The position numbers and the translations under genes were made by a program. A stretch of DNA of 64,000 nucleotides from Paraburkholderia phenoliruptrix (GTDB lineage: Bacteria; Pseudomonadota; Gammaproteobacteria; Burkholderiales; Burkholderiaceae), in contig NZ_CADIKB010000003.1 in NCBI RefSeq assembly GCF_902859825.1, positions 62,001 through 126,000 on the forward strand, written 5' to 3'. This document shows, in pieces, positions 1-64,000 of this stretch; position 1 is the first letter of the stretch; every line of letters begins with the position of its first letter. The notes under the pieces are model-generated. The model saw only the letters and a program-made list of their open reading frames with translations, was not told the DNA's origin and searched no databases.

Positions 1-909
1 GGGCTCGGCAAGCCGCTCGAAGACGTGCTGTCCGGCGCGCATCTGCTGGGCGGCAGCATCGTGCGCATGGTGTTGATTTTCAGCGTGCTGGCCGTGCTTC
101 TCGCCATTCTCTTCGCGCGCGCGCTCACCAAACCGCTGCATATGCTCGCGTACGCGGCGACGCATCTGTTCGCCGAACACGCGATGGAAACACTGCCGCT
201 CAGGCGCACCGACGAGATCGGCGTGCTCGCGCGCTGCTTCGACCGGCTGCGCCGCGAGATCAGATCGCAAATGGACGCGCTGCATGTCAAGCAGCGCGAG
301 CTCGTGCATCTCGCCACGCACGACGTGCTTACCGGATTGCCGAACCGCATGCTGTTCATGGAGAAACTCGAGCGCGCGATCCAGGAAGCGACGCGTCGCC
401 GCCAGGGGCTCGCGGTGCTGTTCGTGGATCTCGACCGCTTCAAGCAGATCAACGATCAGTTCGGCCATTCCGTCGGCGACAAGGTGCTCGTGGCGGTGGC
501 GCTGCGGCTCAAACAGGTGCTGCATGCCGCGGACGTCGTCGCGCGTCTGGGCGGCGACGAATTCATCGTGCTGATCGAGGGACCGCGCTCAGCCGAGGCG
601 GCGCCGGGCATCGCATCGCGCATCATGACGACGCTGAACGAAGAGATCGTGATGGACGGCCAGGGCATGACGGTGGGCGCGAGCATCGGCATCAGCCAGT
701 TTCCCGACGACAGCGGTACGGCGGAAGAGCTCCTGCTCAATGCGGACGCCGCCATGTATGCGGCGAAATCGGGGGGACGCTGCGCCTATCTGCGTTATCA
801 CGACGTGCTCGAAGCGCGACGGCGCCAGCAGGCGGAGCTTGCGGCAGCCGCGCACGTGCCGGCCGGCGAGGGCGCCACCGAAGGACACGAAGCCGAGCCG
901 ACCGCGTGA
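1..909 (+). CDS. Diguanylate cyclase with HAMP and GGDEF domains (5' truncated)
   Basis: The open frame runs in from the left edge, so the N-terminus is missing; 302 residues are visible. A transmembrane segment (VLIFSVLAVLLAILFA) is followed by a HAMP linker (about residues 40-95 of the visible part) and a GGDEF domain. The active-site motif RLGGDEF lies at 544-564, preceded by the nucleotide-binding stretch LFVDLDRFKQIND. This is a membrane-anchored enzyme that should make cyclic di-GMP from two GTP. The inhibitory I-site, normally RxxD five residues before GGDEF, reads HAAD here, so its Arg is lost and product inhibition is probably weak. No EAL domain follows. The sensory domain lies outside the window. 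Confidence 0.9.
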   Translation, partial: GLGKPLEDVLSGAHLLGGSIVRMVLIFSVLAVLLAILFARALTKPLHMLAYAATHLFAEHAMETLPLRRTDEIGVLARCFDRLRREIRSQMDALHVKQRELVHLATHDVLTGLPNRMLFMEKLERAIQEATRRRQGLAVLFVDLDRFKQINDQFGHSVGDKVLVAVALRLKQVLHAADVVARLGGDEFIVLIEGPRSAEAAPGIASRIMTTLNEEIVMDGQGMTVGASIGISQFPDDSGTAEELLLNADAAMYAAKSGGRCAYLRYHDVLEARRRQQAELAAAAHVPAGEGATEGHEAEPTA

Positions 910-1046
910 AGCCCGCGCGGCAAGCGGCGCCTCATTCCAGCGCCGCGGTCCACGTGAAAACGTTGCGCTGAACGCATCGCTAAAGGCCCACGCACTGCCG
1001 TCTTGTGGCAAAGTGTCCGGTTTCGGAGCCACGAGGTGAGGGGCCA

Positions 1047-1598
1047 ATGACAGGTCGCCTGGTCTATGTAATGGGACCGTCCGGCGCGGGCAAAGACGCG
1101 TTGCTAGGGTTTGCGCGCAAGCGCCTTGCGGGCGAGCCGATTCTCTTTGCGCATCGTTACATTACGCGGCCAAGCGGCAATGGCGAGGAGCATATCGCGC
1201 TTTGCGTCGAAGAATTTGCCGCCCGTTCGCTGCTGGGTCTCTTCGCGCTCGAGTGGTCGAGTCATTCGCTGCGCTATGGCATCGGCATCGAGGTCGATGC
1301 GTGGCTCGCGCGCGGCTGTACCGTGGTCGTCAACGGTTCGCGTCAGCATCTGCATCAAGCGCTCGCGCGCTATCCTCGCGCCGAAGTCGTGCACGTGGAC
1401 GCGGCGCCGCATATTCTCGAAGCGCGGCTCGGCGCGCGGGCGCGCGAATCGGCGGAACAGGTGGCCGCGCGGCTCGCGCGCCACGCGCCTTTCACGTTGC
1501 CCGACGGCCTGCGCTGCGAGTCGATCGACAATTCCGGCAAACTCGAAGACGCGGGCCACGCGTTGATCGCCTTTCTCAAATCACATGCGGGGCGGTAG
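1047..1598 (+). CDS. phnN: Ribose 1,5-bisphosphate phosphokinase PhnN
   Basis: A 183-residue P-loop kinase of the guanylate-kinase fold with Walker A GPSGAGKD at residues 10-17. PhnN converts ribose 1,5-bisphosphate to PRPP in the C-P lyase phosphonate pathway. The ATG at 1047 is chosen because it directly follows a purine-rich ribosome site (gaggtgagggg) and places the P-loop at the usual N-terminal position; an upstream GTG at 1005 would add 14 non-conserved residues. No other phn genes are visible; the next gene, an amidohydrolase, starts 65 bp downstream on the same strand. Confidence 0.85.
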   Translation: MTGRLVYVMGPSGAGKDALLGFARKRLAGEPILFAHRYITRPSGNGEEHIALCVEEFAARSLLGLFALEWSSHSLRYGIGIEVDAWLARGCTVVVNGSRQHLHQALARYPRAEVVHVDAAPHILEARLGARARESAEQVAARLARHAPFTLPDGLRCESIDNSGKLEDAGHALIAFLKSHAGR

Positions 1599-1663
1599 TG
1601 CCGCCTCGGCGTTTGCATCCATCCTGCGTTCCTGTTGCCCTACATCACGGAGTCCCTTGCAAA

Positions 1664-2854
1664 ATGAGCGAAACCGCGCGTTTCACCGAAGTAGCCGATC
1701 TGGTCCCCGCCGCCGAGAGCCTGCGCGAGATTCGCCATCACATTCATCACCATCCCGAACTGGCTTACGAAGAGTTGCAGACCGCGGCGCTGGTCGCCGA
1801 CAAACTGGAACAATGGGGCTGGCAGGTGACGCGCGGCGTCGGTCAAACGGGCGTGGTCGGCACGCTCAAGGTGGGCGACGGCACGCGCAGCATCGGCATT
1901 CGCGCGGACATGGACGCGTTGCCGATTGTCGAGCAGACCGGTTTGCCTTATGCAAGCGGCACGCACGGCAAAATGCACGCGTGCGGCCATGACGGCCACA
2001 CGACGATGCTGCTGGGCGCGGCACAACGCCTCGCGGCCACGCGCAACTTCTCCGGTACCGTGCATCTGTACTTTCAGCCGGCCGAGGAAAGCGGCATCGA
2101 CAGCGGCGCGAAAAAGATGATCGAAGACGGCTTGTTCGAGCGCTTTCCGTGCGACGCTGTGTTCGGTTTGCACAATCATCCGGGCGCGGAGCCGGGCGTG
2201 CTGCTGTTCCGCAAGGGGCCGTTCATGTCGGCGGGCGACAAGGCGATCATCACCATTGAAGGCGTAGGCGGTCACGCGGCGCGCCCGCATCTGACAGTCG
2301 ATCCCGTCGTGGTGGCCGCCAGCATCGTGATGGCGCTGCAGACAATCGTCGCACGCAACGTGGATCCGTCGCAGCCGGCGGTCGTCACGGTCGGCTCCAT
2401 GCATGCGGGCACGGCGAACAACGTGATTGCCAGTACGGCGAAGCTCGAACTCAGCGTGCGCTCGTTCAGCGCCGAAGTGCGCGCGCTGCTGAAAAAACGC
2501 ATTACCGAACTCGCCGAAACGCAGGCGGCGAGTTACGGCGGTAAAGCTATCGTCGACTATATCGAAGGCTATCCGGTCGTAGTTAATTCGGATGACGAAA
2601 CAGATTTCGCCGTGCAAGTGGCGCGTGAACTGGTGGGCGACGATAAGGTTGTCGCTCAGACGGACATTCTGATGGGCAGCGAAGACTTCGCGTTCATGCT
2701 GCAAAAGCGACCGGGTACGTTCCTGCGGATCGGCAACGGCGTCGGCGAGGACGGCTGCATGGTGCACAACCCGCATTACGACTTCAACGACCGCAACCTG
2801 CCGGTCGGCGCCGCGTTCTGGACGCGGCTCGTCGAGCGGTATTTAGGCCGCTAG
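1664..2854 (+). CDS. M20 family amidohydrolase (hippurate hydrolase type)
   Basis: A 396-residue cytosolic metallo-amidohydrolase of the M20D group (hippurate hydrolase, IAA-amino acid hydrolase, N-acyl amino acid amidohydrolase). Metal-site motifs are in order: IRADMDALP, MHACGHDGHT (Cys/His ligands) and QPAEES (catalytic Glu), then the lid-domain motif GVGGHAARPH and a C-terminal GSEDFAFM. Length fits the family. It starts 65 bp after phnN and may share its transcript. The exact N-acyl substrate cannot be read from sequence. It ends convergently with the IclR gene, 98 bp apart. Confidence 0.85.
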   Translation: MSETARFTEVADLVPAAESLREIRHHIHHHPELAYEELQTAALVADKLEQWGWQVTRGVGQTGVVGTLKVGDGTRSIGIRADMDALPIVEQTGLPYASGTHGKMHACGHDGHTTMLLGAAQRLAATRNFSGTVHLYFQPAEESGIDSGAKKMIEDGLFERFPCDAVFGLHNHPGAEPGVLLFRKGPFMSAGDKAIITIEGVGGHAARPHLTVDPVVVAASIVMALQTIVARNVDPSQPAVVTVGSMHAGTANNVIASTAKLELSVRSFSAEVRALLKKRITELAETQAASYGGKAIVDYIEGYPVVVNSDDETDFAVQVARELVGDDKVVAQTDILMGSEDFAFMLQKRPGTFLRIGNGVGEDGCMVHNPHYDFNDRNLPVGAAFWTRLVERYLGR

Positions 2855-2952
2855 ATGAGCTGGCGGGCGCGAAGCCGCCAGGCGCCGCGGCGCGCGGGGT
2901 TGCGCTCGCCGGCCGCGCGCGCTTCACCCTTGATAACCCGCCGCGGCCGGCA

Positions 2953-3777
2953 TCAACCGCGCCGCGCCACCATCTCCGAGACGCTTTGCGCCGCCTGCTG
3001 CAGCGGCTCGAGAAACGCCTTCACCATCTGTTTCGCGGAGTTACGCTGCGCGTTGCCGCTGATGTTCATGGCCGCGATCACCCGCCCCTGGCGATTGCGG
3101 ATCGGCGCCGACAGCGAAATCAGGCCGCCTTCCAACTCCTGATCGACGATAGCCCAGCCCTGGCGGCGCACCTGCGCGATGAGCTTCTTCAGTTCTTCCT
3201 TGTCGGTCACCGTGCGCGGCGTATGAGCATAAAGCGGCGACGAATTGAGCGTCGCGTCGAGCGTTTCGTCGTCGAGTGCGGAGAGCAGCACGCGGCCCAT
3301 CGACGTGCAATACGCCGGCAAGCGGCTGCCGATCGACAAATTGATCGTCATGATCTTGTGAGTCGGCACGCGCAGCACATAGACGATCTCGGTCCGGTCG
3401 AGCACGGCCGCCGAGCAGCTTTCGTGCACCTGCGCGGACAATTCCTCCATGACCGGCTCGGCGAGATTCCAGAACGGCATCGACGTCAGATACGCGAAAC
3501 CGAGTTCGAGAATCTTCGGCGTGAGGCGAAAGAGGCGTCCTTCGGCTTCGACATAGCCGAGCGTCTGCAACGTGAGCAGAATGCGGCGTGCGCCCGCACG
3601 CGTGAGGCCGGTGGCGGCGGCGACGTCGGTCAGCGTCTGTTCGGGGCGGGTGGCGTCGAAGGCGCGGATCACCGCGAGGCCGCGCGCGAACGACTGCACG
3701 TAGGAGTCGCCCGGTTTGTCCGGGGCCGGTTCGGCGCTGGCGGAAACGTCGGAAGACGGCGGCAAGGCTTTGCTCAT
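2953..3777 (-). CDS. IclR family transcriptional regulator (PcaR/PobR-like)
   Basis: A 274-residue regulator: winged HTH at about residues 30-90 (TLTDVAAATGLTRAGARRIL) and a C-terminal IclR effector domain (YVLRVPTHKIMTINLSIGSRLPAY, then TSMGRVLLSAL and IVDQELEGGLISLSAPI). These motifs resemble PcaR/PcaU/PobR regulators of aromatic catabolism. The start at 3777 is the Met (MSKALPP) that gives normal length; the frame stays open far upstream but that part is antisense shadow. It is divergent from the GntR gene, with the shared region 3778-3990 between them. It could control the tetronate cluster or act on the PcaR-like operators before pcaF 7.5 kb away; neither is proven. Confidence 0.85.
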   Translation of the reverse strand: MSKALPPSSDVSASAEPAPDKPGDSYVQSFARGLAVIRAFDATRPEQTLTDVAAATGLTRAGARRILLTLQTLGYVEAEGRLFRLTPKILELGFAYLTSMPFWNLAEPVMEELSAQVHESCSAAVLDRTEIVYVLRVPTHKIMTINLSIGSRLPAYCTSMGRVLLSALDDETLDATLNSSPLYAHTPRTVTDKEELKKLIAQVRRQGWAIVDQELEGGLISLSAPIRNRQGRVIAAMNISGNAQRNSAKQMVKAFLEPLQQAAQSVSEMVARRG

Positions 3778-3990
3778 GGACCTGGAAGAATGCGTTCGGA
3801 AGGCTCGGACACCGCTCGCGCCAAGGGAGCGACGCAACGGTGCGCAAAGGCGTGACGATAGCTTAAGCCCTCCGTTTCGCCAACTTCGCCGCGGCGCGGA
3901 CCCGAAACCACGGAAACCCAGGGTTAGCGCGGATGCAGCGCGCATCCAAAATTTGTATGATGACCCGATGACATGACAATGAGGCATGGG

Positions 3991-4695
3991 ATGTTCGACA
4001 AGATTCCAGCGCGCGCATTGAGCGATACCGTCGCGCAGCAGCTTCTCAAGCAGATAGACAAGGGCACCTTCGAGCGAGGCGGCAAGCTGCCGACCGAAGC
4101 CATGCTCGCGCAGCAGTTCGGCGTGAGCCGCACGGTGATTCGCGAGGCGATCTCGCGGCTGAAGAACGAAGGCGTGGTCGAGCCGCGTCAGGGCAGCGGC
4201 GTGTTCGTGGCGGCGCACGGGGCGGTGCGGCCGCTGCGCATCGACTACGCGGAGGCGGTCGAGCCCGGCTCGGTCGTGCAGATTCTCGCGCTGCGCCGGG
4301 CGATCGAGGCCGAAGTCGCGTCCGAGGCCGCCATGCGCCGCACCGACGCCGACATGGTGGCGATCGACGCCGCGCTCGCGAAAATCGACGAAGCCGTGGC
4401 CGAGGGCGAGGACGGCGTAACGGAAGACGTCGCGTTTCACCGCGCAATCGCGGCCGCCACGGGCAACCCGTACTTCCTCAAGACGCTCACGTTCCTGAAC
4501 CAGTATCTCGAGGCCGGCACCGTCGTGACGCGTCGCAACGAGGCGTTGCGCGAGGACTTCTCGCGTCAGGTGCGCGAGGAGCACGCGGCCATTGCCGCCG
4601 CGATCCGCGCGGGCGATCCGATGGCCGCGCGCAATGCCGCGCGAACCCATATGTACAACGCGGCGCGGCGCCTCGCGGAAGCCGGCATTTGCTGA
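3991..4695 (+). CDS. FadR/GntR family regulator with FCD domain
   Basis: A 234-residue regulator: GntR winged HTH (KLPTEAMLAQQFGVSRTVIREAISRLKNEGVV, about residues 25-65) and an all-helical FCD ligand domain with metal-binding His residues (VAFHRAIAAATGN; EEHAAIAAAI; RTHMYNA). FCD regulators commonly sense sugar acids and similar carboxylates. The ATG at 3991 is preceded by gagg at 6 bp; ATGs at 3973 and 3979 are alternatives adding up to six residues. It lies 81 bp before ltnD on the same strand and is the most likely local regulator of the threonate/erythronate genes. Confidence 0.85.
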   Translation: MFDKIPARALSDTVAQQLLKQIDKGTFERGGKLPTEAMLAQQFGVSRTVIREAISRLKNEGVVEPRQGSGVFVAAHGAVRPLRIDYAEAVEPGSVVQILALRRAIEAEVASEAAMRRTDADMVAIDAALAKIDEAVAEGEDGVTEDVAFHRAIAAATGNPYFLKTLTFLNQYLEAGTVVTRRNEALREDFSRQVREEHAAIAAAIRAGDPMAARNAARTHMYNAARRLAEAGIC

Positions 4696-4776
4696 CGGAT
4701 CGCCGCGCCCGGCGAAGGTTGCCCATTCCCGCGCCAGTCCGCCTGAGCGCGTAACAGATTCCAGAGAGGTTCGAGC

Positions 4777-5685
4777 ATGTCCAGAAATGTCGGTGTCATC
4801 GGTCTTGGCGCAATGGGACTCGGCGTCGCGCGCTCGCTGCTGCGCGCGGGCTTTCGCGTTCACGCGTGCGATTTGCGCAGTGAAGTCCTGCAGGCGTTCG
4901 TGAAGGAAGGCGGCGTGGGCTGTGCTACGCCGGCGGAACTCGGCGCGCAATGCGACGTGGTCGTCACGCTGGTCGTGAATGCCGCGCAAACCGAAGCCGT
5001 GCTGTTCGGCGCACCGGGCGCCCACGGCGAAGGCGGAGCGGTCGCGGCGATGAAGCCGGGCGGCGTCGTGATCGCGAGCGCGACGGTGGCCCCCGACTTC
5101 GCGATCGAACTCGGCAAGCGCATCGAGGCGGCCGGCCTGCAGATGCTCGATGCCCCGGTCTCGGGCGGCGCCGCGCGCGCCGCAGCGGGCGAAATGACGA
5201 TGATGACCTCCGGCCCGGCCGCGGCTTATGCGGCGTGCGAGGACGTGCTCGCGGCGATGGCCGGCAAGGTCTACCGCCTCGGCTCGGCTCATGGCGCCGG
5301 ATCCAAAGTAAAGATCATCAACCAGTTGCTCGCGGGCGTGCATATCGCGGTGGCGGCGGAGGCCATGGCGCTCGGCTTGCGCGAGGGTGTCGATCCCGAC
5401 GCGCTGTACGACGTGATCACGCACAGCGCGGGCAATTCGTGGATGTTCGAAAACCGCGTGCCGCACATACTCAACGGCGATTACGCGCCGCTCTCGGCCG
5501 TCGATATTTTCGTCAAGGATCTGGGGCTCGTGCTCGATACCGCGCGCCGCTCGAAGTTTCCGCTGCCGCTGTCCGCGGCGGCGCACCAGATGTTCATGAT
5601 GGCGTCCACGGCCGGTCACGGCGGCGAGGACGATTCCGCGGTCATCAAGATTTTCCCCGGCATCGACGTGCCGGCGGCGAAGTAA
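4777..5685 (+). CDS. ltnD: L-threonate dehydrogenase LtnD
   Basis: A 302-residue member of the beta-hydroxyacid dehydrogenase (3-hydroxyisobutyrate dehydrogenase) family. It has the NAD-binding motif GVIGLGAMG at residues 6-14, the substrate motif DAPVSGGAARA and the catalytic Lys in AGSKVKIINQL. In this genomic setting (followed by otnK, otnC and otnI) the family member is L-threonate 2-dehydrogenase, giving 2-oxo-tetronate. A good ribosome site (agagagg) precedes the ATG. Only 15 bp separate it from otnK, so the two are cotranscribed. The substrate is inferred from family and context; related enzymes act on tartronate semialdehyde or 3-hydroxyisobutyrate. Confidence 0.88.
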   Translation: MSRNVGVIGLGAMGLGVARSLLRAGFRVHACDLRSEVLQAFVKEGGVGCATPAELGAQCDVVVTLVVNAAQTEAVLFGAPGAHGEGGAVAAMKPGGVVIASATVAPDFAIELGKRIEAAGLQMLDAPVSGGAARAAAGEMTMMTSGPAAAYAACEDVLAAMAGKVYRLGSAHGAGSKVKIINQLLAGVHIAVAAEAMALGLREGVDPDALYDVITHSAGNSWMFENRVPHILNGDYAPLSAVDIFVKDLGLVLDTARRSKFPLPLSAAAHQMFMMASTAGHGGEDDSAVIKIFPGIDVPAAK

Positions 5686-5700
5686 CCAGGAGCGCCCGTC

Positions 5701-7047
5701 ATGACGGCTACGACCCAACGTGCGCTGCTCGGCTGCATCGCCGACGACTTCACCGGCGCGACGGACCTCGCGAATATGCTGGTGCGCGGCGGCATGCGCA
5801 CGGTGCAGACCATCGGCGTGCCCGAGCGCGGTGAGACGCTGCAGGCGGGCACGGACACTGACATGGCCGCGGACGCCATCGTGGTCGCGCTGAAATCGCG
5901 CAATATTCCTGCTGCCGAGGCGGTCGCGCAATCGCTCGCCGCGCTCGACTGGTTGCGTGCGCAAGGATGCCGCCAGTTCGTTTTCAAATACTGCTCGACT
6001 TTCGATTCGACCGACGCGGGCAATCTCGGCCCGGTGACGGACGCGCTCCTCGACGCGCTGTCCGCCAGCAACAACGCAAACAGCGAGGCGAGCGCTTTCA
6101 CGGTTGCGTGCCCGGCGTTTCCCGAGAACGGCCGCACGATTTTCCGCGGACATCTGTTTGTCGGCGACGCATTACTCAACGAGTCCGGCATGGAGAACCA
6201 TCCGCTCACGCCCATGCGCGACGCAAACCTCGTGCGCGTGCTGCAGCGCCAGACGCGCTCCAAAGTCGGCCTCGTGCGTTACGACGCCGTGGCGCAGGGC
6301 GTCAACACAGTGCGCGAATCGTTCGACGCGTTGCGCCGCGACGGCGTGCGCATGGCCATCGCCGATGCCGTCTCCGACGCCGACCTCTATGTGCTCGGCG
6401 AAGCATGCGCTGATCTCACGCTGATCACCGGCGGCTCGGGCATCGCGCTCGGTCTGCCCGGCAACTTCCGCCGCGCGGGTCTGCTCGAGCCGCGCGACAA
6501 TGCCGCGCAACTGCCGCGCGTCGAGGGCTTGTCGGCGGTGCTCGCGGGCAGCGCGTCGAAAGCGACCAACGCGCAGGTGGCGGCGTGGCGCGCAACGCGC
6601 CCGGCGTTTCGCATCGATCCGCTCGCGGCGGCGCGCGGCAAAGCCGTCGTCGAACAGGCGCTTGCATTCGCGCAGCCCTACCTCGACAAGGGCGAGCCGA
6701 TGCTGATTTACGCCACCGCCACGCCCGACGAAGTGAAGGCGGTGCAACGCGAACTCGGCGTCGATCAAGCAGGGCATCTGGTGGAAGCCACGTTGGCCGC
6801 GATTGCCCGCGGCCTGCATGAGCGCGGCGTGCGCAAGTTCGTGGTGGCGGGCGGCGAGACATCCGGTGCAGTGGTCCAGGCGCTGAACGTGCGTAGCCTG
6901 CGCATCGGCGCGCAGATCGATCCGGGCGTGCCGGCCACGGCGACGACGGGCGCGCAACCGCTCGCGCTCGCGCTCAAGTCGGGCAACTTTGGTGCGACCG
7001 ACTTCTTCGAAAAGGCGCTGCGCCATCTGGACGGAGGCGTGCAATGA
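5701..7047 (+). CDS. otnK: 3-oxo-tetronate kinase OtnK
   Basis: A 448-residue four-carbon acid sugar kinase (former DUF1537): N-terminal half begins with LGCIADDFTGATDLANMLVRGG and has SDSTDAG-like FKYCSTFDSTDAGN; the C-terminal nucleotide-binding half has KFVVAGGETSGAVVQAL and LKSGNFGATDFF. It phosphorylates 3-oxo-tetronate at C4 with ATP in the cytosol. Its TGA overlaps the otnC start by 4 bp (ATGA at 7044-7047), implying translational coupling of kinase and decarboxylase. Confidence 0.9.
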   Translation: MTATTQRALLGCIADDFTGATDLANMLVRGGMRTVQTIGVPERGETLQAGTDTDMAADAIVVALKSRNIPAAEAVAQSLAALDWLRAQGCRQFVFKYCSTFDSTDAGNLGPVTDALLDALSASNNANSEASAFTVACPAFPENGRTIFRGHLFVGDALLNESGMENHPLTPMRDANLVRVLQRQTRSKVGLVRYDAVAQGVNTVRESFDALRRDGVRMAIADAVSDADLYVLGEACADLTLITGGSGIALGLPGNFRRAGLLEPRDNAAQLPRVEGLSAVLAGSASKATNAQVAAWRATRPAFRIDPLAAARGKAVVEQALAFAQPYLDKGEPMLIYATATPDEVKAVQRELGVDQAGHLVEATLAAIARGLHERGVRKFVVAGGETSGAVVQALNVRSLRIGAQIDPGVPATATTGAQPLALALKSGNFGATDFFEKALRHLDGGVQ

Positions 7048-7739
7048 GCGGCGCGACGCAAAAGCCGGATAACACGACGATAAGCGCACCCGCCATTCAC
7101 GCGACCAGCGAATCACGCGTGCGCGAGGACATCTGCGTGACGGGCGCAAGCCTCTATGAGCGCGGCTATACGGTGGGCAGCGCGGGCAACATCAGCGCGC
7201 GTCTCGACGACGGCTGGCTTATCACGCCGACCGACGCCTGCCTCGGCCGGCTCGATCCCGCCAACATCGCCAAAGTCGATTTCGACGGCAATGCCGTTTC
7301 CGGCGGCAAGCCCTCCAAAACGCTCGCGCTGCATCGCGGCATCTACGCGCGCAACGGTGAAGCGCGCGGCATCGTCCATACGCATTCCACGCATCTCGTC
7401 GCGCTGACACTAGCGGGCGTCTGGAGCGAGCATGACGTCCTGCCGCCCATCACGCCGTACTACGTGATGAAAGTGGGCCACGTCCCCTTGATTCGTTACA
7501 GCCGACCGGGCGACCCGCAAGTCGCCGCGCAAATTGCGGCACTGGCCGATCAGGTTCGCGCCGTGCTGCTCGAACGCCTCGGCCCGGTGGTATGGGAGCG
7601 TTCGGTTGCGCATGCGTCGTATGCACTCGAAGAACTCGAGGAAACCGCGCGTCTGTGGCTCATGACGAATCCGCGGCCCGCGCCTTTGGAGGAGGCGGCG
7701 CTCGACGAACTACGCAGCGTGTTCGGCGCGCGCTGGTAG
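7044..7739 (+). CDS. otnC: 3-oxo-tetronate 4-phosphate decarboxylase OtnC
   Basis: A 231-residue class II aldolase/adducin-fold protein. Visible motifs: TVGSAGNISARL (phosphate-binding loop), metal-ligand cluster GIVHTHSTHLVAL, and the later His in SVAHASYALEELEETARL. It converts 3-oxo-tetronate 4-phosphate to dihydroxyacetone phosphate and CO2, the exit step to glycolysis. It overlaps otnK by 4 bp. Related fuculose-phosphate aldolases share the fold, but the otnK neighbour supports OtnC. Confidence 0.9.
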   Translation: MSGATQKPDNTTISAPAIHATSESRVREDICVTGASLYERGYTVGSAGNISARLDDGWLITPTDACLGRLDPANIAKVDFDGNAVSGGKPSKTLALHRGIYARNGEARGIVHTHSTHLVALTLAGVWSEHDVLPPITPYYVMKVGHVPLIRYSRPGDPQVAAQIAALADQVRAVLLERLGPVVWERSVAHASYALEELEETARLWLMTNPRPAPLEEAALDELRSVFGARW

Positions 7740-7813
7740 CCGATTACACCGTAGCCGTCCACACCTAGATCGCCACAGGCGACACATCACACTTCCACTC
7801 AAGGAGACATTGC

Positions 7814-9148
7814 ATGAGTTCGTATCAGTCCGTATCGGGCCAGCCGATTGCGGCGGCCGTGGGACAACCCGGCGCCGCCGAAGTCGAGCGTACATATAAA
7901 AAGGTGTTCTGGCGCATCGTGCCGTTCCTGATGCTGTGCTACGTGGTCGCGTATCTGGATCGCGTGAACGTGGGCTTTGCCAAGCTGCAGATGTCGCAGG
8001 ACCTCGCCTTCAGCGAAACGGTGTTCGGGCTCGGCGCGGGCGTGTTCTTTATCGGCTATTTTTTGTTCGAACTGCCAAGCAATATTCTGATGCACAAAAT
8101 CGGCGCGCGCATCTGGATTGCGCGGATCATGATTACGTGGGGCGTGATGTCGGCGCTCTTTGTGTTCGTCAAGACGCCGACTCAGTTCTATATCTTGCGC
8201 TTTCTGCTCGGGCTCGCCGAAGCCGGCTTTTATCCGGGCGTGATCCTCTATCTGACTTACTGGTTTCCCTCGCATCGGCGCGCAAAGATCATTGCGGTGT
8301 TCATGTCGGCGATTCCGGTGTCGGGCATTTTCGGCAATCCGCTCTCCGGCTGGATCATGCAGGCGTTTCACAACAGTTCGGGTCTGGCCGGCTGGCAGTG
8401 GATGTTCCTGATCGAAGCCGTGCCGGCGGTTGCGGTCGGCATCGCGACCATTCTGTATCTCGACAACGGCATTGCGGGCGCGAAGTGGCTGAGCGAACCG
8501 GAAAAGCGCCTGCTCGCCGACGAAATCGCCGCATCGCAGCCGAAGCAAAAGGCCAACGCCCATTCGCTGCGCGCCGTGTTCCGCGATCCGCGCACGTGGT
8601 GGATGTCGCTCATCTACTTTGCATTCGTGACCGGCCAATACGGGCTGACGTTCTGGATGCCGACGCTCATCAAATCGACCGGCGTGAGCGGCGCATTCAA
8701 TATCGGCTTGCTGAGCGCGATTCCGTTTATCTGCGCGATCGTCGTGATGAATCTGCTGGGCCACAGCGCCGACAAGCGCCGCGAACGCCGCTGGCATCTG
8801 ATCGTGCCGGCGCTGTTCGGCGCGGTGGGCTTTACGGTGGCCGCGTCGTTTGCGAGCAACACGGTGGTGTCGATTGCCTTTCTCTCGCTCGCCGCAGCGG
8901 GCGTGCTGACCTGTGCGCCGCTCTTCTGGTCGCTGCCTACCGCGTTCATGTCGGGCGCGACCGCCGCTGCCGGCATTGCGATCATCAACTCGATCGGCAA
9001 TCTGGCGGGTTTCGCGAGCCCTTATATGATCGGCTATCTGAAGGATCTCACGCACAGCACGCAGTCGGGCATGTATGTGCTGGCCGGCATGCTGGTGATC
9101 GGCGCGATTGCCACGTGGCTCACGCCGGCGAAACTGGTCAACCGTTAA
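7814..9148 (+). CDS. MFS transporter, sugar-acid/anion:cation symporter type
   Basis: A 444-residue inner-membrane protein with twelve predicted hydrophobic segments. The first loop YVVAYLDRVNVGFAKLQM and the motif between helices 4 and 5, LRFLLGLAEAGFYPGVILYLTYWFP, are typical of the ACS family (tartrate, galactonate, phthalate, hydroxyphenylacetate permeases). Placed between otnC and otnI, it most likely imports threonate/erythronate. A clear ribosome site (aaggag) precedes the ATG. The substrate is inferred from context. Confidence 0.88.
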   Translation: MSSYQSVSGQPIAAAVGQPGAAEVERTYKKVFWRIVPFLMLCYVVAYLDRVNVGFAKLQMSQDLAFSETVFGLGAGVFFIGYFLFELPSNILMHKIGARIWIARIMITWGVMSALFVFVKTPTQFYILRFLLGLAEAGFYPGVILYLTYWFPSHRRAKIIAVFMSAIPVSGIFGNPLSGWIMQAFHNSSGLAGWQWMFLIEAVPAVAVGIATILYLDNGIAGAKWLSEPEKRLLADEIAASQPKQKANAHSLRAVFRDPRTWWMSLIYFAFVTGQYGLTFWMPTLIKSTGVSGAFNIGLLSAIPFICAIVVMNLLGHSADKRRERRWHLIVPALFGAVGFTVAASFASNTVVSIAFLSLAAAGVLTCAPLFWSLPTAFMSGATAAAGIAIINSIGNLAGFASPYMIGYLKDLTHSTQSGMYVLAGMLVIGAIATWLTPAKLVNR

Positions 9149-9229
9149 CCCTCTCGTGCGCCGCGCAAGCCTGGCTGTCGCAGCGCTGCTTGCCGCGCAC
9201 GGAAATACCGCTTCAAAGGAGTTGCCGCC

Positions 9230-10015
9230 ATGCCTCGCTTCGCCGCGAATCTCTCGATGATGTACAACGAGCACGCCTTTCTGGACCGCTTCGCCGCCGC
9301 CGCCAAAGACGGCTTCAAGGCGGTCGAATTTCTGTTTCCCTACGATTTCCGCGCGGACGAGATCAAGGCGCGGCTCGATGCCAACGGCTTCACGCAAGCG
9401 CTTTTCAATGCGCCGCCGGGCGACTGGGCGAACGGCGAGCGCGGCATCGCCACCCTGCCGGGGCGCGAAGACGAGTTCCGCCGCAGCATCGACACCGCGC
9501 TCGACTACGCGCGTGTGATCGGCAATCGCAAGCTGCATGTCATGGCGGGCCTGATCGGCGCGGATCAATCGCGCGAGCGGCATCGCGAGGTGTATCTGCG
9601 CAACCTCGCGCATGCGGCCAACGCGGCGCAAGCCGAGGGCATCACGATTCTGATCGAGCCGATCAATACACGCGACATGCCGGGCTTCTTTCTGAACCGG
9701 CAGGACGAGGCGCAGGCCATTTGCGCGGAAGTCGGCGCGGCCAATCTCAAGGTGCAATTCGACTGCTACCACTGCCAGATTGTCGAAGGCGATCTCGCGA
9801 TGAAGCTCCGACGCGACCACGCGGGCATCGGCCACATTCAGATTGCCGGTGTGCCGGAGCGGCACGAACCGGACACGGGCGAAATTAACTACCCGTATCT
9901 GTTCGAGGTGATCGACTCGCTCGGCTACGACGGCTACATCGGCTGCGAATACCGGCCGCGCGCCGCGACATCCGCGGGACTGGGCTGGGCGAAGCCGTAT
10001 CTGAACGCCGCCTGA
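9230..10015 (+). CDS. otnI: 2-oxo-tetronate isomerase OtnI
   Basis: A 261-residue TIM-barrel sugar isomerase of the hydroxypyruvate isomerase (Hyi) family. Metal and substrate residues lie in [43 protein letters not shown] and GCEYRPR. OtnI interconverts 2-oxo- and 3-oxo-tetronate, linking both dehydrogenases to OtnK. An aaggag ribosome site lies about 9 bp upstream of the ATG. Without its neighbours it would be called hydroxypyruvate isomerase; the presence of otnK/otnC makes OtnI the better name. Confidence 0.88.
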
Positions 10016-10057
10016 ACCACCTCCCACCTGACAACGAATACGAGGGCAAAGCAAATC

Positions 10058-11038
10058 ATGAAAGTACTGATTACCGGCGGCGCGGGTTTTCTCGGCCAGC
10101 GCCTCGCGCGCGAACTCCTCGCGCGCGGTACATTGAAAGACGCAAAGGGCGCGCCGCAAGCGCTCACGCAACTGGTGCTGCTCGACGTCGTGCAGGCAAA
10201 CGATTTCGGCGACAGCCGCGTGCGCACCGAAGTGGGCGATATCGCAGAGCAGAGCGTGCTCGAACGTGTTATCGACAGTGAAATCGCGGCCATTTTTCAT
10301 CTTGCCGCGATTGTCAGCGGCCACGCCGAGGCGGATTTCGATCTCGGCATGCGCATCAATCTGGATGCGTCGCGCCTGTTGCTGGACGTATGCCGGCAAC
10401 GCGGGCACCGGCCGCGCGTGCTGTTCACGAGCTCGGTCGCGGTCTACGGCGGCGAGCTGCCGGAGATCGTGCAGAACGACACCGCGCTCAATCCGCAATC
10501 GTCGTATGGCGCGCAAAAGGCAATTGCCGAATTGCTGCTCAACGATTATTCGCGGCGCGGTTTCGTCGACGGGCGCGTGCTGCGCCTGCCCACCATCAGC
10601 GTGCGGCCGGGCAGGCCGAATGCGGCGGCGTCGTCGTTTGCGAGCGGCATCATTCGCGAGCCGCTGAACGGCGAGCAGGCCGTCTGTCCCGTCGACGGCT
10701 CGACGCGCCTGTGGCTGCTGTCGCCGCGCAAAGCCATCGAGAGCCTGATTGCGGGCCTCGAACTGGACGGCTCCGCGCTCGGCAACCAGCGCGTGCTGAA
10801 TCTGCCGGGCATTTCCGTTAGCGTTGACGAGATGGTGGCGGCGTTGCGCGAAGTGGCCGGCGACGCAGTCGCGAAACGGATCGTGTGGCAGCCGGATGCG
10901 CGCGTGGAAAAAATTGTCGGCAGTTGGCCGGGGCGCTGGGACACGGCCCGCGCCGAGCAGCTGGGCCTGACCGGCGACCGCAATTTCGCCGACGTGATCC
11001 GCGCGTATATTGCCGACGAAGGCATCCAGATCTGCTGA
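10058..11038 (+). CDS. denD: D-erythronate dehydrogenase DenD
   Basis: A 326-residue extended short-chain dehydrogenase (NAD-dependent epimerase family): N-terminal Rossmann motif TGGAGFLGQRLA and catalytic SSYGAQKA (Tyr/Lys). DenD oxidises D-erythronate to 2-oxo-tetronate, the same intermediate made by LtnD. The gene is last in the run of same-strand genes from 4777; 42 bp separate it from otnI. Erythronate specificity is inferred from resemblance and context. Confidence 0.87.
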   Translation: MKVLITGGAGFLGQRLARELLARGTLKDAKGAPQALTQLVLLDVVQANDFGDSRVRTEVGDIAEQSVLERVIDSEIAAIFHLAAIVSGHAEADFDLGMRINLDASRLLLDVCRQRGHRPRVLFTSSVAVYGGELPEIVQNDTALNPQSSYGAQKAIAELLLNDYSRRGFVDGRVLRLPTISVRPGRPNAAASSFASGIIREPLNGEQAVCPVDGSTRLWLLSPRKAIESLIAGLELDGSALGNQRVLNLPGISVSVDEMVAALREVAGDAVAKRIVWQPDARVEKIVGSWPGRWDTARAEQLGLTGDRNFADVIRAYIADEGIQIC

Positions 11039-11186
11039 ACCCCGCGCCGGCCTCGCGCTGACCTGGTCCGCCGGCCCGCTGCCGGGCTGACGGCGGCGCG
11101 GGCGGCGGTGCGCACATCAATCGTCAGACGCTTTTGCGCTCCCTCACCAGCCCCTCGCGTATTCCCTGATGCCGACTTGCGGGCGC

Positions 11187-11216
11187 TTGACAGCGTTTCC
11201 GCCGCGCGCCTATTAT
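11187..11216 (+). promoter_or_regulatory. Strong sigma-70 promoter for pcaF
   Basis: A perfect -35 hexamer TTGACA (11187-11192) is followed after 18 bp by TATTAT (11211-11216). The expected start is near 11223, within or beside the first operator half, a typical layout for repression or for an IclR regulator acting at the -10. Confidence 0.75.
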
Positions 11217-11227
11217 CGAGGCTTATT

Positions 11228-11282
11228 GTTCGATATATGACCTAATGTTCGTATAAAGAACACAGCGGCAGGCGATCCGAAC
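11228..11282 (+). promoter_or_regulatory. Candidate PcaR/IclR-type operator cluster
   Basis: Two similar elements start 19 bp apart: gttcgatatatgac (11228-11241) and gttcgtataaagaac (11247-11261); each is an imperfect inverted repeat. An inverted cgaac follows at 11278-11282. The first eight bases gttcgata match what I remember of the Pseudomonas PcaR site. The position right after the -10 of the pcaF promoter fits IclR-type control by beta-ketoadipate. The regulator could be the IclR protein at 2953-3777 or one outside the window. Confidence 0.5.
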
Positions 11283-11440
11283 ACCCCGTTCACCATCCTG
11301 CGCTAAGCTGAATTCGCGCGAGACTAGTCCTCGTTACGCCCGTCCGGCCGGTGCCCGGTTCATCCGTGCACATCCGCCCGCGCCGCGCGCGCATCCAGAC
11401 AGACGGCGCGGCGCACGCAGTACATCACTGGAGACATCAC

Positions 11441-12643
11441 ATGACCGAAGCATTCCTGTGCGACGCAATTCGCACCCCCATCGGCCGCTACGCGGGCTCG
11501 CTGTCGTCGGTTCGCGCCGACGATCTGGGCGCGGTGCCGCTCAAGGCGCTGATGGAGCGTAACCCGAACGTCGACTGGAACGCCATCGACGACGTGATCT
11601 ACGGCTGTGCGAATCAGGCGGGGGAAGACAACCGCAACGTCGCGCGCATGTCGCTGCTGCTGGCGGGTCTGCCGCAAGCCGTGCCGGGCTCGACGGTGAA
11701 CCGTCTGTGCGGATCGGGCATGGACGCGGTCGGCATTGCCGCGCGCGCAATCAAGTCGGGCGAGGCCGCGCTGATGGTCGCGGGCGGCGTAGAAAGCATG
11801 AGCCGGGCGCCGTTCGTGATGGGCAAGGCGACCAGCGCGTTTTCGCGCCAGGCCGACATCTACGACACGACCATCGGCTGGCGCTTCGTCAATCCGTTGA
11901 TGAAGCAGATGTACGGCGTCGACTCGATGCCCGAGACGGGCGAGAACGTTGCGACTGACTATAAGATCAGCCGCGCCGATCAGGATGCGTTCGCGCTGCG
12001 CAGCCAGCAGAAAGCGGCGCGCGCACAGAAGGACGGCACGCTCGCGCAGGAAATCGTCGGCGTGACGATCGCGCAGAAGAAGGGCGATCCGATCACCGTG
12101 TCGCAAGACGAGCATCCGCGTGAAACGAGCCTCGAGGCCCTCGCGAAACTGAAGGGCGTGGTGCGCCCGGACGGCACGGTGACGGCCGGCAACGCGTCGG
12201 GCGTCAACGACGGCGCGGCAGCGCTCCTGCTTGCCAACGAAGAGACCGCCAGGCGCTTCGGCCTCACGCCGCGTGCCCGCGTGCTCGGCATCGCCACCGC
12301 GGGCGTCGCGCCGCGCGTAATGGGCATCGGTCCCGCGCCCGCCACGCAGAAGCTGCTCGCGCGCCTCAATATGAGCATCGATCAGTTCGACGTGATCGAG
12401 CTGAACGAAGCGTTCGCCTCGCAAGGCATTGCGGTGCTGCGCACGCTCGGTGTCGCCGACGACGACGCGCGCGTGAACCCGAACGGCGGCGCCATCGCGC
12501 TGGGCCATCCGCTCGGCATGAGCGGCGCGCGGCTCGTGACCACCGCGATGTATCAATTGCAACGCACGCAAGCGCGCTTCGCGCTGTGCACGATGTGCAT
12601 TGGGGTGGGACAGGGCATCGCGATCGCCATCGAACGCGTGTGA
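11441..12643 (+). CDS. pcaF: 3-oxoadipyl-CoA thiolase PcaF
   Basis: A 400-residue thiolase. Nucleophile Cys90 lies in [13 protein letters not shown]; the C-terminal catalytic His is in [17 protein letters not shown] and the second Cys in [10 protein letters not shown]. The N-terminus ([29 protein letters not shown], broken here as [15 protein letters not shown] and the following [10 protein letters not shown]) is characteristic of beta-ketoadipyl-CoA thiolases. It cleaves 3-oxoadipyl-CoA to succinyl-CoA and acetyl-CoA in the protocatechuate/catechol pathway. The ATG at 11441 follows a ggagac ribosome site. It is monocistronic here, with its own promoter and terminator; pcaIJ are not in view. 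Confidence 0.88.
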
Positions 12644-12693
12644 GGTTTCAACGCGGATGCGTTTGCTCGCATCTGCACACGGTGACAGAAAGC

Positions 12694-12725
12694 AGCCTCT
12701 TCGCAGCAGCGAAGAGGCTTTTTTT
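12694..12725 (+). terminator. Rho-independent terminator after pcaF
   Basis: A perfect 11-bp stem (agcctcttcgc, 12694-12704, with gcgaagaggct, 12709-12719), loop agca, and a run of seven T ending at 12725. It lies about 50 bp after the pcaF stop. Confidence 0.92.
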
Positions 12726-12790
12726 GGTCCACGGGTGCGAGGCGGCATGCAGGCACGCTGATCGAAACGTGCTCGCATGCCGCACGCCTA

Positions 12791-13168
12791 TCAACGCGGC
12801 GTGGGCGGTCCGAGACTCAAGCCTGCAAGCCGGCTCAAACAACGCCTGAAGAAGCCTTGCGCGGGCAACAGGCAAGTCAGCGAGACATTGGCGGTGCGTT
12901 CGCCGTCGGTGCTGAGCCAGATGCGTTCGCCGCGCTGCAGGCTGAATGTTTGACCCGGCACGAGCCAGTGATCGTAAGGAGAACTGATGCGCGTAAGCCA
13001 GAGCCGCGCACCGTTCACCGTGAGCGTGCTGTCCGCCGCGACACGCCAGGTCAGCGTCGCACCGGGCGCGATCTGAAAATGCACCACCATCTTCGGCCGA
13101 CGCTCGTTTTGCCGATGCTCGAAAAATTGCGCGTCGTCGTCCATGCACTGCGGGCTTGCCTGATCCAT
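12791..13168 (-). CDS. DUF2917 domain-containing protein
   Basis: A 125-residue protein with the DUF2917 pattern: VVHFQIAPGATLTWRV, then LTVNGARLWLTR, DHWLVPGQTFSL and GERIWLSTDG. The fold is probably cupin-like; the function is unknown. The start at 13168 (MDQASPQC) follows a ggagag ribosome site; an in-frame Met at 13210 is less likely. It is convergent with pcaF. No signal peptide is seen. Confidence 0.75.
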   Translation of the reverse strand: MDQASPQCMDDDAQFFEHRQNERRPKMVVHFQIAPGATLTWRVAADSTLTVNGARLWLTRISSPYDHWLVPGQTFSLQRGERIWLSTDGERTANVSLTCLLPAQGFFRRCLSRLAGLSLGPPTPR

Positions 13169-13210
13169 CTTGCTCTCCGTGATAAAGCCGGCTGACGGAG
13201 GCGCCCTCAA

Positions 13211-13669
13211 AACAAAAGGCCCCTTCCGTTACCGGCGGGGCCTTGGGGTCTTGTTTTACAGATTCAGACTGCTAACGCGCACAAGCTCCCAAAGGCCAGC
13301 CGATGACGGCTCGCTTCGGGTGATTAATCGCTACGGCGATGGAGGTGTGCGTGAACATGAGTCGAGTGTGCCGTTTTGCCGCAGGTCGTGTCAACAGAAT
13401 TCAGCTGTGGTTTTCCGTAGCCGCGTTGCCGCGCCTTGCGCTGCCGCAGCCCTCGACACTGCGTGCGTTCTTCTGTTGCAAATTATGTCGGCCCATGTCA
13501 CGGCGCCGGAAAAACGCTCGCGAAGCCTTGCGCAGCGGGCTTCTTTCGCAGTGAAACAGCGCGACATATCTTACGTGCTGATTGTTACGGCGCGTCCTTC
13601 TATAGTCCGCTCATCGCCACGCAGCGCAGCAGCAGTCGCACGAAGTGGCCCGAACTCAAAGGACATACC
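13211..13669. other. Intergenic region with a minus-strand terminator
   Basis: A 459-bp region between divergent genes. It contains a strong terminator hairpin oriented leftward (13216-13244) and a further small inverted repeat, agccg (13297-13301)/cggct (13307-13311). A 65-codon plus-strand frame from 13357 has a distant ggagg but no recognisable product, and I do not call it. A small RNA or attenuated leader on the minus strand is possible. Confidence 0.4.
13212..13244 (-). terminator. Terminator hairpin upstream of the DUF2917 gene
   Basis: On the minus strand, arm aaggcccc (13244-13237), loop of 13 nt, arm ggggcctt (13223-13216) followed at once by ttttgtttt. It lies between the likely promoter region and the DUF2917 start at 13168, so it would end a short minus-strand transcript or attenuate DUF2917 expression. 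Confidence 0.6.
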
Positions 13670-14839
13670 GTGAAATCTCATTCGTTCGCAGTCCCGGCTA
13701 CCGGCGCATTGTCTGCCGCCGCCACCTCGCGTGCCGCGCGTCGCGCGCTGCGCACGCTCGCGCTCGGCGCGACTGCCGCCACGCTCGCCTTCGGCAGCGC
13801 GTCGGCCTTCGCGTGGTCGCAGCACGGCACCGCCTACACGTCGCGCGGCGTGTATAACGAAGGCCACGTCGGCTCGTGCGGCGGCGGCAGCTGTTCGCAT
13901 GCCGGCGGCGTCATCGGTCCCTATGGCGGTCTCGCGACGAACACCGGCACGGTGACGCGCAACGCGCCCGGCCAGTTCTCCAATTCGGGGACGGCAACCG
14001 GCCGCTACGGCAACTCGGTCCAGCACGCGGGCGATACGAGCTGCGCCGGCGGCACCTGCTCGCACACCGGCACGCTCACGGGACCGGACGGCAAGAGCGC
14101 CAGCACATCCGGCGAAGTGACGAAGACGGGCGCGGGGCAATACTCGTCGTCGGGCACGGTGACGGGGGCGAACGGCAACACGGTCAACCACTCGGCGTCG
14201 ACGAATTGCGCGGGCGCTTCGTGCTCGCGTTCGGGCACCGAGACAGGTTCGGACGGCGGGACAGTCACGCATTCGGGCACGGCGACACGCGTGGCGCCAG
14301 GTGTCGTCACGACGTCCAGTAGCGTAACGGGCACGCACGGCAATACCGTGAGTTCAAGCGGAACGGTGGTAAGCACGGGCGTGGTGGCGACGGGCGGGAC
14401 GACTGTCGTGGTCGCGCCGAAGCCGGTGTACGTGCCGCCGCCTGCGCCGGTGGTGGTCGCGCCGAACCCGGTTGTCTACGTTCCGCCGCCTCCGCCGCCA
14501 GCGCCGGCTGTCGTCGTGGCGCCCGCGCCGGTTGTCCCGGCACCGCCGCCCGCGACGGCCGTCGTGGTGACGCCGAAGCCGGTTGTTTCCGCACCGCCGC
14601 CAGCGCCGGCTGTCGTCGTGGCGCCGAAGCCCGTGGCCTATGTGCCGCCGCCGCCCCCGGCTGTCGTCGTGGCACCCAAGCCCGTCGCTTATGTTGCGCC
14701 GCCCGTGGTGTATGCGCCGCCGCCCGTCGTCTACGTGGCGCCGCGCCGTGTCTACGTCGCACCGGCGCCGCGCCCGGCCGTCTGGGTGCCGGCGCATTGG
14801 GTCGGCCGCGTGTACGTGCCCGCGCACTGGTCCCGATGA
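13670..14839 (+). CDS. Secreted protein with three 55-residue repeats and Pro-rich tail
   Basis: A 389-residue protein of unknown function. The GTG start follows aaagga at 7 bp. A long signal peptide (residues 1-48, ending ASAFA) precedes half a repeat (SQHGTAYTSRGVYNEGHVG), then three tandem units of exactly 55 residues (69-123, 124-178, 179-233), each with a C-x4-C pair near its start (CGGGSC, CAGGTC, CAGASC) and Gly/Thr/Ser-rich SGTxTGxxGN motifs. Residues about 252-360 are repeats of VVVAPKPVxYVPPPPP type, and the protein ends with WVPAHWxGRVYVPAHW, resembling YXWGXW-type envelope tails. It is probably periplasmic or cell-surface. Its stop overlaps the next ORF. Confidence 0.75.
   Translation: MKSHSFAVPATGALSAAATSRAARRALRTLALGATAATLAFGSASAFAWSQHGTAYTSRGVYNEGHVGSCGGGSCSHAGGVIGPYGGLATNTGTVTRNAPGQFSNSGTATGRYGNSVQHAGDTSCAGGTCSHTGTLTGPDGKSASTSGEVTKTGAGQYSSSGTVTGANGNTVNHSASTNCAGASCSRSGTETGSDGGTVTHSGTATRVAPGVVTTSSSVTGTHGNTVSSSGTVVSTGVVATGGTTVVVAPKPVYVPPPAPVVVAPNPVVYVPPPPPPAPAVVVAPAPVVPAPPPATAVVVTPKPVVSAPPPAPAVVVAPKPVAYVPPPPPAVVVAPKPVAYVAPPVVYAPPPVVYVAPRRVYVAPAPRPAVWVPAHWVGRVYVPAHWSR
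13874..14368 (+). repeat. Three in-frame 165-bp tandem repeats
   Basis: Units 13874-14038, 14039-14203 and 14204-14368 encode 55 residues each. They keep register without insertions: Cys at unit positions 2 and 7, Gly-Thr pairs near positions 39-40, and GN(S/T)V near 46-49. The DNA is diverged, so this is an old duplication. Confidence 0.8.
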
Positions 14840-15312
14840 GCCACGCCATGCGATTCAGACTGCGCTTTGCTCGCGGTAACCGCGGTGCCGGCCCGGGAGT
14901 TGCCAGCCGCGTGCGGCGCGCCGGCTATCTCATGCGCACACCAAGGGGGGCGCCCCGCCGCGCGAACGCGGACCTGACACGGCTTGCGAGAGCGCGCCGG
15001 CGGCTGTTGCGGGCATCGGACGAACGCGGCTCTCGCAAAGCGGGCGTATGGGTCACTCTCTTCGTGACGGCCGCGTTGTTGATCGCCGTGCAGCGCTTCG
15101 CCGCCAACACCGACGTGCCTCGCGAACTCCGCGCGATGATCGCCTCGACGAATTGCACAGCCCGCTACGCGGCCTTGCTGGATCTGGCGGAACTGGCGCG
15201 CCGCGACGGGACGGCGTCGGACGTGGTCATGCGGGGCTTGAGCACCCGGAGCGGCGCGCGCGGCGCACTGAGCGAATGCCCGCGCCTGAGCCCCGCCGGA
15301 CCGGAGCAATAG
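14836..15312 (+). CDS. Hypothetical single-pass membrane protein
   Basis: A 158-residue frame starting at ATG 14836, overlapping the previous stop as ATGA. The N-terminus is very Arg-rich (residues 6-70), followed by one hydrophobic segment (AGVWVTLFVTAALLIAVQRFA, residues 69-89) and a short C-terminal domain with two Cys (STNCTARY; SECPRLSP). I recognise no family. Tight overlap suggests translational coupling to the repeat protein; the Arg-rich start leaves open that the real start is a later Met (residue 33). Confidence 0.5.
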   Translation: MSHAMRFRLRFARGNRGAGPGVASRVRRAGYLMRTPRGAPRRANADLTRLARARRRLLRASDERGSRKAGVWVTLFVTAALLIAVQRFAANTDVPRELRAMIASTNCTARYAALLDLAELARRDGTASDVVMRGLSTRSGARGALSECPRLSPAGPEQ

Positions 15313-15350
15313 CGGGCGGCCGCTGAAGACGCGCGCGGCTGTTCGCCTTT

Positions 15351-16577
15351 TTACTGCTCCGACGACTCCGCCGCGAGCGTCAACGGAAAACGGATCGTGA
15401 AGGTCGTGCCGACGCCCTCGCGCGACGCGAAGTCGATGTGTCCGCTCAGCACGCGGCACAGTTCCTTCACGATGGCGAGTCCGAGCCCGGTGCCGGGAAT
15501 GTCCTCGTCGGCGGCGCGCTCGAATTCGTGGAAGACGCGGTCGGCGTCGGCAGGCGCAATGCCGACGCCTGTATCCGACACGCGGATCGACCAGTGTTCT
15601 GCGCCGGCCATGGCAAAGTGCAACTCGACCTGTCCGGATTGCGTGTATTTGATCGCGTTGGAAAGCAGGTTGACGGCGATCTGCTTGAGCTTCAGACGGT
15701 TCGACGTCACCACCGGCAGCGCGGGATCGAATGCCGGGCGCAGCGTGAGCCCCTTGGCCTCGATAGATGGCCGCGACGACACGACGAGTTCTTCGTACAG
15801 CTCGCGCAGGTCGACCTGTTCGAGCGTCAGCGGCGCGCCGTCGCCGAGTATCACCGAGTACTCGACCATCTGGTCGACGAGCGCTTTCATGTCTTCCGCC
15901 TGCCGGTTGGCCAGCGTCAACGCGGTGTCGGCCCTCGCGGGCGCGCGCGCGATCAGTTGCAGCGCCATCGAAAACGCATTGAGAAAATTTCGCAGATCGT
16001 GAACCACGCTGCGCGTGATGTGCATGCGCGACTCGTACAACTCGCCGACGAGCCGCTGTTTCAGCTTGAGTTCGTGGTTGGCACGCTCGAGCCGGCCGGT
16101 GTATTCGTCGATCTTGCGATCGCGTTCGCTGACCACTTCGCGGATCGACGTGAGCGTGACCACGCTCAGCGTTTCCGCGATCATGCGGCGCGCGCGCCTT
16201 TCGTGGCGGCGCGTGAACGTGTTGTCGGTCGCCGCGTAGGTGTCGAGCGCATCGGCGAGAACCTGGTGGAACAGGTCCAGCTCGCGCACCAGCTCTTCGA
16301 TCCGGTAGCCCTGGCGCCAGCGCACGATGCCATGCTTTCGCGCATCGCGTTCGATGGCCGGTTCGACGCGTTCCAGGTCTTCGATATCGAGCGCCGCGCA
16401 CAGGCCGTCGAGAATGTCCGGCAGATGGTCGGCGAGTTGCTGATAAGTGAGCTTGTCGGCTTCCACGAGGTCGGCGTCGCCGAAGACCGCTTTCATCCAT
16501 TGCTCTGTCAATCGAACCCGCTCGGCGCGAACGAAATCGGCGAAGTTGCGCAGCGGGCTAACGCGTATCTCGCTCAT
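15351..16577 (-). CDS. Sensor histidine kinase with RsbRD-like N-terminal domain
   Basis: A 408-residue soluble kinase. Residues 10-150 are helical and resemble the RsbRD/RsbU-N sensor domain (FADFVRAERVRLTEQWMKAVF). A coiled coil (DRKIDEYTGRLERANHELKLKQRL) leads to an H-box SVVHDLRNFLNAF, then N-box NLLSNAIKYTQSG, G1 DTGVGIA and G2 GTGLGLAIVKEL. There is no transmembrane segment and no response regulator beside it, so it is an orphan cytosolic kinase, perhaps a stress sensor. Confidence 0.88.
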   Translation of the reverse strand: MSEIRVSPLRNFADFVRAERVRLTEQWMKAVFGDADLVEADKLTYQQLADHLPDILDGLCAALDIEDLERVEPAIERDARKHGIVRWRQGYRIEELVRELDLFHQVLADALDTYAATDNTFTRRHERRARRMIAETLSVVTLTSIREVVSERDRKIDEYTGRLERANHELKLKQRLVGELYESRMHITRSVVHDLRNFLNAFSMALQLIARAPARADTALTLANRQAEDMKALVDQMVEYSVILGDGAPLTLEQVDLRELYEELVVSSRPSIEAKGLTLRPAFDPALPVVTSNRLKLKQIAVNLLSNAIKYTQSGQVELHFAMAGAEHWSIRVSDTGVGIAPADADRVFHEFERAADEDIPGTGLGLAIVKELCRVLSGHIDFASREGVGTTFTIRFPLTLAAESSEQ

Positions 16578-16683
16578 AGTGCCCCGGTGGATAAGGTTTT
16601 GACATTGTGCGCGTACCTGGCAAACGGCAAGTCATTATCGCCGCAATTGGACCGGATGGCGTCGAATTTGCGGGCTGGTGAAG

Positions 16684-17580
16684 TCATCCGCCGTGATCCT
16701 TCAGGAAATCGACAAACGCGCGCAGCGGCGCGGGCACATGGCGGCGGCCTGGATAATAGAGAAACGGTCCGGAAAAAGGCTGCCACCACGGCTTAAGAAT
16801 CGGCTCCAGCGCGCCGCTGTCGAGATGCGGACGGAGCATGTCTTCGAACAGATGGATGACGCCCACGCCCGCGACGGCCGCGCTGATGGCGAGGTCCATC
16901 GCCGCGCCGGGCCGCACGAGCAGCGGTCCGGACGGATTCAGCTGCACCACTTCGCCGTCGCGCTTGAAAGACCAGGTCGGCGTCGCGCCGCTCGCGAACT
17001 GGCCGCGCAGGCAGGCGTGCGAGAGGAGCTCGCGCGGATGCTGCGGGCGGCCGTGCGCGTCGAGGTAGGCGGGCGCGGCGGCAGTCGCAAAGCGCTGCAC
17101 GCGCGGGCCGATCGGCACGGCGATCATGTCCTGCTCGAGCCGTTCGTCGTAGCGGATGCCGGCGTCGCAGCCGATCGAGAGCACGTCGACAAAGCCGTCT
17201 TCGACCAGCACTTCCACGCGGATGTCCGGATACGCTTTCAGAAACGGCGCGATGACGCCGGGCAGCACGATGCGCGCAGCGCTCGCCGGCACGTTGAGCT
17301 TGAGCGTGCCGCTCGGCTGGTCGCGGAATACATTGAGCACGTCGAGCGCCGCTTCCATTTCGCTGAAGAGCGGCGTCAGCTTGTCCAGCAGACGCAGGCC
17401 CGCTTCGGTCGGCGCGACGCTGCGCGTCGTGCGGTTCAGCAGGCGCAAACCGAGCCGGCCTTCCAGGCGGCGCACGGCCATGCTCAGGCTCGACGCGGAA
17501 ACGCCGCTGCGGCGGGCCGCGTCGCGAAAGCCTCCGGCGCGCGCGACGGAGATAAAGGCGGTCAGGTCGTTGAGTTCCAT
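16684..17580 (-). CDS. LysR family transcriptional regulator
   Basis: A 298-residue LTTR: N-terminal HTH (LTAFISVARAGGFRDAARRSGVSASSLSMAVRRLE broken as DLTAFISVARAGGFRDAAR and GVSASSLSMAVRRLE) and a periplasmic-binding-like effector domain. It resembles the group that commonly flanks oxidoreductases. It is divergent from the aldo/keto reductase, with a palindrome in the 103-bp gap next to its own start, so it probably regulates itself and that gene. Confidence 0.88.
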   Translation of the reverse strand: MELNDLTAFISVARAGGFRDAARRSGVSASSLSMAVRRLEGRLGLRLLNRTTRSVAPTEAGLRLLDKLTPLFSEMEAALDVLNVFRDQPSGTLKLNVPASAARIVLPGVIAPFLKAYPDIRVEVLVEDGFVDVLSIGCDAGIRYDERLEQDMIAVPIGPRVQRFATAAAPAYLDAHGRPQHPRELLSHACLRGQFASGATPTWSFKRDGEVVQLNPSGPLLVRPGAAMDLAISAAVAGVGVIHLFEDMLRPHLDSGALEPILKPWWQPFSGPFLYYPGRRHVPAPLRAFVDFLKDHGG

Positions 17581-17587
17581 GGCGACT

Positions 17588-17603
17588 GTTCATTAATGTG
17601 AAC
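17588..17603. promoter_or_regulatory. LysR-type operator between regulator and reductase
   Basis: Inverted repeat gttca-ttaatg-tgaac, starting 8 bp upstream of the LysR start codon and containing a T-N11-A pattern. The location fits LTTR autoregulation and control of the divergent aldo/keto reductase. Confidence 0.5.
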
Positions 17604-17683
17604 AACCTGTGCACGTTAGTCGGCTTTATTGAACGATGCAATCCCGGCGATACTGCGCCTGAACAACCATCAAGGAGAGCGTT

Positions 17684-18571
17684 ATGCCCACTCTGAATAC
17701 CACGGACACATTTCTTTTCGCCGATCGCCCCGTGCGGCGCATGGGCTATGGCGCGATGCAACTCGCGGGGCCCGGCGTGTTCGGGCCGCCGAAAGACCGC
17801 GACGCCGCACTTGCCGTGCTGCGCGAAGCGCTCGCGCAAGGCGTCAATCACATCGACACCAGCGATTTTTACGGGCCGCACATCACCAACCAGCTGATTC
17901 GCGAGGCGCTGCATCCCTATCCGGACGATCTCGTCATCGTCACCAAGCTCGGCGCCGTGCGCGGCAGCGACGGCGCCTGGCTGCCGGCGCAGGAGCCGGA
18001 GGATCTCGCGCGCGGCGTGCACGACAATCTGCGCAATCTGCGCCTCGACGCGCTCGAGGTGGTCAACATGCGCCTGATGGGCGACGTGCATGCGCCGAGC
18101 GAAGGGTCGATCGAAAAGCAGATCACCGCGCTCGCCGAGCTCCAGCAGCGCGGCCTGATCCGCCACATCGGGCTGAGCAACGCGACGCGCGCCCAAATTG
18201 CCGAGGCGCGGCGCATTACCAGGATCGTCGGCGTGCAAAACCACTACAACCTGGTGCACCGTGCCGACGACGCGCTGATCGACGAGCTGGCGGAGCAGGG
18301 CATCGCCTATGTGCCGTTTTTCCCGCTCGGCGGTTTTACGCCGATTCAGTCGTCGGCGTTGACGGACATTGCGCGGACGCTCGGCGCGACACCGATGCAG
18401 GTGGCACTCGCCTGGCTGCTGCAGCGCGCGCCCAACATCCTGTTGATCCCGGGCACGTCGTCCGTCGCACATTTGCGTGAGAACCTGGCGGCGGCGAATC
18501 TGGAACTGAACAGCGAAATTCTCGCGAAGCTGGATGCGATCGGCGCTGCCGGCGGTCAGACACACCATTAG
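17684..18571 (+). CDS. pdxI: Aldo/keto reductase, YdbC/PdxI-like
   Basis: A 295-residue TIM-barrel NADPH oxidoreductase. It opens with RMGYGAMQLAGPGVFGPP and has IDTSDFYGPH (catalytic Asp/Tyr), VIVTKLGA (Lys) and FFPLGGFTP; from memory these closely match E. coli YdbC, characterised as a pyridoxal reductase (PdxI). The motif VVNMRLMG replaces the usual catalytic His strand. A gagag ribosome site precedes the ATG. It is divergent from a LysR gene, its probable regulator. The substrate assignment is by remembered similarity only. Confidence 0.75.
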   Translation: MPTLNTTDTFLFADRPVRRMGYGAMQLAGPGVFGPPKDRDAALAVLREALAQGVNHIDTSDFYGPHITNQLIREALHPYPDDLVIVTKLGAVRGSDGAWLPAQEPEDLARGVHDNLRNLRLDALEVVNMRLMGDVHAPSEGSIEKQITALAELQQRGLIRHIGLSNATRAQIAEARRITRIVGVQNHYNLVHRADDALIDELAEQGIAYVPFFPLGGFTPIQSSALTDIARTLGATPMQVALAWLLQRAPNILLIPGTSSVAHLRENLAAANLELNSEILAKLDAIGAAGGQTHH

Positions 18572-18590
18572 GATGGCGAAGCATCGCGTC

Positions 18591-19499
18591 TCACACCGAA
18601 TCCACGATGTGAGTGCGCAGCCACTGATGCGCCGGATCGCGATGCGAGCGCTCGTGCCACAGCATGGCCATTTCATAGCCGGGCACCTCGACGGGCGACT
18701 CGACCACGCGTAGCGCCGGGTTGTTGCGCACGAGCCGCGCGGGCACCATCGCCACGAGGTCGGTGTTCGCGAGCGCCGAAATGAGGAACAGGAAGTGCGG
18801 GACGGACAGCACCACTCTGCGCGACAGGCCGGCTTTCGCGAGCACGTCATCCGTCGGGCCCGCGAAGCCGCCGCCGTCGGGCGACACAATGGCGTGCTCG
18901 AACTTCGAGAATTGCGCGAGACTCGATCGCCGTTTCAGACGCGGATGATCCGCGCGGCCGGCAAGCACATAGCGCTCCGCAAACAGCACGCGCCGGCGTA
19001 AGCCGGCAGGCGCGCCTTCGCTCGTATGAAAGCCAAGGTCGATCTCGCCCTGTTCCGCCTGCTTCGCTATACGCGGGGGCGCCGCCTCGACAATCGCGAG
19101 CCGCGTGCCCGGCGCTGCCACGCGCAGCCGCTGCAGCGCCGGAAGTACGATCGTGGACTCCGCGTAGTCCGTCGCCGCAATGCGCCACGTTTGCGTGGCC
19201 AGCGCGGGGTCGAAAGGACGCGCCGGCGCCACGGCCTGCTCCAATGCTTCGAGCGCCTGTCGCAGCGGCTCGCGCAAGGCCTCCGCGCGCGCGGTCGCAC
19301 GCATGCCTCGCGGGCCGGGCAAGAGCAGCGGATCGCCGAGCACGTCGCGGAGTTTGGCGAGGTGCACGCTCACCGAAGGCTGCGAAAAATTCAGGCGCTC
19401 CGCAGCGCGCGTCACGTTGAGCTCCGCGAGCAGAACGTCGAGCGTGACCAGCAGGTTGAGGTCGAGCTTGCGAAGATTATTCACGGCAATACCTGTCAT
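18591..19499 (-). CDS. LysR family transcriptional regulator
   Basis: A 302-residue LTTR of the NodD/LinR-like group (KLDLNLLVTLDVLLAELNVTRAAE; SQPSVSVHLAKLRDVLGDPLL). A GTG at 19484 with aggt upstream is an alternative start (297 residues). It is divergent from a flavodoxin-fold oxidoreductase across a 75-bp AT-richer gap, and so probably controls it, perhaps in response to quinones. It ends 19 bp from the convergent aldo/keto reductase. Confidence 0.87.
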   Translation of the reverse strand: MTGIAVNNLRKLDLNLLVTLDVLLAELNVTRAAERLNFSQPSVSVHLAKLRDVLGDPLLLPGPRGMRATARAEALREPLRQALEALEQAVAPARPFDPALATQTWRIAATDYAESTIVLPALQRLRVAAPGTRLAIVEAAPPRIAKQAEQGEIDLGFHTSEGAPAGLRRRVLFAERYVLAGRADHPRLKRRSSLAQFSKFEHAIVSPDGGGFAGPTDDVLAKAGLSRRVVLSVPHFLFLISALANTDLVAMVPARLVRNNPALRVVESPVEVPGYEMAMLWHERSHRDPAHQWLRTHIVDSV

Positions 19500-19574
19500 A
19501 TCAGCAATTCATTTCCAATATACCGTGACGGCGCCTATCGTGTTTGTATTCCCACATGAATCAAGGCAAGCAAA

Positions 19575-20351
19575 ATGAACGTGCTGATTGTTTATGCTCA
19601 TCCCGAACCGCGGTCGTTGAACGGATCGCTGAAGGACTTCTCCGTCAGGCGCCTCCAGGAGGCCGGGCACACGGTTCAGGTTTCCGATCTGTATGCGATG
19701 AACTGGAAGGCCTCGCTCGATGCGCACGATAGCGTTGCGCCCGCAACGGGCGGCCGCTTCGATCCCTCGCGCGCGTCGAAGCATGCATTCGAGAACGGAC
19801 TGCAAAGTCCGGACATCGCAGCCGAACAGGCCAAACTGAGGTGGGCCGACGCGGTCATTTTGCAATTCCCGCTGTGGTGGTTCTCCATGCCGGCGATCAT
19901 GAAGGGCTGGGTGGAGCGCGTCTACGCGTATGGTTTTGCGTATGGCGTGGGCGAGCATTCCGATGCGCGCTGGGGTGATCGCTACGGCGAGGGCACTTTC
20001 GCCGGCAAGCGCGCGATGCTCGTCGTCACCACGGGAGGATGGGAATCGCACTACAGCCCGCGCGGCATCAATGGCCCGATCGACGACGTCCTGTTCCCGA
20101 TCCAGCACGGCATACTCTATTACCCCGGCTTCGACGTGCTGCCGCCGTTCGTGGTGTATCGCACGAGCCGCGTCGACGAAGAAAGATTTCTGCAGGTGCG
20201 CGACGCGCTCGGCGAGCGCCTCGACAATCTCTGGACCACGGCGCCGATACCGTTTCGTCCGCAAAACGGCGGTGATTATCGGATTCCCGAGCTGACGCTG
20301 AGGGAAGACATCGCGCCGGGCCGCGCGGGTCTTGGCGTGCACATCAAATAG
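19575..20351 (+). CDS. NAD(P)H-dependent oxidoreductase (NQO1/MdaB-like flavoprotein)
   Basis: A 258-residue flavodoxin-like-fold protein. It starts NVLIVYAHPEPRSLNGSL (phosphate-binding loop), then VILQFPLWWFSMPAIMKGWVERV, broken here as VILQFPLWWFSMPA and MKGWVERV, and LVVTTGGWES. These are marks of NAD(P)H:quinone reductases with FAD/FMN, which reduce quinones by two electrons in the cytosol. The divergent LysR gene is its likely regulator. Confidence 0.83.
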   Translation: MNVLIVYAHPEPRSLNGSLKDFSVRRLQEAGHTVQVSDLYAMNWKASLDAHDSVAPATGGRFDPSRASKHAFENGLQSPDIAAEQAKLRWADAVILQFPLWWFSMPAIMKGWVERVYAYGFAYGVGEHSDARWGDRYGEGTFAGKRAMLVVTTGGWESHYSPRGINGPIDDVLFPIQHGILYYPGFDVLPPFVVYRTSRVDEERFLQVRDALGERLDNLWTTAPIPFRPQNGGDYRIPELTLREDIAPGRAGLGVHIK

Positions 20352-20542
20352 GTGTACTGCGCACGCATGTTACGACGCATGCGTTGCGCATCGGGCGAGG
20401 TCAATCGTAGGGTTCGCTGAAATTTGGCTGTAAGTCGCTGTTGCTAGAGTCGTCGCTGGAATTTGCCGCCCCGTATGCAGTTGTGTATTGCCTGCTGCAT
20501 CGACTGTGTTAGCCACACATGTAGACAGGGAGAGCGACGAAT

Positions 20543-21430
20543 ATGAGTACCGCACTTGATGCACTTAGGGCCCGCCGGTTACTTGGCGCGCATGGCGCAC
20601 GGTTGGGCTGGCTGGTCGCGATGCTGCTGCTTGCAGCGCCTGCATGGGCGTTCCAGTCGCGCGTCGTGACGATTCCGAGCGCGGCCATGCACAAGTCGCT
20701 AGAAGCGACGGTCGTGTTGCCCGACCGCTATGCACGCGGCAAGGCGGCCGACCGGTTTCCGGTTGTCTATCTGCTGCACGGTTCGGGCGGCGATTACACC
20801 GACTGGACCGCCAATTCGCCGATCGGCAAACTCGCGGACCGCTATGGCGTGATTCTCGTCATGCCCGACGGCGGCCGCGAAAGCTGGTACATCGACAGTC
20901 CCGTCGATGCAGGCAGCCGTTACGCCACTTATGTCGGCAGCGAAGTCGTCGCTTACATCGACATGCATTTCCGCACCATTGCGACGAAAGACGCGCGCGC
21001 GATCACCGGCTTGAGCATGGGCGGATTCGGTGCACTGCATATCGCGCTCGACCGGCCCGACGAATTCGGCGCCGCCGGCAGCATGAGCGGCGCAGTGGAC
21101 CCACGCGGCTGCGAGGACGAGCCGGGCATCGACCAGGTGTTCGGCGATCCCGCCGGCCACGCCGATTTCTGGAACCGCGAGGCGATTGTCGAGCACGCGC
21201 GCAGCTTTGCCAGCGCGCATATTGCGCTGATGATCGACTGCGGCATGAACGATTCGCTCGTGCATTCCAACCGGATGCTGCATGCACGCCTGCTCGAGCT
21301 CGGCGTGCCGCATCGCTATGCCGAGCGGCCCGGCGGCCACACGTGGAAGTACTGGTCCAATGCGGTGCAGTACCAGGTGCAGTTTTTTGCCGCCGGTTTC
21401 AGGCGCAACGGCAGCAGCGCTGTGGCTTGA
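20543..21430 (+). CDS. Exported esterase (alpha/beta hydrolase, esterase D / Ag85-like)
   Basis: A 295-residue protein. An N-terminal signal peptide (LGWLVAMLLLAAPAWAF, cleavage near residue 36) leads to a hydrolase domain with oxyanion motif VVYLLHGSGGDYTDW, nucleophile GLSMGGFG, acid DCGMNDSL and His GGHTWKYW. It probably cleaves acyl esters in the periplasm; the substrate is unknown. The gap 20352-20542 before it has only a weak inverted repeat. It ends 60 bp from the convergent carbamoyltransferase. Confidence 0.83.
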   Translation: MSTALDALRARRLLGAHGARLGWLVAMLLLAAPAWAFQSRVVTIPSAAMHKSLEATVVLPDRYARGKAADRFPVVYLLHGSGGDYTDWTANSPIGKLADRYGVILVMPDGGRESWYIDSPVDAGSRYATYVGSEVVAYIDMHFRTIATKDARAITGLSMGGFGALHIALDRPDEFGAAGSMSGAVDPRGCEDEPGIDQVFGDPAGHADFWNREAIVEHARSFASAHIALMIDCGMNDSLVHSNRMLHARLLELGVPHRYAERPGGHTWKYWSNAVQYQVQFFAAGFRRNGSSAVA

Positions 21431-21490
21431 GGCGTGCCGCCGGTTTTATTTCGGTTGCCGAAGCAAATTGTCTCGCGCATCAGCCGATGA

Positions 21491-22783
21491 TCAGTCGATG
21501 CCATGAAAGACAGCGTCGTCCGGACCGAGATATGCGGGCGGGCGCCAGGCCGCGTCGCGCATGGAATGCTGAACCAGTTTTTCGACGCCGAGCAGCACCG
21601 CGAATATCGCCATCCGCACTGGAATGCCGTTGTCCGTCTGCCGGAAAATGGCGAGCCGCGAGTCGTGATTGAGGTCCACGCTCAGGTCGTTCGCGCCCGG
21701 CCGGCTGTCGCGCGGCAGCGGGTGCATGACGAGCGTGTCGCTGCCGCACACGCTGTCCACCAGCGCCTGATTGATCTGGAAATCCGGCGTGTAGCCTTCG
21801 AATGATTCGTCGGTAAAGCGCTCCTTCTGAATGCGCGTGGCGTACACCACGTCGGCGCCGCGCAGCCCGCTCGGCAGGTCGTGAGTCTGTTCGATCACAT
21901 GTCCATTGCGCGCAATCTGCTCGATGATATAGCCCGGCATTTCCAGCATGGGCGGCGAGATCAGCGTGAACTTGATGCCGCGATAAAGCGCCAGCAGCTT
22001 GACGAGCGAGTGCACCGTGCGTCCGTACTTCAGATCGCCGACAAGCGCGATATGGGCGCCGTCGACAATCTTGCCGAGCCGCGAGAACTCGCGCTGAATG
22101 GTGTACAGGTCGAGCAGGGCCTGGCTTGGGTGCTCGCCGGGGCCGTCGCCGCCGTTGATCACCGGCACGTTGGTCGCACGCGCGAATTCGGCCACCGAAC
22201 CTTGCTCAGGGTGGCGGATCACCAGCGCGTCCACGTAGCCGCTCATCACGCGGCTCGTGTCGTAGATCGACTCCCCCTTGGCCATCGACGAAAACGTAAA
22301 GCCTGTGGTGTCGCACACGGAGCCGCCCAGCCGGCAGAACGCCGCGCCGAAGCTCACGCGCGTGCGGGTGCTCGCCTCGAAAAACAGATTGCCGAGCACC
22401 GCGCCTTCGAGCACGCGCGAAATTTTGCGGCGCCGCGCGATGGGCTGCATGATGTCCGCGACTCGAAAGAGCGCCTCCACCGAGTCGCGCGAAAACTGGT
22501 CGACCGACAGCAACTGCGGCTTGCCTTCCCATAGCATCTGGCTCGCCAGCGATTGTGAATCTACGCTTTGCGTATACTTTTCGCCCGGTTCGCCGTTTAC
22601 CACGATCTCGGAGACGAAACGCTCGACAATCTCCGGCATGGCCCGCGACTCCTGCGAATCGTCAGGGAGAAGCCATGTGTCGAGCGCGCGCCGCGACACG
22701 CCGATGCGGCCCGCGAAGGTATCGCGCGTCATGTTCAGGCGCCGCATGGCGTCGCGGAGAAAGGCTTGTTGGGGGACGCTCAT
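21491..22783 (-). CDS. Aspartate carbamoyltransferase with N-terminal helix-turn-helix
   Basis: A 430-residue protein, about 110-120 residues longer than ordinary PyrB. Residues 8-40 form an HTH (LNMTRDTFAGRIGVSRRALDTW), residues 41-78 a linker, and the rest a full ATCase: carbamoyl-phosphate loop FFEASTRTRVSF (STRT 138-141), ALVIRHPEQGS, GGDGPGEHPSQALLD, GDLKYGRTVHSL and HPLPR. It should form carbamoyl-aspartate, the second step of pyrimidine synthesis. The HTH suggests DNA binding by the enzyme itself. A palindrome overlaps its promoter and a near copy lies in its linker-coding DNA. No other pyr gene is nearby, so this may be a second, regulatory or catabolic ATCase. Confidence 0.88.
   Translation of the reverse strand: MSVPQQAFLRDAMRRLNMTRDTFAGRIGVSRRALDTWLLPDDSQESRAMPEIVERFVSEIVVNGEPGEKYTQSVDSQSLASQMLWEGKPQLLSVDQFSRDSVEALFRVADIMQPIARRRKISRVLEGAVLGNLFFEASTRTRVSFGAAFCRLGGSVCDTTGFTFSSMAKGESIYDTSRVMSGYVDALVIRHPEQGSVAEFARATNVPVINGGDGPGEHPSQALLDLYTIQREFSRLGKIVDGAHIALVGDLKYGRTVHSLVKLLALYRGIKFTLISPPMLEMPGYIIEQIARNGHVIEQTHDLPSGLRGADVVYATRIQKERFTDESFEGYTPDFQINQALVDSVCGSDTLVMHPLPRDSRPGANDLSVDLNHDSRLAIFRQTDNGIPVRMAIFAVLLGVEKLVQHSMRDAAWRPPAYLGPDDAVFHGID
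22558..22578. promoter_or_regulatory. Second operator-like palindrome inside the ATCase gene
   Basis: Arms aatctacgc and gcgtatact around ttt. It matches the promoter palindrome at 17 of 21 positions, with two differences in the spacer. It encodes residues 69-76, in the linker between HTH and enzyme domain. The centres of the two sites are 256 bp apart, suitable for looping. Confidence 0.5.
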
Positions 22784-22813
22784 GGAGGCACCTGTCGGAA
22801 AGTGTGCGCGCGG

Positions 22814-22834
22814 AATATACGCGGTGCGTATATT
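22814..22834. promoter_or_regulatory. Perfect palindromic operator over the ATCase -10 box
   Basis: Arms aatatacgc (22814-22822) and gcgtatatt (22826-22834) are exact inverted repeats around ggt. The right side overlaps the minus-strand -10 hexamer TAATAT, so a bound protein would block RNA polymerase. The HTH in the encoded enzyme is the obvious candidate. Confidence 0.7.
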
Positions 22835-22857
22835 AGTTTGGCTGCCGCAGAAGTCAA
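22830..22857 (-). promoter_or_regulatory. Sigma-70 promoter of the ATCase gene
   Basis: On the minus strand TTGACT (22857-22852), a 16-bp spacer, then TAATAT (22835-22830). The start would be near 22823, in the middle of the palindrome, about 40 bp before the ATG at 22783. Confidence 0.65.
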
Positions 22858-22875
22858 GTCATTTCGAGATACGCT

Positions 22876-22905
22876 TTGCCAATCCGCTTGGGGCGCGGTT
22901 ACACT
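22876..22905 (+). promoter_or_regulatory. Candidate promoter toward the dapA-like gene
   Basis: TTGCCA (22876-22881), 18-bp spacer, TACACT (22900-22905). The predicted start near 22912 leaves a leader of about 290 nt before the gene at 23204. Confidence 0.45.
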
Positions 22906-23085
22906 GCGCTTCATGCTCTTCGGCCCGACTTTCTCCCTCCGCGCATTGACCGCGACGCATTCCGCCTTCGCAGACGCGGCGCTCGCACGCGCGCGCCGTT
23001 CGCTTGCAATCGCGCAGTGCGCCGAGCAATGCCGTCCGGAACTCGGCGCCAAAGTCAAAAAACAGCCGCTCATCTGACCGGAGCA

Positions 23086-23115
23086 CGCTGTTCCGTCAGA
23101 TGCGACGGAACAGCG
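23086..23115 (+). promoter_or_regulatory. Leader hairpin upstream of the dapA-like gene
   Basis: A perfect 12-bp stem, cgctgttccgtc (23086-23097) with gacggaacagcg (23104-23115), loop agatgc. No T-tract follows on either strand, so it is not a standard terminator; it may be a leader structure or a protein-binding palindrome. Confidence 0.5.
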
Positions 23116-23203
23116 GATCGCGCGCTCCAGCGGTCTTTCCTGTCTTTCCCCTTCGCACGCTGCCGGAATCGATACGGTCGCTCATCGACGTAAGAGGAAA
23201 GAC

Positions 23204-24094
23204 ATGTCTATTTTTTCGGGTATCTGGATTCCGCTCATCACGCCTTTCGCGGACGGCGCGGTGGACCATGCCGCGTTGCGCGCGCTCGTGCGCCGTTACG
23301 CGGATGCGGGCGTCGCCGGCATTGTCGCGCTCGGCACGACCGGCGAGCCGGCCGCGCTCGACGACGCGGAACAGGACGCCGTGATCGCGACCATTCTGGA
23401 GGCGGCGCGGGCCGGCCGCGGCGGTACCTCGGAGCCGAGCGCGCCGTTGCCCGTGGTGGCCGGCGTGCCGGGCAACCACACCGCCAGCATGCGCGAGCGC
23501 ATTCAGCAACTGAATGCGCTGCCCATCGCGGGGGTGTTGATGGCCGCGCCGTACTACGTGAGGCCGTCGCAGGCGGGCATTGTCAGTCATTTCATGACGC
23601 TCGCCGATGCCAGCGAAAAGCCCGTCGTGCTCTACGACATTCCCTATCGCACCGGCGTGCGGCTCGAACTGGACACGCTGCTCACGCTGGCCGCGCATCC
23701 GCGGATTCAGGCGGTGAAGGACTGCGCCGGTTCGCTCGACACCACGCTTGCGCTGAGTCGCGACGGACGCTTGCAGGTGCTGACAGGCGAAGACATGCAG
23801 ATCTTCAACACGCTCTGCCTTGGCGGCAGCGGCGCGATTGCAGCGTCGGCGCATGTGCGCACGGAGCAGTTCGTCGCGCTCTATCGCGCGCTGGCGGCGG
23901 GCGCGCTCGAAGAAGGGCGGCGCATTTTTCACACGCTCGTGCCGCTGATCCATGCGTTGTTCGCCGAGCCGAATCCCGCGCCGGTGAAGGCGTGGCTTGC
24001 ATCGCAAGGGCTGATACGCGACGAACTTCGCCTGCCGATGACGCGCGCGAGCACAACGTTAGCGGAGCGCCTCGCGGCATGGGAGCGGGACTGA
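23204..24094 (+). CDS. Dihydrodipicolinate synthase family lyase (DapA-like)
   Basis: A 296-residue TIM-barrel class I aldolase. It has GTTGEPAAL (pyruvate-binding Thr-Thr), YDIPYRTG (catalytic Tyr) and AVKDCAGS (Schiff-base Lys). DapA condenses pyruvate with aspartate semialdehyde for lysine and diaminopimelate. A strong agaggaaag ribosome site precedes the ATG. The surroundings (not lysine genes) leave open a paralogue acting on another pyruvate-derived substrate, so no symbol is given. Confidence 0.83.
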   Translation: MSIFSGIWIPLITPFADGAVDHAALRALVRRYADAGVAGIVALGTTGEPAALDDAEQDAVIATILEAARAGRGGTSEPSAPLPVVAGVPGNHTASMRERIQQLNALPIAGVLMAAPYYVRPSQAGIVSHFMTLADASEKPVVLYDIPYRTGVRLELDTLLTLAAHPRIQAVKDCAGSLDTTLALSRDGRLQVLTGEDMQIFNTLCLGGSGAIAASAHVRTEQFVALYRALAAGALEEGRRIFHTLVPLIHALFAEPNPAPVKAWLASQGLIRDELRLPMTRASTTLAERLAAWERD

Positions 24095-24150
24095 ACGCGG
24101 CGGTCGCAGCCCCACGCGGCGTATTTGAGATGCTGCTTCCGGCTGCAAGG

Positions 24151-24179
24151 CGATAATCGGCGCCCTCTATCGATTATCG
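24151..24179. promoter_or_regulatory. Inverted repeat upstream of the bactofilin operon
   Basis: Arms cgataatcg (24151-24159) and cgattatcg (24171-24179) are exact inverted repeats with an 11-bp spacer, about two helical turns centre to centre. It is AT-richer than its surroundings and lies 130 bp before the peptidase start; a regulator site is plausible. Confidence 0.45.
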
Positions 24180-24308
24180 TCGCCGGCATGGGTCCGGCTC
24201 ACGCCGCATGCAGTCAGTTGAGTTGATCGGATCCTTGTTCGCCGTCCATGTGCCGGCCGCGTGCCGCCTGCGGCGCGCTGCACGCAGCGCGCGCGCCGGA
24301 GCACGCTG

Positions 24309-25322
24309 ATGGGGTCCACGTTTCGAGCGCGCGCCCGGCTCGCCAGCGGTTCCGTGGGCCTCGTCACGCGCCGTTCTGCGACGACCCTTGCGCTTGCCGC
24401 CGCGCTGCTTGCTGCGGTGCTTGCGCTCGCCGCGGGCATTGCGATCGGCCTGCATTGGTCCGCACGCGACGCCTCCGGCATGCAAACCGCAAACCGCATC
24501 GAGCGCGATTATGCAATCGACCAGCTCGGTAAGCTCGACGCTTCGGTCGCGCAGATCGAGCCGCGCATTGCGCGCCTCACCGCGCAGGTCGATGCGCTGC
24601 GCGATTTCGAAGCACGGCTGAATCCGCCACGGCCGGCGCCGCGCGCGCCTGCCGCGGCGCCGTCGGTGCCGTCCGTTCCGTCCGCTTCACCGGCGCTGCC
24701 CGCTTCCAGCGGCGATACGTCCGCGACCGATAGCGAAGGCGAGGGCGGCCCCGCCTTGCCGCCACGCCGCTGCACGGGCGGCACGGGCCGCACGTCGCGC
24801 TTCGGCGCCCGCCCCGACGTGACGCGCACCGGCGAGCAAGTGGACTGCATCGCGGCCACGCTGGGCGCGCTCGAGCAACAAACCCTCGCGCATGCGGTCG
24901 CTTACGCCGCGTTCCCCGGCCGCATGCCCGCCGACGGCGCGCGCTTCGGCTCGCCATTCGGCAACCGCACGGATCCCTTCACGCATCGGCTGAGTTTTCA
25001 TCCGGGCCTCGACCTCGTCGCGAAGACGGGCACGCCGATTCTGGCCGCGGCAGGCGGCCGCGTGGTGCTTGCGGGCGAGAAGTCCGGCTACGGCAACGCA
25101 GTCGAAATCGATCACGGCAATGGACTCATGACGCGCTACGGCCACGCGTCGCGCATCGTGGTGCATGCCGGCGATCTCGTGCTGCCGCGCCAATACCTCG
25201 CGGACGTCGGCTCTAGCGGACGCTCGACCGGCCCGCATCTCCATTTCGAAGTACTGGTCAACGGCGCGCCCGTCGATCCAGCTGCCTACCTTGCGCTTTT
25301 CGACACTCGTTCGCATGACTAA
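24309..25322 (+). CDS. M23 family peptidoglycan metallopeptidase
   Basis: A 337-residue inner-membrane-anchored periplasmic protein. Residues about 24-50 form a transmembrane anchor, followed by a short coiled coil (LDASVAQIEPRIARLTAQVD), a Pro/Ser linker and a LytM domain. Zinc and catalytic residues are in FHPGLDLVA (HxxxD) and GPHLHFEVL (HxH). It cleaves peptidoglycan cross-links or activates amidases. The ATG at 24309 is preceded by ggag at 7 bp; an upstream in-frame start at 24261 is less likely. It overlaps the next gene by 8 bp, and bactofilin follows, indicating a cell-shape operon. Confidence 0.85.
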   Translation: MGSTFRARARLASGSVGLVTRRSATTLALAAALLAAVLALAAGIAIGLHWSARDASGMQTANRIERDYAIDQLGKLDASVAQIEPRIARLTAQVDALRDFEARLNPPRPAPRAPAAAPSVPSVPSASPALPASSGDTSATDSEGEGGPALPPRRCTGGTGRTSRFGARPDVTRTGEQVDCIAATLGALEQQTLAHAVAYAAFPGRMPADGARFGSPFGNRTDPFTHRLSFHPGLDLVAKTGTPILAAAGGRVVLAGEKSGYGNAVEIDHGNGLMTRYGHASRIVVHAGDLVLPRQYLADVGSSGRSTGPHLHFEVLVNGAPVDPAAYLALFDTRSHD

Positions 25323-25689
25323 CCGGTTTTTTTATCGCGACGCATGTGCCCTGACGCGTCGCGCTTACGCGCTCGCGCCAGTGCGTCGCCTACGCGTTCG
25401 CGTGGCGGTATGGGCGCTGGTCGGCATCTTGAGCGCGCTGGGCGGCGCCGCGGCAGTGCTGATCGGCGAGGCATGGCGCGCCGGCCTGCCGCTCGCACAA
25501 TGCCTGCCTGTTCCCGTCGACAAGAGTGCCGAGCAGGCCGAACTGGCCCGCGTGCGGTTTGCCTTGGCTGAGGAGTCGGCGGCGCGCGCGGCGGTGCAGA
25601 AGACAGCGGACAGCGCCGCGGCTGAGGTTGCGCGGCTCAACGACGAATTGCAGTTCCTGCGCGGCCAGAGCCGGGCGGCGCGGCGCTAG
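25315..25689 (+). CDS. Hypothetical membrane-anchored coiled-coil protein
   Basis: A 124-residue protein with one transmembrane segment (AVWALVGILSALGGAAAVLIG, residues about 32-52; 20 shown as AVWALVGILSALGGAAAVL) and a C-terminal coiled coil (AEQAELARVRFALAEESAA; EVARLNDELQFLRGQ). I know no family for it. It overlaps the M23 peptidase gene by 8 bp and sits 33 bp before bactofilin, so it likely links or regulates them at the inner membrane. Confidence 0.75.
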   Translation: MTNRFFYRDACALTRRAYALAPVRRLRVRVAVWALVGILSALGGAAAVLIGEAWRAGLPLAQCLPVPVDKSAEQAELARVRFALAEESAARAAVQKTADSAAAEVARLNDELQFLRGQSRAARR

Positions 25690-25722
25690 GTTCGCTCGAC
25701 ACGTTTTATTTTCGGAGTATTT

Positions 25723-26139
25723 ATGTTCAGCAAGAAAAAATCCGCAGGCATCCGGCAGTCGAAGCTTGCCACTCTGATCGCGCACGACGTGCGCGTGACA
25801 GGCGACCTCCAGTTCACAAACGGCCTGCGACTGGACGGTCACGTCAAGGGCAACGTCAGCGGCGAGTCCGGCAGCCAGACACTGCTTGTGCTGAGCGATC
25901 GCGGTTCGATCGAAGGTAACGTGCACGGCTACGACGTCGTGATCAACGGCAAGATCGTCGGCGACGTCATTGCCGATCACTTCGTCGAACTGCAAGCCAA
26001 CGCGCATGTCACGGGCAACATCTACTATCAGCAACTGCGCATGGATTGCGGCGCCTCGGTGGACGGCAAGCTCACGCGTCGGGAGGGAGCGGAAGCACCT
26101 GTGCCGCTTACGTCGATGGTCGATCCTGCCCGCGAATAA
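25723..26139 (+). CDS. Bactofilin (polymer-forming cytoskeletal protein)
   Basis: A 138-residue protein with the bactofilin beta-helix core: LIAHDVRVTGDLQFTNGLRL, then DGHVKGNVSG, DRGSIEGNVHGYDVVINGKI and ELQANAHVTGNIYY, flanked by a short charged N-terminus (MFSKKKSAG) and a disordered C-terminus. Bactofilins polymerise without nucleotides and position cell-wall enzymes; an adjacent M23 peptidase is the classic partner arrangement. Confidence 0.9.
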   Translation: MFSKKKSAGIRQSKLATLIAHDVRVTGDLQFTNGLRLDGHVKGNVSGESGSQTLLVLSDRGSIEGNVHGYDVVINGKIVGDVIADHFVELQANAHVTGNIYYQQLRMDCGASVDGKLTRREGAEAPVPLTSMVDPARE

Positions 26140-26162
26140 GGCTCAATGACGCCGGATCCCGC

Positions 26163-26969
26163 TCATACCATGCCCGGCAGCGACCGGCGTTGGCTTGGTT
26201 CGTCGTGGCGCGGCAGAGGCTCGCGAGCCGTTGCCGAGCCCAGACTGGTCCGCGAATTCCGCGCGAGGGCGAGCCGTTCGCTGGCGCTGCGGTCCAGCGT
26301 CGCGAGCATGTCGCGTTCGAGAATCAGCAGTTTGAAGGCCAGCACGATGAGCCCGCTTGCGAGCAGGACATCCCCGGCGAACACCACGGCGTAGACCGCG
26401 GACGTGGTCCGCGGATTGCCGATCAGCAGGGCGAGATTGGCGTGGTCGAGCAGCACCAGCGTGAGCGGTACGATTGCACCCAGCGTGGCGATCGTCGCGC
26501 CGATTGCGACGACGGTGCGTGCCATGCCGAGATGCGGACGGCGCCGGCGGCACACTTCGTACAGCGTGGCCGCGCGATAAGGCGCGAAGAACAGCGCGAG
26601 CAGCACGGCGCGCGGCAACATGGGCAGCTCGAGTAGCAGCGCGCCGCCATACAGCACACAGAACGCGCACGTGACGATAACCGCGGTACGCCATGCCATC
26701 GGCACACCGAATAATGCCCGCGTGCCGGCCCAGATCAGGATGCGGCTTTGCAGCGCGAACGCCGCGGTGGCGAAGAGGAGAAAATCGGTGCGCCACGCCG
26801 AACGCAGCGCGAAACAGGCGGAGGCCGCGGCGAGCAGATAAAACGCGGCCGCCCAGAGGCGGAATGCGCCGACTTGCGCGAACATCCGCGAAAGCACGGT
26901 GGCGATCAGCGCGCAGCACAGAAACGTGATCAGGCACAACGAGGTGAACGTCGCTACATCGAATCTCAT
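26163..26969 (-). CDS. Hypothetical multi-pass membrane protein
   Basis: A 268-residue protein with about seven hydrophobic helices (LCLITFLCCALIATVL, WAAAFYLLAAASACFAL and others) and a charged cytosolic tail of about 55 residues (LILERDMLATLDRSASERLAL). It resembles the membrane sensor half of GGDEF proteins but has no output domain. It is followed on the same strand, upstream, by the MHYT-GGDEF-EAL gene, so a role as a partner sensor is possible but unproven. Confidence 0.7.
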   Translation of the reverse strand: MRFDVATFTSLCLITFLCCALIATVLSRMFAQVGAFRLWAAAFYLLAAASACFALRSAWRTDFLLFATAAFALQSRILIWAGTRALFGVPMAWRTAVIVTCAFCVLYGGALLLELPMLPRAVLLALFFAPYRAATLYEVCRRRRPHLGMARTVVAIGATIATLGAIVPLTLVLLDHANLALLIGNPRTTSAVYAVVFAGDVLLASGLIVLAFKLLILERDMLATLDRSASERLALARNSRTSLGSATAREPLPRHDEPSQRRSLPGMV

Positions 26970-27121
26970 GAAGTCTCCAGCACCTGTGCAGCGTTTATTG
27001 TTTATTGTTGAACCGTACTACTGTGCGGCCACGTTTGCCTGAGCGGGGCAGGACCTGCGCGCACGGAGTGCGACGCGCAGACGGCGCGGCGCTGTCGGAC
27101 ATTGCGCCGCCGCATCGGCAT

Positions 27122-27147
27122 AGAACGTCCGCACAGAACGTCCGCAT
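27122..27147. repeat. Tandem 13-bp repeat
   Basis: agaacgtccgcac (27122-27134) and agaacgtccgcat (27135-27147) in direct tandem, 7 bp after the stop of the MHYT-GGDEF-EAL gene. Probably replication slippage; no function is suggested. Confidence 0.6.
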
Positions 27148-27153
27148 AAAGCG

Positions 27154-29232
27154 TCAGCAGGCGTCCGCCGTCAGGGTCTGTCCTCGTAACAAATCCCCGA
27201 AGGCTTCCGCAGTGAGCGGCTTGCCGAGCAGGAAGCCTTGCATCTCGTCGCACCGCATGGCCTTCAGCATGTGCAGTTGCGACTCGGTTTCCACGCCTTC
27301 GGCCACCACATCCATTTCCAGCGAATGCGCGAGCGCGATGATCGCGGACACGATCGCGCTGCCTTCCTCGCCGTGGGCGTCAAGGCCATTCGTGAAGAAG
27401 CGGTCGATCTTCAGTTGCTTCACGCGAAAGCGCTGCAGATACGCGAGGCTCGAATAGCCGGTGCCGAAATCGTCGATGGCGATCTCAAAGCCGCTTGCCT
27501 GAAATTCGCGGAGCATCTCGATCGTTCTGGCGGCGTCCTGCATGGCCACTGTCTCCGTAATTTCGAACATGATCTGCTCGCAGCGCACGCCCTCTGCGTT
27601 GACGATGTCGAGCATGGTCGGCACGAGGTCGGCCTGCAGGAGCTGCCGCGGCGACAGATTGATCGCCACCTTGATGGGCGGCAGGCCTTGCGCGATCCAG
27701 CGGCGGATCTGCCGGCACGCCTCGCGCAAAACCCAGTAGCCGATCTGCACGATCTGCCCCGAGCGCTCGGCAATCGGAATGAACTCGAGCGGCGCCAGCG
27801 TGCCGAGTTGCGGATGATGCAAGCGGATCAGCGCCTCCGCGCCCGCGAGCGTCTCGCTTTTGCCGTCGAATTTGGGCTGGAAATGCAGCGTGAAATGACG
27901 CTCGGCGAGCGCCTCGCGCAACGCGTTCTGGATTTGCAGCGTGCGCGTCGCGGCTTCGTTCATGCGCCGCTCGAAGAAACGGTAGGTGCTGCGGCCCGCG
28001 CGCTTCGCTTCGTACATCGCGGCGTCCGCGTGTTTGAGCAGCGTGTCCACGCTATCGCCGTCCTCGGGAAAGAGCGCGATGCCGATGCTCGGCATCACCT
28101 GCAGCGGTTGCGAATCGGCCCACGTGTCGCGCCGCATGCGCTCAAGCACGCCTTCTGCGAGCGCCGCCGCATCCGTGCGCGAAGCGAGGTTCTCGGAGAG
28201 CACCACGAACTCGTCGCCGCCGAGGCGCGCCACCGTGTCGCCCGCGCGCACGCAGATCAGAAGACGCTGCGCGAACGCGGCGAGCACCTGATCGCCGGCG
28301 GAATGACCGAGCGAGTCGTTGATCGTTTTGAAGCCGTCGAGATCCATGAAGAGGATTGCGAACAGCGACCGCTGGCGCCGCGCCGCATGAATGGCCCGCT
28401 CGATGCGCTCGGTCAGCGTGGCGCGGTTCGGCAGTCCGGTGAGCGTGTCGAGCGTGGCGAGCCGCACGATCTGCCCGTTGAGCTTCGACACGGCGCCGAC
28501 GAGAAAGCTTGTGCGTGCATCGAATCGCGACAGCAGCAGCGTGACGATCAGAATCGCGAAGGTGAACAGGATCACAGAGGTGGCGAGCCACGCGGCATTC
28601 ACACCGGCGGCGGCCCCGCAGATCGCGCCGGGTGCAAATTCGGCCGCGGCCATGGCCACGTAATGCATGCCGCTGATGGCAATCGCCATCACGAGCGCGG
28701 CGCCGAAGCGCTTGCGCAGCACATGGCGCGCGTCGTCGTTGCTGAGCGCGCGCGCCATCCACAGCGCGGCGCTGGAGGCGCCGATCGCAATGGCGAGCGA
28801 GGCCGCGAACCACGCCGGTCGATAGCTGATGCTGGGCGACATGCGCAACGCGGCCATGCCGCTATAGTGCATGCCCGCGATGCCGAGGCCCATGAACGCA
28901 CCGCCGCCGACAAGGCGCGCGGCCGTCAGCTGTGTGTGCGTGGTCAGGCACAGGGCGAGATAAGAGGCGCCAATGGCGAGCGCGAGCGAATAGGCGGTGT
29001 CGGCGAAATCGTAGCCGAGCGGAATCGGCAGCGAAAACGCGAGCATGGCCACGAAGTGCATCGACCAGATGCCGACGCCGAGCGCCAGCGCACCGCCCAT
29101 GCGCCAGACCTGCCGCAACCGCGGCGACGCCAGCACGTAGATGCGGCCGGTCAGATCGAGTGCCGTGTACGACGCGAGCGACGCGACGACAAACGACATC
29201 GCCACCAGCCAGGGATTATATGAGCTCTGCAT
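27154..29232 (-). CDS. Bifunctional c-di-GMP cyclase/phosphodiesterase with MHYT sensor
   Basis: A 692-residue inner-membrane protein. Seven helices hold three MHYT-type motifs (WSMHFVAML, GMHYSGMAAL, GMHYVAMAA), thought to bind copper and sense O2, CO or NO. A GGDEF domain follows (ARLGGDEFVVL; I-site RAGD intact), then an EAL domain with all usual motifs: AEALIRL, INLSPRQL, EITETVAM, IDDFGTGYSS, LKIDRFF, AEGVET and QGFLLGKPL. Both catalytic sites appear intact, so the net activity is not predictable. A hairpin lies in its leader at 29241-29263. Confidence 0.92.
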   Translation of the reverse strand: MQSSYNPWLVAMSFVVASLASYTALDLTGRIYVLASPRLRQVWRMGGALALGVGIWSMHFVAMLAFSLPIPLGYDFADTAYSLALAIGASYLALCLTTHTQLTAARLVGGGAFMGLGIAGMHYSGMAALRMSPSISYRPAWFAASLAIAIGASSAALWMARALSNDDARHVLRKRFGAALVMAIAISGMHYVAMAAAEFAPGAICGAAAGVNAAWLATSVILFTFAILIVTLLLSRFDARTSFLVGAVSKLNGQIVRLATLDTLTGLPNRATLTERIERAIHAARRQRSLFAILFMDLDGFKTINDSLGHSAGDQVLAAFAQRLLICVRAGDTVARLGGDEFVVLSENLASRTDAAALAEGVLERMRRDTWADSQPLQVMPSIGIALFPEDGDSVDTLLKHADAAMYEAKRAGRSTYRFFERRMNEAATRTLQIQNALREALAERHFTLHFQPKFDGKSETLAGAEALIRLHHPQLGTLAPLEFIPIAERSGQIVQIGYWVLREACRQIRRWIAQGLPPIKVAINLSPRQLLQADLVPTMLDIVNAEGVRCEQIMFEITETVAMQDAARTIEMLREFQASGFEIAIDDFGTGYSSLAYLQRFRVKQLKIDRFFTNGLDAHGEEGSAIVSAIIALAHSLEMDVVAEGVETESQLHMLKAMRCDEMQGFLLGKPLTAEAFGDLLRGQTLTADAC

Positions 29233-29240
29233 GTCAGGTC

Positions 29241-29263
29241 CAACCGCGAGGGAGACGCGGTTG
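29241..29263 (-). promoter_or_regulatory. Leader hairpin of the MHYT-GGDEF-EAL mRNA
   Basis: In mRNA sense caaccgcg, loop tctccct, cgcggttg: a perfect 8-bp stem ending 8 nt before the start codon, where it would crowd or hide the ribosome site. An AT-rich promoter-like stretch with palindrome attgaatttcaat (29297-29309) lies farther upstream. Confidence 0.4.
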
Positions 29264-29362
29264 AACTTGTTATCGACACTTCAGCGCTTTTATTTAATTG
29301 AATTTCAATATGTTAGCGATTGGCTGACGGTGCCGGCCGCAGGCAGTCGCGCGACATCAGCA

Positions 29363-30229
29363 TCATAGCGACTGCGCCGAAAAGGTATCGCATTGGCGGA
29401 TGTCGCCCGTCGTCATGCCGCGCTTGAGCCACCGCTGGCGCTGCTCGCTCGTGCCGTGCGTGAATGCTTCCGGCACGACGCGCCCTTGCGATTGCCGCTG
29501 CAACCGGTCGTCGCCGATCGCGCCTGCGGCGTTCAGTCCTTGCTCGAAGTCGCCGGGCTCCATCAGCTTCGCGTTCTGCTGCTGCGCGACTGCCGCCCAC
29601 ACGCCCGCGAAACAGTCGGCCTGCAACTCGAGGCGTACGGACAACGCGTTGCCGCGTGCCTGCGACATGCGCGCCCGCGCGGCTTCGTATTTGTCCGAGA
29701 TGCCGAGCACGTTCTGCACGTGGTGCCCGACCTCGTGTGCGATTACATAGGCCTGGGCGAAGTCGCCGCTTGCGCCGAAGCGGTCGCGCAACTCGCGGTA
29801 AAACGACAGATCGATATAAACGGTGCGGTCGGGCGGACAGTAGAACGGCCCCATCGCGGACTGACCCGTGCCGCAAGCGGTGGGCGTGGCATCGCTGAAC
29901 AGGACGAGCTTGGGCGCCGGGTAGTCCTGATTGAACTGCGTGCGGAAAATGTGTTGCCAGGTCCGCTCCGTGTTGCCGAGCACGCGGCGCACGAAGTGAC
30001 TGCCGGCGTCCTCGGGGCGCGCGTTGGTCGGCGCGGTGGCCTGGGGCGCGTTGCCTTGCAGCACCTGCGCGCCGTTGATGATGGTCATCGGATTAATGCC
30101 GAAGAAGTACGACGCGGCCAGCGCGATAATGATCGTTCCAATGCCGATGCCGCCGCCGACCCGCATCCCGCCGCCGCCGCCGCGCCGGTCTTCGACGTTC
30201 TGGCTTTCCACTTCATCATCAAGGCGCAT
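29363..30229 (-). CDS. Neutral zinc metallopeptidase (YpfJ family)
   Basis: A 288-residue single-pass protein. A Gly-rich N-terminus (DRRGGGGGMRVGGG) precedes one hydrophobic segment (IGTIIIALAASYFFG), and the catalytic domain has VIAHEVGHHVQNVLG (HExxH), with FSDATPTACGTGQSAMGPF upstream and LELQADCFAGVWA as third-ligand motif. Length and order match the family; the physiological substrate is unknown. The start at 30229 (MRLDDEVES) has a ggagaaa ribosome site; an upstream GTG/Met frame is not needed. Confidence 0.88.
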   Translation of the reverse strand: MRLDDEVESQNVEDRRGGGGGMRVGGGIGIGTIIIALAASYFFGINPMTIINGAQVLQGNAPQATAPTNARPEDAGSHFVRRVLGNTERTWQHIFRTQFNQDYPAPKLVLFSDATPTACGTGQSAMGPFYCPPDRTVYIDLSFYRELRDRFGASGDFAQAYVIAHEVGHHVQNVLGISDKYEAARARMSQARGNALSVRLELQADCFAGVWAAVAQQQNAKLMEPGDFEQGLNAAGAIGDDRLQRQSQGRVVPEAFTHGTSEQRQRWLKRGMTTGDIRQCDTFSAQSL

Positions 30230-30375
30230 GGTGTTTTCTCCGTGATCGCGTGCAACAGGCTGTGACGCATTGCGGTCCACTGCCGCAATGGAGCAGTAAG
30301 CATACCCGCGCGGCGTGCCGATGTGCGACGGCGCGCGAGCGGATGGTCACGGTTCCTTCAGACCTGACAAAATGG

Positions 30376-30849
30376 CTAGCGATTTTCCTCCGGCTCGACC
30401 GAGCTCAGCGTATATCCTTCGTCGAGCCATCCAGTGACGCCGCCCGCCATCAGCTTGACGGGGCGTCCAAGCCGCGCGAGGCGGAGCGCGCCGCGTGCCG
30501 CGCCGTTGCAATGCGGACCGGCGCAATAAGTGACGAAAAGCGTACCGACGGGATAGCCGGAAAGCTTCGACTCGACGATCTTGCCGTGCGGCAGGTTGAG
30601 CGCGCCCGGCACGTGGCCGGCCGCGAAGTGTGCCGGGCTGCGCACGTCGAGCAGCACGAAGCCCGGCGTGCCGCTTTGCAATGCGGCGAATACATCGGCG
30701 CAATCGGTTTCGAATTGAAACTGGGCTTCGAAGTGGGCGATCGCCGCGGCGCTGGGCGCGGCGGGCACGGCCGTGACGGCGTTGGCGGTGCTGGCCGCGT
30801 TGATGGTGCTTAGGGGCGTTATGGCGCTTGTAGTGCCGAGCTCAGACAT
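30376..30849 (-). CDS. Rhodanese-like domain protein
   Basis: A 157-residue protein. An N-terminal Ala/Thr-rich stretch of about 40 residues is followed by a rhodanese domain with FVLLDVRSPAHFAAGHVPGA and the catalytic-loop VTYCAGPHCNGA, whose first Cys is the likely sulfur carrier. It may transfer sulfane sulfur or detoxify cyanide. The start at 30849 has ggagg at optimal spacing. It is divergent from ftrA, a common pairing, with 127 bp between. Confidence 0.83.
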   Translation of the reverse strand: MSELGTTSAITPLSTINAASTANAVTAVPAAPSAAAIAHFEAQFQFETDCADVFAALQSGTPGFVLLDVRSPAHFAAGHVPGALNLPHGKIVESKLSGYPVGTLFVTYCAGPHCNGAARGALRLARLGRPVKLMAGGVTGWLDEGYTLSSVEPEENR

Positions 30850-30976
30850 GATGAGACCTCCGTGAACTAGCGTGTGCGTGAGATGAGGGTCGTTTTGCGA
30901 TTCAGGCCGCTCATTGTGTCGCCTGGGTCCGCACCGGATAAGTGGCGCAATCGACAATCTTCGGTAACATCACGCC

Positions 30977-31939
30977 ATGCACAATCATCTTGTCGTCGCG
31001 CTGGCCTACGACCGGCTCTGCACGTTCGAATTCGGCTGCGTAACGGAGTTGTTCGCGCTCGAACGCCCGGAGCTCGGCGTGAACTGGTATCGCTTCGGCG
31101 TCTGCGCGGCGGAGGCCGGGCCGATTCGTGCGGCCGGCGGTATCACGCTTGCGGCGCCGTACACGCTCAGGCTGCTGGATCGCGCGGACACCATCGTGAT
31201 ACCCGGCTGGCGCGATGCCGACGAAATGCCGCCCGAACCGCTGCTGAAAAAGATTCGCGCCGCGTACAAACGCGGTGCGCGCCTGTGCTCGATCTGCTCG
31301 GGCGTGTTTGTACTCGCGGCAGCCGGTGTGCTCGACGGCAAGACGGTCACCACGCACTGGCGTTATGCGGCGAAATTGCAGGCGCGCTATCCGAATCTGC
31401 GCGTGCAGCCAAACGCGCTCTATATCGACGAGCAGCAGATCATCACGTCGGCGGGATCGGCGGCGGGGCTCGACATGCTGCTGCATCTCGTGCGCCGCGA
31501 TCACGGCAGCGCGGTGGCAAACCGCGTCGCGCAGCGGCTCGTCGTGCCGCCGCATCGCGAGGGCGGTCAGGCGCAGTTCGTGCCGCGCCCCATGTCCCAC
31601 GACGAAAGTGGGCGCCTCGCGAGACTCATGGACTGGGTGCGCAGTCATCCCGCGTTGCCGCACACGCTGCGCTCGCTCGCCGAGCGCGCCGCGATGAGTC
31701 CGCGCACGCTGCAGCGGCAGTTTCGTGACGCGACAGGCATGGCGCCGTATGAATGGCTGGTGCGCGAGCGCGTGGCCGTCGCGCGGGAGTTGCTGGAGGC
31801 GCCGAATCCTCTGCCGATGGCGCGCGTCGCGCAACTCGCCGGCTTCGGCTCCGAAGAATCGCTGCGGCGCCACTTCAGGCGCATCGCGCTGACGAGCCCG
31901 GGGGCGTATCGTAAGAAGTTCGGCGCTACCATGGCGTAG
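30977..31939 (+). CDS. ftrA: Transcriptional regulator FtrA (GlxA/AraC family)
   Basis: A 320-residue regulator: N-terminal DJ-1/PfpI-like domain (LVVALAYDRLCTFEFGCVTE; nucleophile-elbow region LCSICSGVFVLAAAG) and two C-terminal AraC HTHs (LRSLAERAAMSPRTLQRQF; MARVAQLAGFGSEESLRRHF). It is probably the regulator of the divergent rhodanese gene. The DJ-1-like part is thought to bind a ligand rather than catalyse. No strong ribosome site is seen at the ATG. Confidence 0.87.
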   Translation: MHNHLVVALAYDRLCTFEFGCVTELFALERPELGVNWYRFGVCAAEAGPIRAAGGITLAAPYTLRLLDRADTIVIPGWRDADEMPPEPLLKKIRAAYKRGARLCSICSGVFVLAAAGVLDGKTVTTHWRYAAKLQARYPNLRVQPNALYIDEQQIITSAGSAAGLDMLLHLVRRDHGSAVANRVAQRLVVPPHREGGQAQFVPRPMSHDESGRLARLMDWVRSHPALPHTLRSLAERAAMSPRTLQRQFRDATGMAPYEWLVRERVAVARELLEAPNPLPMARVAQLAGFGSEESLRRHFRRIALTSPGAYRKKFGATMA

Positions 31940-32002
31940 CCGCGCGAGCGTACCGCAAGCCGCAGTTCGATGGCGCAACAGGGCGCCTGCAAGGAACCTC
32001 AC

Positions 32003-33205
32003 ATGATCGACGTTGCCGAGACTATCGCCCGCTTTAACGCCGGGCGCGATCCCGAACGGCTCGCCATGAAATACAAGGCGATGCGCACGTCGCCTTTCGT
32101 ATTCCTGCGCGGCACGTGTCATCTGTTTTACGAGCGCCTGCCGCGAGCCGGCGTGCTCGACGACGCGCCGCCCGTGTGGATCTGCGGCGACATGCATCTG
32201 GAAAACTTCGGCAGCTACAAGGCGGACAACGGACTCGTCTATTTCGACAACAACGATTTCGACGAGGCGTGCCTTGCGCCGAACCTCGCCGAACTGGCGC
32301 GTTTGCTCACCAGCGTGCTGGCCGGTGCCGCCGATCTCAAGCTGAGCCGCGCGCAGGCGCTGGCGCTCTGTCATACGGCGGTGGAGGCGTATGGCGCGGC
32401 GCTCGCTTTCGGCAAGGCGCGCTGGGTCGAGCGCGAGACGTCGTCCGGTATGGTGCGCGACCTGTTCGATGCATTGGCGAGCCGCACGCGCGCCGCGCAT
32501 CTGGACCGCCGCACCACGCTCAAGGGCAAGACGCGCACGCTCAAGGTGGACGGCAAGAAAGCACTGCCCGTGAGCGATGAACGGCGCGCCGCGGTCACGC
32601 AGTTCATGCAGCAGTTCGCTGCCGGCGAAAGCGATCCGGATTTTTATCGCGTGCTCGACGTCGCGCGTCGCATCGCGGGAACGGGAAGCCTCGGCGTCGA
32701 CCGTTATGTGATTCTCGTCGAAGGCAAGGGCTCGCCGGACGGCAACTATCTGCTCGATCTGAAAGAAGCGCTGCCTTCTTCGGTCGCGCCGCATGTGTGC
32801 ACGCCGCAGCCCGCATGGCGAACCGAAGCGGAGCGCGTCGTCGAGATTCAGCGGCGAAATCAGGCGGTTTCGCAGGCGTTTTTGCACGCGGTGGACTTCA
32901 ATCAGCGCTCGTATGTGCTGCGCAGCCTGCAGCCTTCGGAAGACCGCGTCGCGTTGCAGGATTGGGACGGCAAACTGCCGAGGCTCGAGGCAGTGGTCGG
33001 CAGCATGGCCGAGTTGAGCGCATGGGCGCATTTGCGCAGCGGCGGCCGGCAGAAGTCGTCCATTGCCGATGAAATGATCGCGTTCGGCTATCGCGCCGAC
33101 TGGCACTCGCCGCTGATCGAGCTCGCGACAGAGTGCGCGGCACAGGTCGCGGCGGACTGGAAAGCGTATTGCGACGCTTACGATCGGGGTGCCTTTGCGG
33201 TCTAG
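32003..33205 (+). CDS. DUF2252 family protein
   Basis: A 400-residue kinase-like protein. Motifs: FLRGTCHLFYERL, VWICGDMHLENFGSYKA (equivalent of the catalytic loop), LVYFDNNDFDEACLAPNLAEL and GTGSLGVDRYVILVEGKG. DUF2252 proteins have an aminoglycoside-phosphotransferase-like fold; no function is established that I know of. The start at 32003 has aaggaa at 6 bp; an ATG at 31970 is an alternative. It lies 63 bp after ftrA on the same strand. Confidence 0.85.
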   Translation: MIDVAETIARFNAGRDPERLAMKYKAMRTSPFVFLRGTCHLFYERLPRAGVLDDAPPVWICGDMHLENFGSYKADNGLVYFDNNDFDEACLAPNLAELARLLTSVLAGAADLKLSRAQALALCHTAVEAYGAALAFGKARWVERETSSGMVRDLFDALASRTRAAHLDRRTTLKGKTRTLKVDGKKALPVSDERRAAVTQFMQQFAAGESDPDFYRVLDVARRIAGTGSLGVDRYVILVEGKGSPDGNYLLDLKEALPSSVAPHVCTPQPAWRTEAERVVEIQRRNQAVSQAFLHAVDFNQRSYVLRSLQPSEDRVALQDWDGKLPRLEAVVGSMAELSAWAHLRSGGRQKSSIADEMIAFGYRADWHSPLIELATECAAQVAADWKAYCDAYDRGAFAV

Positions 33206-33471
33206 TTCGACGAGGCCGGTGCGCACCTGGAGATAAAAGCCAGGAAAACGTTTGCGTGTTCAAACAGGCGTTTGCCGTTCGCACCGGCCTGCACACGTTG
33301 CTCGCCGTCATCAGGTTTACCCGCTGTTTCAGCGCTTAAAATGCGCCACTATCGTGCACCGGCGCGACACACGTGTAATAGACCGCAACAGTGCTTTGCG
33401 GTTTTCCCTCATTTAATTCACCCCCTTATGACGTAGACTTCCCAGTAACAAAAATGGTTACGGGGTGCGAG
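33206..33471. other. Intergenic region with a structured inverted repeat
   Basis: This stretch carries the multi-stem element at 33213-33290 and then AT-richer sequence (atttaattca near 33411-33420) that may hold a promoter for the small ORF at 33472 and the SulP gene. No larger ORF is supported. Confidence 0.4.
33213..33290 (+). ncRNA. Candidate three-way-junction RNA element
   Basis: A perfect 11-bp outer stem, aggccggtgcg (33213-33223) with cgcaccggcct (33280-33290), encloses two hairpins: cctgg/ccagg (33226-33230 with 33240-33244) and aaac-gtttg/caaac-gttt (33246-33254 with 33261-33273). The shape is cloverleaf-like but it is not a tRNA (no T-loop or anticodon pattern). It begins 8 bp after the DUF2252 stop. 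No T-tract follows, so it is not a simple terminator. Confidence 0.35.
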
Positions 33472-33570
33472 ATGTTGGCCGTTTTCATCATCGCCTGTCC
33501 GATCTGCATTGCGGCGCTTTTCGGTTTTGCGCGGCATGTCGATCCACGGACGGGCCACTTCAAGCGTTGA
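33472..33570 (+). CDS. Candidate 32-residue membrane microprotein
   Basis: ATG to TGA with 32 residues: a single hydrophobic helix MLAVFIIACPICIAALFGFA followed by a basic/polar tail (RHVDPRTGHFKR). A cggggtgcgag stretch gives a possible ribosome site just before the ATG. Size and layout resemble known single-pass microproteins such as CydX/YbgT, but I recognise no homologue. It lies 151 bp before the SulP start. Confidence 0.4.
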   Translation: MLAVFIIACPICIAALFGFARHVDPRTGHFKR

Positions 33571-33721
33571 CTCTCAACGTCGCGATTTCGGGCCGAGCCG
33601 GCACGTAGGATCCGCTGCCGGCTTTCAGCATTGCCGGTCGCGGTCGTATTCGCAGGCCTTGCCAGAAGGTGCCGTGTCGCGGCACGATGCGCGATTACCT
33701 GAGCGTGGGGCAGCATCGCGT

Positions 33722-35419
33722 ATGCGAGACTTTCTGGCGAATTGGACGGCGCGCGCGAGCGTGCTGAAGGGCGTGCTTCCGTTGAACCGCGCGGCCGCCA
33801 TGCGCGACGCGCTGGCGGGCGTACAGCTCGCGTCAATGGACATACCGCAGGTGCTCGGCTACGCGCGCATTGCCGGCATGCCTGCCGTTACCGGTCTTTA
33901 CACTGTCTTTCTGCCGCTTATCGCGTTCGCCTTGTTCGGCGCGTCGCGACACCTCGTCGTTGCCGCCGATTCGGCCACCGCCACCATCTTCGCAAGCCGC
34001 CTGTCGACCATAGCGCCGGTTTCGGGCGCCGAGTATGCGTCGCTCGCCGCGATGGTCGCGTTGCTGACCGCCGCGCTGCTGCTGATCGCGCGCATTTTCA
34101 AGCTGGGCTTTCTCGCCGACTTCCTGTCGCGCACGGTGCTGGTCGGTTTTCTTGCCGGAGTCGGCGTGCAGGTCGGCATCGCCATGCTGGGCGATATGCT
34201 GGGCTTGCCCGGTCACGCGGCGCGCACGACGGATCAGCTGGTGCTCGTCGCGCTCCACTGGGCGCAGCTCAATGTGCCGACGCTGGCCATTTCCGTGCTC
34301 GTCGTGAGCGCGGTGCTGGTTTTCAAACGCGTCTGGCCGCGCTTGCCCGTGCCGTTGATCGCTGTGGTGGGGGGCATTGCCGCGAGCGATCTCTACGGTT
34401 TCGCCGCGCACGGCATTGCCGTACTGGGTCCGGTGACAGGCGGCTTGCCGGCGCTGCGCATGCCGTCCGTCACCTGGCAGCAGATGCTCGATCTCGTGCC
34501 GGTCGCCGCTTCCTGTTTCGTGATGATCGTCGCGCAGAGCGCCGCGGCGAGCCGCGTGTTCGCCGAGCGGCATCATGAAGCGGCCGACACCAATACGGAC
34601 CTGCTCGGCATCGCCGCGGCCAACGCAGCCGCCGCGTGGTCGGGCGCCTTCGTCGTGAACGGCAGTCCGACGCAGACCGCCATGGCCGACCGCGCGGGCA
34701 CCCGCAGCCAGTTCGCGCAGATCGTGTTTGCAGCGGTGGTCGCCGTGGTGCTGTTGTTCTTCAGCCGCTTTTTGCAGTATTTACCGCGCTGCATTCTGGC
34801 CAGCATCGTCTTCACGATCGCAGTCGGACTGGTGGACCTCAGGACGCTCTTTGCGATTCGCCGCGAAAGTCCGGGGGAATTCGCGCTCGCCGTCTCCACC
34901 GCGGCGGCCGTGGTGCTGATCGGCGTCGAGCACGGCATTCTGCTTGCGGTGGCCGTGTCGCTGCTGCGTCACGTGCGCCACAGCTATCGCCCGCATACGA
35001 TGATTCTCGCGCCCGGCGACGACGGCCTATGGATTCCGGTGCCCGCGGTTCCAGGCACGCAGACTGCGCCGGGGCTGATCGTTTATCGCTTCGGCGCCGA
35101 CCTGTTCTATGCGAACGACCATTTTTTTGTCGACGATACGCGCAGCCTGATCGACCATGCGCCGAGCACAGTGCGCTGCTTCGTGATCGATGCGAGCGCA
35201 ATTACCGACCTCGACTATTCGGCGGCGCGCTCCGTGGGCGAGCTGTGTGGCCTCCTGAAGCAGAGCGGTATCAAGGTGATGTTCGCGCGCGTGAACCGCT
35301 ATCTGCGCTCGGACATGGACCGGCACGGCATTACGCCGATTATCGGCGCAAGCTGTATTTTCGGCACCTTGCACGAAGCGCTGCATGCAGCGGGGGTCGT
35401 GCAGCCGGCCGACAAATGA
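33722..35419 (+). CDS. SulP family inorganic anion transporter
   Basis: A 565-residue permease. The N-terminal signature DALAGVQLASMDIPQVLGYA precedes AGMPAVTGLYTVFLPLIAFALFG (split: AGMPAVTGLYTVFLP, LIAFALFG); about 12 helices follow, and a C-terminal STAS domain (LIVYRFGADLFYANDHFF; VRCFVIDASAITDLDYSAA). Family substrates are sulfate, bicarbonate or dicarboxylates; here it is undetermined. The frame is open upstream to 33509, but the Met at 33722 gives the usual family N-terminus. It converges with a LysE gene, 6 bp apart. Confidence 0.87.
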   Translation: MRDFLANWTARASVLKGVLPLNRAAAMRDALAGVQLASMDIPQVLGYARIAGMPAVTGLYTVFLPLIAFALFGASRHLVVAADSATATIFASRLSTIAPVSGAEYASLAAMVALLTAALLLIARIFKLGFLADFLSRTVLVGFLAGVGVQVGIAMLGDMLGLPGHAARTTDQLVLVALHWAQLNVPTLAISVLVVSAVLVFKRVWPRLPVPLIAVVGGIAASDLYGFAAHGIAVLGPVTGGLPALRMPSVTWQQMLDLVPVAASCFVMIVAQSAAASRVFAERHHEAADTNTDLLGIAAANAAAAWSGAFVVNGSPTQTAMADRAGTRSQFAQIVFAAVVAVVLLFFSRFLQYLPRCILASIVFTIAVGLVDLRTLFAIRRESPGEFALAVSTAAAVVLIGVEHGILLAVAVSLLRHVRHSYRPHTMILAPGDDGLWIPVPAVPGTQTAPGLIVYRFGADLFYANDHFFVDDTRSLIDHAPSTVRCFVIDASAITDLDYSAARSVGELCGLLKQSGIKVMFARVNRYLRSDMDRHGITPIIGASCIFGTLHEALHAAGVVQPADK

Positions 35420-35425
35420 GGCGGT

Positions 35426-36073
35426 TTAATTTTTCGACGTCAGCAGTTTGAGGCCGGCAATGCCGAACATGACGGCGAGCGAGCCGTCGAGCCAGCGGCG
35501 GACCGCCATGTAAATGCGCCGCGCCGATGCCGTCGAAAACAGCAGCGCATAACTGCTGAACACCGACACGCCGATGCACATGCAGCCGAGCACGACGGGC
35601 GCGGTGTGCGCCGCATGGGCACCGCTGCCCCCCGACGACATGGCAAGCGACACGATCGACATCCACACCAGAATCGCTTTCGGGTTCGTGAGATGCAGCA
35701 GCAGGCCGCGCATATAGAGCCGCCTGAGCGGTTCGTCCTCACGCGAGCGGCCCGCCGGCAAGCTGGCCGGCGCGAGCGCCGAGCGCGCCGACTTGACGCC
35801 GAGCCACAGCAGATACAGACCGCCGGCGATCTTGATCGCGACGAGGCAACCCGAATAAGCGGCGAGCACCGCCGACAATCCTAGCGACGCGAGCAGCGCC
35901 CAGAAAAAGGAGCCCGACACGACGCCGAGCGCAAACGTGAGCGCCGCGCGGCGGCCCGCGCTCATTGCGAGAGACATGATGGCCAGATTGCTTGGGCCGG
36001 GGCTTGCCGTGCCGACGAAGTAGGCGCTGTAGGCGATCAGGACATCTGCGGTGAGAAAAGCGCTGGGCGTCAT
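35426..36073 (-). CDS. LysE family translocator
   Basis: A 215-residue inner-membrane exporter with six hydrophobic helices and the family start AYFVGTASPGPSNLAIMSLAM, given here as YFVGTASPGPSNLAIMSL, later LTNPKAILVWMSIV. LysE/RhtB proteins export amino acids. The Met at 36073 (MTPSAFL) fits family length. The LysR gene 145 bp upstream on the same strand may be its regulator, as is usual for LysE exporters. Confidence 0.85.
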   Translation of the reverse strand: MTPSAFLTADVLIAYSAYFVGTASPGPSNLAIMSLAMSAGRRAALTFALGVVSGSFFWALLASLGLSAVLAAYSGCLVAIKIAGGLYLLWLGVKSARSALAPASLPAGRSREDEPLRRLYMRGLLLHLTNPKAILVWMSIVSLAMSSGGSGAHAAHTAPVVLGCMCIGVSVFSSYALLFSTASARRIYMAVRRWLDGSLAVMFGIAGLKLLTSKN

Positions 36074-36218
36074 GGGCTCGGACTCGCGGGCGGGCAGGGA
36101 ACCACCATTGTGCGCGGCGCGCGGACGAGCGCACAGATACAGTTGAGCAAGCGCTGATCGGCACAATCGTGCTGCGCCGGCAGTTGGCGGGACACCCATG
36201 CTGCCGGCAGACCGCGGC

Positions 36219-37094
36219 TCATGCCTGTGCCGCGCTCCCGATGCAGTCGGCGAGCGCCGCCGCCACCGCTTGCCGGCTATGGCGCGGGCGCTGCACCAGC
36301 CCGATCTCGCGATGAAACGTCGCCTCGTCGAGCGACAGGGCAGCGACGCCGGCGGGCCACTTGCCGAGGCCTGCCGTGTCGGGAATCAGGGCGATGCCGA
36401 TGCCTCGCGCGACCAGTTGCACGATCGCCTGCAATTCGTCGAGCTCCAGCACCTCGTGGACATTGAGCCGCGCGCGCCGCAGAAATCGGTCGACGAGCCG
36501 GCCGCCGAACGAAGTCCGGTCGTAACGGATAAACGGCTCGCTCTTCAGCAACTCGCGCCACGAGCGCTTGCCGCGCGCCAGCGCTTTCGGCACGAGCAGC
36601 ACGAAGGGCTCGGTCACGAGCGTGCGCCATTCCAGCTCCGAAGGCGGCGCGAACGGCGGTTTGATGATGACTGCGAGATCGAGTTCGCCAGAGTCGACCT
36701 GTCCGAGCAGATTCAACGACACGCCGGGCACGACGCGAATGCGCCAGCCTGGACGGTCCTCGCGAAAGCGCGCCAGGGCGTCTGCGAGAAACGACACTTG
36801 CGCCGATGCAATCGCGCCCACGCGCAGCATGCCGCTCTCCGCTGCGAGCGCGCCGCGTTCCGAGAGGCGCGCATACAGCGCGATGATTTCCTCGGCAAGC
36901 GCGAGCGTTTCGCGCCCCGCGTCGTTGAGCGTCGCGGAGCGGCCCGTGCGGTCGAAAAGCGCAAAGCCCAGTTCGTCTTCGAGGCGTTGCATCTGCGCGC
37001 TCACCGCCGATTGGGTGAGACCGATGCGTGCACCCGCCGCGGAAAACGTGCCGTACTGGCTGACGGCAATCAAGGTTCTGAGTTCGGCGAGCAT
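36219..37094 (-). CDS. LysR family transcriptional regulator
   Basis: A 291-residue LTTR with HTH LRTLIAVSQYGTFSAAGARI and LTQSAVSAQMQRLEDELG, and a binding-protein-like effector domain. It is divergent from the VOC gene across a 132-bp gap that is AT-rich (aaatatatatcg near 37129) and upstream of lysE on the same strand, so either gene could be its target. Confidence 0.87.
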   Translation of the reverse strand: MLAELRTLIAVSQYGTFSAAGARIGLTQSAVSAQMQRLEDELGFALFDRTGRSATLNDAGRETLALAEEIIALYARLSERGALAAESGMLRVGAIASAQVSFLADALARFREDRPGWRIRVVPGVSLNLLGQVDSGELDLAVIIKPPFAPPSELEWRTLVTEPFVLLVPKALARGKRSWRELLKSEPFIRYDRTSFGGRLVDRFLRRARLNVHEVLELDELQAIVQLVARGIGIALIPDTAGLGKWPAGVAALSLDEATFHREIGLVQRPRHSRQAVAAALADCIGSAAQA

Positions 37095-37226
37095 GTTTTC
37101 AATTGATCGATTTTCGTGTTGGTCAGCTCAAATATATATCGCTTTCCATCATTTATACTGGTGGTTAAACTTTGCAGTCACAGCACCGTCATTCATCCAT
37201 CGAGCACCCACAGCGAGTCCATCGTC

Positions 37227-37664
37227 ATGAGCGCGACCACCACCACCGTCCTGCCGCCGTTCCACCTGGCGTTTCCCGTTCACAGCCTCGCCGCCGCGCG
37301 CGAGTTCTACGGCGAACTGCTCGGTTGCCCGGAAGGCCGCAGTTCCGAGCATTGGGTCGATTTCAATTTCTACGGGCATCAGATCGTCGCGCACCTCGCG
37401 CCGGACGAAGTCGGACACAGACAAACGAGCAAGGTCGACGGTGACGCCGTGCCGGTGCGCCACTTCGGCGCCGTGCTTTCCATGGAGCAATGGCAGGCCG
37501 CTGCGGACAAGCTGCAAAAAGCGGGCATCGACTTCATCATCGAGCCGCATGTGCGTTTCAAGGGCGAAGTGGGCGAGCAGGCGACCATGTTCTTCCTCGA
37601 CCCGTCGGGCAACGCGCTCGAATTCAAGGCGTTTGCCGACATGTCGTCTCTGTTCGCAAAGTAA
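37227..37664 (+). CDS. VOC family protein (glyoxalase/dioxygenase fold)
   Basis: A 145-residue vicinal-oxygen-chelate protein. It has [21 protein letters not shown], shown as [15 protein letters not shown], then [20 protein letters not shown], and [15 protein letters not shown]. Metal ligands are probably His in PVHSL, His in PVRHF and Glu in ALEFK. Annotated homologues are called glyoxalase or dioxygenase; the reaction is unknown. The ATG at 37227 is chosen for family length. The divergent LysR gene may regulate it. Confidence 0.83.
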
Positions 37665-37879
37665 AACGCACAGAAAACGTGTAGGACAATTGAAATAAAA
37701 GCGGCGGCTTGCGCAAGGCAGCGCCGCCCTGCAACGCTTTTTCCTTACGATAAGCTTCCTGACAATTCCGCCATTTTCGCGCCATGCAGGTGTTGGGGCT
37801 GGCGATCTAGCATAAGCGCCAGTTAATCTACCCTCCAGCTGCTCGCAGCGGTCTCCCGCACTTAACTCAGGCGCGTTTC

Positions 37880-40800
37880 ATGTGGATTGTCAACGTTGCG
37901 CTTAAGCGGCCCTACACGTTCATCGTGATGGCCATTCTGATCGTGCTGGCGACGCCTTTCGTGCTGTTCACCACGCCGGTCGACGTGCTGCCCGAAATCA
38001 ACATTCCGGTCGTCAGCATCATCTGGACCTATAACGGCCTGTCCGCCGAGGACATGGCTCACCGGATCGCCTCCGTCAACGAGCGCAGTCTTACGACCAC
38101 GGTCAACGACATCGAGCACATCGAGTCGCAATCGCTCGCGGGCATCACGATCCTGAAGGTGTTTCTGCAGCCGAATGCGAACATCCAGACCGCGATCGCG
38201 CAAACCGTGGCCGTCGAGCAGGCGCAGCTCAAGCAGATGCCGCCAGGCGCGACGCCGCCTCTCGTCATCAGCTATTCGGCCTCGAGCATTCCGGTCATTC
38301 AACTGGGATTGTCGAGCACCAAGCTCTCGGAGCAGCAGCTCAACGATACCGCGCTCAACTTTCTGCGCCCGCAGCTCGTGACCATTCCCGGCGCCGCCGT
38401 GCCGTATCCGTATGGCGGGAAGTCGCGCCTTATTTCCGTCGACCTCAACACGCGCGCGTTACTTGCCAAAGGGCTGACGCCGCTCGATGTGGTCAGCGCC
38501 TTCAACGCGCAGAATCTGATTCTGCCCACCGGCACGGCGAAGATCGGCCCGAGGGAATACACGATCAACATGAACGGCTCGCCGTCGACGCTGGAGGGGC
38601 TCAACGATATTCCGGTGCGCACGGTCAACGGCGCCACGACGTATCTGCGCGAAGTCGCTCATGTGCGCGACGGTTTCTCGCCGCAAACGAATATCGTGCG
38701 GCAGAACGGCCATCGCGGCGTGCTGATTTCAGTGCTCAAAAACGGCAGTGCGTCGACACTGTCCATCGTCAATACGCTGCACGGGCTGCTGCCGGCCGCG
38801 CGCGCCGCATTGCCGCCCGACCTGAACATCACCGCGCTCTTCGATCAGTCGGTGTTCGTGAAGGCCGCGGTGGAGGGCGTGCTGCGCGAGGCCGTGGTCG
38901 CCGCCGCGCTGACGGCCGCGATGATCCTGCTCTTCCTCGGCAATTGGCGCAGCACCTGCATCATCGCGATCTCGATTCCGCTGTCGATTCTCTCGTCGCT
39001 GATCGCGCTGCATGCGCTCGGGCAGACCATCAACATCATGACGCTCGGCGGCCTCGCGCTTGCGGTGGGTATTCTCGTCGACGACGCGACCGTGACGATC
39101 GAGAATATCGAGCGGCATCTGCATATGGGCACGAATCTGCACGATGCGATTCTGGAAGGTGCCGGCGAAATCGCGATTCCCGCGCTCGTTTCCACGCTGT
39201 GCATCTGTATCGTGTTCGTGCCGATGTTCTTCCTGACCGGCGTGGCGCGCTACCTGTTCGTGCCGCTCGCGGAGGCCGTAGTGTTCGCGATGCTGGCGTC
39301 GTACATTCTGTCGCGCACGCTCGTGCCCACGCTCGCCATGCTGCTGATGGGCCACGCGCACAAGCCGAAGCCCGACGCCAGGCCGAGTCTGTTTCAGCGC
39401 CTGTACCGGCGTTTCGACAATGGCTTCGAGCGCATGCGCGCGGCCTACATTGTGATTCTCAGCAGCCTGCTGGTGCGCCGCGGCCGGTTCGGTAGCCTGT
39501 TTCTCGGCTTCTGCGTGGTGTCGATGGGACTTGCCTTCGTACTCGGCGAAGACTTTTTCCCAAGCGTCGACGCGGGCAATATCCGCCTGCACATGCGCGC
39601 GCCGACCGGCACGCGTATCGAGGAAACCGCGCGTCTTGCCGACGAAGTCGAGAAGGTGATTCGCGAAGTCGTGCCCGAGAAAGAACTCGGCACCATTCTC
39701 GACAATCTCGGGCTGCCCTATAGCGGCATTAACCTGTCGTACAGCAATTCAGGCACGATCGGCACGCTCGACGGCGAAATCCAGATCGCGCTGAAAGAAG
39801 GCCACGAGCCGACGCAGCGCTACGTGGAGAAGTTGCGCGCGCTGCTGCCGCAGCGTTTTCCGGGCGTCGAGTTTTTCTTCCAGCCCGCCGACATCGTCAC
39901 GCAGATTCTCAACTTCGGCCTGCCCGCCGCGGTGGACGTGCAGATAGCCGGCGCGGACCAGCTGGGCAATTTCGACGTGGCACGCAAGCTGTTGAAAGAA
40001 GTGCGCCAGATTCCGGGAACGGTCGATACGCACATCCAGCAGAAGCTTGACGAGCCCGCCATCAACCTGCAGATGGACCGCACGCGTTTGCAGCAGCTCA
40101 ACCTGAGCGCGAGCAACGTTGCGCAAAACCTGCTGGTTTCGCTATCGGGAAGCTCGCAGACGTCGCCGGGCTTCTGGTACAACGACCGCAACGGCGTCGA
40201 GTACAACGTGGCGGTCCAAACGCCGCAGTACCGCATTTCGTCTATCGACGATCTGTTGCGCACGCCGGTGTCGGCCTCTTCGACAGGCCCGACGCAACTG
40301 CTCGGCAATCTCGTGCGCGTGTCGCCGCAAAACCAGTTCGCGGTGGTCACGCACTACAACATCCGGCCCGTGATCGATCTGTACGTGAGCGTCGACAAGC
40401 GCGATCTGGGCAGTGTCGCGAATCAGGTCGACAAGCTCGTCGAGAAAGCGCGCGCAACGCTGCCGCGCGGCAGTCAGATCACCGTGCGCGGCCAGGTAGA
40501 GACCATGCGCACGTCGTACTTCGGTCTCGGCCTCGGTGTGGCCATGGCGATCGTGCTCGTGTATCTGCTGATCGTGGTGAACTTCCAGTCGTGGGTCGAT
40601 CCGCTCATTATCGTGAGTGCGTTGCCTGCGGCGCTCGCCGGCATCGTGTGGATGCTGTTTCTTACCGGCACGCATCTGAGCGTGCCCGCGCTCACCGGCG
40701 CGATCATGACGATGGGTGTCGCCACGGCGAACAGCATTCTGATGGTCGCGTTCGCGCGGCAGCGGCTTTCCGCCGGTGCGCCGCCGCTGACGGCAGCGCT

Positions 40801-41068
40801 GGAGGCGGGAGCGAGCCGTATACGCCCGGTGCTGATGACGGCGTTCGCGATGATCATCGGCATGATTCCGATGGCGCTCGGTCTGGGCGAAGGCGCCGAG
40901 CAGAACGCGCCGCTCGGCCGCGCGGTGATCGGCGGATTGCTGTTTGCAACGGTATCCACGCTGTTTTTGGTGCCGGTCGTGTTTGCGGGCATTCATACGC
41001 GTCTCGCGCGTCGTCATCGAAACGAACACGAAGACCACGAAAGCGGCAGCCCCGGCGAACCGGCATGA
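37880..41068 (+). CDS. RND efflux permease (system 1)
   Basis: A 1062-residue inner-membrane RND pump: helix 1 (PYTFIVMAILIVLATPFVLF), a large periplasmic loop, helices 2-6, a second loop and helices 7-12. The proton-relay motif in helix 4 is LAVGILVDDATVTIENIE with two adjacent Asp, as in drug-type (HAE1) pumps rather than Cus-type metal pumps, which carry a single Asp. It is first in an operon with adaptor, outer-membrane factor and a two-component system. Drug or organic substrates are more likely than metals. Confidence 0.92.
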   Translation: MWIVNVALKRPYTFIVMAILIVLATPFVLFTTPVDVLPEINIPVVSIIWTYNGLSAEDMAHRIASVNERSLTTTVNDIEHIESQSLAGITILKVFLQPNANIQTAIAQTVAVEQAQLKQMPPGATPPLVISYSASSIPVIQLGLSSTKLSEQQLNDTALNFLRPQLVTIPGAAVPYPYGGKSRLISVDLNTRALLAKGLTPLDVVSAFNAQNLILPTGTAKIGPREYTINMNGSPSTLEGLNDIPVRTVNGATTYLREVAHVRDGFSPQTNIVRQNGHRGVLISVLKNGSASTLSIVNTLHGLLPAARAALPPDLNITALFDQSVFVKAAVEGVLREAVVAAALTAAMILLFLGNWRSTCIIAISIPLSILSSLIALHALGQTINIMTLGGLALAVGILVDDATVTIENIERHLHMGTNLHDAILEGAGEIAIPALVSTLCICIVFVPMFFLTGVARYLFVPLAEAVVFAMLASYILSRTLVPTLAMLLMGHAHKPKPDARPSLFQRLYRRFDNGFERMRAAYIVILSSLLVRRGRFGSLFLGFCVVSMGLAFVLGEDFFPSVDAGNIRLHMRAPTGTRIEETARLADEVEKVIREVVPEKELGTILDNLGLPYSGINLSYSNSGTIGTLDGEIQIALKEGHEPTQRYVEKLRALLPQRFPGVEFFFQPADIVTQILNFGLPAAVDVQIAGADQLGNFDVARKLLKEVRQIPGTVDTHIQQKLDEPAINLQMDRTRLQQLNLSASNVAQNLLVSLSGSSQTSPGFWYNDRNGVEYNVAVQTPQYRISSIDDLLRTPVSASSTGPTQLLGNLVRVSPQNQFAVVTHYNIRPVIDLYVSVDKRDLGSVANQVDKLVEKARATLPRGSQITVRGQVETMRTSYFGLGLGVAMAIVLVYLLIVVNFQSWVDPLIIVSALPAALAGIVWMLFLTGTHLSVPALTGAIMTMGVATANSILMVAFARQRLSAGAPPLTAALEAGASRIRPVLMTAFAMIIGMIPMALGLGEGAEQNAPLGRAVIGGLLFATVSTLFLVPVVFAGIHTRLARRHRNEHEDHESGSPGEPA

Positions 41069-41150
41069 GCGCCGGAGCGATGGACTGAGAACGTGAAGAA
41101 AACGGCTACCTCGGACCGACCGGGCTAGCTCACCAGAATGGCTAACTGAG

Positions 41151-42374
41151 ATGACCGAAAAAACTCATGCATCGCTGGCGATTCCGTCGCGAGAGACGGA
41201 AAGCGGCCACGCCCTGCCGCCGCGCAATCGCGAATGGAAGCGCGCGAAGATCGCCATCTGGATCGTGCTCGTGTTGCTCGCGCTCGGCGCGCTGCGTACC
41301 GTGGTCGCGAATCTGATGCAGAACCGCGCCGTCGAGCAAACGACCCGGCAGAACGCCACGCAATATGTCGATGTGGTGAGGCCGGCACCCGCCGAAGGCG
41401 GCGGCGTCACCACCTTGCCGGGCACCTTGCGCGGCAGCGTCGAATCGCCGATTTATGCGCGCTCCACCGGTTATCTGCTGCGCTGGTACGTGGACATCGG
41501 CGCGCGTGTGAAGCAGGGTCAACTGCTCGCGGAACTCGATACGCCCGAAATCGACCAGGAACTTGCGCAGGCATTGGCGCAGCGCCAGCAGACCAGTTCC
41601 AGTCTCGCGCTGGCAAAGAGCTCGCTCGAGCGCTGGCAGCAGCTTCGGCAACGGGACGCGGTTTCGCAGCAGGAGCTCGACGAGCGGCAAAGCACCTATA
41701 CGCAGGGCATTGCCAACCTGGCCGCTGCCGATGCGAACGTGCAGCGCCTGCGCCAGCTCGAATCGTTCAAGCGCATCGTCGCGCCGTTCGCAGGCGTGAT
41801 CACGCAACGCAATGTGGATGTCGGCGATCTCATCGACGCGGGCAGCGGCACGAGCCGCGCGCTTTTCGCGCTTGCGCAATCGGACCCGCTGCGCGTCTAT
41901 GTGCAATTGCCGCAGGCGTATGCGCAGAACGTGTCGGTGGGGCAGAAGGTCGTTGTTACGCAGGCCGAACTGCCGGGGCAGCAGTTTCACGGCACCGTGA
42001 CGCACATTTCGGGCGCCATCGACGTGCCCACCCGCTCCCTGCAGGTCGAGGTGACGCTGCCGAATCCCGACAACACGCTGCGTCCCGGCGCCTACGTGCA
42101 GGTCGCGCTGCCTTCCGTCGCCCGCGCGCAGTGGATGGTGCCCGGCAATGCCTTGCTGTTTCGCGCGGAGGGGCCGCGGCTTGCCGTGGTCGACGCGAAG
42201 GGAGACGTGCAGTTGCGCAAGATCGTGATCGCGCAGGACCTCGGACAGACGCTCGAAATCGAAAGCGGAATTGACGGCAACGACAGAATCATCATCAATC
42301 CGAGCGATTCGATTGCGGACGGCGATCATGTGGAGATCGCCGCACCGCAGAAGAGCGCGAAGGGGGCGTCGTGA
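41151..42374 (+). CDS. RND periplasmic adaptor protein (system 1)
   Basis: A 407-residue membrane fusion protein. An N-terminal anchor (IAIWIVLVLLALGALRTVV) with no lipobox leads to the lipoyl half-motifs (GSVESPIYARSTGYLLRWYV and RIVAPFAGVITQRNVDVGD), an alpha-hairpin (LAQRQQTSSSLALAKSSLER) and a beta-barrel domain. It bridges permease and outer-membrane factor. It lies 82 bp after the permease and its stop overlaps the outer-membrane gene start by 4 bp. Confidence 0.9.
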   Translation: MTEKTHASLAIPSRETESGHALPPRNREWKRAKIAIWIVLVLLALGALRTVVANLMQNRAVEQTTRQNATQYVDVVRPAPAEGGGVTTLPGTLRGSVESPIYARSTGYLLRWYVDIGARVKQGQLLAELDTPEIDQELAQALAQRQQTSSSLALAKSSLERWQQLRQRDAVSQQELDERQSTYTQGIANLAAADANVQRLRQLESFKRIVAPFAGVITQRNVDVGDLIDAGSGTSRALFALAQSDPLRVYVQLPQAYAQNVSVGQKVVVTQAELPGQQFHGTVTHISGAIDVPTRSLQVEVTLPNPDNTLRPGAYVQVALPSVARAQWMVPGNALLFRAEGPRLAVVDAKGDVQLRKIVIAQDLGQTLEIESGIDGNDRIIINPSDSIADGDHVEIAAPQKSAKGAS

Positions 42375-43927
42375 AGCAGCCATGCGCCGGCCGCGTCGTG
42401 ATGACGTGTTTAGCCGCGGCGAGCGCGGGCATGCTCGCCGCCTGCACCGTGGGGCCCGACTATAAACGGCCGCAGGCCGAGGTGCCGCCGGTATGGAACA
42501 CCGACTCCTACTGGCGCGTTGCCGCTCCGTCGCATGCGCCGATGGACCCGGACTGGTGGAACGTCTATCACGACGCCACGCTCGCCGCACTGGAAACGCA
42601 GGCGCTCGCGCAAAACCAGACGCTCGTCGCGGCCAGCGCGCACTATGCGCAGGCGAAGGCGACGCTCGCGAACACGCGCGCGCAGCAAATGCCCGAAGTG
42701 GACCTCGCGGCGTCGGCGTCGCGCTTTCGTATTTCGCAGGACAGGCCGCGCACCAACTACGCCACGCCGACCGTCTCGACCGTGCAGAACAATCTGCAAC
42801 TCGGTCCCACCGTCAGCTACGACACGGACCTGTTCGGCCGCATACGCCGTCAGGTGGAAGGCGCGACGGCTTCCGCGGAACAGTCGGCCGACGATCTCGC
42901 CAACGCGCGGCTCATTCTCACGACCGAGGTCGCAAGCGATTACTTCTCTCTGCGCGAACTCGATATCGAAATCGACGTGCTCAATCAATCGGTCAAGCTG
43001 CAGCAAAAAGCGTTGGACTACGTGAACGCCGAACACGAACTCGGCGCGGTATCGGGCCTCGACGTCGCGCAGCAAAAGTCGCTGCTCGACTCGACGCGTG
43101 TGCAGGCGCAACTGTTGTTGAACCAGCGCGCGCAATACGAGCATGCGATTGCCGCACTCGTCGGCGTGCCCGCGCCGCAGTTCGCGATCGAACCGAAGGT
43201 GTTGACGTTTCAGGTGCCGGCCATTGCGCTCGGCGTGCCGAGCGATCTGCTGCAGCGGCGGCCCGATATCGCCTCGGCCGAGCGCGCGATGGCGGCGGCC
43301 AATGCGCAGATCGGCGTCGCGAAGGCGGCGTTTTTCCCGAGCCTCACGCTCACGCCGGGCATCGGCTGGGAAGCCACGCAGTTCGCGAGCTTGCTGAGCG
43401 CGCCGACGCTCATGTGGACGCTCGGCGCGGCGGCGGGCCAGGTGCTGTTCGACGGCGGGCGCCGCGCGGCCAATGTGCAATACGCGAGCGAAGGCTACAA
43501 GGCGACGGAGGCCAATTATCGGCAAACCGTGTTGAACGCATTCCAGCAGGTGCAGGACGGCATCACGGGTCTTGCGGTGCTCGACGGCGCCGCGAAGCAG
43601 TCGGAAGAAGCGGTCGCGGACGCGCAGCGCCTGCTCGGGCTCGCCAACGACCGCTATTCCGGCGGTCTTGTCGCGTATCTGAACGTGATCACCGCGCAGC
43701 AGTCGCTGCTTAACAGCAGGCGCCAGGACGCGCAGATTCGCGGTCAGCAGATGACGCTTTCCGTCGCGCTCGTGAAGGCGTTGGGCGGCGGCTGGGACGA
43801 GGGCGCGGCAGCCGCCGCTGCGGGACCGGGCGGGTCGCAGCAGAACACGCAGCCGACCGCGCAACAGAACACGCAACCGCACTCGCAGGCAGACGGCGCG
43901 ATTCAAACGCGCGCTGCCGCGCAGTGA
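42371..43927 (+). CDS. RND outer-membrane factor, lipoprotein (system 1)
   Basis: A 518-residue TolC-like NodT-family efflux lipoprotein. The signal ends in lipobox MLAAC, with Cys followed by TVGPDYKRP. Two repeated helical/beta units follow, with QLGPTVSYDTDLFGRIRRQVE and LLQRRPDIASAERAMAAANA (the conserved RRPDI motif). An unusual Gln/Thr-rich tail (QQNTQPTAQQNTQPHSQ) extends beyond the normal end. The GTG start overlaps the adaptor stop (GTGA); an ATG at 42401 is an alternative. Confidence 0.9.
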   Translation: MKQPCAGRVVMTCLAAASAGMLAACTVGPDYKRPQAEVPPVWNTDSYWRVAAPSHAPMDPDWWNVYHDATLAALETQALAQNQTLVAASAHYAQAKATLANTRAQQMPEVDLAASASRFRISQDRPRTNYATPTVSTVQNNLQLGPTVSYDTDLFGRIRRQVEGATASAEQSADDLANARLILTTEVASDYFSLRELDIEIDVLNQSVKLQQKALDYVNAEHELGAVSGLDVAQQKSLLDSTRVQAQLLLNQRAQYEHAIAALVGVPAPQFAIEPKVLTFQVPAIALGVPSDLLQRRPDIASAERAMAAANAQIGVAKAAFFPSLTLTPGIGWEATQFASLLSAPTLMWTLGAAAGQVLFDGGRRAANVQYASEGYKATEANYRQTVLNAFQQVQDGITGLAVLDGAAKQSEEAVADAQRLLGLANDRYSGGLVAYLNVITAQQSLLNSRRQDAQIRGQQMTLSVALVKALGGGWDEGAAAAAAGPGGSQQNTQPTAQQNTQPHSQADGAIQTRAAAQ

Positions 43928-43984
43928 GACGAGCGCGGTCGCGGACGCCATGAACCCGTGGGAGAAGCCATGCAAGGCCTTTCG

Positions 43985-43990
43985 TATAAT
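43985..43990 (+). promoter_or_regulatory. Perfect -10 box before the response regulator gene
   Basis: TATAAT lies 21 bp before the ATG at 44011, in the 83-bp gap after the outer-membrane gene. No good -35 is seen, so activator-dependent or weak internal transcription of the two-component pair is likely. Confidence 0.45.
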
Positions 43991-44010
43991 GCAGACACTA
44001 GGGGACGCGC

Positions 44011-44697
44011 ATGAAATTGCTGATTGTTGAAGACGAGCACAAGGTGGTGGACTACCTGCGCTCCGGTTTGACAGAGCAGGGTTGGGTCGTGGATGTCGCG
44101 CTCGACGGCGAGGAAGGCATACATCTGGCCACCGAGTTCGATTACGACGTCATCGTGCTCGACGTCATGCTGCCCAAGCGCGACGGCTTTAGCGTGCTGA
44201 AGGCTCTGCGCATGCGCAAGTCGACGCCCGTCATCATGCTCACCGCGCGCGATCATGTGAACGACCGCGTGCGCGGCCTGCGCGAAGGCGCGGACGACTA
44301 CCTCACCAAACCTTTCTCCTTCCTCGAACTGGTCGAACGCCTGCACGCGCTCGCTCGCCGCACGCGGTCGCAGGAATCCACGCTGATTTCGGTCGGCGAT
44401 CTGTTTGTCGATCTGATCGGACGGCGCGCGACACGTGACGGCGTGCGGCTCGATTTGACCGCGAAAGAATTCCAGTTGCTGAGCGTTCTGGCCCGCAGGC
44501 AAGGCGACATTCTGTCGAAGACGGCCATCACCGAGCTGGTGTGGGACGTCAACTTCGACAGTCATACGAACGTGGTGGAGACGGCCATCAAACGATTGCG
44601 CGCGAAGCTGGACGGCCCGTTTCCGTCGAAGCTGCTGCATACCGTGCGCGGCATGGGTTACGTGCTCGAAGTGCGTGAAGAGGCGGAGCCGTCATGA
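44011..44697 (+). CDS. OmpR-family response regulator, heavy-metal (CusR/IrlR) type
   Basis: A 228-residue regulator: receiver domain with phospho-Asp in VIVLDVMLPKRDGF, VIMLTARD and Lys in DDYLTKPFSF; a C-terminal winged helix with LDLTAKEFQLLSVLARRQGD and VVETAIKRLRAKLD. It probably activates the RND operon 1 upstream. A ggggacg ribosome site precedes the ATG. The stop overlaps the kinase start by 4 bp (ATGA). Confidence 0.9.
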   Translation: MKLLIVEDEHKVVDYLRSGLTEQGWVVDVALDGEEGIHLATEFDYDVIVLDVMLPKRDGFSVLKALRMRKSTPVIMLTARDHVNDRVRGLREGADDYLTKPFSFLELVERLHALARRTRSQESTLISVGDLFVDLIGRRATRDGVRLDLTAKEFQLLSVLARRQGDILSKTAITELVWDVNFDSHTNVVETAIKRLRAKLDGPFPSKLLHTVRGMGYVLEVREEAEPS

Positions 44698-46178
44698 ACC
44701 GTTCCATCGCGCGGCGCCTTGCATTGATGTTCGCGCTCGTCGCGCTGTTTGTGTTTACGCTCGTCGGCGCAGGGCTTTTTGCGGTGCTGCGCTCGCAGCT
44801 GGAGAGCCACTTGCGCGAGTCGCTCGATGACCGCGCGCAGATCGCGCGGCTCATCTGCAATCATGGGCTGACGCCGGAAAAATGGCGCATGTCGCGCGAA
44901 AAGCTCACCGACATGACGCCGCCCGACCGCAGTACCGTGTATGCGGTCACGAGCATCGAGCCGTCTTACAACTACGGCAAGCCGATAGAAGGCACCATTA
45001 TCAAGACCCTGCCCGGCGGCTACGCGCGCGTGAGGCCAGTGGGCGGCGGTGCAGACATGCTCACCACCACCGTGTCCATTCCCGGCTATTCGACGCGTCC
45101 GCCGATGCAGCTGCAGGTGGCGTCGAGCTACATGCCGAATATTCGCACCATGCGCGTATTCGGCTTCGCGCTCGCCGCGCTGTCGGCGCTCGGCAGTCTG
45201 GCGGTGCTGCTGCTCAGCTACTCGGTCACACGCATCGGGCTCGCGCCGCTCACGCGCCTCACGCGCGACGCGTCCGCCGTCAGTCCCAACAATCGCTCGC
45301 AACGGCTCAATACCGCGTCGCTGCCGCACGAGCTGAACGATCTGGCGAATTCGTTCAACGGCGCGCTTGAGCGGCTCGACGGCGCGTATTGCCGGCTTGA
45401 GTCGTTCAATGCGGACGTCGCGCACGAATTGCGCACGCCGGTGACGATCCTGATTGGTCAGACGGAAGTCGCGCTGACGCGCAATCGTTCCGTGGACGAT
45501 CTGCGCCACACGCTGCAATCGAACCTCGAAGAATTCGAACGCATGCGCGCGATCATCAACGACATGCTGTTCCTCGCGCGCGCCGACCAGGGCGAGCGCG
45601 CGACGGGGCTCGTGGAAGTCTCGCTCGCGGCAGAAGTCGCGCATACGCTGGAGTTTCTGGAGATTCCGCTCGAAGAAGCCCGCGTGCAGGCGCGCCTTCA
45701 GGGCGACGCGGTCGCGCATGTCAACCGCTCGCTGTTCGGCCGCGCCTGCACGAATCTGTTGATGAATGCGATCCAGCATTGCCGGCCGGGTGCGCAGATC
45801 AGCGTCAGGATCGCGCGCGAAGCGGAGCAGGTGCGAATCGAAGTCGCGAATCCCGGTGAGCCGATCGAGCCCGCGGTGCTTGAACATCTGTTCGACCGGT
45901 TTTATCGCGTGGAAGCCTCGCGCACCAATAGCCGCGAGAATCACGGGCTGGGTCTTGCCATCGTCAAGGCGATTGCGGAGATGCATCGCGGCACGGTGTC
46001 GGTGCAGTCCGCGAACGGCGTGAACACCTTTGCTTTTTCGGTAGCCGCTTCGCGTGTCGAGAGCGTTGGGCAGCCGGCGCGTGCGAATGTGCCGGAGAGT
46101 GCGGCTGCGAATGCGCAGAACGCCTCCGTGCCAGGCGCGGCTTCCTATTCGTCGCTCGTGAAGGGCAAGTCTGCCTGA
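44694..46178 (+). CDS. Heavy-metal-type sensor histidine kinase
   Basis: A 494-residue membrane kinase of the CusS/IrlS group: helix 1 (LMFALVALFVFTLVGAGLF), a periplasmic loop of about 130 residues, helix 2, HAMP, H-box FNADVAHELRTPVTIL, N-box NLLMNAIQH and G2 HGLGLAIVKAIAEMH. It phosphorylates the adjacent regulator. Its final 34 bp overlap the 3' end of dinB on the opposite strand. Confidence 0.9.
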   Translation: MNRSIARRLALMFALVALFVFTLVGAGLFAVLRSQLESHLRESLDDRAQIARLICNHGLTPEKWRMSREKLTDMTPPDRSTVYAVTSIEPSYNYGKPIEGTIIKTLPGGYARVRPVGGGADMLTTTVSIPGYSTRPPMQLQVASSYMPNIRTMRVFGFALAALSALGSLAVLLLSYSVTRIGLAPLTRLTRDASAVSPNNRSQRLNTASLPHELNDLANSFNGALERLDGAYCRLESFNADVAHELRTPVTILIGQTEVALTRNRSVDDLRHTLQSNLEEFERMRAIINDMLFLARADQGERATGLVEVSLAAEVAHTLEFLEIPLEEARVQARLQGDAVAHVNRSLFGRACTNLLMNAIQHCRPGAQISVRIAREAEQVRIEVANPGEPIEPAVLEHLFDRFYRVEASRTNSRENHGLGLAIVKAIAEMHRGTVSVQSANGVNTFAFSVAASRVESVGQPARANVPESAAANAQNASVPGAASYSSLVKGKSA

Positions 46179-47311
46179 ACGGGGAGACGCCGCTGCGGCG
46201 GCGCGGCGCTTGCGAGGCTCAGCGCGCTCACGCGCACGCCGAGCAGCCGCAGCTTGCGGTTGAGCTCGACCCGCCGCAGACATTCGGTGGCCGCGCGGCG
46301 TATTTCCGCGGCGTCGGCGGTGGGCGCCTCCAGCGTCAGGTCGCGCGTGACGGTGCGGAAATCGTCATAGCGCAGCTTGATGCCGACGGTCTTGCCGACA
46401 TAGCCCTTGCGCACCAGGTCTTCCGCGACCCGCACGCACAGGCCGGTAAACGAGCTCGATAACGCGGGCCGGTCGTGGCGCGGATGCAGGTCGCGCTCGA
46501 AGGTCGTTTCTCGGCTCATCGATTTCGGTTCCGATTCCACCACCACGGGCCGCTCGTCCTCGCCTTGCGCGACACGCATGAGCCACGCCGAGTAACTGCG
46601 CCCGAAGTGGTCCTGCAGCAGGCCCGCGTCTGCCGCGGCCAGATCGCCGACGGTCGCAATGCCGAGCGCCGTGAGTTTTTCCGCCGCCTTCGGGCCGATG
46701 CCGTTGACCTTGCGCACGGGCAGCGGCCACACGCGCAGCGGCACGTCAGCGGGCGTGAGAAGGGTGAGGCCGTCGGGCTTGTCGAGTTCGGAGCCGATTT
46801 TCGCGAGCAGTTTGTTCGGCGCCACGCAGATCGAACACGTAAGGCCGGTGGCCTGATTCACCGCCTGCTTGATGCGTGCGGCGATGTCGCGCGGCTCGCC
46901 CGGGAGTTCCGTGAGATCGATATAGATTTCGTCGATGCCGCGGTCTTCGATGCGGTCGGTAAAGGTGGCCACCGCAGCCTTGAAGAGCCGCGAGTAATGA
47001 CGGTAGGAGTCGAAGTCCGTGGGCAGCAGGATCGCGTCCGGCGCGAGCACGGCCGCCTTCATCATGCCCATGGCGGAAAACACGCCGAGTGCACGCGCTT
47101 CGTAAGTGGAGGTGGTCACGACGCCGCGCCCTGCGTAGTCGCGCAGCTTCGCAAACCGGCGGCTGCCGTCTGCGAGTGTTTGCGGCGCGCCGTTGCGGCC
47201 GCCGCCTATCACCACGGCCTTGCCGCGCAGTTCCGGATAGCGCAATAGCTCGACGGACGCGTAAAACGCGTCCATGTCGAGATGCGCGATACGGCGGCTT
47301 GCTGAACTCAT
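46145..47311 (-). CDS. dinB: DNA polymerase IV (Y-family translesion polymerase)
   Basis: A 388-residue Y-family polymerase. It starts RIAHLDMDAFYASVELL (metal Asp), has the nucleotide-site GIDEIYIDLTEL (second Asp/Glu), an HhH segment VRKVNGIGPKAAEKL and a little-finger domain. The last residues (RRLPVQADLPFTSDE) include a QADLPF motif likely to bind the beta clamp. It copies past damaged bases with low fidelity. No LexA box is visible just upstream. It overlaps the kinase gene tail-to-tail. Confidence 0.93.
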   Translation of the reverse strand: MSSASRRIAHLDMDAFYASVELLRYPELRGKAVVIGGGRNGAPQTLADGSRRFAKLRDYAGRGVVTTSTYEARALGVFSAMGMMKAAVLAPDAILLPTDFDSYRHYSRLFKAAVATFTDRIEDRGIDEIYIDLTELPGEPRDIAARIKQAVNQATGLTCSICVAPNKLLAKIGSELDKPDGLTLLTPADVPLRVWPLPVRKVNGIGPKAAEKLTALGIATVGDLAAADAGLLQDHFGRSYSAWLMRVAQGEDERPVVVESEPKSMSRETTFERDLHPRHDRPALSSSFTGLCVRVAEDLVRKGYVGKTVGIKLRYDDFRTVTRDLTLEAPTADAAEIRRAATECLRRVELNRKLRLLGVRVSALSLASAAPPQRRLPVQADLPFTSDE

Positions 47312-47370
47312 GGAAGGCGGAAACGAATGGCACCCGTAATAGTACCTTGCTCCGCCTTCGCGGGTGCCGT

Positions 47371-48045
47371 CTAGAAGCGGTAGCTCACGCCGAGCTGCAC
47401 GACCGGATAGATCTTGTAGCGCTCCACCTTGTCGTTGATCTTCTGTTCCTGCTCGTCGATGTTCGCCTGCGTCGTGAACATCGAGTAAATGGCGGGCACG
47501 TTATAGTGCGTGCGCGGACGGCCATAGGCGACGCCGAGGTCGAACGTGAGGCCGAAGCCCTTGGAAACCGGCTTGTGTCCATAGCCGATGCCGACGTAAG
47601 GCATCACGCGCGGCAGCGTGACCGTGGCCGACGGTGCCGGACCGACGGCGGGCACGAAGTCGTCGCCGATCTTGTAGTTGCCTTGCGCATTCGGCACGGC
47701 GTGGGCAGACAGTTCGTCGTCGTTGATGAGCGCGCCGGCCGTCAGGCGAAAGCCGCTCGAATGGAATGGGAACACGTCCATGTACAGGCCGCCTTGCAGC
47801 AGCTTCAGGTGGCCGTCATACTGGTTGTCGTTCCCGTTGACCGAGTGCGAGAAGCCGAGCCCCTCGAACTCCGCGTGCACGCCCGTCCAGGAATTGAGCG
47901 GCAACGCGGCGCCGATGCCCGCGCCCAGCGTGCCGCCGTGTACATAGACCTCCTGCGCCTGCGCCTTGCCCGCTAATGCAGCCAGCGCCAGCGCAGTCAT
48001 CGCGGCCGCAGCCGCACTTTTTACTTGCCCTTCGAACTTCACCAC
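47371..48045 (-). CDS. Outer-membrane beta-barrel protein (hypothetical)
   Basis: A 224-residue exported protein. A signal peptide (AAAAAMTALALAALAGKAQA) leads to alternating-residue strands (EVYVHGGTLGAGIGAALPL; GLTFDLGVAYGRPRTHYNV), and it ends with the terminal-Phe pattern VVQLGVSYRF typical of barrel proteins. I recognise no exact family; it may be an OmpW/LpxR-like small barrel. The GTG at 48045 is chosen because gggag lies 7 bp upstream; an ATG at 48069 is the alternative. Confidence 0.7.
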   Translation of the reverse strand: MVKFEGQVKSAAAAAMTALALAALAGKAQAQEVYVHGGTLGAGIGAALPLNSWTGVHAEFEGLGFSHSVNGNDNQYDGHLKLLQGGLYMDVFPFHSSGFRLTAGALINDDELSAHAVPNAQGNYKIGDDFVPAVGPAPSATVTLPRVMPYVGIGYGHKPVSKGFGLTFDLGVAYGRPRTHYNVPAIYSMFTTQANIDEQEQKINDKVERYKIYPVVQLGVSYRF

Positions 48046-48238
48046 CGCTTGTCTCCCGACAAAAATCAATTGCGTGGGGATGACTTTACGGTTCGGGCGC
48101 GCGGTTCAAATGCGGGAACAGCGGGCACTTCCGGCGGCTCTTCCCACTCCATTCGGCGGCGGCGGAAAAAGCGGAAATATCGCCCTGTAATTTGTGCCGA
48201 GCACTTCGCCGCGCAGGCGAGCGCGGCTGCCATGACAC

Positions 48239-48817
48239 TTACTGCTTGATGCCTTCGGCCTGGATGTGCAGCACGGTTTGCATCTTGAAGCCGTACGTCT
48301 TGCCGAAGTCGACGCCAAAATCGTCGCGATTGAACGTCGCCGTCGATTCCGTGCCGCACACTTCGCGCTTGAGCATCGGGTTCACGAAGCACTTGAACGA
48401 CTCGATCTTCAGATTCACCGGCTTCGTCACGCCATGCAGGGTCAGCGTGCCGATCACTTCCACGGGCTTGTCGCCGTCAAAGCGGATCTGCGTGCCCTTG
48501 TAGGTCGCGGTGGGGTACCTGGCCACGTCGAAGAACTTCTCGCCGACCAGTTCCGAATCCAGCTTGTCATTGCCGATATCCACCGAGCTCATGTAAATCG
48601 TCACGTCGACGGTGCCGGTCTTGGCCGCGCGGTCCAGCACCACGCTGCCGCTGCTTTTCTTGAACTTGCCGCGCCAGATCGACACGCCGCCGAAGTGGTC
48701 AGCCTCGAAGCTCGGGGCCGTGTGCGTCGGATCGAGCTGATAGGTGTCGGCAGCCATTGCGTTGAACGACAATGCGGCGGCCAGTGCGCCCGCGGCGAGC
48801 AGGAATTGCTTCTTCAA
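48239..48817 (-). CDS. YceI family periplasmic protein (TTG start)
   Basis: A 192-residue exported protein. The TTG start follows ggaga at 5 bp and gives a perfect signal peptide ([18 protein letters not shown] then NAMAA). The mature part has [49 protein letters not shown] and [11 protein letters not shown], all YceI lipocalin-like motifs; relatives bind polyisoprenoids and respond to pH or osmotic stress. It is downstream of a second YceI gene, 61 bp away, probably one operon. Confidence 0.85.
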
Positions 48818-48878
48818 GATGTTCTCCAGGCTTAAAAAAGGATGATGACGCTTGGACGTTCTGCCGGGATATCGGCAA

Positions 48879-49442
48879 TCACTTCTTCGAGGCGACGAGG
48901 TGGAACTTGATGACGACTTCATCGGCGACGACCGACGTGTCTTTCCATTCGCCCGTGCCCACGTCGAACTGCGAGCGCTTGATGGGCAACGAGCCGTCGA
49001 AGGTCTGAGTCGAGCCCTGGCTAGCAATGGTGACCGGCACGACCACGGTCTGCGATTTGCCCTTGATGGTCAGCTTGCCGGTGATCTTGTACTGGTTGCC
49101 GCCCGCCGGCGCGATTGCGCTGGATACAAAGGTCGCCGCCGGATAGGTGGCGCTGTCGAACCATTCCTTGCCTTGTGCCTGCTTGTTGTAATCGTCCGCG
49201 CCGAGGTCGTAGCTGCCGGTATCGATCGACACGTTTGCGCTGCCCGCCGTCGGCTTGGCCGGGTCGAACGACAATTGCGCCGAAAACTTCCTGAACTTCC
49301 CGTCGACGGGCACGTTCATCTGTTTCGTGGTCGCGATCACGGTGCTTTTGCTCGTGTCGACGTCGGCATGCGCGAGGCTGGCCCCGAGCAGCGAAAGGGC
49401 GGCGACGCCCGCGAGAATGGAGTGATGGAGTGTGGTTTTCAT
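48879..49442 (-). CDS. YceI family periplasmic protein
   Basis: A 187-residue exported protein with signal peptide [17 protein letters not shown]. The mature part has the YceI pattern with [53 protein letters not shown] and [13 protein letters not shown]. It differs from the neighbouring YceI protein in sequence, so the pair is an old duplication or two subfamilies. The Met at 49442 is used; a Met four codons upstream is possible. Confidence 0.85.
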
Positions 49443-49741
49443 GGTGGTACGCATCCTATCGAACCCACGCGCGTTCATTGCACACAGTGGGGAATTTGAT
49501 TGCCAACAGGCCGTAGCGAATCCGCGCCCGGCAGGAAACGCGGAGACTGCGCATGGTAGGCATGCCGATAACAACCGAATAGCCGTACGCACGAGAACGC
49601 ATCGTTCTACTGGTGACGCCAATGCGGGCCGGGCTTGCGCATTGCATCGAAGCAGGCAGAAAGAAAGCACCGCTCACGACTTGGGTTATGCTGCGCACCG
49701 GGCGTTGCCCACGTATAACCCTCCATTTCAGGACGTTCGTT

Positions 49742-50992
49742 GTGACTTCGATTTTCCTTTCATGGGGTATCGCCGCGTGTGCGACCGCCGGCGTCATCAC
49801 CCGTCCTTTCAAATGGCCGGAGGCGGTGTGGGCCGTGGCCGGCGCCGTGCTGCTGGTCGCGCTCGGACTGTTGCCGCTCAATCTCGCGATCGAGGCCGTC
49901 GGCAAGGGCACCGACGTCTATCTGTTCCTGTTCGGCATGATGCTGCTTTCCGAAGTTGGGCGCCGCGAGGGACTGTTCGACTGGGTCGCCGTGCTCGCGG
50001 TCAATCATGCGCAGGGCTCGCCGCGCAAGCTCTTCATGCTCGTCTATCTGGTCGGCGTGGTGATCACCGCGTTCCTCTCGAACGACGCCACCGCGGTCGT
50101 CCTCACGCCTGCCGTGTTCGCGGCCGCGAAGAAAGCCAGGACCGATCCGTTGCCGCTCCTGTTCGTCTGCGCGTTCATCGCGAATGCGGCGAGCTTCGTG
50201 CTGCCCATCTCCAATCCTGCCAACATCGTGCTGTACGGCAACCACACGCCCGCGCTCGGGCCGTGGCTCGCGCGCTTCGCATTGCCGTCGCTGCTGTCGA
50301 TCGGCGCGACCTATGTGCTGCTGCGCTGGACGCAGCGCGAGGCGCTGGCCGGCACCTGCGAGGCGAATCTGGAGCCGCTGCGGCTGTCGTCCAGCGGCCG
50401 TGTGGCGCTGGCGGGCATTGCGGTGACGGCCGTGGTGCTGCTTGCGGTCTCCGCGTTCGACGTGCCGCTCGGCCTGCCCACCGCGATACTCGGCGCGCTG
50501 ACTGCCATCGTCGTGCTGATTCAGGAACGCAAATCGCCGGTGCCGATGATCCGCGAAATTTCGTGGAGCGTATTGCCGCTCGTGGCTGCGCTCTTCGTAC
50601 TCGTTGAAATGCTGGACCACACCGGCGTGATCCGCATGCTCGCCGCGTTGACACAAGCCGGCGCGGCGCACCATGAAGCGAGCACGGCAGGCTGGGCCGG
50701 CGCGGCGATCGCGATCGGCAGCAATCTGATGAACAATCTGCCCGCCGGGCTGATCGCCAGTTCCACTGTGATGCAGGCGCACAGCCCCGAGCGCGTGATC
50801 GACGCGCTGCTGATCGGCGTGGACCTCGGACCGAACCTGTCGATCACGGGTTCGCTTGCGACCATCCTCTGGCTCAACGCGATTCGCCGCGAAGGCGAGG
50901 ACGTAAGCTTCATGCGGTTCCTGAAGGTCGGTGCCGTCGTGATGTTGCCCGCGCTCGTGCTGGCGCTCGGCGCGCGCATTCTGATCGGCTGA
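49742..50992 (+). CDS. ArsB/NhaD superfamily anion transporter
   Basis: A 416-residue inner-membrane protein with about 11 helices. Motifs: VYLFLFGMMLLSEVGRREGL, ITAFLSNDATAVVLTPAV, NAASFVLPISNPANIVLYG and SNLMNNLPAGLIASS, typical of ArsB-like arsenite/ion-transporter proteins. No arsR or arsC is nearby, so the substrate may not be arsenite. The GTG start at 49742 has aggacg upstream; no strong ATG precedes in frame except at 49613, which would add a non-family N-terminus. Confidence 0.8.
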   Translation: MTSIFLSWGIAACATAGVITRPFKWPEAVWAVAGAVLLVALGLLPLNLAIEAVGKGTDVYLFLFGMMLLSEVGRREGLFDWVAVLAVNHAQGSPRKLFMLVYLVGVVITAFLSNDATAVVLTPAVFAAAKKARTDPLPLLFVCAFIANAASFVLPISNPANIVLYGNHTPALGPWLARFALPSLLSIGATYVLLRWTQREALAGTCEANLEPLRLSSSGRVALAGIAVTAVVLLAVSAFDVPLGLPTAILGALTAIVVLIQERKSPVPMIREISWSVLPLVAALFVLVEMLDHTGVIRMLAALTQAGAAHHEASTAGWAGAAIAIGSNLMNNLPAGLIASSTVMQAHSPERVIDALLIGVDLGPNLSITGSLATILWLNAIRREGEDVSFMRFLKVGAVVMLPALVLALGARILIG

Positions 50993-51055
50993 TGCCGGGC
51001 GCGTGACGGCGCCGCGGCGCGCACGATGCGCCGCGGCCCGGTATGTTGGCGCGCG

Positions 51056-51964
51056 TCAGCGAGGACCGTTGATTTCCGGCGCAATCGCCGCGTGATTGAG
51101 AAGCGCGACGAGCGACATGCCGCCCACCGTATTACCCACCAACGTCGGCACCAGAAAGCGCAGAAAGTAGTCGCGCAGGCTCGCGTCGCCGCTCATCACC
51201 GCATAAGCCACTTCCGTCGATCCGGCGATGATGTGCGAAAGATGGCTGACGGCCACCACATAGGTGATCAGCAGCACGGTCAACAGGCGCCCCGAGCGGG
51301 CGCTCGGCAACAGCCACACCATCAGCGCGATCAGCCAGCCGGCAAAAACCGCCTTCACCATGGTCGGCAGCATGTGCTCCGAGCCGACGGCCGCGCGCGA
51401 CACGTCGCCGAATGCCTCGACCACCGCGGGCGCGAAGACATCGGGAATGCGCAGCATGGCGGCGAAAACCCACGTGCTCACCAGGTTGAAGAACAGCACG
51501 ATGGCCCATAACCGCATGGCTTTCACCAGCGTGCTGGGATCGCGCCGCGTCAGGACGGGCAGGACGACGGTCAGCGTGCTTTCGGTAAAAAGCTGCTGCC
51601 GCCCCATGATGACGAGCACGAAGCCCATCGAGTAGCCGAAGCTCGACACGAGATGGCGCCAAGGGCTATCCGGCATGCCTGCTTCGAGCACCGCCTGCGT
51701 GAGGAACGAAAACCCCATCGAAAGCCCAGCCGCGAGCGACGACCAGATCAGCGCGCCAATGGTCCGCTCGAGCGCCGCTTCGCCCTCTTCACGAACGATC
51801 TCGTGCAGCACCAGCGCGTGAGGCGCGGTGTGGTGCGCCGCCTGGTCCTGCTCGCCCTCGTTCAGATGCGGCGAATCCGCGCCGGCGTCCTCGGCGCGGG
51901 GCGCTTCGTTTTCCTTCGATCCGGCGGAAGGCTGCCGTTGCTTCTCGCGTGTCGCTTCCGTCAT
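51056..51964 (-). CDS. Formate/nitrite transporter family protein (YfdC-like)
   Basis: A 302-residue protein. A charged soluble N-terminus of about 55 residues precedes EEGEAALERTIGALIWSSLA and six FNT helices, with GYSMGFVLVIMGRQQLFTES, GWLIALMVWLLPSA and SHLSHIIAGSTEV (conserved His of the pore). From memory it matches E. coli YfdC more than FocA/NirC. It probably passes small monovalent anions. The start overlaps the stop of the upstream 81-residue gene (ATGA at 51961-51964). Confidence 0.85.
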   Translation of the reverse strand: MTEATREKQRQPSAGSKENEAPRAEDAGADSPHLNEGEQDQAAHHTAPHALVLHEIVREEGEAALERTIGALIWSSLAAGLSMGFSFLTQAVLEAGMPDSPWRHLVSSFGYSMGFVLVIMGRQQLFTESTLTVVLPVLTRRDPSTLVKAMRLWAIVLFFNLVSTWVFAAMLRIPDVFAPAVVEAFGDVSRAAVGSEHMLPTMVKAVFAGWLIALMVWLLPSARSGRLLTVLLITYVVAVSHLSHIIAGSTEVAYAVMSGDASLRDYFLRFLVPTLVGNTVGGMSLVALLNHAAIAPEINGPR

Positions 51965-52206
51965 GAGCGGACATCCTTCCAGCGCGGGCCGGGTGTTTCG
52001 CACACTGCTTCGTCGGACTCCCGCAGTGCGGCAAGCGTGGCTTCGAGGCGAGCGAGCCGCGCCCGTTGCGTCGGCACGAGCTGCGCGCGCGCCAGCATGC
52101 GCAGGCGGCTGTCCCAGTACGAAAGCGGGATGGGGTCGTTCACCGAGATCCGCCCGAACACCAGTTCGAGATGGGCGATCTCCTTATCTAGGTTCTGGTA
52201 GCTCAT
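51961..52206 (-). CDS. Hypothetical 81-residue protein coupled to the FNT gene
   Basis: A small soluble protein: SYQNLDKEIAHLELVFGRIS, then NDPIPLSYWDSRLRMLAR and a helical Arg/Ala/Leu stretch ending CETPGPRWKDVRS. No known family. Overlap with the FNT start and the absence of a better frame support it being real and cotranslated with the channel, possibly as a cytosolic partner. Confidence 0.65.
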   Translation of the reverse strand: MSYQNLDKEIAHLELVFGRISVNDPIPLSYWDSRLRMLARAQLVPTQRARLARLEATLAALRESDEAVCETPGPRWKDVRS

Positions 52207-52570
52207 GTGACGTGTAGAGGAAGAGACCATCAAGCAGAGGGGACCCTGAGGCAGGTGCCGGAAACCGGCTCTGGCACTCGGTTCATGGGGAGCAATCGGC
52301 GTTCCCCGATTCGTCAGGACAACGGGAATTCACCAGGCGTGGTTGCTCCCGCCATGTCCTATCCTCCAGCAAGGGCAATGGCTGCGACGGAACCTCGCCG
52401 GATTGCACCTGACGCTTCGCGCGCGGCACGGCGGGCGGGCATTTCATGACATCGAACGACATAAATCTGCAATTGCCTTGCGGCAGCGGTTCAACAAGAA
52501 TTCGACCTGTCATTGAACGGATCGCGGCACACGCAGGCGACGCTCGGTGGCTCTATCGAAGGAGTCAGTC
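52207..52570. other. Intergenic region without recognised genes
   Basis: A 364-bp stretch between divergent genes (the 81-residue ORF and the EF-hand-like protein). Short frames are present but none has a ribosome site with family features. A small inverted repeat ccgg-aaa-ccgg (52258-52268) lies near its left end; no promoter is called with confidence. Confidence 0.4.
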
Positions 52571-52861
52571 ATGAAAAAGTTGCTCGCCGCCCTCGTGCTG
52601 TGCTGCGCGTCCACCGTTACGTTCGCTCAGGCCGCTCCGCAGGCCGCCAATCCGCAGCGTGTCGAGCGCATGGTTCAGCAGCTGCAATCGCGTTTTGCGA
52701 ACGCCAACACCACGCATGACGGCAAGCTCACGAGAGAGCAGGCCGCCGCCGGCATGCCGATGGTCGCGAGCCATTTCGACGAGATCGACACGCAGAAGAC
52801 CGGCTACGTCACGCTGGCGCAGATCGAGAACTACATGCGCGAACGCGCCGCCGCGCGCTGA
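52571..52861 (+). CDS. Small exported EF-hand-like protein
   Basis: A 96-residue protein with signal peptide MKKLLAALVLCCASTVTFA (first 21 residues). Two EF-hand-like loops follow: NTTHDGKLTREQ and DTQKTGYVTLAQ. Position 12 is Gln in both and several acidic positions are absent, so calcium binding is doubtful. A perfect aaggag ribosome site precedes the ATG. It lies 97 bp before the RND operon 2 outer-membrane gene, but a role in it is not shown. Confidence 0.75.
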   Translation: MKKLLAALVLCCASTVTFAQAAPQAANPQRVERMVQQLQSRFANANTTHDGKLTREQAAAGMPMVASHFDEIDTQKTGYVTLAQIENYMRERAAAR

Positions 52862-52958
52862 GCGGCACGCCATGCGGCCGCCTCTGCAGCACGCCGGCGC
52901 CGCGCCCGACTTCGTTTTCAATCAACACTTACCAAGCCCCTGACGCCCGACACGCGCG

Positions 52959-54530
52959 ATGAAACCCGCCACGTCCCGCCGTTTGCGTAGTGCAGGCGCA
53001 TCGAGCGTCGTATCGATGAGCGCGGCGCTGGCCGGTTGCGCGAGCCTCGGACCGGACTTCAAGGAACCCGAGACCACGCTGGAAAAGCAGTGGTTCGAGA
53101 GCTTGCCGCCTGCCGCGCAGGCCGCGCCCGCCGCCGAGGCCGCGTGGTGGAAAGCGTTCAACGACCCGGTGCTCACCGCGCTCGAAGAGCGGGCCTATCA
53201 GCGCAATCTGTCGTTGCAGGTCGCGGGCCTGCACATCTTCAAGGCGCGCGCGCAACTCGCGAGCGGCGTCGAGAATCTGCTGCCGCAGACGGGCAGCGTC
53301 TCAGTCGGCGCGAACCATATCAACACGAGCGGCGTCGGACCGCTGCCGCCCACGCATTTATGGGCCGAGCATTTTCACGCGAATGCCGGCTGGGAACTCG
53401 ATTTCTGGGGCAAATACCGGCGCCAGATCGAATCGGATCGCGCCCAGCTGCGCGTGTCCGAAGCGGCCTACGACAACGCGCTGGTGTCCATGTTCGCCGA
53501 CGTCGCCAACGCGTACATCGATTTGCGCGCGCTCGAGCAGCGGATCGTGGTGGCGCAGCAGAACCTCAAATCGGTGCAAGACAGCCTCGCGCTCACCAAG
53601 GCGCGCTACACACGCGGCGCATCGAGCCAGCTCGACGTCGAACAGGCCGCCACGCTGGTTGCCGAAACAGAGGCGCAGATTCCGCCGCTCATCAAGGCGC
53701 GCGCGCAGGACCGCGACACGCTCGCGGTCCTGCTTGCCGATCCGCCGGACGCCATGGACGCGCAACTGAAGGGCAGCAGCGCGGTCCCGGTTGCGCCCAC
53801 GCAGATCGACGTCGGCATTCCCGCCGATCTGCTGCGGCGCCGGCCCGACGTGCGCCAGGCCGCGCTCAATGCTGCGGCGCAATCGGCGCTGATCGGCGCG
53901 GCCAAGGCCAAGCTGTATCCGTCCTTTTCGTTGACGGGACTTTTTGGGCTGTCGTCCGGGGAACAGCACGGCATCGGACTGTCGCAATGGGGCAGCAAGA
54001 CGATCGGGTTGTTTTCGGCGGGCGTTTCACTGCCCATTTTCGACAGAGCACAACTGCAGAATGCGGTGCGCATTCAGGACGCGGCGTTTCAGGAAGCGGT
54101 GCTCGATTATCAGAACACCGTGCTGCAAGCGCAAAAAGAAGTCGAGGATGCGATTGCCGCGCTGCGCACGTCGCTCGATGCGCTCGCGGCGTCGGCGCGC
54201 GCCTCCGACGCTTCGCAGCGCGCGTTGCGGCTCGCCAACGCGCAATACCGGTCGGGCTCGGTCACCTACGACTCGGTGCTCGACGCTTCGCGTTCCGCGT
54301 TGCGCGACGGCGACTCGCTCGCGCAAAACCAGGGAATCGCCGCGCTCGCGGCGGTTTCACTGTATCGCGCGCTCGGCGGCGGATGGGAAGTGGCACAGGG
54401 GCAGCAGGTCGTGAGCGAACAGATCGCCGACGAGATGGCACGGCGCACCGACTGGGGGCGTCTGCTCAATCCGCCGGCCAATTCCGCGTTGGCGCGCGCG
54501 CGCACGAGCGCGCCGCCGGACGGCAAATGA
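52959..54530 (+). CDS. RND outer-membrane factor, lipoprotein (system 2)
   Basis: A 523-residue TolC/NodT-type factor. Lipobox LAGC at residues 24-27, followed by ASLGPDFKEPE. Core motifs WELDFWGKYRRQIESDRAQ and the conserved LLRRRPDVRQAALNAAAQS. It forms the exit duct for the pump. It is first in the operon; the adaptor follows after 18 bp. The order differs from system 1. Confidence 0.9.
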   Translation: MKPATSRRLRSAGASSVVSMSAALAGCASLGPDFKEPETTLEKQWFESLPPAAQAAPAAEAAWWKAFNDPVLTALEERAYQRNLSLQVAGLHIFKARAQLASGVENLLPQTGSVSVGANHINTSGVGPLPPTHLWAEHFHANAGWELDFWGKYRRQIESDRAQLRVSEAAYDNALVSMFADVANAYIDLRALEQRIVVAQQNLKSVQDSLALTKARYTRGASSQLDVEQAATLVAETEAQIPPLIKARAQDRDTLAVLLADPPDAMDAQLKGSSAVPVAPTQIDVGIPADLLRRRPDVRQAALNAAAQSALIGAAKAKLYPSFSLTGLFGLSSGEQHGIGLSQWGSKTIGLFSAGVSLPIFDRAQLQNAVRIQDAAFQEAVLDYQNTVLQAQKEVEDAIAALRTSLDALAASARASDASQRALRLANAQYRSGSVTYDSVLDASRSALRDGDSLAQNQGIAALAAVSLYRALGGGWEVAQGQQVVSEQIADEMARRTDWGRLLNPPANSALARARTSAPPDGK

Positions 54531-54548
54531 CAGTGCGGGAATAAGAAC

Positions 54549-55670
54549 ATGGCCACACTAAAAGGAACCGGCGGGCGAACGGCGCATGCCTCGCTGCACG
54601 AAGCGTTGCGCGCGCTCTGCTGCGTTGCTTGGCTCGCGGCCTTGAGCGCATGTCACGAGAGCAATGCGCCCGCCGCGGAAAATGCACCGTTGCCGCAAGT
54701 CAGCGTGATGCGTCCCGAGCCGCGCGAGGTGCGCGAGCAACTGGATCTGATGGGCAGCGTCGCGCCGTCGGCCACGGTGACGCTGGTCGCGCGCGTGCAG
54801 GGCGTGCTGAAAGACATTGGTTTCGCGGACGGCGCCAACGTGAAGCAGGGACAGGTGCTGTTTCGCATCGAGCCGGACACGTATCGCGCGCAGCTCGTCT
54901 ACGACCAGGCCGCACTCGATAACGCCGAGCAGGAACTCGCGCGCCAGAAGCAGCTGACGTCGGATAACGCAACGTCGGAATCGTCGCTGCAAAAAGCGCA
55001 GACCACGCGCGACCAGGCGCTCGCAAAACGCGACATGTCGCGCATCAATCTGGGCTACACGGAAATACGCGCGCCGTTCGCGGGCCGCATCGGCGCCCGC
55101 GCTTTCGACGTCGGCAATGTGGTGGGCGGATCGGACTCGACGAAGCTCGCCACGCTCGACTGCATTCAGCCCGTGTACGTGAACTTCACGCTGAACGAGC
55201 GCGACGCGAATCGCATCGGCCTCTTTACGCGGGCGCCGCACCGCGTGCGCGTGAACGTGCCGGGCACGAACCCGCAGCAACGCGAAGACGCCGTGCTCGA
55301 ATTCGTCGATACGCGAGTCGACCCCGCCAGCGGCGCGATCAGACTGCGTGCCGATGTGGCTAATCGCGACGCGCATCTGATTCCCGGCATGTCCGTCGAG
55401 GTGCATATTCCCGCGGGCGCGCCGCAAAACGTGCTGCTGGTGCCCGACACCGCGTTGCTGCGCGAGCAGGCCGGCGCGTCCGTGCTGATCGTGAACGCCG
55501 GCAACGTGATCGAGAAGCGCAGCGTGGCGACGGGAGGCCTGCACGGGTCATTGCGCGCCATCACGGCCGGCCTCGCTCAAGCGGACCGCGTGGTGACGGG
55601 CGGCGGCCTCGCGGTGGCGCCCGGCATGAAAGTGCAGACAGTCGACGCCGCCGTGCAGGGCCGCTCATGA
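54549..55670 (+). CDS. RND periplasmic adaptor lipoprotein (system 2)
   Basis: A 373-residue membrane fusion protein of the MexE/AcrA type. The signal ends LAALSAC (lipobox Cys about residue 37). Lipoyl motifs SVAPSATVTLVARVQGVLKD and IRAPFAGRIGARAFDVGNVV, hairpin DNAEQELARQKQLTSDNATS. It carries the signature Q/R-G-V-L lead into periplasmic domain. The stop overlaps the permease ATG by 4 bp. Confidence 0.9.
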   Translation: MATLKGTGGRTAHASLHEALRALCCVAWLAALSACHESNAPAAENAPLPQVSVMRPEPREVREQLDLMGSVAPSATVTLVARVQGVLKDIGFADGANVKQGQVLFRIEPDTYRAQLVYDQAALDNAEQELARQKQLTSDNATSESSLQKAQTTRDQALAKRDMSRINLGYTEIRAPFAGRIGARAFDVGNVVGGSDSTKLATLDCIQPVYVNFTLNERDANRIGLFTRAPHRVRVNVPGTNPQQREDAVLEFVDTRVDPASGAIRLRADVANRDAHLIPGMSVEVHIPAGAPQNVLLVPDTALLREQAGASVLIVNAGNVIEKRSVATGGLHGSLRAITAGLAQADRVVTGGGLAVAPGMKVQTVDAAVQGRS

Positions 55671-58600
55671 TCCGCTTCTTTGTCGAGCGTCCGGTATTTG
55701 CCAATGTCATTGCGTTGATCGTGATGCTGCTCGGCGCCGTCGCGCTGATCAATCTGCCGGTCGCGCAATATCCGCCGATCACGCCGCCCACCGTGCAGGT
55801 CGTCGCGCACTTTCCGGGCGCGAGCGCCGCGACCGTGATCGACCGCGTGGCGTTGCCGATCGAGACGCAGGTCAACGGCGTGGAAAACGCGCTGTACATG
55901 CAGTCGACCAGCACCAACGACGGCACCTATACGCTCACTGTCACGTTCGCGGTGGGCACCGACGTCGACAAGGCGCAGGTGCTCGTGCAGAACCGCGTAT
56001 CCGCTGCGACCGCGCAATTGCCGCAAGCGGTGCAGCAGCAAGGCGTAACCGTGAGGAAGCGCTCGACGGCGATTCTGCAGCTGTACACGCTGCAATCGCC
56101 GGATCCGAAATACGATTCGCTGTTTCTCAGCAACTACGCGGTAATTTATCTGCGCGACACGCTCGCGCGCCTGCCGGGCGTCGGCGACGTGACGGTATTC
56201 GGCACCGGGCAGTACAGCATGCGCGTCTGGCTCGATCCGCAGAAACTCAGCGAGCGCAACCTCACCGCCGCCGACGTGATGCAGGCCATTCAAAGCCAAA
56301 GCAAGGACGTGAGCGCGGGCCAGCTCGGATCCGAACCGAACGCGGGCGGTCAGGCATTCCAGCTCACGGTGACGATGCGCGGCGCACTGTCCACCGCGCG
56401 CGAATTCGACGACATCATCGTCAAGGCCGATTCGAACGACGGCGGCCACTTCGTGCGCATTCGCGATGTCGGGCATACGGAGCTCGGCTCGTCGAGCTAC
56501 GGGCAGTTCTTTAACCTGGACGGCAAGCCGGCCGCCGGCATCGCCATCTATCAGTTGCCCGAAGCAAATGCGCTGGAAGTCGGCAACGCGGTGAAGGCGA
56601 CCATGGCGCGCCTCGCGAAAGACATGCCGAAGGGCGTCAGCTACCAACTGCCGTTCGACACCACGATCTTCGTGCGGCAATCTGTGATCGACGTGTACAA
56701 GACGCTTTTCGAAGCCGCATTGCTCGTGCTCGCCGTGATTCTGCTGTTCCTGCAGAACTGGCGCGCCATGCTCGTGCCGGCCACCACCATACCCGTCACC
56801 ATCATCGGCACGTTCGGCGCGATCTATATGATGGGCTTCTCCATCAACCTGCTGACGCTCTTTGCGATTGTGCTCGCCATCGGCATTGTCGTGGACGACG
56901 CGATCGTCGTGGTGGAAGGCATCACGCAGCATATCGAGCAGGGCAAGACGCCGAAGCAGGCCGCTATCGACGCGATGCACGAACTGCTCGGCCCGATTGT
57001 CGGCATCACGTTGGTGCTGGTGTCGGTGTTTCTGCCCTCGGCATTTCTCGGCGGTGTGACGGGTCAGATGTACCGGCAGTTCGCGCTCGTCGTGGTGGCG
57101 ACCACCGTTATCAGCGCGATCAATGCGGTGACGCTCAAGCCCGTGCAGAGCGTGCGCTGGTTGCGGCATCAACGGCCGGGCACGCCGAACGTGGTGTATC
57201 GCGTGTTCGATCGCGCGTATGCGCGCGTCGAAAAAGGCTACGTGGGCGTGGTGACGTGGTTCGTTGCGCGCTGCAAGCTCGCGCTCGTGATCGCGCTGCT
57301 GCTCGGCGGGGCGTCCGCCTATCTGCTGACGCGCGTGCCGACCAGCTTCATTCCGCTGGAAGATCAGGGCTATATGCTGATCGCCGCGCAAATCGCCGAT
57401 GCGGCCTCGCTCGGCAGAACGCGCGAGGCGAGCACGGAGATCGAAAAGCGCATCGGCGCGATTCCCGGCGTGAGTCACGTGGTGTCGATCGGCGGGATTT
57501 CGCCGCTCGATAACAATGCGTCGTTGGCCAATGCCGCGCTCATCTACGTGACGCTCGACGACTGGAGCGAGCGCGGCAAGGGCAAGGACCTGCGCTCGCT
57601 CTATCAGCGCATGAACAGCGAACTGGCGAAGCTGCCCGACGTGCGCTCGGTCGTGATCGTGCCGCCGCCCATTCAGGGGCTCGGCAACAGTGGCGGCGTG
57701 CAGATGCAGGTCATGCTGACCGACGGCTCGCAGAACTATCAGCGCCTGCAAAGCGCCACGGATGCGCTCATTGCGGGCGTGTCGAAACGCCCTGAATTGC
57801 AGCGCGTTTTCAGCCCGTTCCGCGCGGCGGTGCCGACCGTCGAACTCACGCTCGACCGTGCGAAGGCCGAGTCGCTGCAAGTGCCGGTCGGCAATGTCTT
57901 CGACCTGTTGCAGGACTATGTCGGGTCGAGCTATGTAAATCAGTTCACGACGTTCAATCACACGTTCCCGGTTTTCGTGCAGGCCGACGGCGGCTTTCGC
58001 CGCGACACCGACGACATTCGCCGCTTGCAGATTCGCAGCAACAGCGGCCACATGGTCGAGCTCGGCACGTTTATCGACGGGCACACCAATGTCGGTCCGG
58101 CAGTCGCCGCGCTTTACAACCTCGCGCCGGCGGCGGCCGTCAACGGCAATCCGGCGAGCGGCTACAGCACGGGCGACGCGATCCGCGCTTTCGAGGAAGA
58201 GGCCGCGCGCATTCTGCCGGCCGGCGTCGGCTATGAATGGACCGCCATGTCGTATCAGGAGAAGCTCGTCGGCAATTCCGCTTACTGGGTGTTCGCGGTG
58301 GGCGTGCTGCTGGTGTTCTGCGTGCTCGCCGCGCAATACGAAAGCTGGCTGCTGCCCGCCGCCGTGGTGCTCGCAGTCCCGCTCGCACTGCTCGGCACGG
58401 CGGGCACGCTTGCTTTGCTAGGCACAGCGAACAATCTGTATACGCAGATCGGCCTCGTGCTGCTGATCGCGTTGTCCGCGAAGAACGCGATTCTGATCGT
58501 CGAGTTCGCGCGACATTTGCGTCTGCAAGGCGTCGGCATGACGGAGGCCGCCATTGAAGCGGCGCGCCTTCGTTTCCGGCCCATCATGATGACGTCGTTT

Positions 58601-58807
58601 GCGTTCATACTCGGCGTGGTGCCGCTCGTGATCGCAACCGGTGCCAGTGCGAGCGCGCGCCGTTCGCTCGGCATTGCGGTGTTCTCCGGCATGCTCGCCT
58701 CGACCTGTATCGCCGTGCTGTTCATTCCGTCGTTCTATGTGCTGCTGCAGCGCATGGCCGAACGGCACGCCGCGCGCAAGGCACACGGGGAACAAAAGGA
58801 AGCCTGA
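55667..58807 (+). CDS. RND efflux permease (system 2, HAE1 type)
   Basis: A 1046-residue AcrB/MexF-like pump. Start IRFFVERPVFANVIALIVML; helix 4 has AIGIVVDDAIVVVEGITQHI with the two Asp of the proton relay; helix 10 region LLIALSAKNAILIVEFAR with the conserved Lys. Two periplasmic loops are full length. HAE1 pumps export hydrophobic drugs, dyes and solvents. It overlaps the adaptor by 4 bp, and the response regulator starts 17 bp after it. Confidence 0.93.
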   Translation: MIRFFVERPVFANVIALIVMLLGAVALINLPVAQYPPITPPTVQVVAHFPGASAATVIDRVALPIETQVNGVENALYMQSTSTNDGTYTLTVTFAVGTDVDKAQVLVQNRVSAATAQLPQAVQQQGVTVRKRSTAILQLYTLQSPDPKYDSLFLSNYAVIYLRDTLARLPGVGDVTVFGTGQYSMRVWLDPQKLSERNLTAADVMQAIQSQSKDVSAGQLGSEPNAGGQAFQLTVTMRGALSTAREFDDIIVKADSNDGGHFVRIRDVGHTELGSSSYGQFFNLDGKPAAGIAIYQLPEANALEVGNAVKATMARLAKDMPKGVSYQLPFDTTIFVRQSVIDVYKTLFEAALLVLAVILLFLQNWRAMLVPATTIPVTIIGTFGAIYMMGFSINLLTLFAIVLAIGIVVDDAIVVVEGITQHIEQGKTPKQAAIDAMHELLGPIVGITLVLVSVFLPSAFLGGVTGQMYRQFALVVVATTVISAINAVTLKPVQSVRWLRHQRPGTPNVVYRVFDRAYARVEKGYVGVVTWFVARCKLALVIALLLGGASAYLLTRVPTSFIPLEDQGYMLIAAQIADAASLGRTREASTEIEKRIGAIPGVSHVVSIGGISPLDNNASLANAALIYVTLDDWSERGKGKDLRSLYQRMNSELAKLPDVRSVVIVPPPIQGLGNSGGVQMQVMLTDGSQNYQRLQSATDALIAGVSKRPELQRVFSPFRAAVPTVELTLDRAKAESLQVPVGNVFDLLQDYVGSSYVNQFTTFNHTFPVFVQADGGFRRDTDDIRRLQIRSNSGHMVELGTFIDGHTNVGPAVAALYNLAPAAAVNGNPASGYSTGDAIRAFEEEAARILPAGVGYEWTAMSYQEKLVGNSAYWVFAVGVLLVFCVLAAQYESWLLPAAVVLAVPLALLGTAGTLALLGTANNLYTQIGLVLLIALSAKNAILIVEFARHLRLQGVGMTEAAIEAARLRFRPIMMTSFAFILGVVPLVIATGASASARRSLGIAVFSGMLASTCIAVLFIPSFYVLLQRMAERHAARKAHGEQKEA

Positions 58808-58824
58808 AACCAGGGAGTTTTCGC

Positions 58825-59538
58825 ATGGATCGCCCCGCGAAGATCATCGTGCTCGACGACGAAATCGAGCTGCGCAACATGTTGCAGCGTTTCTTGCGCG
58901 GTCAGGGCTTCGACGTGCGAGTTGCAGAAGACGGCAAGCGGCTCGACCGCTATCTCGAGCGCGAGCCGTTCGACCTGCTGGTGCTGGATCTGATGATCGG
59001 CGAGGAAGACGGACTCGCGATCTGCGCGCGGCTGCGCGCGCAAGGCCAGACCTTGCCGATCCTCATGCTGACGGCGAAAGGCGATCCGCTCGACAAGGTG
59101 CTGGGGCTCGAAACCGGCGCGGACGACTATCTCGCGAAGCCGTTTCTGCCGCGCGAACTGGTTGCGCGCATCAATGCGCTATTGCGTCGCCAGAAGATCG
59201 CTTCCGGCGATGTCACCGTCACGTCGCAATGTGTGCGCTTCGGGGACTTCACGCTCGATGTCGTCAAACAGCAACTCACGCGCGGCGGCGCCGTGCTCGA
59301 CATTCATTCCGCGCAGATGCTGCTGCTCGTCGCGCTGGCGTCGTCGCCGAACCGGCCGGTGAGCCGCGACAACCTGCTCGCCCGCGCGCGAGGCCGCGAC
59401 CACGACGCGCTCGACCGCAGCATCGACGTGCAGGTGCTGCGCCTGCGGCAGATCGTCGAGAACGATCCGTCCAAGCCCCGCTTCATCAAGACGGTGTGGG
59501 GCGTCGGTTACATGCTGGTCGCGGACGTCGACTCATGA
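58825..59538 (+). CDS. OmpR-family response regulator (system 2)
   Basis: A 237-residue regulator. Receiver: DDEIE acidic pocket, phospho-Asp in LLVLDLMIGEEDGL, PILMLTAKGD, Lys in DDYLAKPFLP. Winged helix: SAQMLLLVALASSPNRPVSR and SIDVQVLRLRQIVEND. It presumably controls operon 2. It overlaps the kinase start by 4 bp (ATGA at 59535-59538). Confidence 0.9.
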   Translation: MDRPAKIIVLDDEIELRNMLQRFLRGQGFDVRVAEDGKRLDRYLEREPFDLLVLDLMIGEEDGLAICARLRAQGQTLPILMLTAKGDPLDKVLGLETGADDYLAKPFLPRELVARINALLRRQKIASGDVTVTSQCVRFGDFTLDVVKQQLTRGGAVLDIHSAQMLLLVALASSPNRPVSRDNLLARARGRDHDALDRSIDVQVLRLRQIVENDPSKPRFIKTVWGVGYMLVADVDS

Positions 59539-60899
59539 CCCGCCCGCTGCTGCGAGGCGTATTGCCGCGCACGCTGCTCGCGCGCAACATCGCCTTGCTG
59601 ATCGCGCTCGTCGTGTTGAGCCAGGTGTGCTCGCTCGGCGTGCTGCTGCATTACGTGCAGCGGCCGCGCGTGGAGCGTGCGGCCGCTGTGTTCGCCACTT
59701 ATGTGACGACGCTCGACAGTCTGCTGCAAAGCACGCCGGCCGGCGCGCGCGACGCGCTGACCGCACGGCTCGACACGCGGACGCGGCTTCCCGACAGCGC
59801 GCAAGCCGAGCCGCCGCCGAGTGTGCTGCGCGCGTATCGCAACTATCAGCGCAAGGTGTTCCTCGACAGTTTGCGCAAGCATCTTCCCGCTGACATGGAG
59901 GCGCGCTGGCAGACCGAAGGCGGGCAGCGGCTGTGGATTCGCCTGCATGCGCCGGCCGCTGCGTCGGGCGCCGCGGCGCCTCGCGCGCCCTACTGGATCG
60001 CGCTGCCGATCCCCGAAGACGCGCAGGGCAATGGGCTCGACGCGGCGATTCTGCTTTCGCTCGGTCTCGCCGCGCTCGCGGCCCTGACCGGCTATGCGAT
60101 CCAGCTTCACCTGAACCGACCGCTTCAGGAATTGACTCATGCGGCGCGGCGCCTGAGTGCCGGCGAGACGCCGCCGCCGCTGCCGACCGACGGCCCAGTC
60201 GAAATCGCCGCGGTGAGCAGCGCCTTCAACCAGATGACAGAGGCGCTGAAACAAGCCGAGGCGACGCGCGCGCTGATGCTGGCCGGCATCTCGCACGATA
60301 TCCGCACGCCGCTCACCAAACTGCGTCTTTCGATGGCCATGGCGATGCCCGACGGTAGCGACAGCAGCTTCGCGGTGGCGGCCGAGTCGTATCTCGATCA
60401 GATCGAAACCATCTTGCAGCAGTTCATGGACTACGCGGGCAGCGGCGAGCGCGAGCCCGCCGAGCCTGGCGATCTGAATGCGCTGGTCGAACGGCTGGCC
60501 GGCGACTTTGCCGGACTGGGGCATGAGTTCGAGCTGTCGCTCGCGCGCCTGCCGCTCGTCGACTACCGGCCCGTGAGCATGATGCGGCTCCTGATGAACC
60601 TGATGCAGAACGCGATTGTGTACGGCGGCAGCGGACTCGCGGTGCGCAGCTGGGCGACCCATGACGCGGTGTATGTGGCCGTCGGCGACCGGGGCAAGGG
60701 CTTATCGGCGGAGGAGCTGGAGCAGCTCAAGGCGCCGTTCCAGCGCGGCCGCAATGCACGGGCGCATAGCGGCGGCACGGGCTTGGGACTCGCCATTGTC
60801 GAGCGGATTGCGCGGCTGCACGGCGGCAGGGTGGAATTCCACGCGCGCGAGGGCGGCGGGTTGGAGGTGTGGGTGGTCTTGCCGGCCCGAGCCGGCTAA
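59535..60899 (+). CDS. EnvZ-type sensor histidine kinase (system 2)
   Basis: A 454-residue kinase: helix 1 (IALLIALVVLSQVCSLGVLL), a periplasmic domain of about 130 residues, helix 2 (AAILLSLGLAALAALTGYAI), HAMP, H-box AGISHDIRTPLTKLRLSMAM (His with Asp-Ile-Arg-Thr-Pro), N-box LMQNAIVYGG and G2 GGTGLGLAIVERIARLHGG. It closes the RND operon 2 and phosphorylates the adjacent regulator. Confidence 0.9.
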   Translation: MTRPLLRGVLPRTLLARNIALLIALVVLSQVCSLGVLLHYVQRPRVERAAAVFATYVTTLDSLLQSTPAGARDALTARLDTRTRLPDSAQAEPPPSVLRAYRNYQRKVFLDSLRKHLPADMEARWQTEGGQRLWIRLHAPAAASGAAAPRAPYWIALPIPEDAQGNGLDAAILLSLGLAALAALTGYAIQLHLNRPLQELTHAARRLSAGETPPPLPTDGPVEIAAVSSAFNQMTEALKQAEATRALMLAGISHDIRTPLTKLRLSMAMAMPDGSDSSFAVAAESYLDQIETILQQFMDYAGSGEREPAEPGDLNALVERLAGDFAGLGHEFELSLARLPLVDYRPVSMMRLLMNLMQNAIVYGGSGLAVRSWATHDAVYVAVGDRGKGLSAEELEQLKAPFQRGRNARAHSGGTGLGLAIVERIARLHGGRVEFHAREGGGLEVWVVLPARAG

Positions 60900-60981
60900 T
60901 GCAGGCTTACCGCAGAGCGGCGCGGTTGGCGCGCCGATGACCGCGCTCCCGGCACGTTCCTGGCCCGCTGCAGCAACCCGT

Positions 60982-61254
60982 TCAGGTCGACTCGCGATCC
61001 AGCCACGCATCCAGTCCCACACGGAACGCGACGCCGGCAATCACCGGCACCGTCAGCATCAGAATGATGCCGAAGTTAGGAACCGGGTCGCCGTAAGCGA
61101 TCGGCTCATACAGCACGACGCCCGCGACGATCGCGAAAACGATGACGCCGACGGCTACCATCAGAAGATTGCGCACCGTGATGGAGAGCTCTTTGCGCCC
61201 AGCCTTGGCGGGGCTCGGGCTGGCGGCGGGGGCGGGGTCGTGTTGGGCAGGCAT
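60982..61254 (-). CDS. Hypothetical small two-helix membrane protein
   Basis: A 90-residue protein: a Pro/Ala-rich N-terminus (PAQHDPAPAASPSPAKAGRK), then two hydrophobic helices (LLMVAVGVIVFAIVAGVVLY and NFGIILMLTVPVIAGVAFRV). No family recognised. The Met at 61254 has gagag upstream. It converges with the system 2 kinase, 82 bp apart. Confidence 0.6.
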   Translation of the reverse strand: MPAQHDPAPAASPSPAKAGRKELSITVRNLLMVAVGVIVFAIVAGVVLYEPIAYGDPVPNFGIILMLTVPVIAGVAFRVGLDAWLDREST

Positions 61255-61447
61255 GATGGCTCTCGTGACAGAAACGCGGCGCGGGCTCACGCGCGCATTC
61301 GGCGGCAAAACAGGGCGCGCCCGGCATCATACCCGGGCGCGGACGGGCCGCGCACTTCGCCGCGTGTGGTTGCACCGATATCAACCAATATATGCCGCAT
61401 TGCGCGCCATGGGGCCAAAAGCGCATACGCGGCAACGCCGCGCAGCG

Positions 61448-64000
61448 TTACCACGACGCGGCAATCGGATCGACCCATTCCGCGAGCTCGCGCCGCAATT
61501 GCGCGAGGTCGAACGGTTTGCCGAGTATCCGCGCGCCGGGAATGGGCTCGCCGATCGGCGCGTGCGCGCCGTAGCCCGACACCAGCAGCACGTGCACGTC
61601 CGGCTGCTCGTGCCGCACCGCGCGCGCGAGGTTGTCGCCCGACATGCCGGGCAAGGTGATGTCGGTGCAGAGAATGTCGTAGCGCTGCGCCGGCACGAGC
61701 GGCAGCGCTTCTTCGGCGCTCCCCACCGGCGTGCAGTCGAGCCCCAGCGCGCCGAGCAGCAGGCTCAGCGCCTCGCGGGAATCGGCGTCGTCCTCGACGA
61801 GCAGCACATGAGGCGGCGTGCGCGCCGGCGATGCGTTGGGCGCGGCGTCAGCCTCGGGCGCGGGTTCGCGCTCGCGTGCGGCGCCGCCTGGCGCAGCGGG
61901 ACTGCCCTGCGTGTCCGCGCCCGCCGGGTCATAAGCGCCGCTCGGCACACACGCGGCGATTTCCCGGTCGGTCATCTTGCCGACGGACGCGGCACAGGCC
62001 GCCGGCACATGCGCCGCACGCAGCACGCTGCGCACCTTGCGGGCGAGGTCGTCGCGGCGGTAGGGCTTGGACAGCAGCGTGATACCGGCGTCGAGCTTGC
62101 CGTGATGGACGATCTCGTCGCGCGTGTAGCCCGAGGTGAACAGCGTCGGCACCGCGGGCACGCGCGCCGCGGCGCGCCGCGCCAGTTCGACGCTCTTGAT
62201 CTTGCCGGGCATCACCACGTCGGTGAACAGCAGGTCGATCGGCACGTCGCTGTTGATGAAGTCGAGCGCCGCGTCGCCACTCGAAGCGGTCAGCACCTTG
62301 TAGCCCAGCTGCGCCAGCATTTCCACGACGGTCAGGCGCACGTCCGCGTCGTCCTCGACCACGAGGATGGTTTCGCCGCCGCCTGCCGGCGCGCTGGTTT
62401 CGTCGGCGGATTCCGCGGTTTCGGGCTCGCAGCAGCGCGGGAAGAACAGCGACACGGTGGTGCCGCGTCCCACTTCGCTTTCGATCAGCGTATGCCCGCC
62501 GCTTTGCCTCACGAAGCCGAACACCATGCTGAGGCCGAGACCCGTGCCGTGACCATGCGGCTTGGTCGTGAAGAACGGCTCGAACGCGTGTTCGAGCACT
62601 TCCGGCGGCATGCCGGCGCCCGTGTCGGTGACGGAAAAGACCACGTATTCACCTGGCGACAGCTCCGGTTTGTCGCTGCAAAACGCTGCGTCCAGCACAC
62701 GGTTCGCGGCGCAAACGGTGAGCATGCCGTCGGCCTTCATCGCGTCGCGTGCGTTGATGGCGAGGTTGAGCAGCGCGTTTTCGAGCTGGTTGCGGTCGAC
62801 CTGCACGTGCCACAGGTGCTCGCTCAGCACGGTCTCGATCCGCACGGTTTCGCCGAGCGCGCGATGCAGCATCTCGGTCATGCCGGCGAGCAGGCGGCGC
62901 GGATTGAGCACGGTGGGCGAGAGCGGCTGGCGCCGCGCGAACGCGAGCAGATGGGCGGCCAGCTTCGCGCCGCGCTTGACGGCATCCGTCGCCGCGGACA
63001 AACGGCGCAACGTGGCGGGATTGTCGCCGGCGTCGGCGGCCATCATCTGCAGATTGCCGTTGATGACTTGCAGCACGTTGTTGAAGTCGTGCGCGACGCC
63101 GCCCGTGAGGCTGCCGATCGCTTCCATTTTCTGCGACTGACGCAACTGTTCTTCAGCGAGCGCGCGCGCAGCGATCGCATCGGCGACGCGCTGTTCGAGC
63201 GTTTCCGTCAACTGACGCAGCGACTGTTCGGCGATCTTGCGTTCGTGGATGTCGATCAGCACCGCCGGAAAGCGCGTGGGCTGCCCGTGTTCGTCGAACT
63301 CGCACCGGCCGTTTGCCTGCACCCACACATACTCGCCGTCGGGCCGGCGGATCCGGTACTCGGCGCGAAACGGCACGCCTTCGCGCAGTGCGTCTGTCCT
63401 CAGACGTTCGAGCAGCGACTGATCGTCCGGATGGATCATTTTCGTCGCGGCGCTGTGATCGACGCCCTGGGCGGCTTCTTCCACGCTGAAAGAAAAGGTG
63501 CGGGCAAAGCGCTCGTCGCCGGTAATCTTGCCGGTCTGCATGTCGACGACGCAGGTGCCGAGCACCGCGCCCGTATTGAGCGCGAGTTGCAGACGTTCGT
63601 TGGTCTCGTGCAGCTCGGCTTCGGCGCGTTGCCGCCAGCGCTCGGTGAGCACCCGCCCCGTGGTTTCCACGACGACGGCGAGCACGCCCGCGGGTGCGCC
63701 GCTGTCGTCGGCGACCGGGCTGTAGTAGAGATCCATCCACACGTCCTCGGGCTTGCCCTCGCGCAGCAGCACGAGTTCCTTGTCGCGATACGAGAGCGTG
63801 CCGCCGGCGAGGCACGTTTGCATCACATGACGGTTGAACTCGGCGACCTCGGGCCAGCCTGCTTCGACAGGACATCCCAGCAGATAGGGATGGCGTCCGC
63901 CCGCGAAAACGGCGTACGCGTCGTTATAGATCATGTAGCCGGATTTGCCCCACAGCAGCACGAGCGGCACAGGCGAAGCGAGCAGCAGCTGCACCGTCGC
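61448..64000 (-). CDS. Hybrid sensor histidine kinase with two receiver domains (truncated)
   Basis: The frame runs out of the right edge, so the true N-terminus is missing; about 850 residues are visible. Order: PAS (IYNDAYAVFAGGRHPYLLG), a second PAS with PAC (YRIRRPDGEYVWVQANG; VLIDIHERKIAEQ), coiled coil, H-box LTGGVAHDFNNVLQVINGN, N-box LLNLAINARDAM, HATPase with GLGLSMVFGFVRQSGGH, receiver 1 (ILVVEDDADVRLTV; LLFTDVVMPGK; LLSKPYRRDD) and receiver 2 (VLLVEDDADSREAL; ILCTDITLPGMSG; ILGKPFDLAQ). It has no DNA-binding output here, so phosphate probably passes to a separate protein. Confidence 0.92.
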   Translation of the reverse strand, partial: ATVQLLLASPVPLVLLWGKSGYMIYNDAYAVFAGGRHPYLLGCPVEAGWPEVAEFNRHVMQTCLAGGTLSYRDKELVLLREGKPEDVWMDLYYSPVADDSGAPAGVLAVVVETTGRVLTERWRQRAEAELHETNERLQLALNTGAVLGTCVVDMQTGKITGDERFARTFSFSVEEAAQGVDHSAATKMIHPDDQSLLERLRTDALREGVPFRAEYRIRRPDGEYVWVQANGRCEFDEHGQPTRFPAVLIDIHERKIAEQSLRQLTETLEQRVADAIAARALAEEQLRQSQKMEAIGSLTGGVAHDFNNVLQVINGNLQMMAADAGDNPATLRRLSAATDAVKRGAKLAAHLLAFARRQPLSPTVLNPRRLLAGMTEMLHRALGETVRIETVLSEHLWHVQVDRNQLENALLNLAINARDAMKADGMLTVCAANRVLDAAFCSDKPELSPGEYVVFSVTDTGAGMPPEVLEHAFEPFFTTKPHGHGTGLGLSMVFGFVRQSGGHTLIESEVGRGTTVSLFFPRCCEPETAESADETSAPAGGGETILVVEDDADVRLTVVEMLAQLGYKVLTASSGDAALDFINSDVPIDLLFTDVVMPGKIKSVELARRAAARVPAVPTLFTSGYTRDEIVHHGKLDAGITLLSKPYRRDDLARKVRSVLRAAHVPAACAASVGKMTDREIAACVPSGAYDPAGADTQGSPAAPGGAAREREPAPEADAAPNASPARTPPHVLLVEDDADSREALSLLLGALGLDCTPVGSAEEALPLVPAQRYDILCTDITLPGMSGDNLARAVRHEQPDVHVLLVSGYGAHAPIGEPIPGARILGKPFDLAQLRRELAEWVDPIAASW

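What the first reader, a model, noticed from the sequence alone, without database searches (positions are those of the whole stretch)
21491..22857. HTH-fused aspartate carbamoyltransferase with paired operators: a possible autoregulating enzyme
The ATCase has an N-terminal HTH absent from ordinary PyrB. A perfect 9+9 bp palindrome (22814-22834) covers the -10 of its own promoter, and a 17-of-21 match lies inside its coding DNA at 22558-22578, exactly in the linker between HTH and enzyme. This suggests that the enzyme represses itself and may respond to carbamoyl phosphate, aspartate or pyrimidines. The spacing of about 256 bp would allow looping. The divergent dapA-like gene shares the region. 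I do not recall such a trigger enzyme being described for ATCase.
Basis: partly seen in the sequence, partly recalled or inferred. Interest (0 to 1): 0.8.

Follow-up and report, generated by a model that had tools for sequence, protein, structure and literature searches.

The report
Enzyme that likely represses itself
These soil bacteria carry a pyrimidine-making enzyme (aspartate carbamoyltransferase) joined to a predicted DNA-binding domain, and the DNA site that this domain likely recognises sits both over the enzyme's own predicted promoter and inside its own gene, so the enzyme is predicted to switch itself off, using a switch that likely came from small regulators of the kind found on plasmids.

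Summary
The 430-aa ATCase has an N-terminal HTH, a perfect palindrome over its predicted -10 box and a second copy in the linker DNA. In the 7.25-Mb genome these are the only two sites within one mismatch. Among relatives, the upstream palindrome is in 72 of 72 HTH-ATCase loci and the linker palindrome in 66 of 72; 0 of 27 homologues without the HTH has such a site in the 700 bp before the enzyme domain. Linker codon choice shows selection on the DNA itself (Val always GTA, 56 of 56; 5% elsewhere). Standalone 63-93-aa plasmid regulators are homologous to the HTH: 20 of 25 have a related palindrome in or near the gene (0.2 expected). In 14 of 25 one lies just after the stop codon, close to where the ATCase linker site lies. 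Predicted recognition-helix residue 36 mostly follows the operator's variable base (T/S:G, N:T, K:C). I infer that an autorepressor cassette, second operator included, was fused to an ATCase. The long ATCase is the only one with all motifs in 10 of 29 genomes checked, so it is likely biosynthetic. Binding, repression and any substrate response are untested; looping and dapA control are unsupported.

The parts
21491..22783 (-). HTH-ATCase gene, 430 aa
   Evidence: ORF; NF008853 PRK11891 885.7 bits; catalytic motifs invariant or nearly so in 16 aligned relatives
22589..22783 (-). N-terminal HTH domain, residues 1-65 (helices 5-15, 20-27, 31-37, 51-63)
   Evidence: AlphaFold2 model; nearest folds Aca1, HigA2, Aca10 repressor domains; standalone homologues on plasmids
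22673..22693 (-). predicted recognition helix, residues 31-37; residue 36 (22676-22678) mostly co-varies with the operator base
   Evidence: model; co-variation
22520..22588 (-). linker between HTH and enzyme, residues 66-88
   Evidence: pLDDT under 50 at residues 67-78; ATCase match starts at about residues 84-92
21590..22516 (-). ATCase catalytic domain, residues 90-398
   Evidence: PF02729 and PF00185; PDB ATCases over about 84-400
22814..22834 (.). operator 1 (upstream palindrome) over the predicted -10 box; 17-bp core 22816-22832
22558..22578 (.). operator 2 (palindrome in linker-coding DNA); 17-bp core 22560-22576
22830..22835 (-). predicted -10 box TAATAT
   Evidence: column counts
22852..22857 (-). 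predicted -35 box TTGACT, spacing 16

Best explanation
The gene encodes an aspartate carbamoyltransferase with all active-site motifs and a predicted N-terminal helix-turn-helix that likely binds two copies of one palindrome, one over its own predicted promoter and one in its own linker-coding DNA, and so would repress its own transcription. The module most likely arose when a small autoregulated HTH gene, of a kind now found on plasmids, was fused in frame to an ATCase gene. Its promoter operator stayed in front, and its second operator, which in many of the plasmid genes lies just after the stop codon, became the linker. Shown by sequence: the fused domain, both palindromes, their conservation and their restriction to HTH-bearing homologues in what was examined, DNA-level selection in the linker, the homologous plasmid genes with related palindromes, and the helix-operator co-variation. 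Inferred: binding, repression by blocking RNA polymerase at the -10 box, the fusion event, and any sensing step in which substrate binding or enzyme level changes DNA occupancy.
For: (1) Uniqueness: only two sites within 1 mismatch in 7.25 Mb, both here. (2) Conservation: in 72 distinct HTH-ATCase loci the upstream site has 0/1/2/3 mismatches in 30/40/1/1, and the linker site has 3 or fewer in 66. In 80 named Paraburkholderia/Burkholderia-sp. loci: upstream 80 of 80 (2 or fewer), linker 80 of 80 (3 or fewer) (may share species with the first set). (3) Co-occurrence: 0 of 27 homologues without the HTH has a site at 3 mismatches or fewer in the 700 bp before the enzyme domain. Exact sites occur in 79 of 163 family genomes with a match to this protein at E 1e-100 and in 0 of the other 136. 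(4) DNA-level selection, 66 loci with a linker site: Val is GTA 56 of 56 (4.7% of Val elsewhere in these genes), Ala is GCA 10 of 10 (8.2%), the first codon ends in T in 65 of 66 while its residue varies. (5) In 22 of 26 representatives the best-scoring promoter has its -10 starting 1 or 3 bases before operator 1 (no control made). (6) Standalone plasmid homologues: 20 of 25 have a TAT-N-C-X-C-N3-mirror palindrome at 2 mismatches or fewer in or within 150 bp of the gene, 0.175 expected; centred 5-55 bp after the stop, 11 of 25 at 2 or fewer and 14 of 25 at 3 or fewer, 0.025 and 0.2 expected (pattern framed after seeing first cases). (7) Residue 36 against operator base X: K with C 16, N with T 3; T or S with G in all 72 ATCases if 3 mismatches are allowed.
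Confidence: 0.82

Rival explanations
1. The palindromes are the sites of a different, separately encoded repressor; the fused HTH serves oligomerisation or is a relic.
For: Binding by this protein was not tested. Palindromes over promoters are common.
Against: In what was examined, sites occur only where the HTH is fused. Recognition-helix residue 36 mostly co-varies with the operator base. No other site within 1 mismatch exists in the genome for a separate regulator to serve. HTH and both sites are kept in G194, a 1.2-Mb genome (L015: 1 and 2 mismatches).
Confidence: 0.08
2. A sub-case of the best explanation: simple enzyme-level autorepression (homeostasis) with no substrate sensing.
For: The standalone relatives are small proteins (63-93 aa) with little room for a ligand domain. 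The linker is predicted with low confidence, as if flexible, which could uncouple HTH from active site.
Against: None from sequence. Domain closure on substrate binding is described for transcarbamylases (PMC4581275, passages seen) and could change HTH pairing.
Confidence: 0.45
3. The linker palindrome is conserved for the protein or as an mRNA hairpin, not as an operator.
For: It lies in coding sequence and could fold as a short hairpin in RNA.
Against: Residues vary while palindrome bases stay, with rare codons. The upstream copy has the same sequence but overlaps the predicted -10, so would not be transcribed whole. Homologous plasmid genes keep a related site after the stop codon in 14 of 25 cases.
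Confidence: 0.05

Closest known systems
PutA of E. coli (trifunctional proline enzyme and autogenous repressor; PMC5293562, abstract and outline seen)
   Same: Metabolic enzyme with an N-terminal DNA-binding domain; represses its own regulon.
   Different: Ribbon-helix-helix rather than XRE-like HTH; catabolic flavoenzyme; here a pyrimidine-biosynthetic transferase with one operator-like site inside its own coding sequence.
PepA and PyrH at E. coli carAB (PMC6245113, passages seen)
   Same: Enzymes that control a pyrimidine-related promoter (trigger enzymes).
   Different: They act at carAB rather than, as predicted here, at their own gene; direct DNA binding by PyrH was not seen in that work. 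No fused HTH (recalled).
Aca10, Aca2 and Aca1 anti-CRISPR-associated repressors (PMC9410881, section 17 and passages; PMC8434428, passages)
   Different: Spacer 7 rather than 3; 16-18% identity; not fused to an enzyme; no anti-CRISPR gene recognised near the ATCase genes scanned.
Long ATCase of Burkholderia (PRK11891; noted in PMC4581275, section 9 'Future Outlook' read whole)
   Same: Apparently the same protein. The review notes two ATCases (about 340 and 430 residues) in Burkholderia and leaves open whether one is catabolic.
   Different: That section names no HTH, operator or autoregulation; the term helix-turn-helix does not occur in the main text.

Membership tests
PRK11891 / NF008853 aspartate carbamoyltransferase | Full-length match above curated cut-off | tested here: met
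   885.7 bits vs 560, residues 1-430
PRK11891 / NF008853 aspartate carbamoyltransferase | ATCase catalytic motifs (STRTR, 80s-loop S and K, HPSQ, RIQxER, HPLP) | tested here: met
   Invariant or nearly so in 16 aligned members; residue roles recalled from E. coli ATCase
Trigger enzyme (enzyme that also controls gene expression) | Fused or intrinsic DNA-binding part | tested here: met
   By predicted fold and by homologous plasmid genes, many annotated transcriptional regulator; binding itself untested
Trigger enzyme (enzyme that also controls gene expression) | Cognate site at a controlled promoter | tested here: inconclusive
   Conserved palindrome over a predicted -10 box and helix-operator co-variation; sequence evidence only
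Trigger enzyme (enzyme that also controls gene expression) | Expression changes through DNA binding, linked to metabolic state | not testable with these tools
   No assay available
XRE / lambda-repressor-like HTH | Pfam HTH_3-type match above gathering score | tested here: not met
   HTH_3 at 13.3 bits vs 23 for the window domain; weak match in 14 of 16 members, best E 0.0026
XRE / lambda-repressor-like HTH | Fold: helical domain with HTH | tested here: met
Aca (anti-CRISPR-associated) repressors | Encoded with an anti-CRISPR gene | tested here: inconclusive
   Ten neighbours of seven loci scanned with Pfam: transporter, GGDEF, LysR, cupin, helicase, dehydrogenase, ABC transporter, dapA; two without any family. 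No anti-CRISPR library was searched

The most novel reading that the evidence does not exclude
A plasmid-type autorepressor cassette was captured whole by a chromosomal ATCase gene, its 3' operator becoming the enzyme's linker, and the result is a substrate-switched trigger enzyme. When carbamoyl phosphate and aspartate occupy the active sites, the HTHs let go of the two operators, so pathway flux sets enzyme synthesis directly. In several lineages this self-governing ATCase has displaced the classical PyrR-PyrB-PyrC arrangement.
Probability: 0.35. Interest if true: 0.9.

Novelty: new variant of a known kind. Interest (0 to 1): 0.8.

Why it matters
ATCase is the textbook allosteric enzyme; nine searches of an open-access library (listings seen) showed no report of an ATCase that carries its own repressor domain and operators. 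It gives a testable answer to the question left in PMC4581275 about the two ATCases of Burkholderia: the long one is likely the biosynthetic enzyme wherever the classical one has decayed. It also offers a case of how a trigger enzyme can arise, by fusion of an autorepressor gene with its operators, leaving an operator in coding DNA. If the residue-36 rule holds, the DNA specificity of a family of small plasmid regulators becomes predictable.

Tried and rejected
Looping: spacings of 66 loci run from 232 to 281 bp with no shared phase modulo 10.5; phased looping is not supported, unphased looping is not excluded. dapA control: of seven loci with neighbours scanned only L149 (P. xenovorans) has the dapA-like neighbour; operator 1 ends 370 bp before dapA's start. 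Other targets: sporadic sites within 1 mismatch elsewhere in some genomes; the one shared sequence I noticed is in G151 and G188. One exact site, G337:C5, lies away from that genome's HTH-ATCase; I did not compare every listed site with its gene. A further hit in the enzyme domain (+945, 2-3 mismatches) is codons for VYATRIQ and also occurs, at 3-4 mismatches, in homologues without the HTH: coincidence. Full-length AlphaFold2 model: mean pLDDT 60.6, not used. A protein search with the HTH gave 54 short proteins that look like fragments of HTH-ATCases; the plasmid regulators were found by tblastn, none among phages. Small 'HWLLP' proteins of other class members (E 3e-6 and 7e-5) have no perfect 7-N3-7 palindrome nearby, and one of them matched no PDB chain. 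G210 lacked classical PyrB at E 1e-60 and G210 and G246 in the TIGR00670 search; one search found a diverged copy in both. G138's copy was missed and found. In one search the strict pair test (one palindrome before, one after the gene, spacer 3) found 3 of 26 loci (0.00 expected); spacer 1 gave 4, spacer 5 two and spacer 7 one. A paper on B. thailandensis (PMC3966863, passages seen) mentions duplicated ATCase genes and one pyrB row, not used.

Full report

THE SITES. 22814-22834 is AATATACGC-N3-GCGTATATT, perfect; 22558-22578 differs at two arm positions. Within one mismatch of TATACGC-N3-GCGTATA the whole 7.25-Mb genome has just these two places. Up to two mismatches it has six, against 13 for the reversed control pattern. 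A predicted promoter, TTGACT-16-TAATAT, puts the -10 box over the edge of the upstream palindrome. In 22 of 26 representatives the best-scoring promoter has its -10 starting 1 or 3 bases before the palindrome (7 of 26 with exactly these hexamers, searched only around the site, no control).

CONSERVATION. From searches of 200 order, 299 family and 398 phylum genomes, whose best matches gave loci, and 40 chosen further regions, 99 distinct loci at 50% identity or more were analysed; not every match was fetched. By where the tblastn match begins, 72 have the HTH and 27 do not. Upstream palindrome: 72 of 72 at 3 mismatches or fewer (30 perfect, 40 with one). Linker palindrome: 66 of 72 at 3 or fewer; four others have 4-mismatch remnants, two (L018, L019) have none. 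Those two carry two upstream sites (30 and 46 bp apart), as do a Comamonas and a Variovorax HTH-ATCase (31-32 bp apart, one site at 4 mismatches), so in these four loci a second site stands elsewhere. Of the 27 without HTH, none has a site at 3 mismatches or fewer in the 700 bp before the enzyme domain. In 80 named Paraburkholderia or Burkholderia-sp. loci, 80 of 80 have the upstream site (2 or fewer) and 80 of 80 the linker site (3 or fewer). Exact sites occur in 79 family genomes, all among the 163 with a match at E 1e-100, and in 0 of the other 136 (searches compared by hand; I did not check each of the 163 for its HTH).

DNA-LEVEL SELECTION. In the 66 loci with a linker site, Val is GTA 56 of 56 (4.7% of Val codons elsewhere in these genes), Ala is GCA 10 of 10 (8.2%). 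The first codon of the site ends in T in 65 of 66 although the amino acid is Tyr, Ser, Ala, His, Arg, Thr or Asp. Loci were picked for having the site, which inflates these counts. Taking the best position in all 72, the CGC and GCG columns are still 69-72 of 72; outer columns are looser, for example 54 and 58 of 72.

WHERE THE SWITCH CAME FROM. A tblastn search of plasmids with the HTH found 48 records. Nine rows (69-84% identity) look like HTH-ATCases; two of them were opened. The other 39 are at 37-57% identity, many annotated 'transcriptional regulator'. Twenty-six of the 39, chosen for variety, were fetched. One has a broken ORF and was left out, leaving 25 standalone genes of 63-93 aa as annotated or called here; some are near-copies. 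Twenty of 25 have a palindrome TAT-N-C-X-C-N3-mirror at 2 mismatches or fewer in or within 150 bp of the gene (0.175 expected from dinucleotide shuffles). Centred 5-55 bp past the stop codon it is found in 11 of 25 at 2 or fewer and in 14 of 25 at 3 or fewer (0.025 and 0.2 expected), at +215 to +253 from the start codon in all but one (L272, +310). The pattern was framed after seeing the first cases, so the expectation is somewhat too kind. The ATCase linker site is centred at +209 to +224. In Robbsia and B. vietnamiensis plasmids the pair flanks the gene at -30/+222 and -23/+228, against -41/+215 in the window. The simplest reading is that fusion removed the regulator's stop codon and turned its 3' operator into the linker. 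That step is inferred.

A RECOGNITION RULE. Residue 36, in the predicted recognition helix (31-37), mostly follows the variable operator base X. K goes with C in 16 standalone genes and N with T in 3. In ATCases residue 36 is T in 68 and S in 4 of 72, and all 72 have an X=G site: 71 at 2 mismatches or fewer and L018 at 3 (in L105 the linker site has X=A, the upstream site X=G). L282, a distant standalone relative with T36, has a CGC-type site at 3 mismatches. Against the rule: L258 (K36, site X=G, inside its coding region) and L272 (K36, only a 3-mismatch X=A hit); L273 (N36) and L276 (K36) have no hit; L270 (K36) fits only at 3 mismatches. Lineages are few, so this is a strong lead, not proof. 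Aca10 binds a palindrome ending in the same ATACGC half-sites, with R44 in the helix 3-4 loop critical (PMC9410881, section 17 and passages seen). HTH-ATCases keep R32 and R47, 72 of 72, at what I take to be the matching places.

WHAT THE ENZYME IS FOR. PMC4581275 (section 9 'Future Outlook' read whole) noted two ATCases in Burkholderia and asked whether one is catabolic. I checked 29 genomes with HTH-ATCase matches (27 plus G246 and G421; small genomes were chosen on purpose). Nineteen have a classical PyrB with all five motifs (one of them, G007, with a TGA inside the match). In ten it is gone or damaged: not found in G194, G367, G098; with altered or lost motifs in G212 (partly), G138, G210, G246; only fragments in G379, G409, G421. 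Drafts of many contigs (G367, G379, G409, G421) may hide a copy. Five of these ten were searched for the dihydroorotate dehydrogenase family and all have it. Of the 21 other genomes, six lack this ATCase altogether and all six have an intact classical PyrB; the other 15 have the relative without HTH and no classical PyrB at E 1e-60. So the long enzyme is likely biosynthetic where it stands alone.

EVOLUTION. A tree of 55 enzyme domains plus 4 classical PyrB outgroups needs one change for the HTH (support 71/87): one gain is the best tree but weakly supported, and the run warns of long branches.

MECHANISM. I commit to negative autoregulation: HTH pairs on operator 1 would block the -10 box, and operator 2 would raise local concentration or act as a roadblock. 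Whether substrates change DNA binding is open. Nine literature searches (open-access papers only, listings seen) showed no report of an HTH-ATCase as a regulator.

Noticed in passing
window 22868-22884: A weak third half-site (GGCAAAGCGTATC on the minus strand, 4 mismatches to the full palindrome) lies at -93 from the start, seen in the window locus and in L031.
   Followed up: partly
L232:1243-2412, L251:1114-2328, L227, L248: Classical PyrB copies with altered or lost catalytic motifs in some genomes whose long HTH-ATCase keeps them.
   Followed up: partly
L255-L259, L262-L282 (plasmids): A family of small standalone HTH regulators, in six of 26 fetched loci right after an integrase or HigA-type gene, many with palindromes before or just after the gene; residue 36 seems to set the operator class.
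   Followed up: partly
   Followed up: partly
L026 (same contig as the window, beyond its end): A likely arginine deiminase cluster (arcA and arcC by the look of the translations) with an ornithine carbamoyltransferase.
   Followed up: partly
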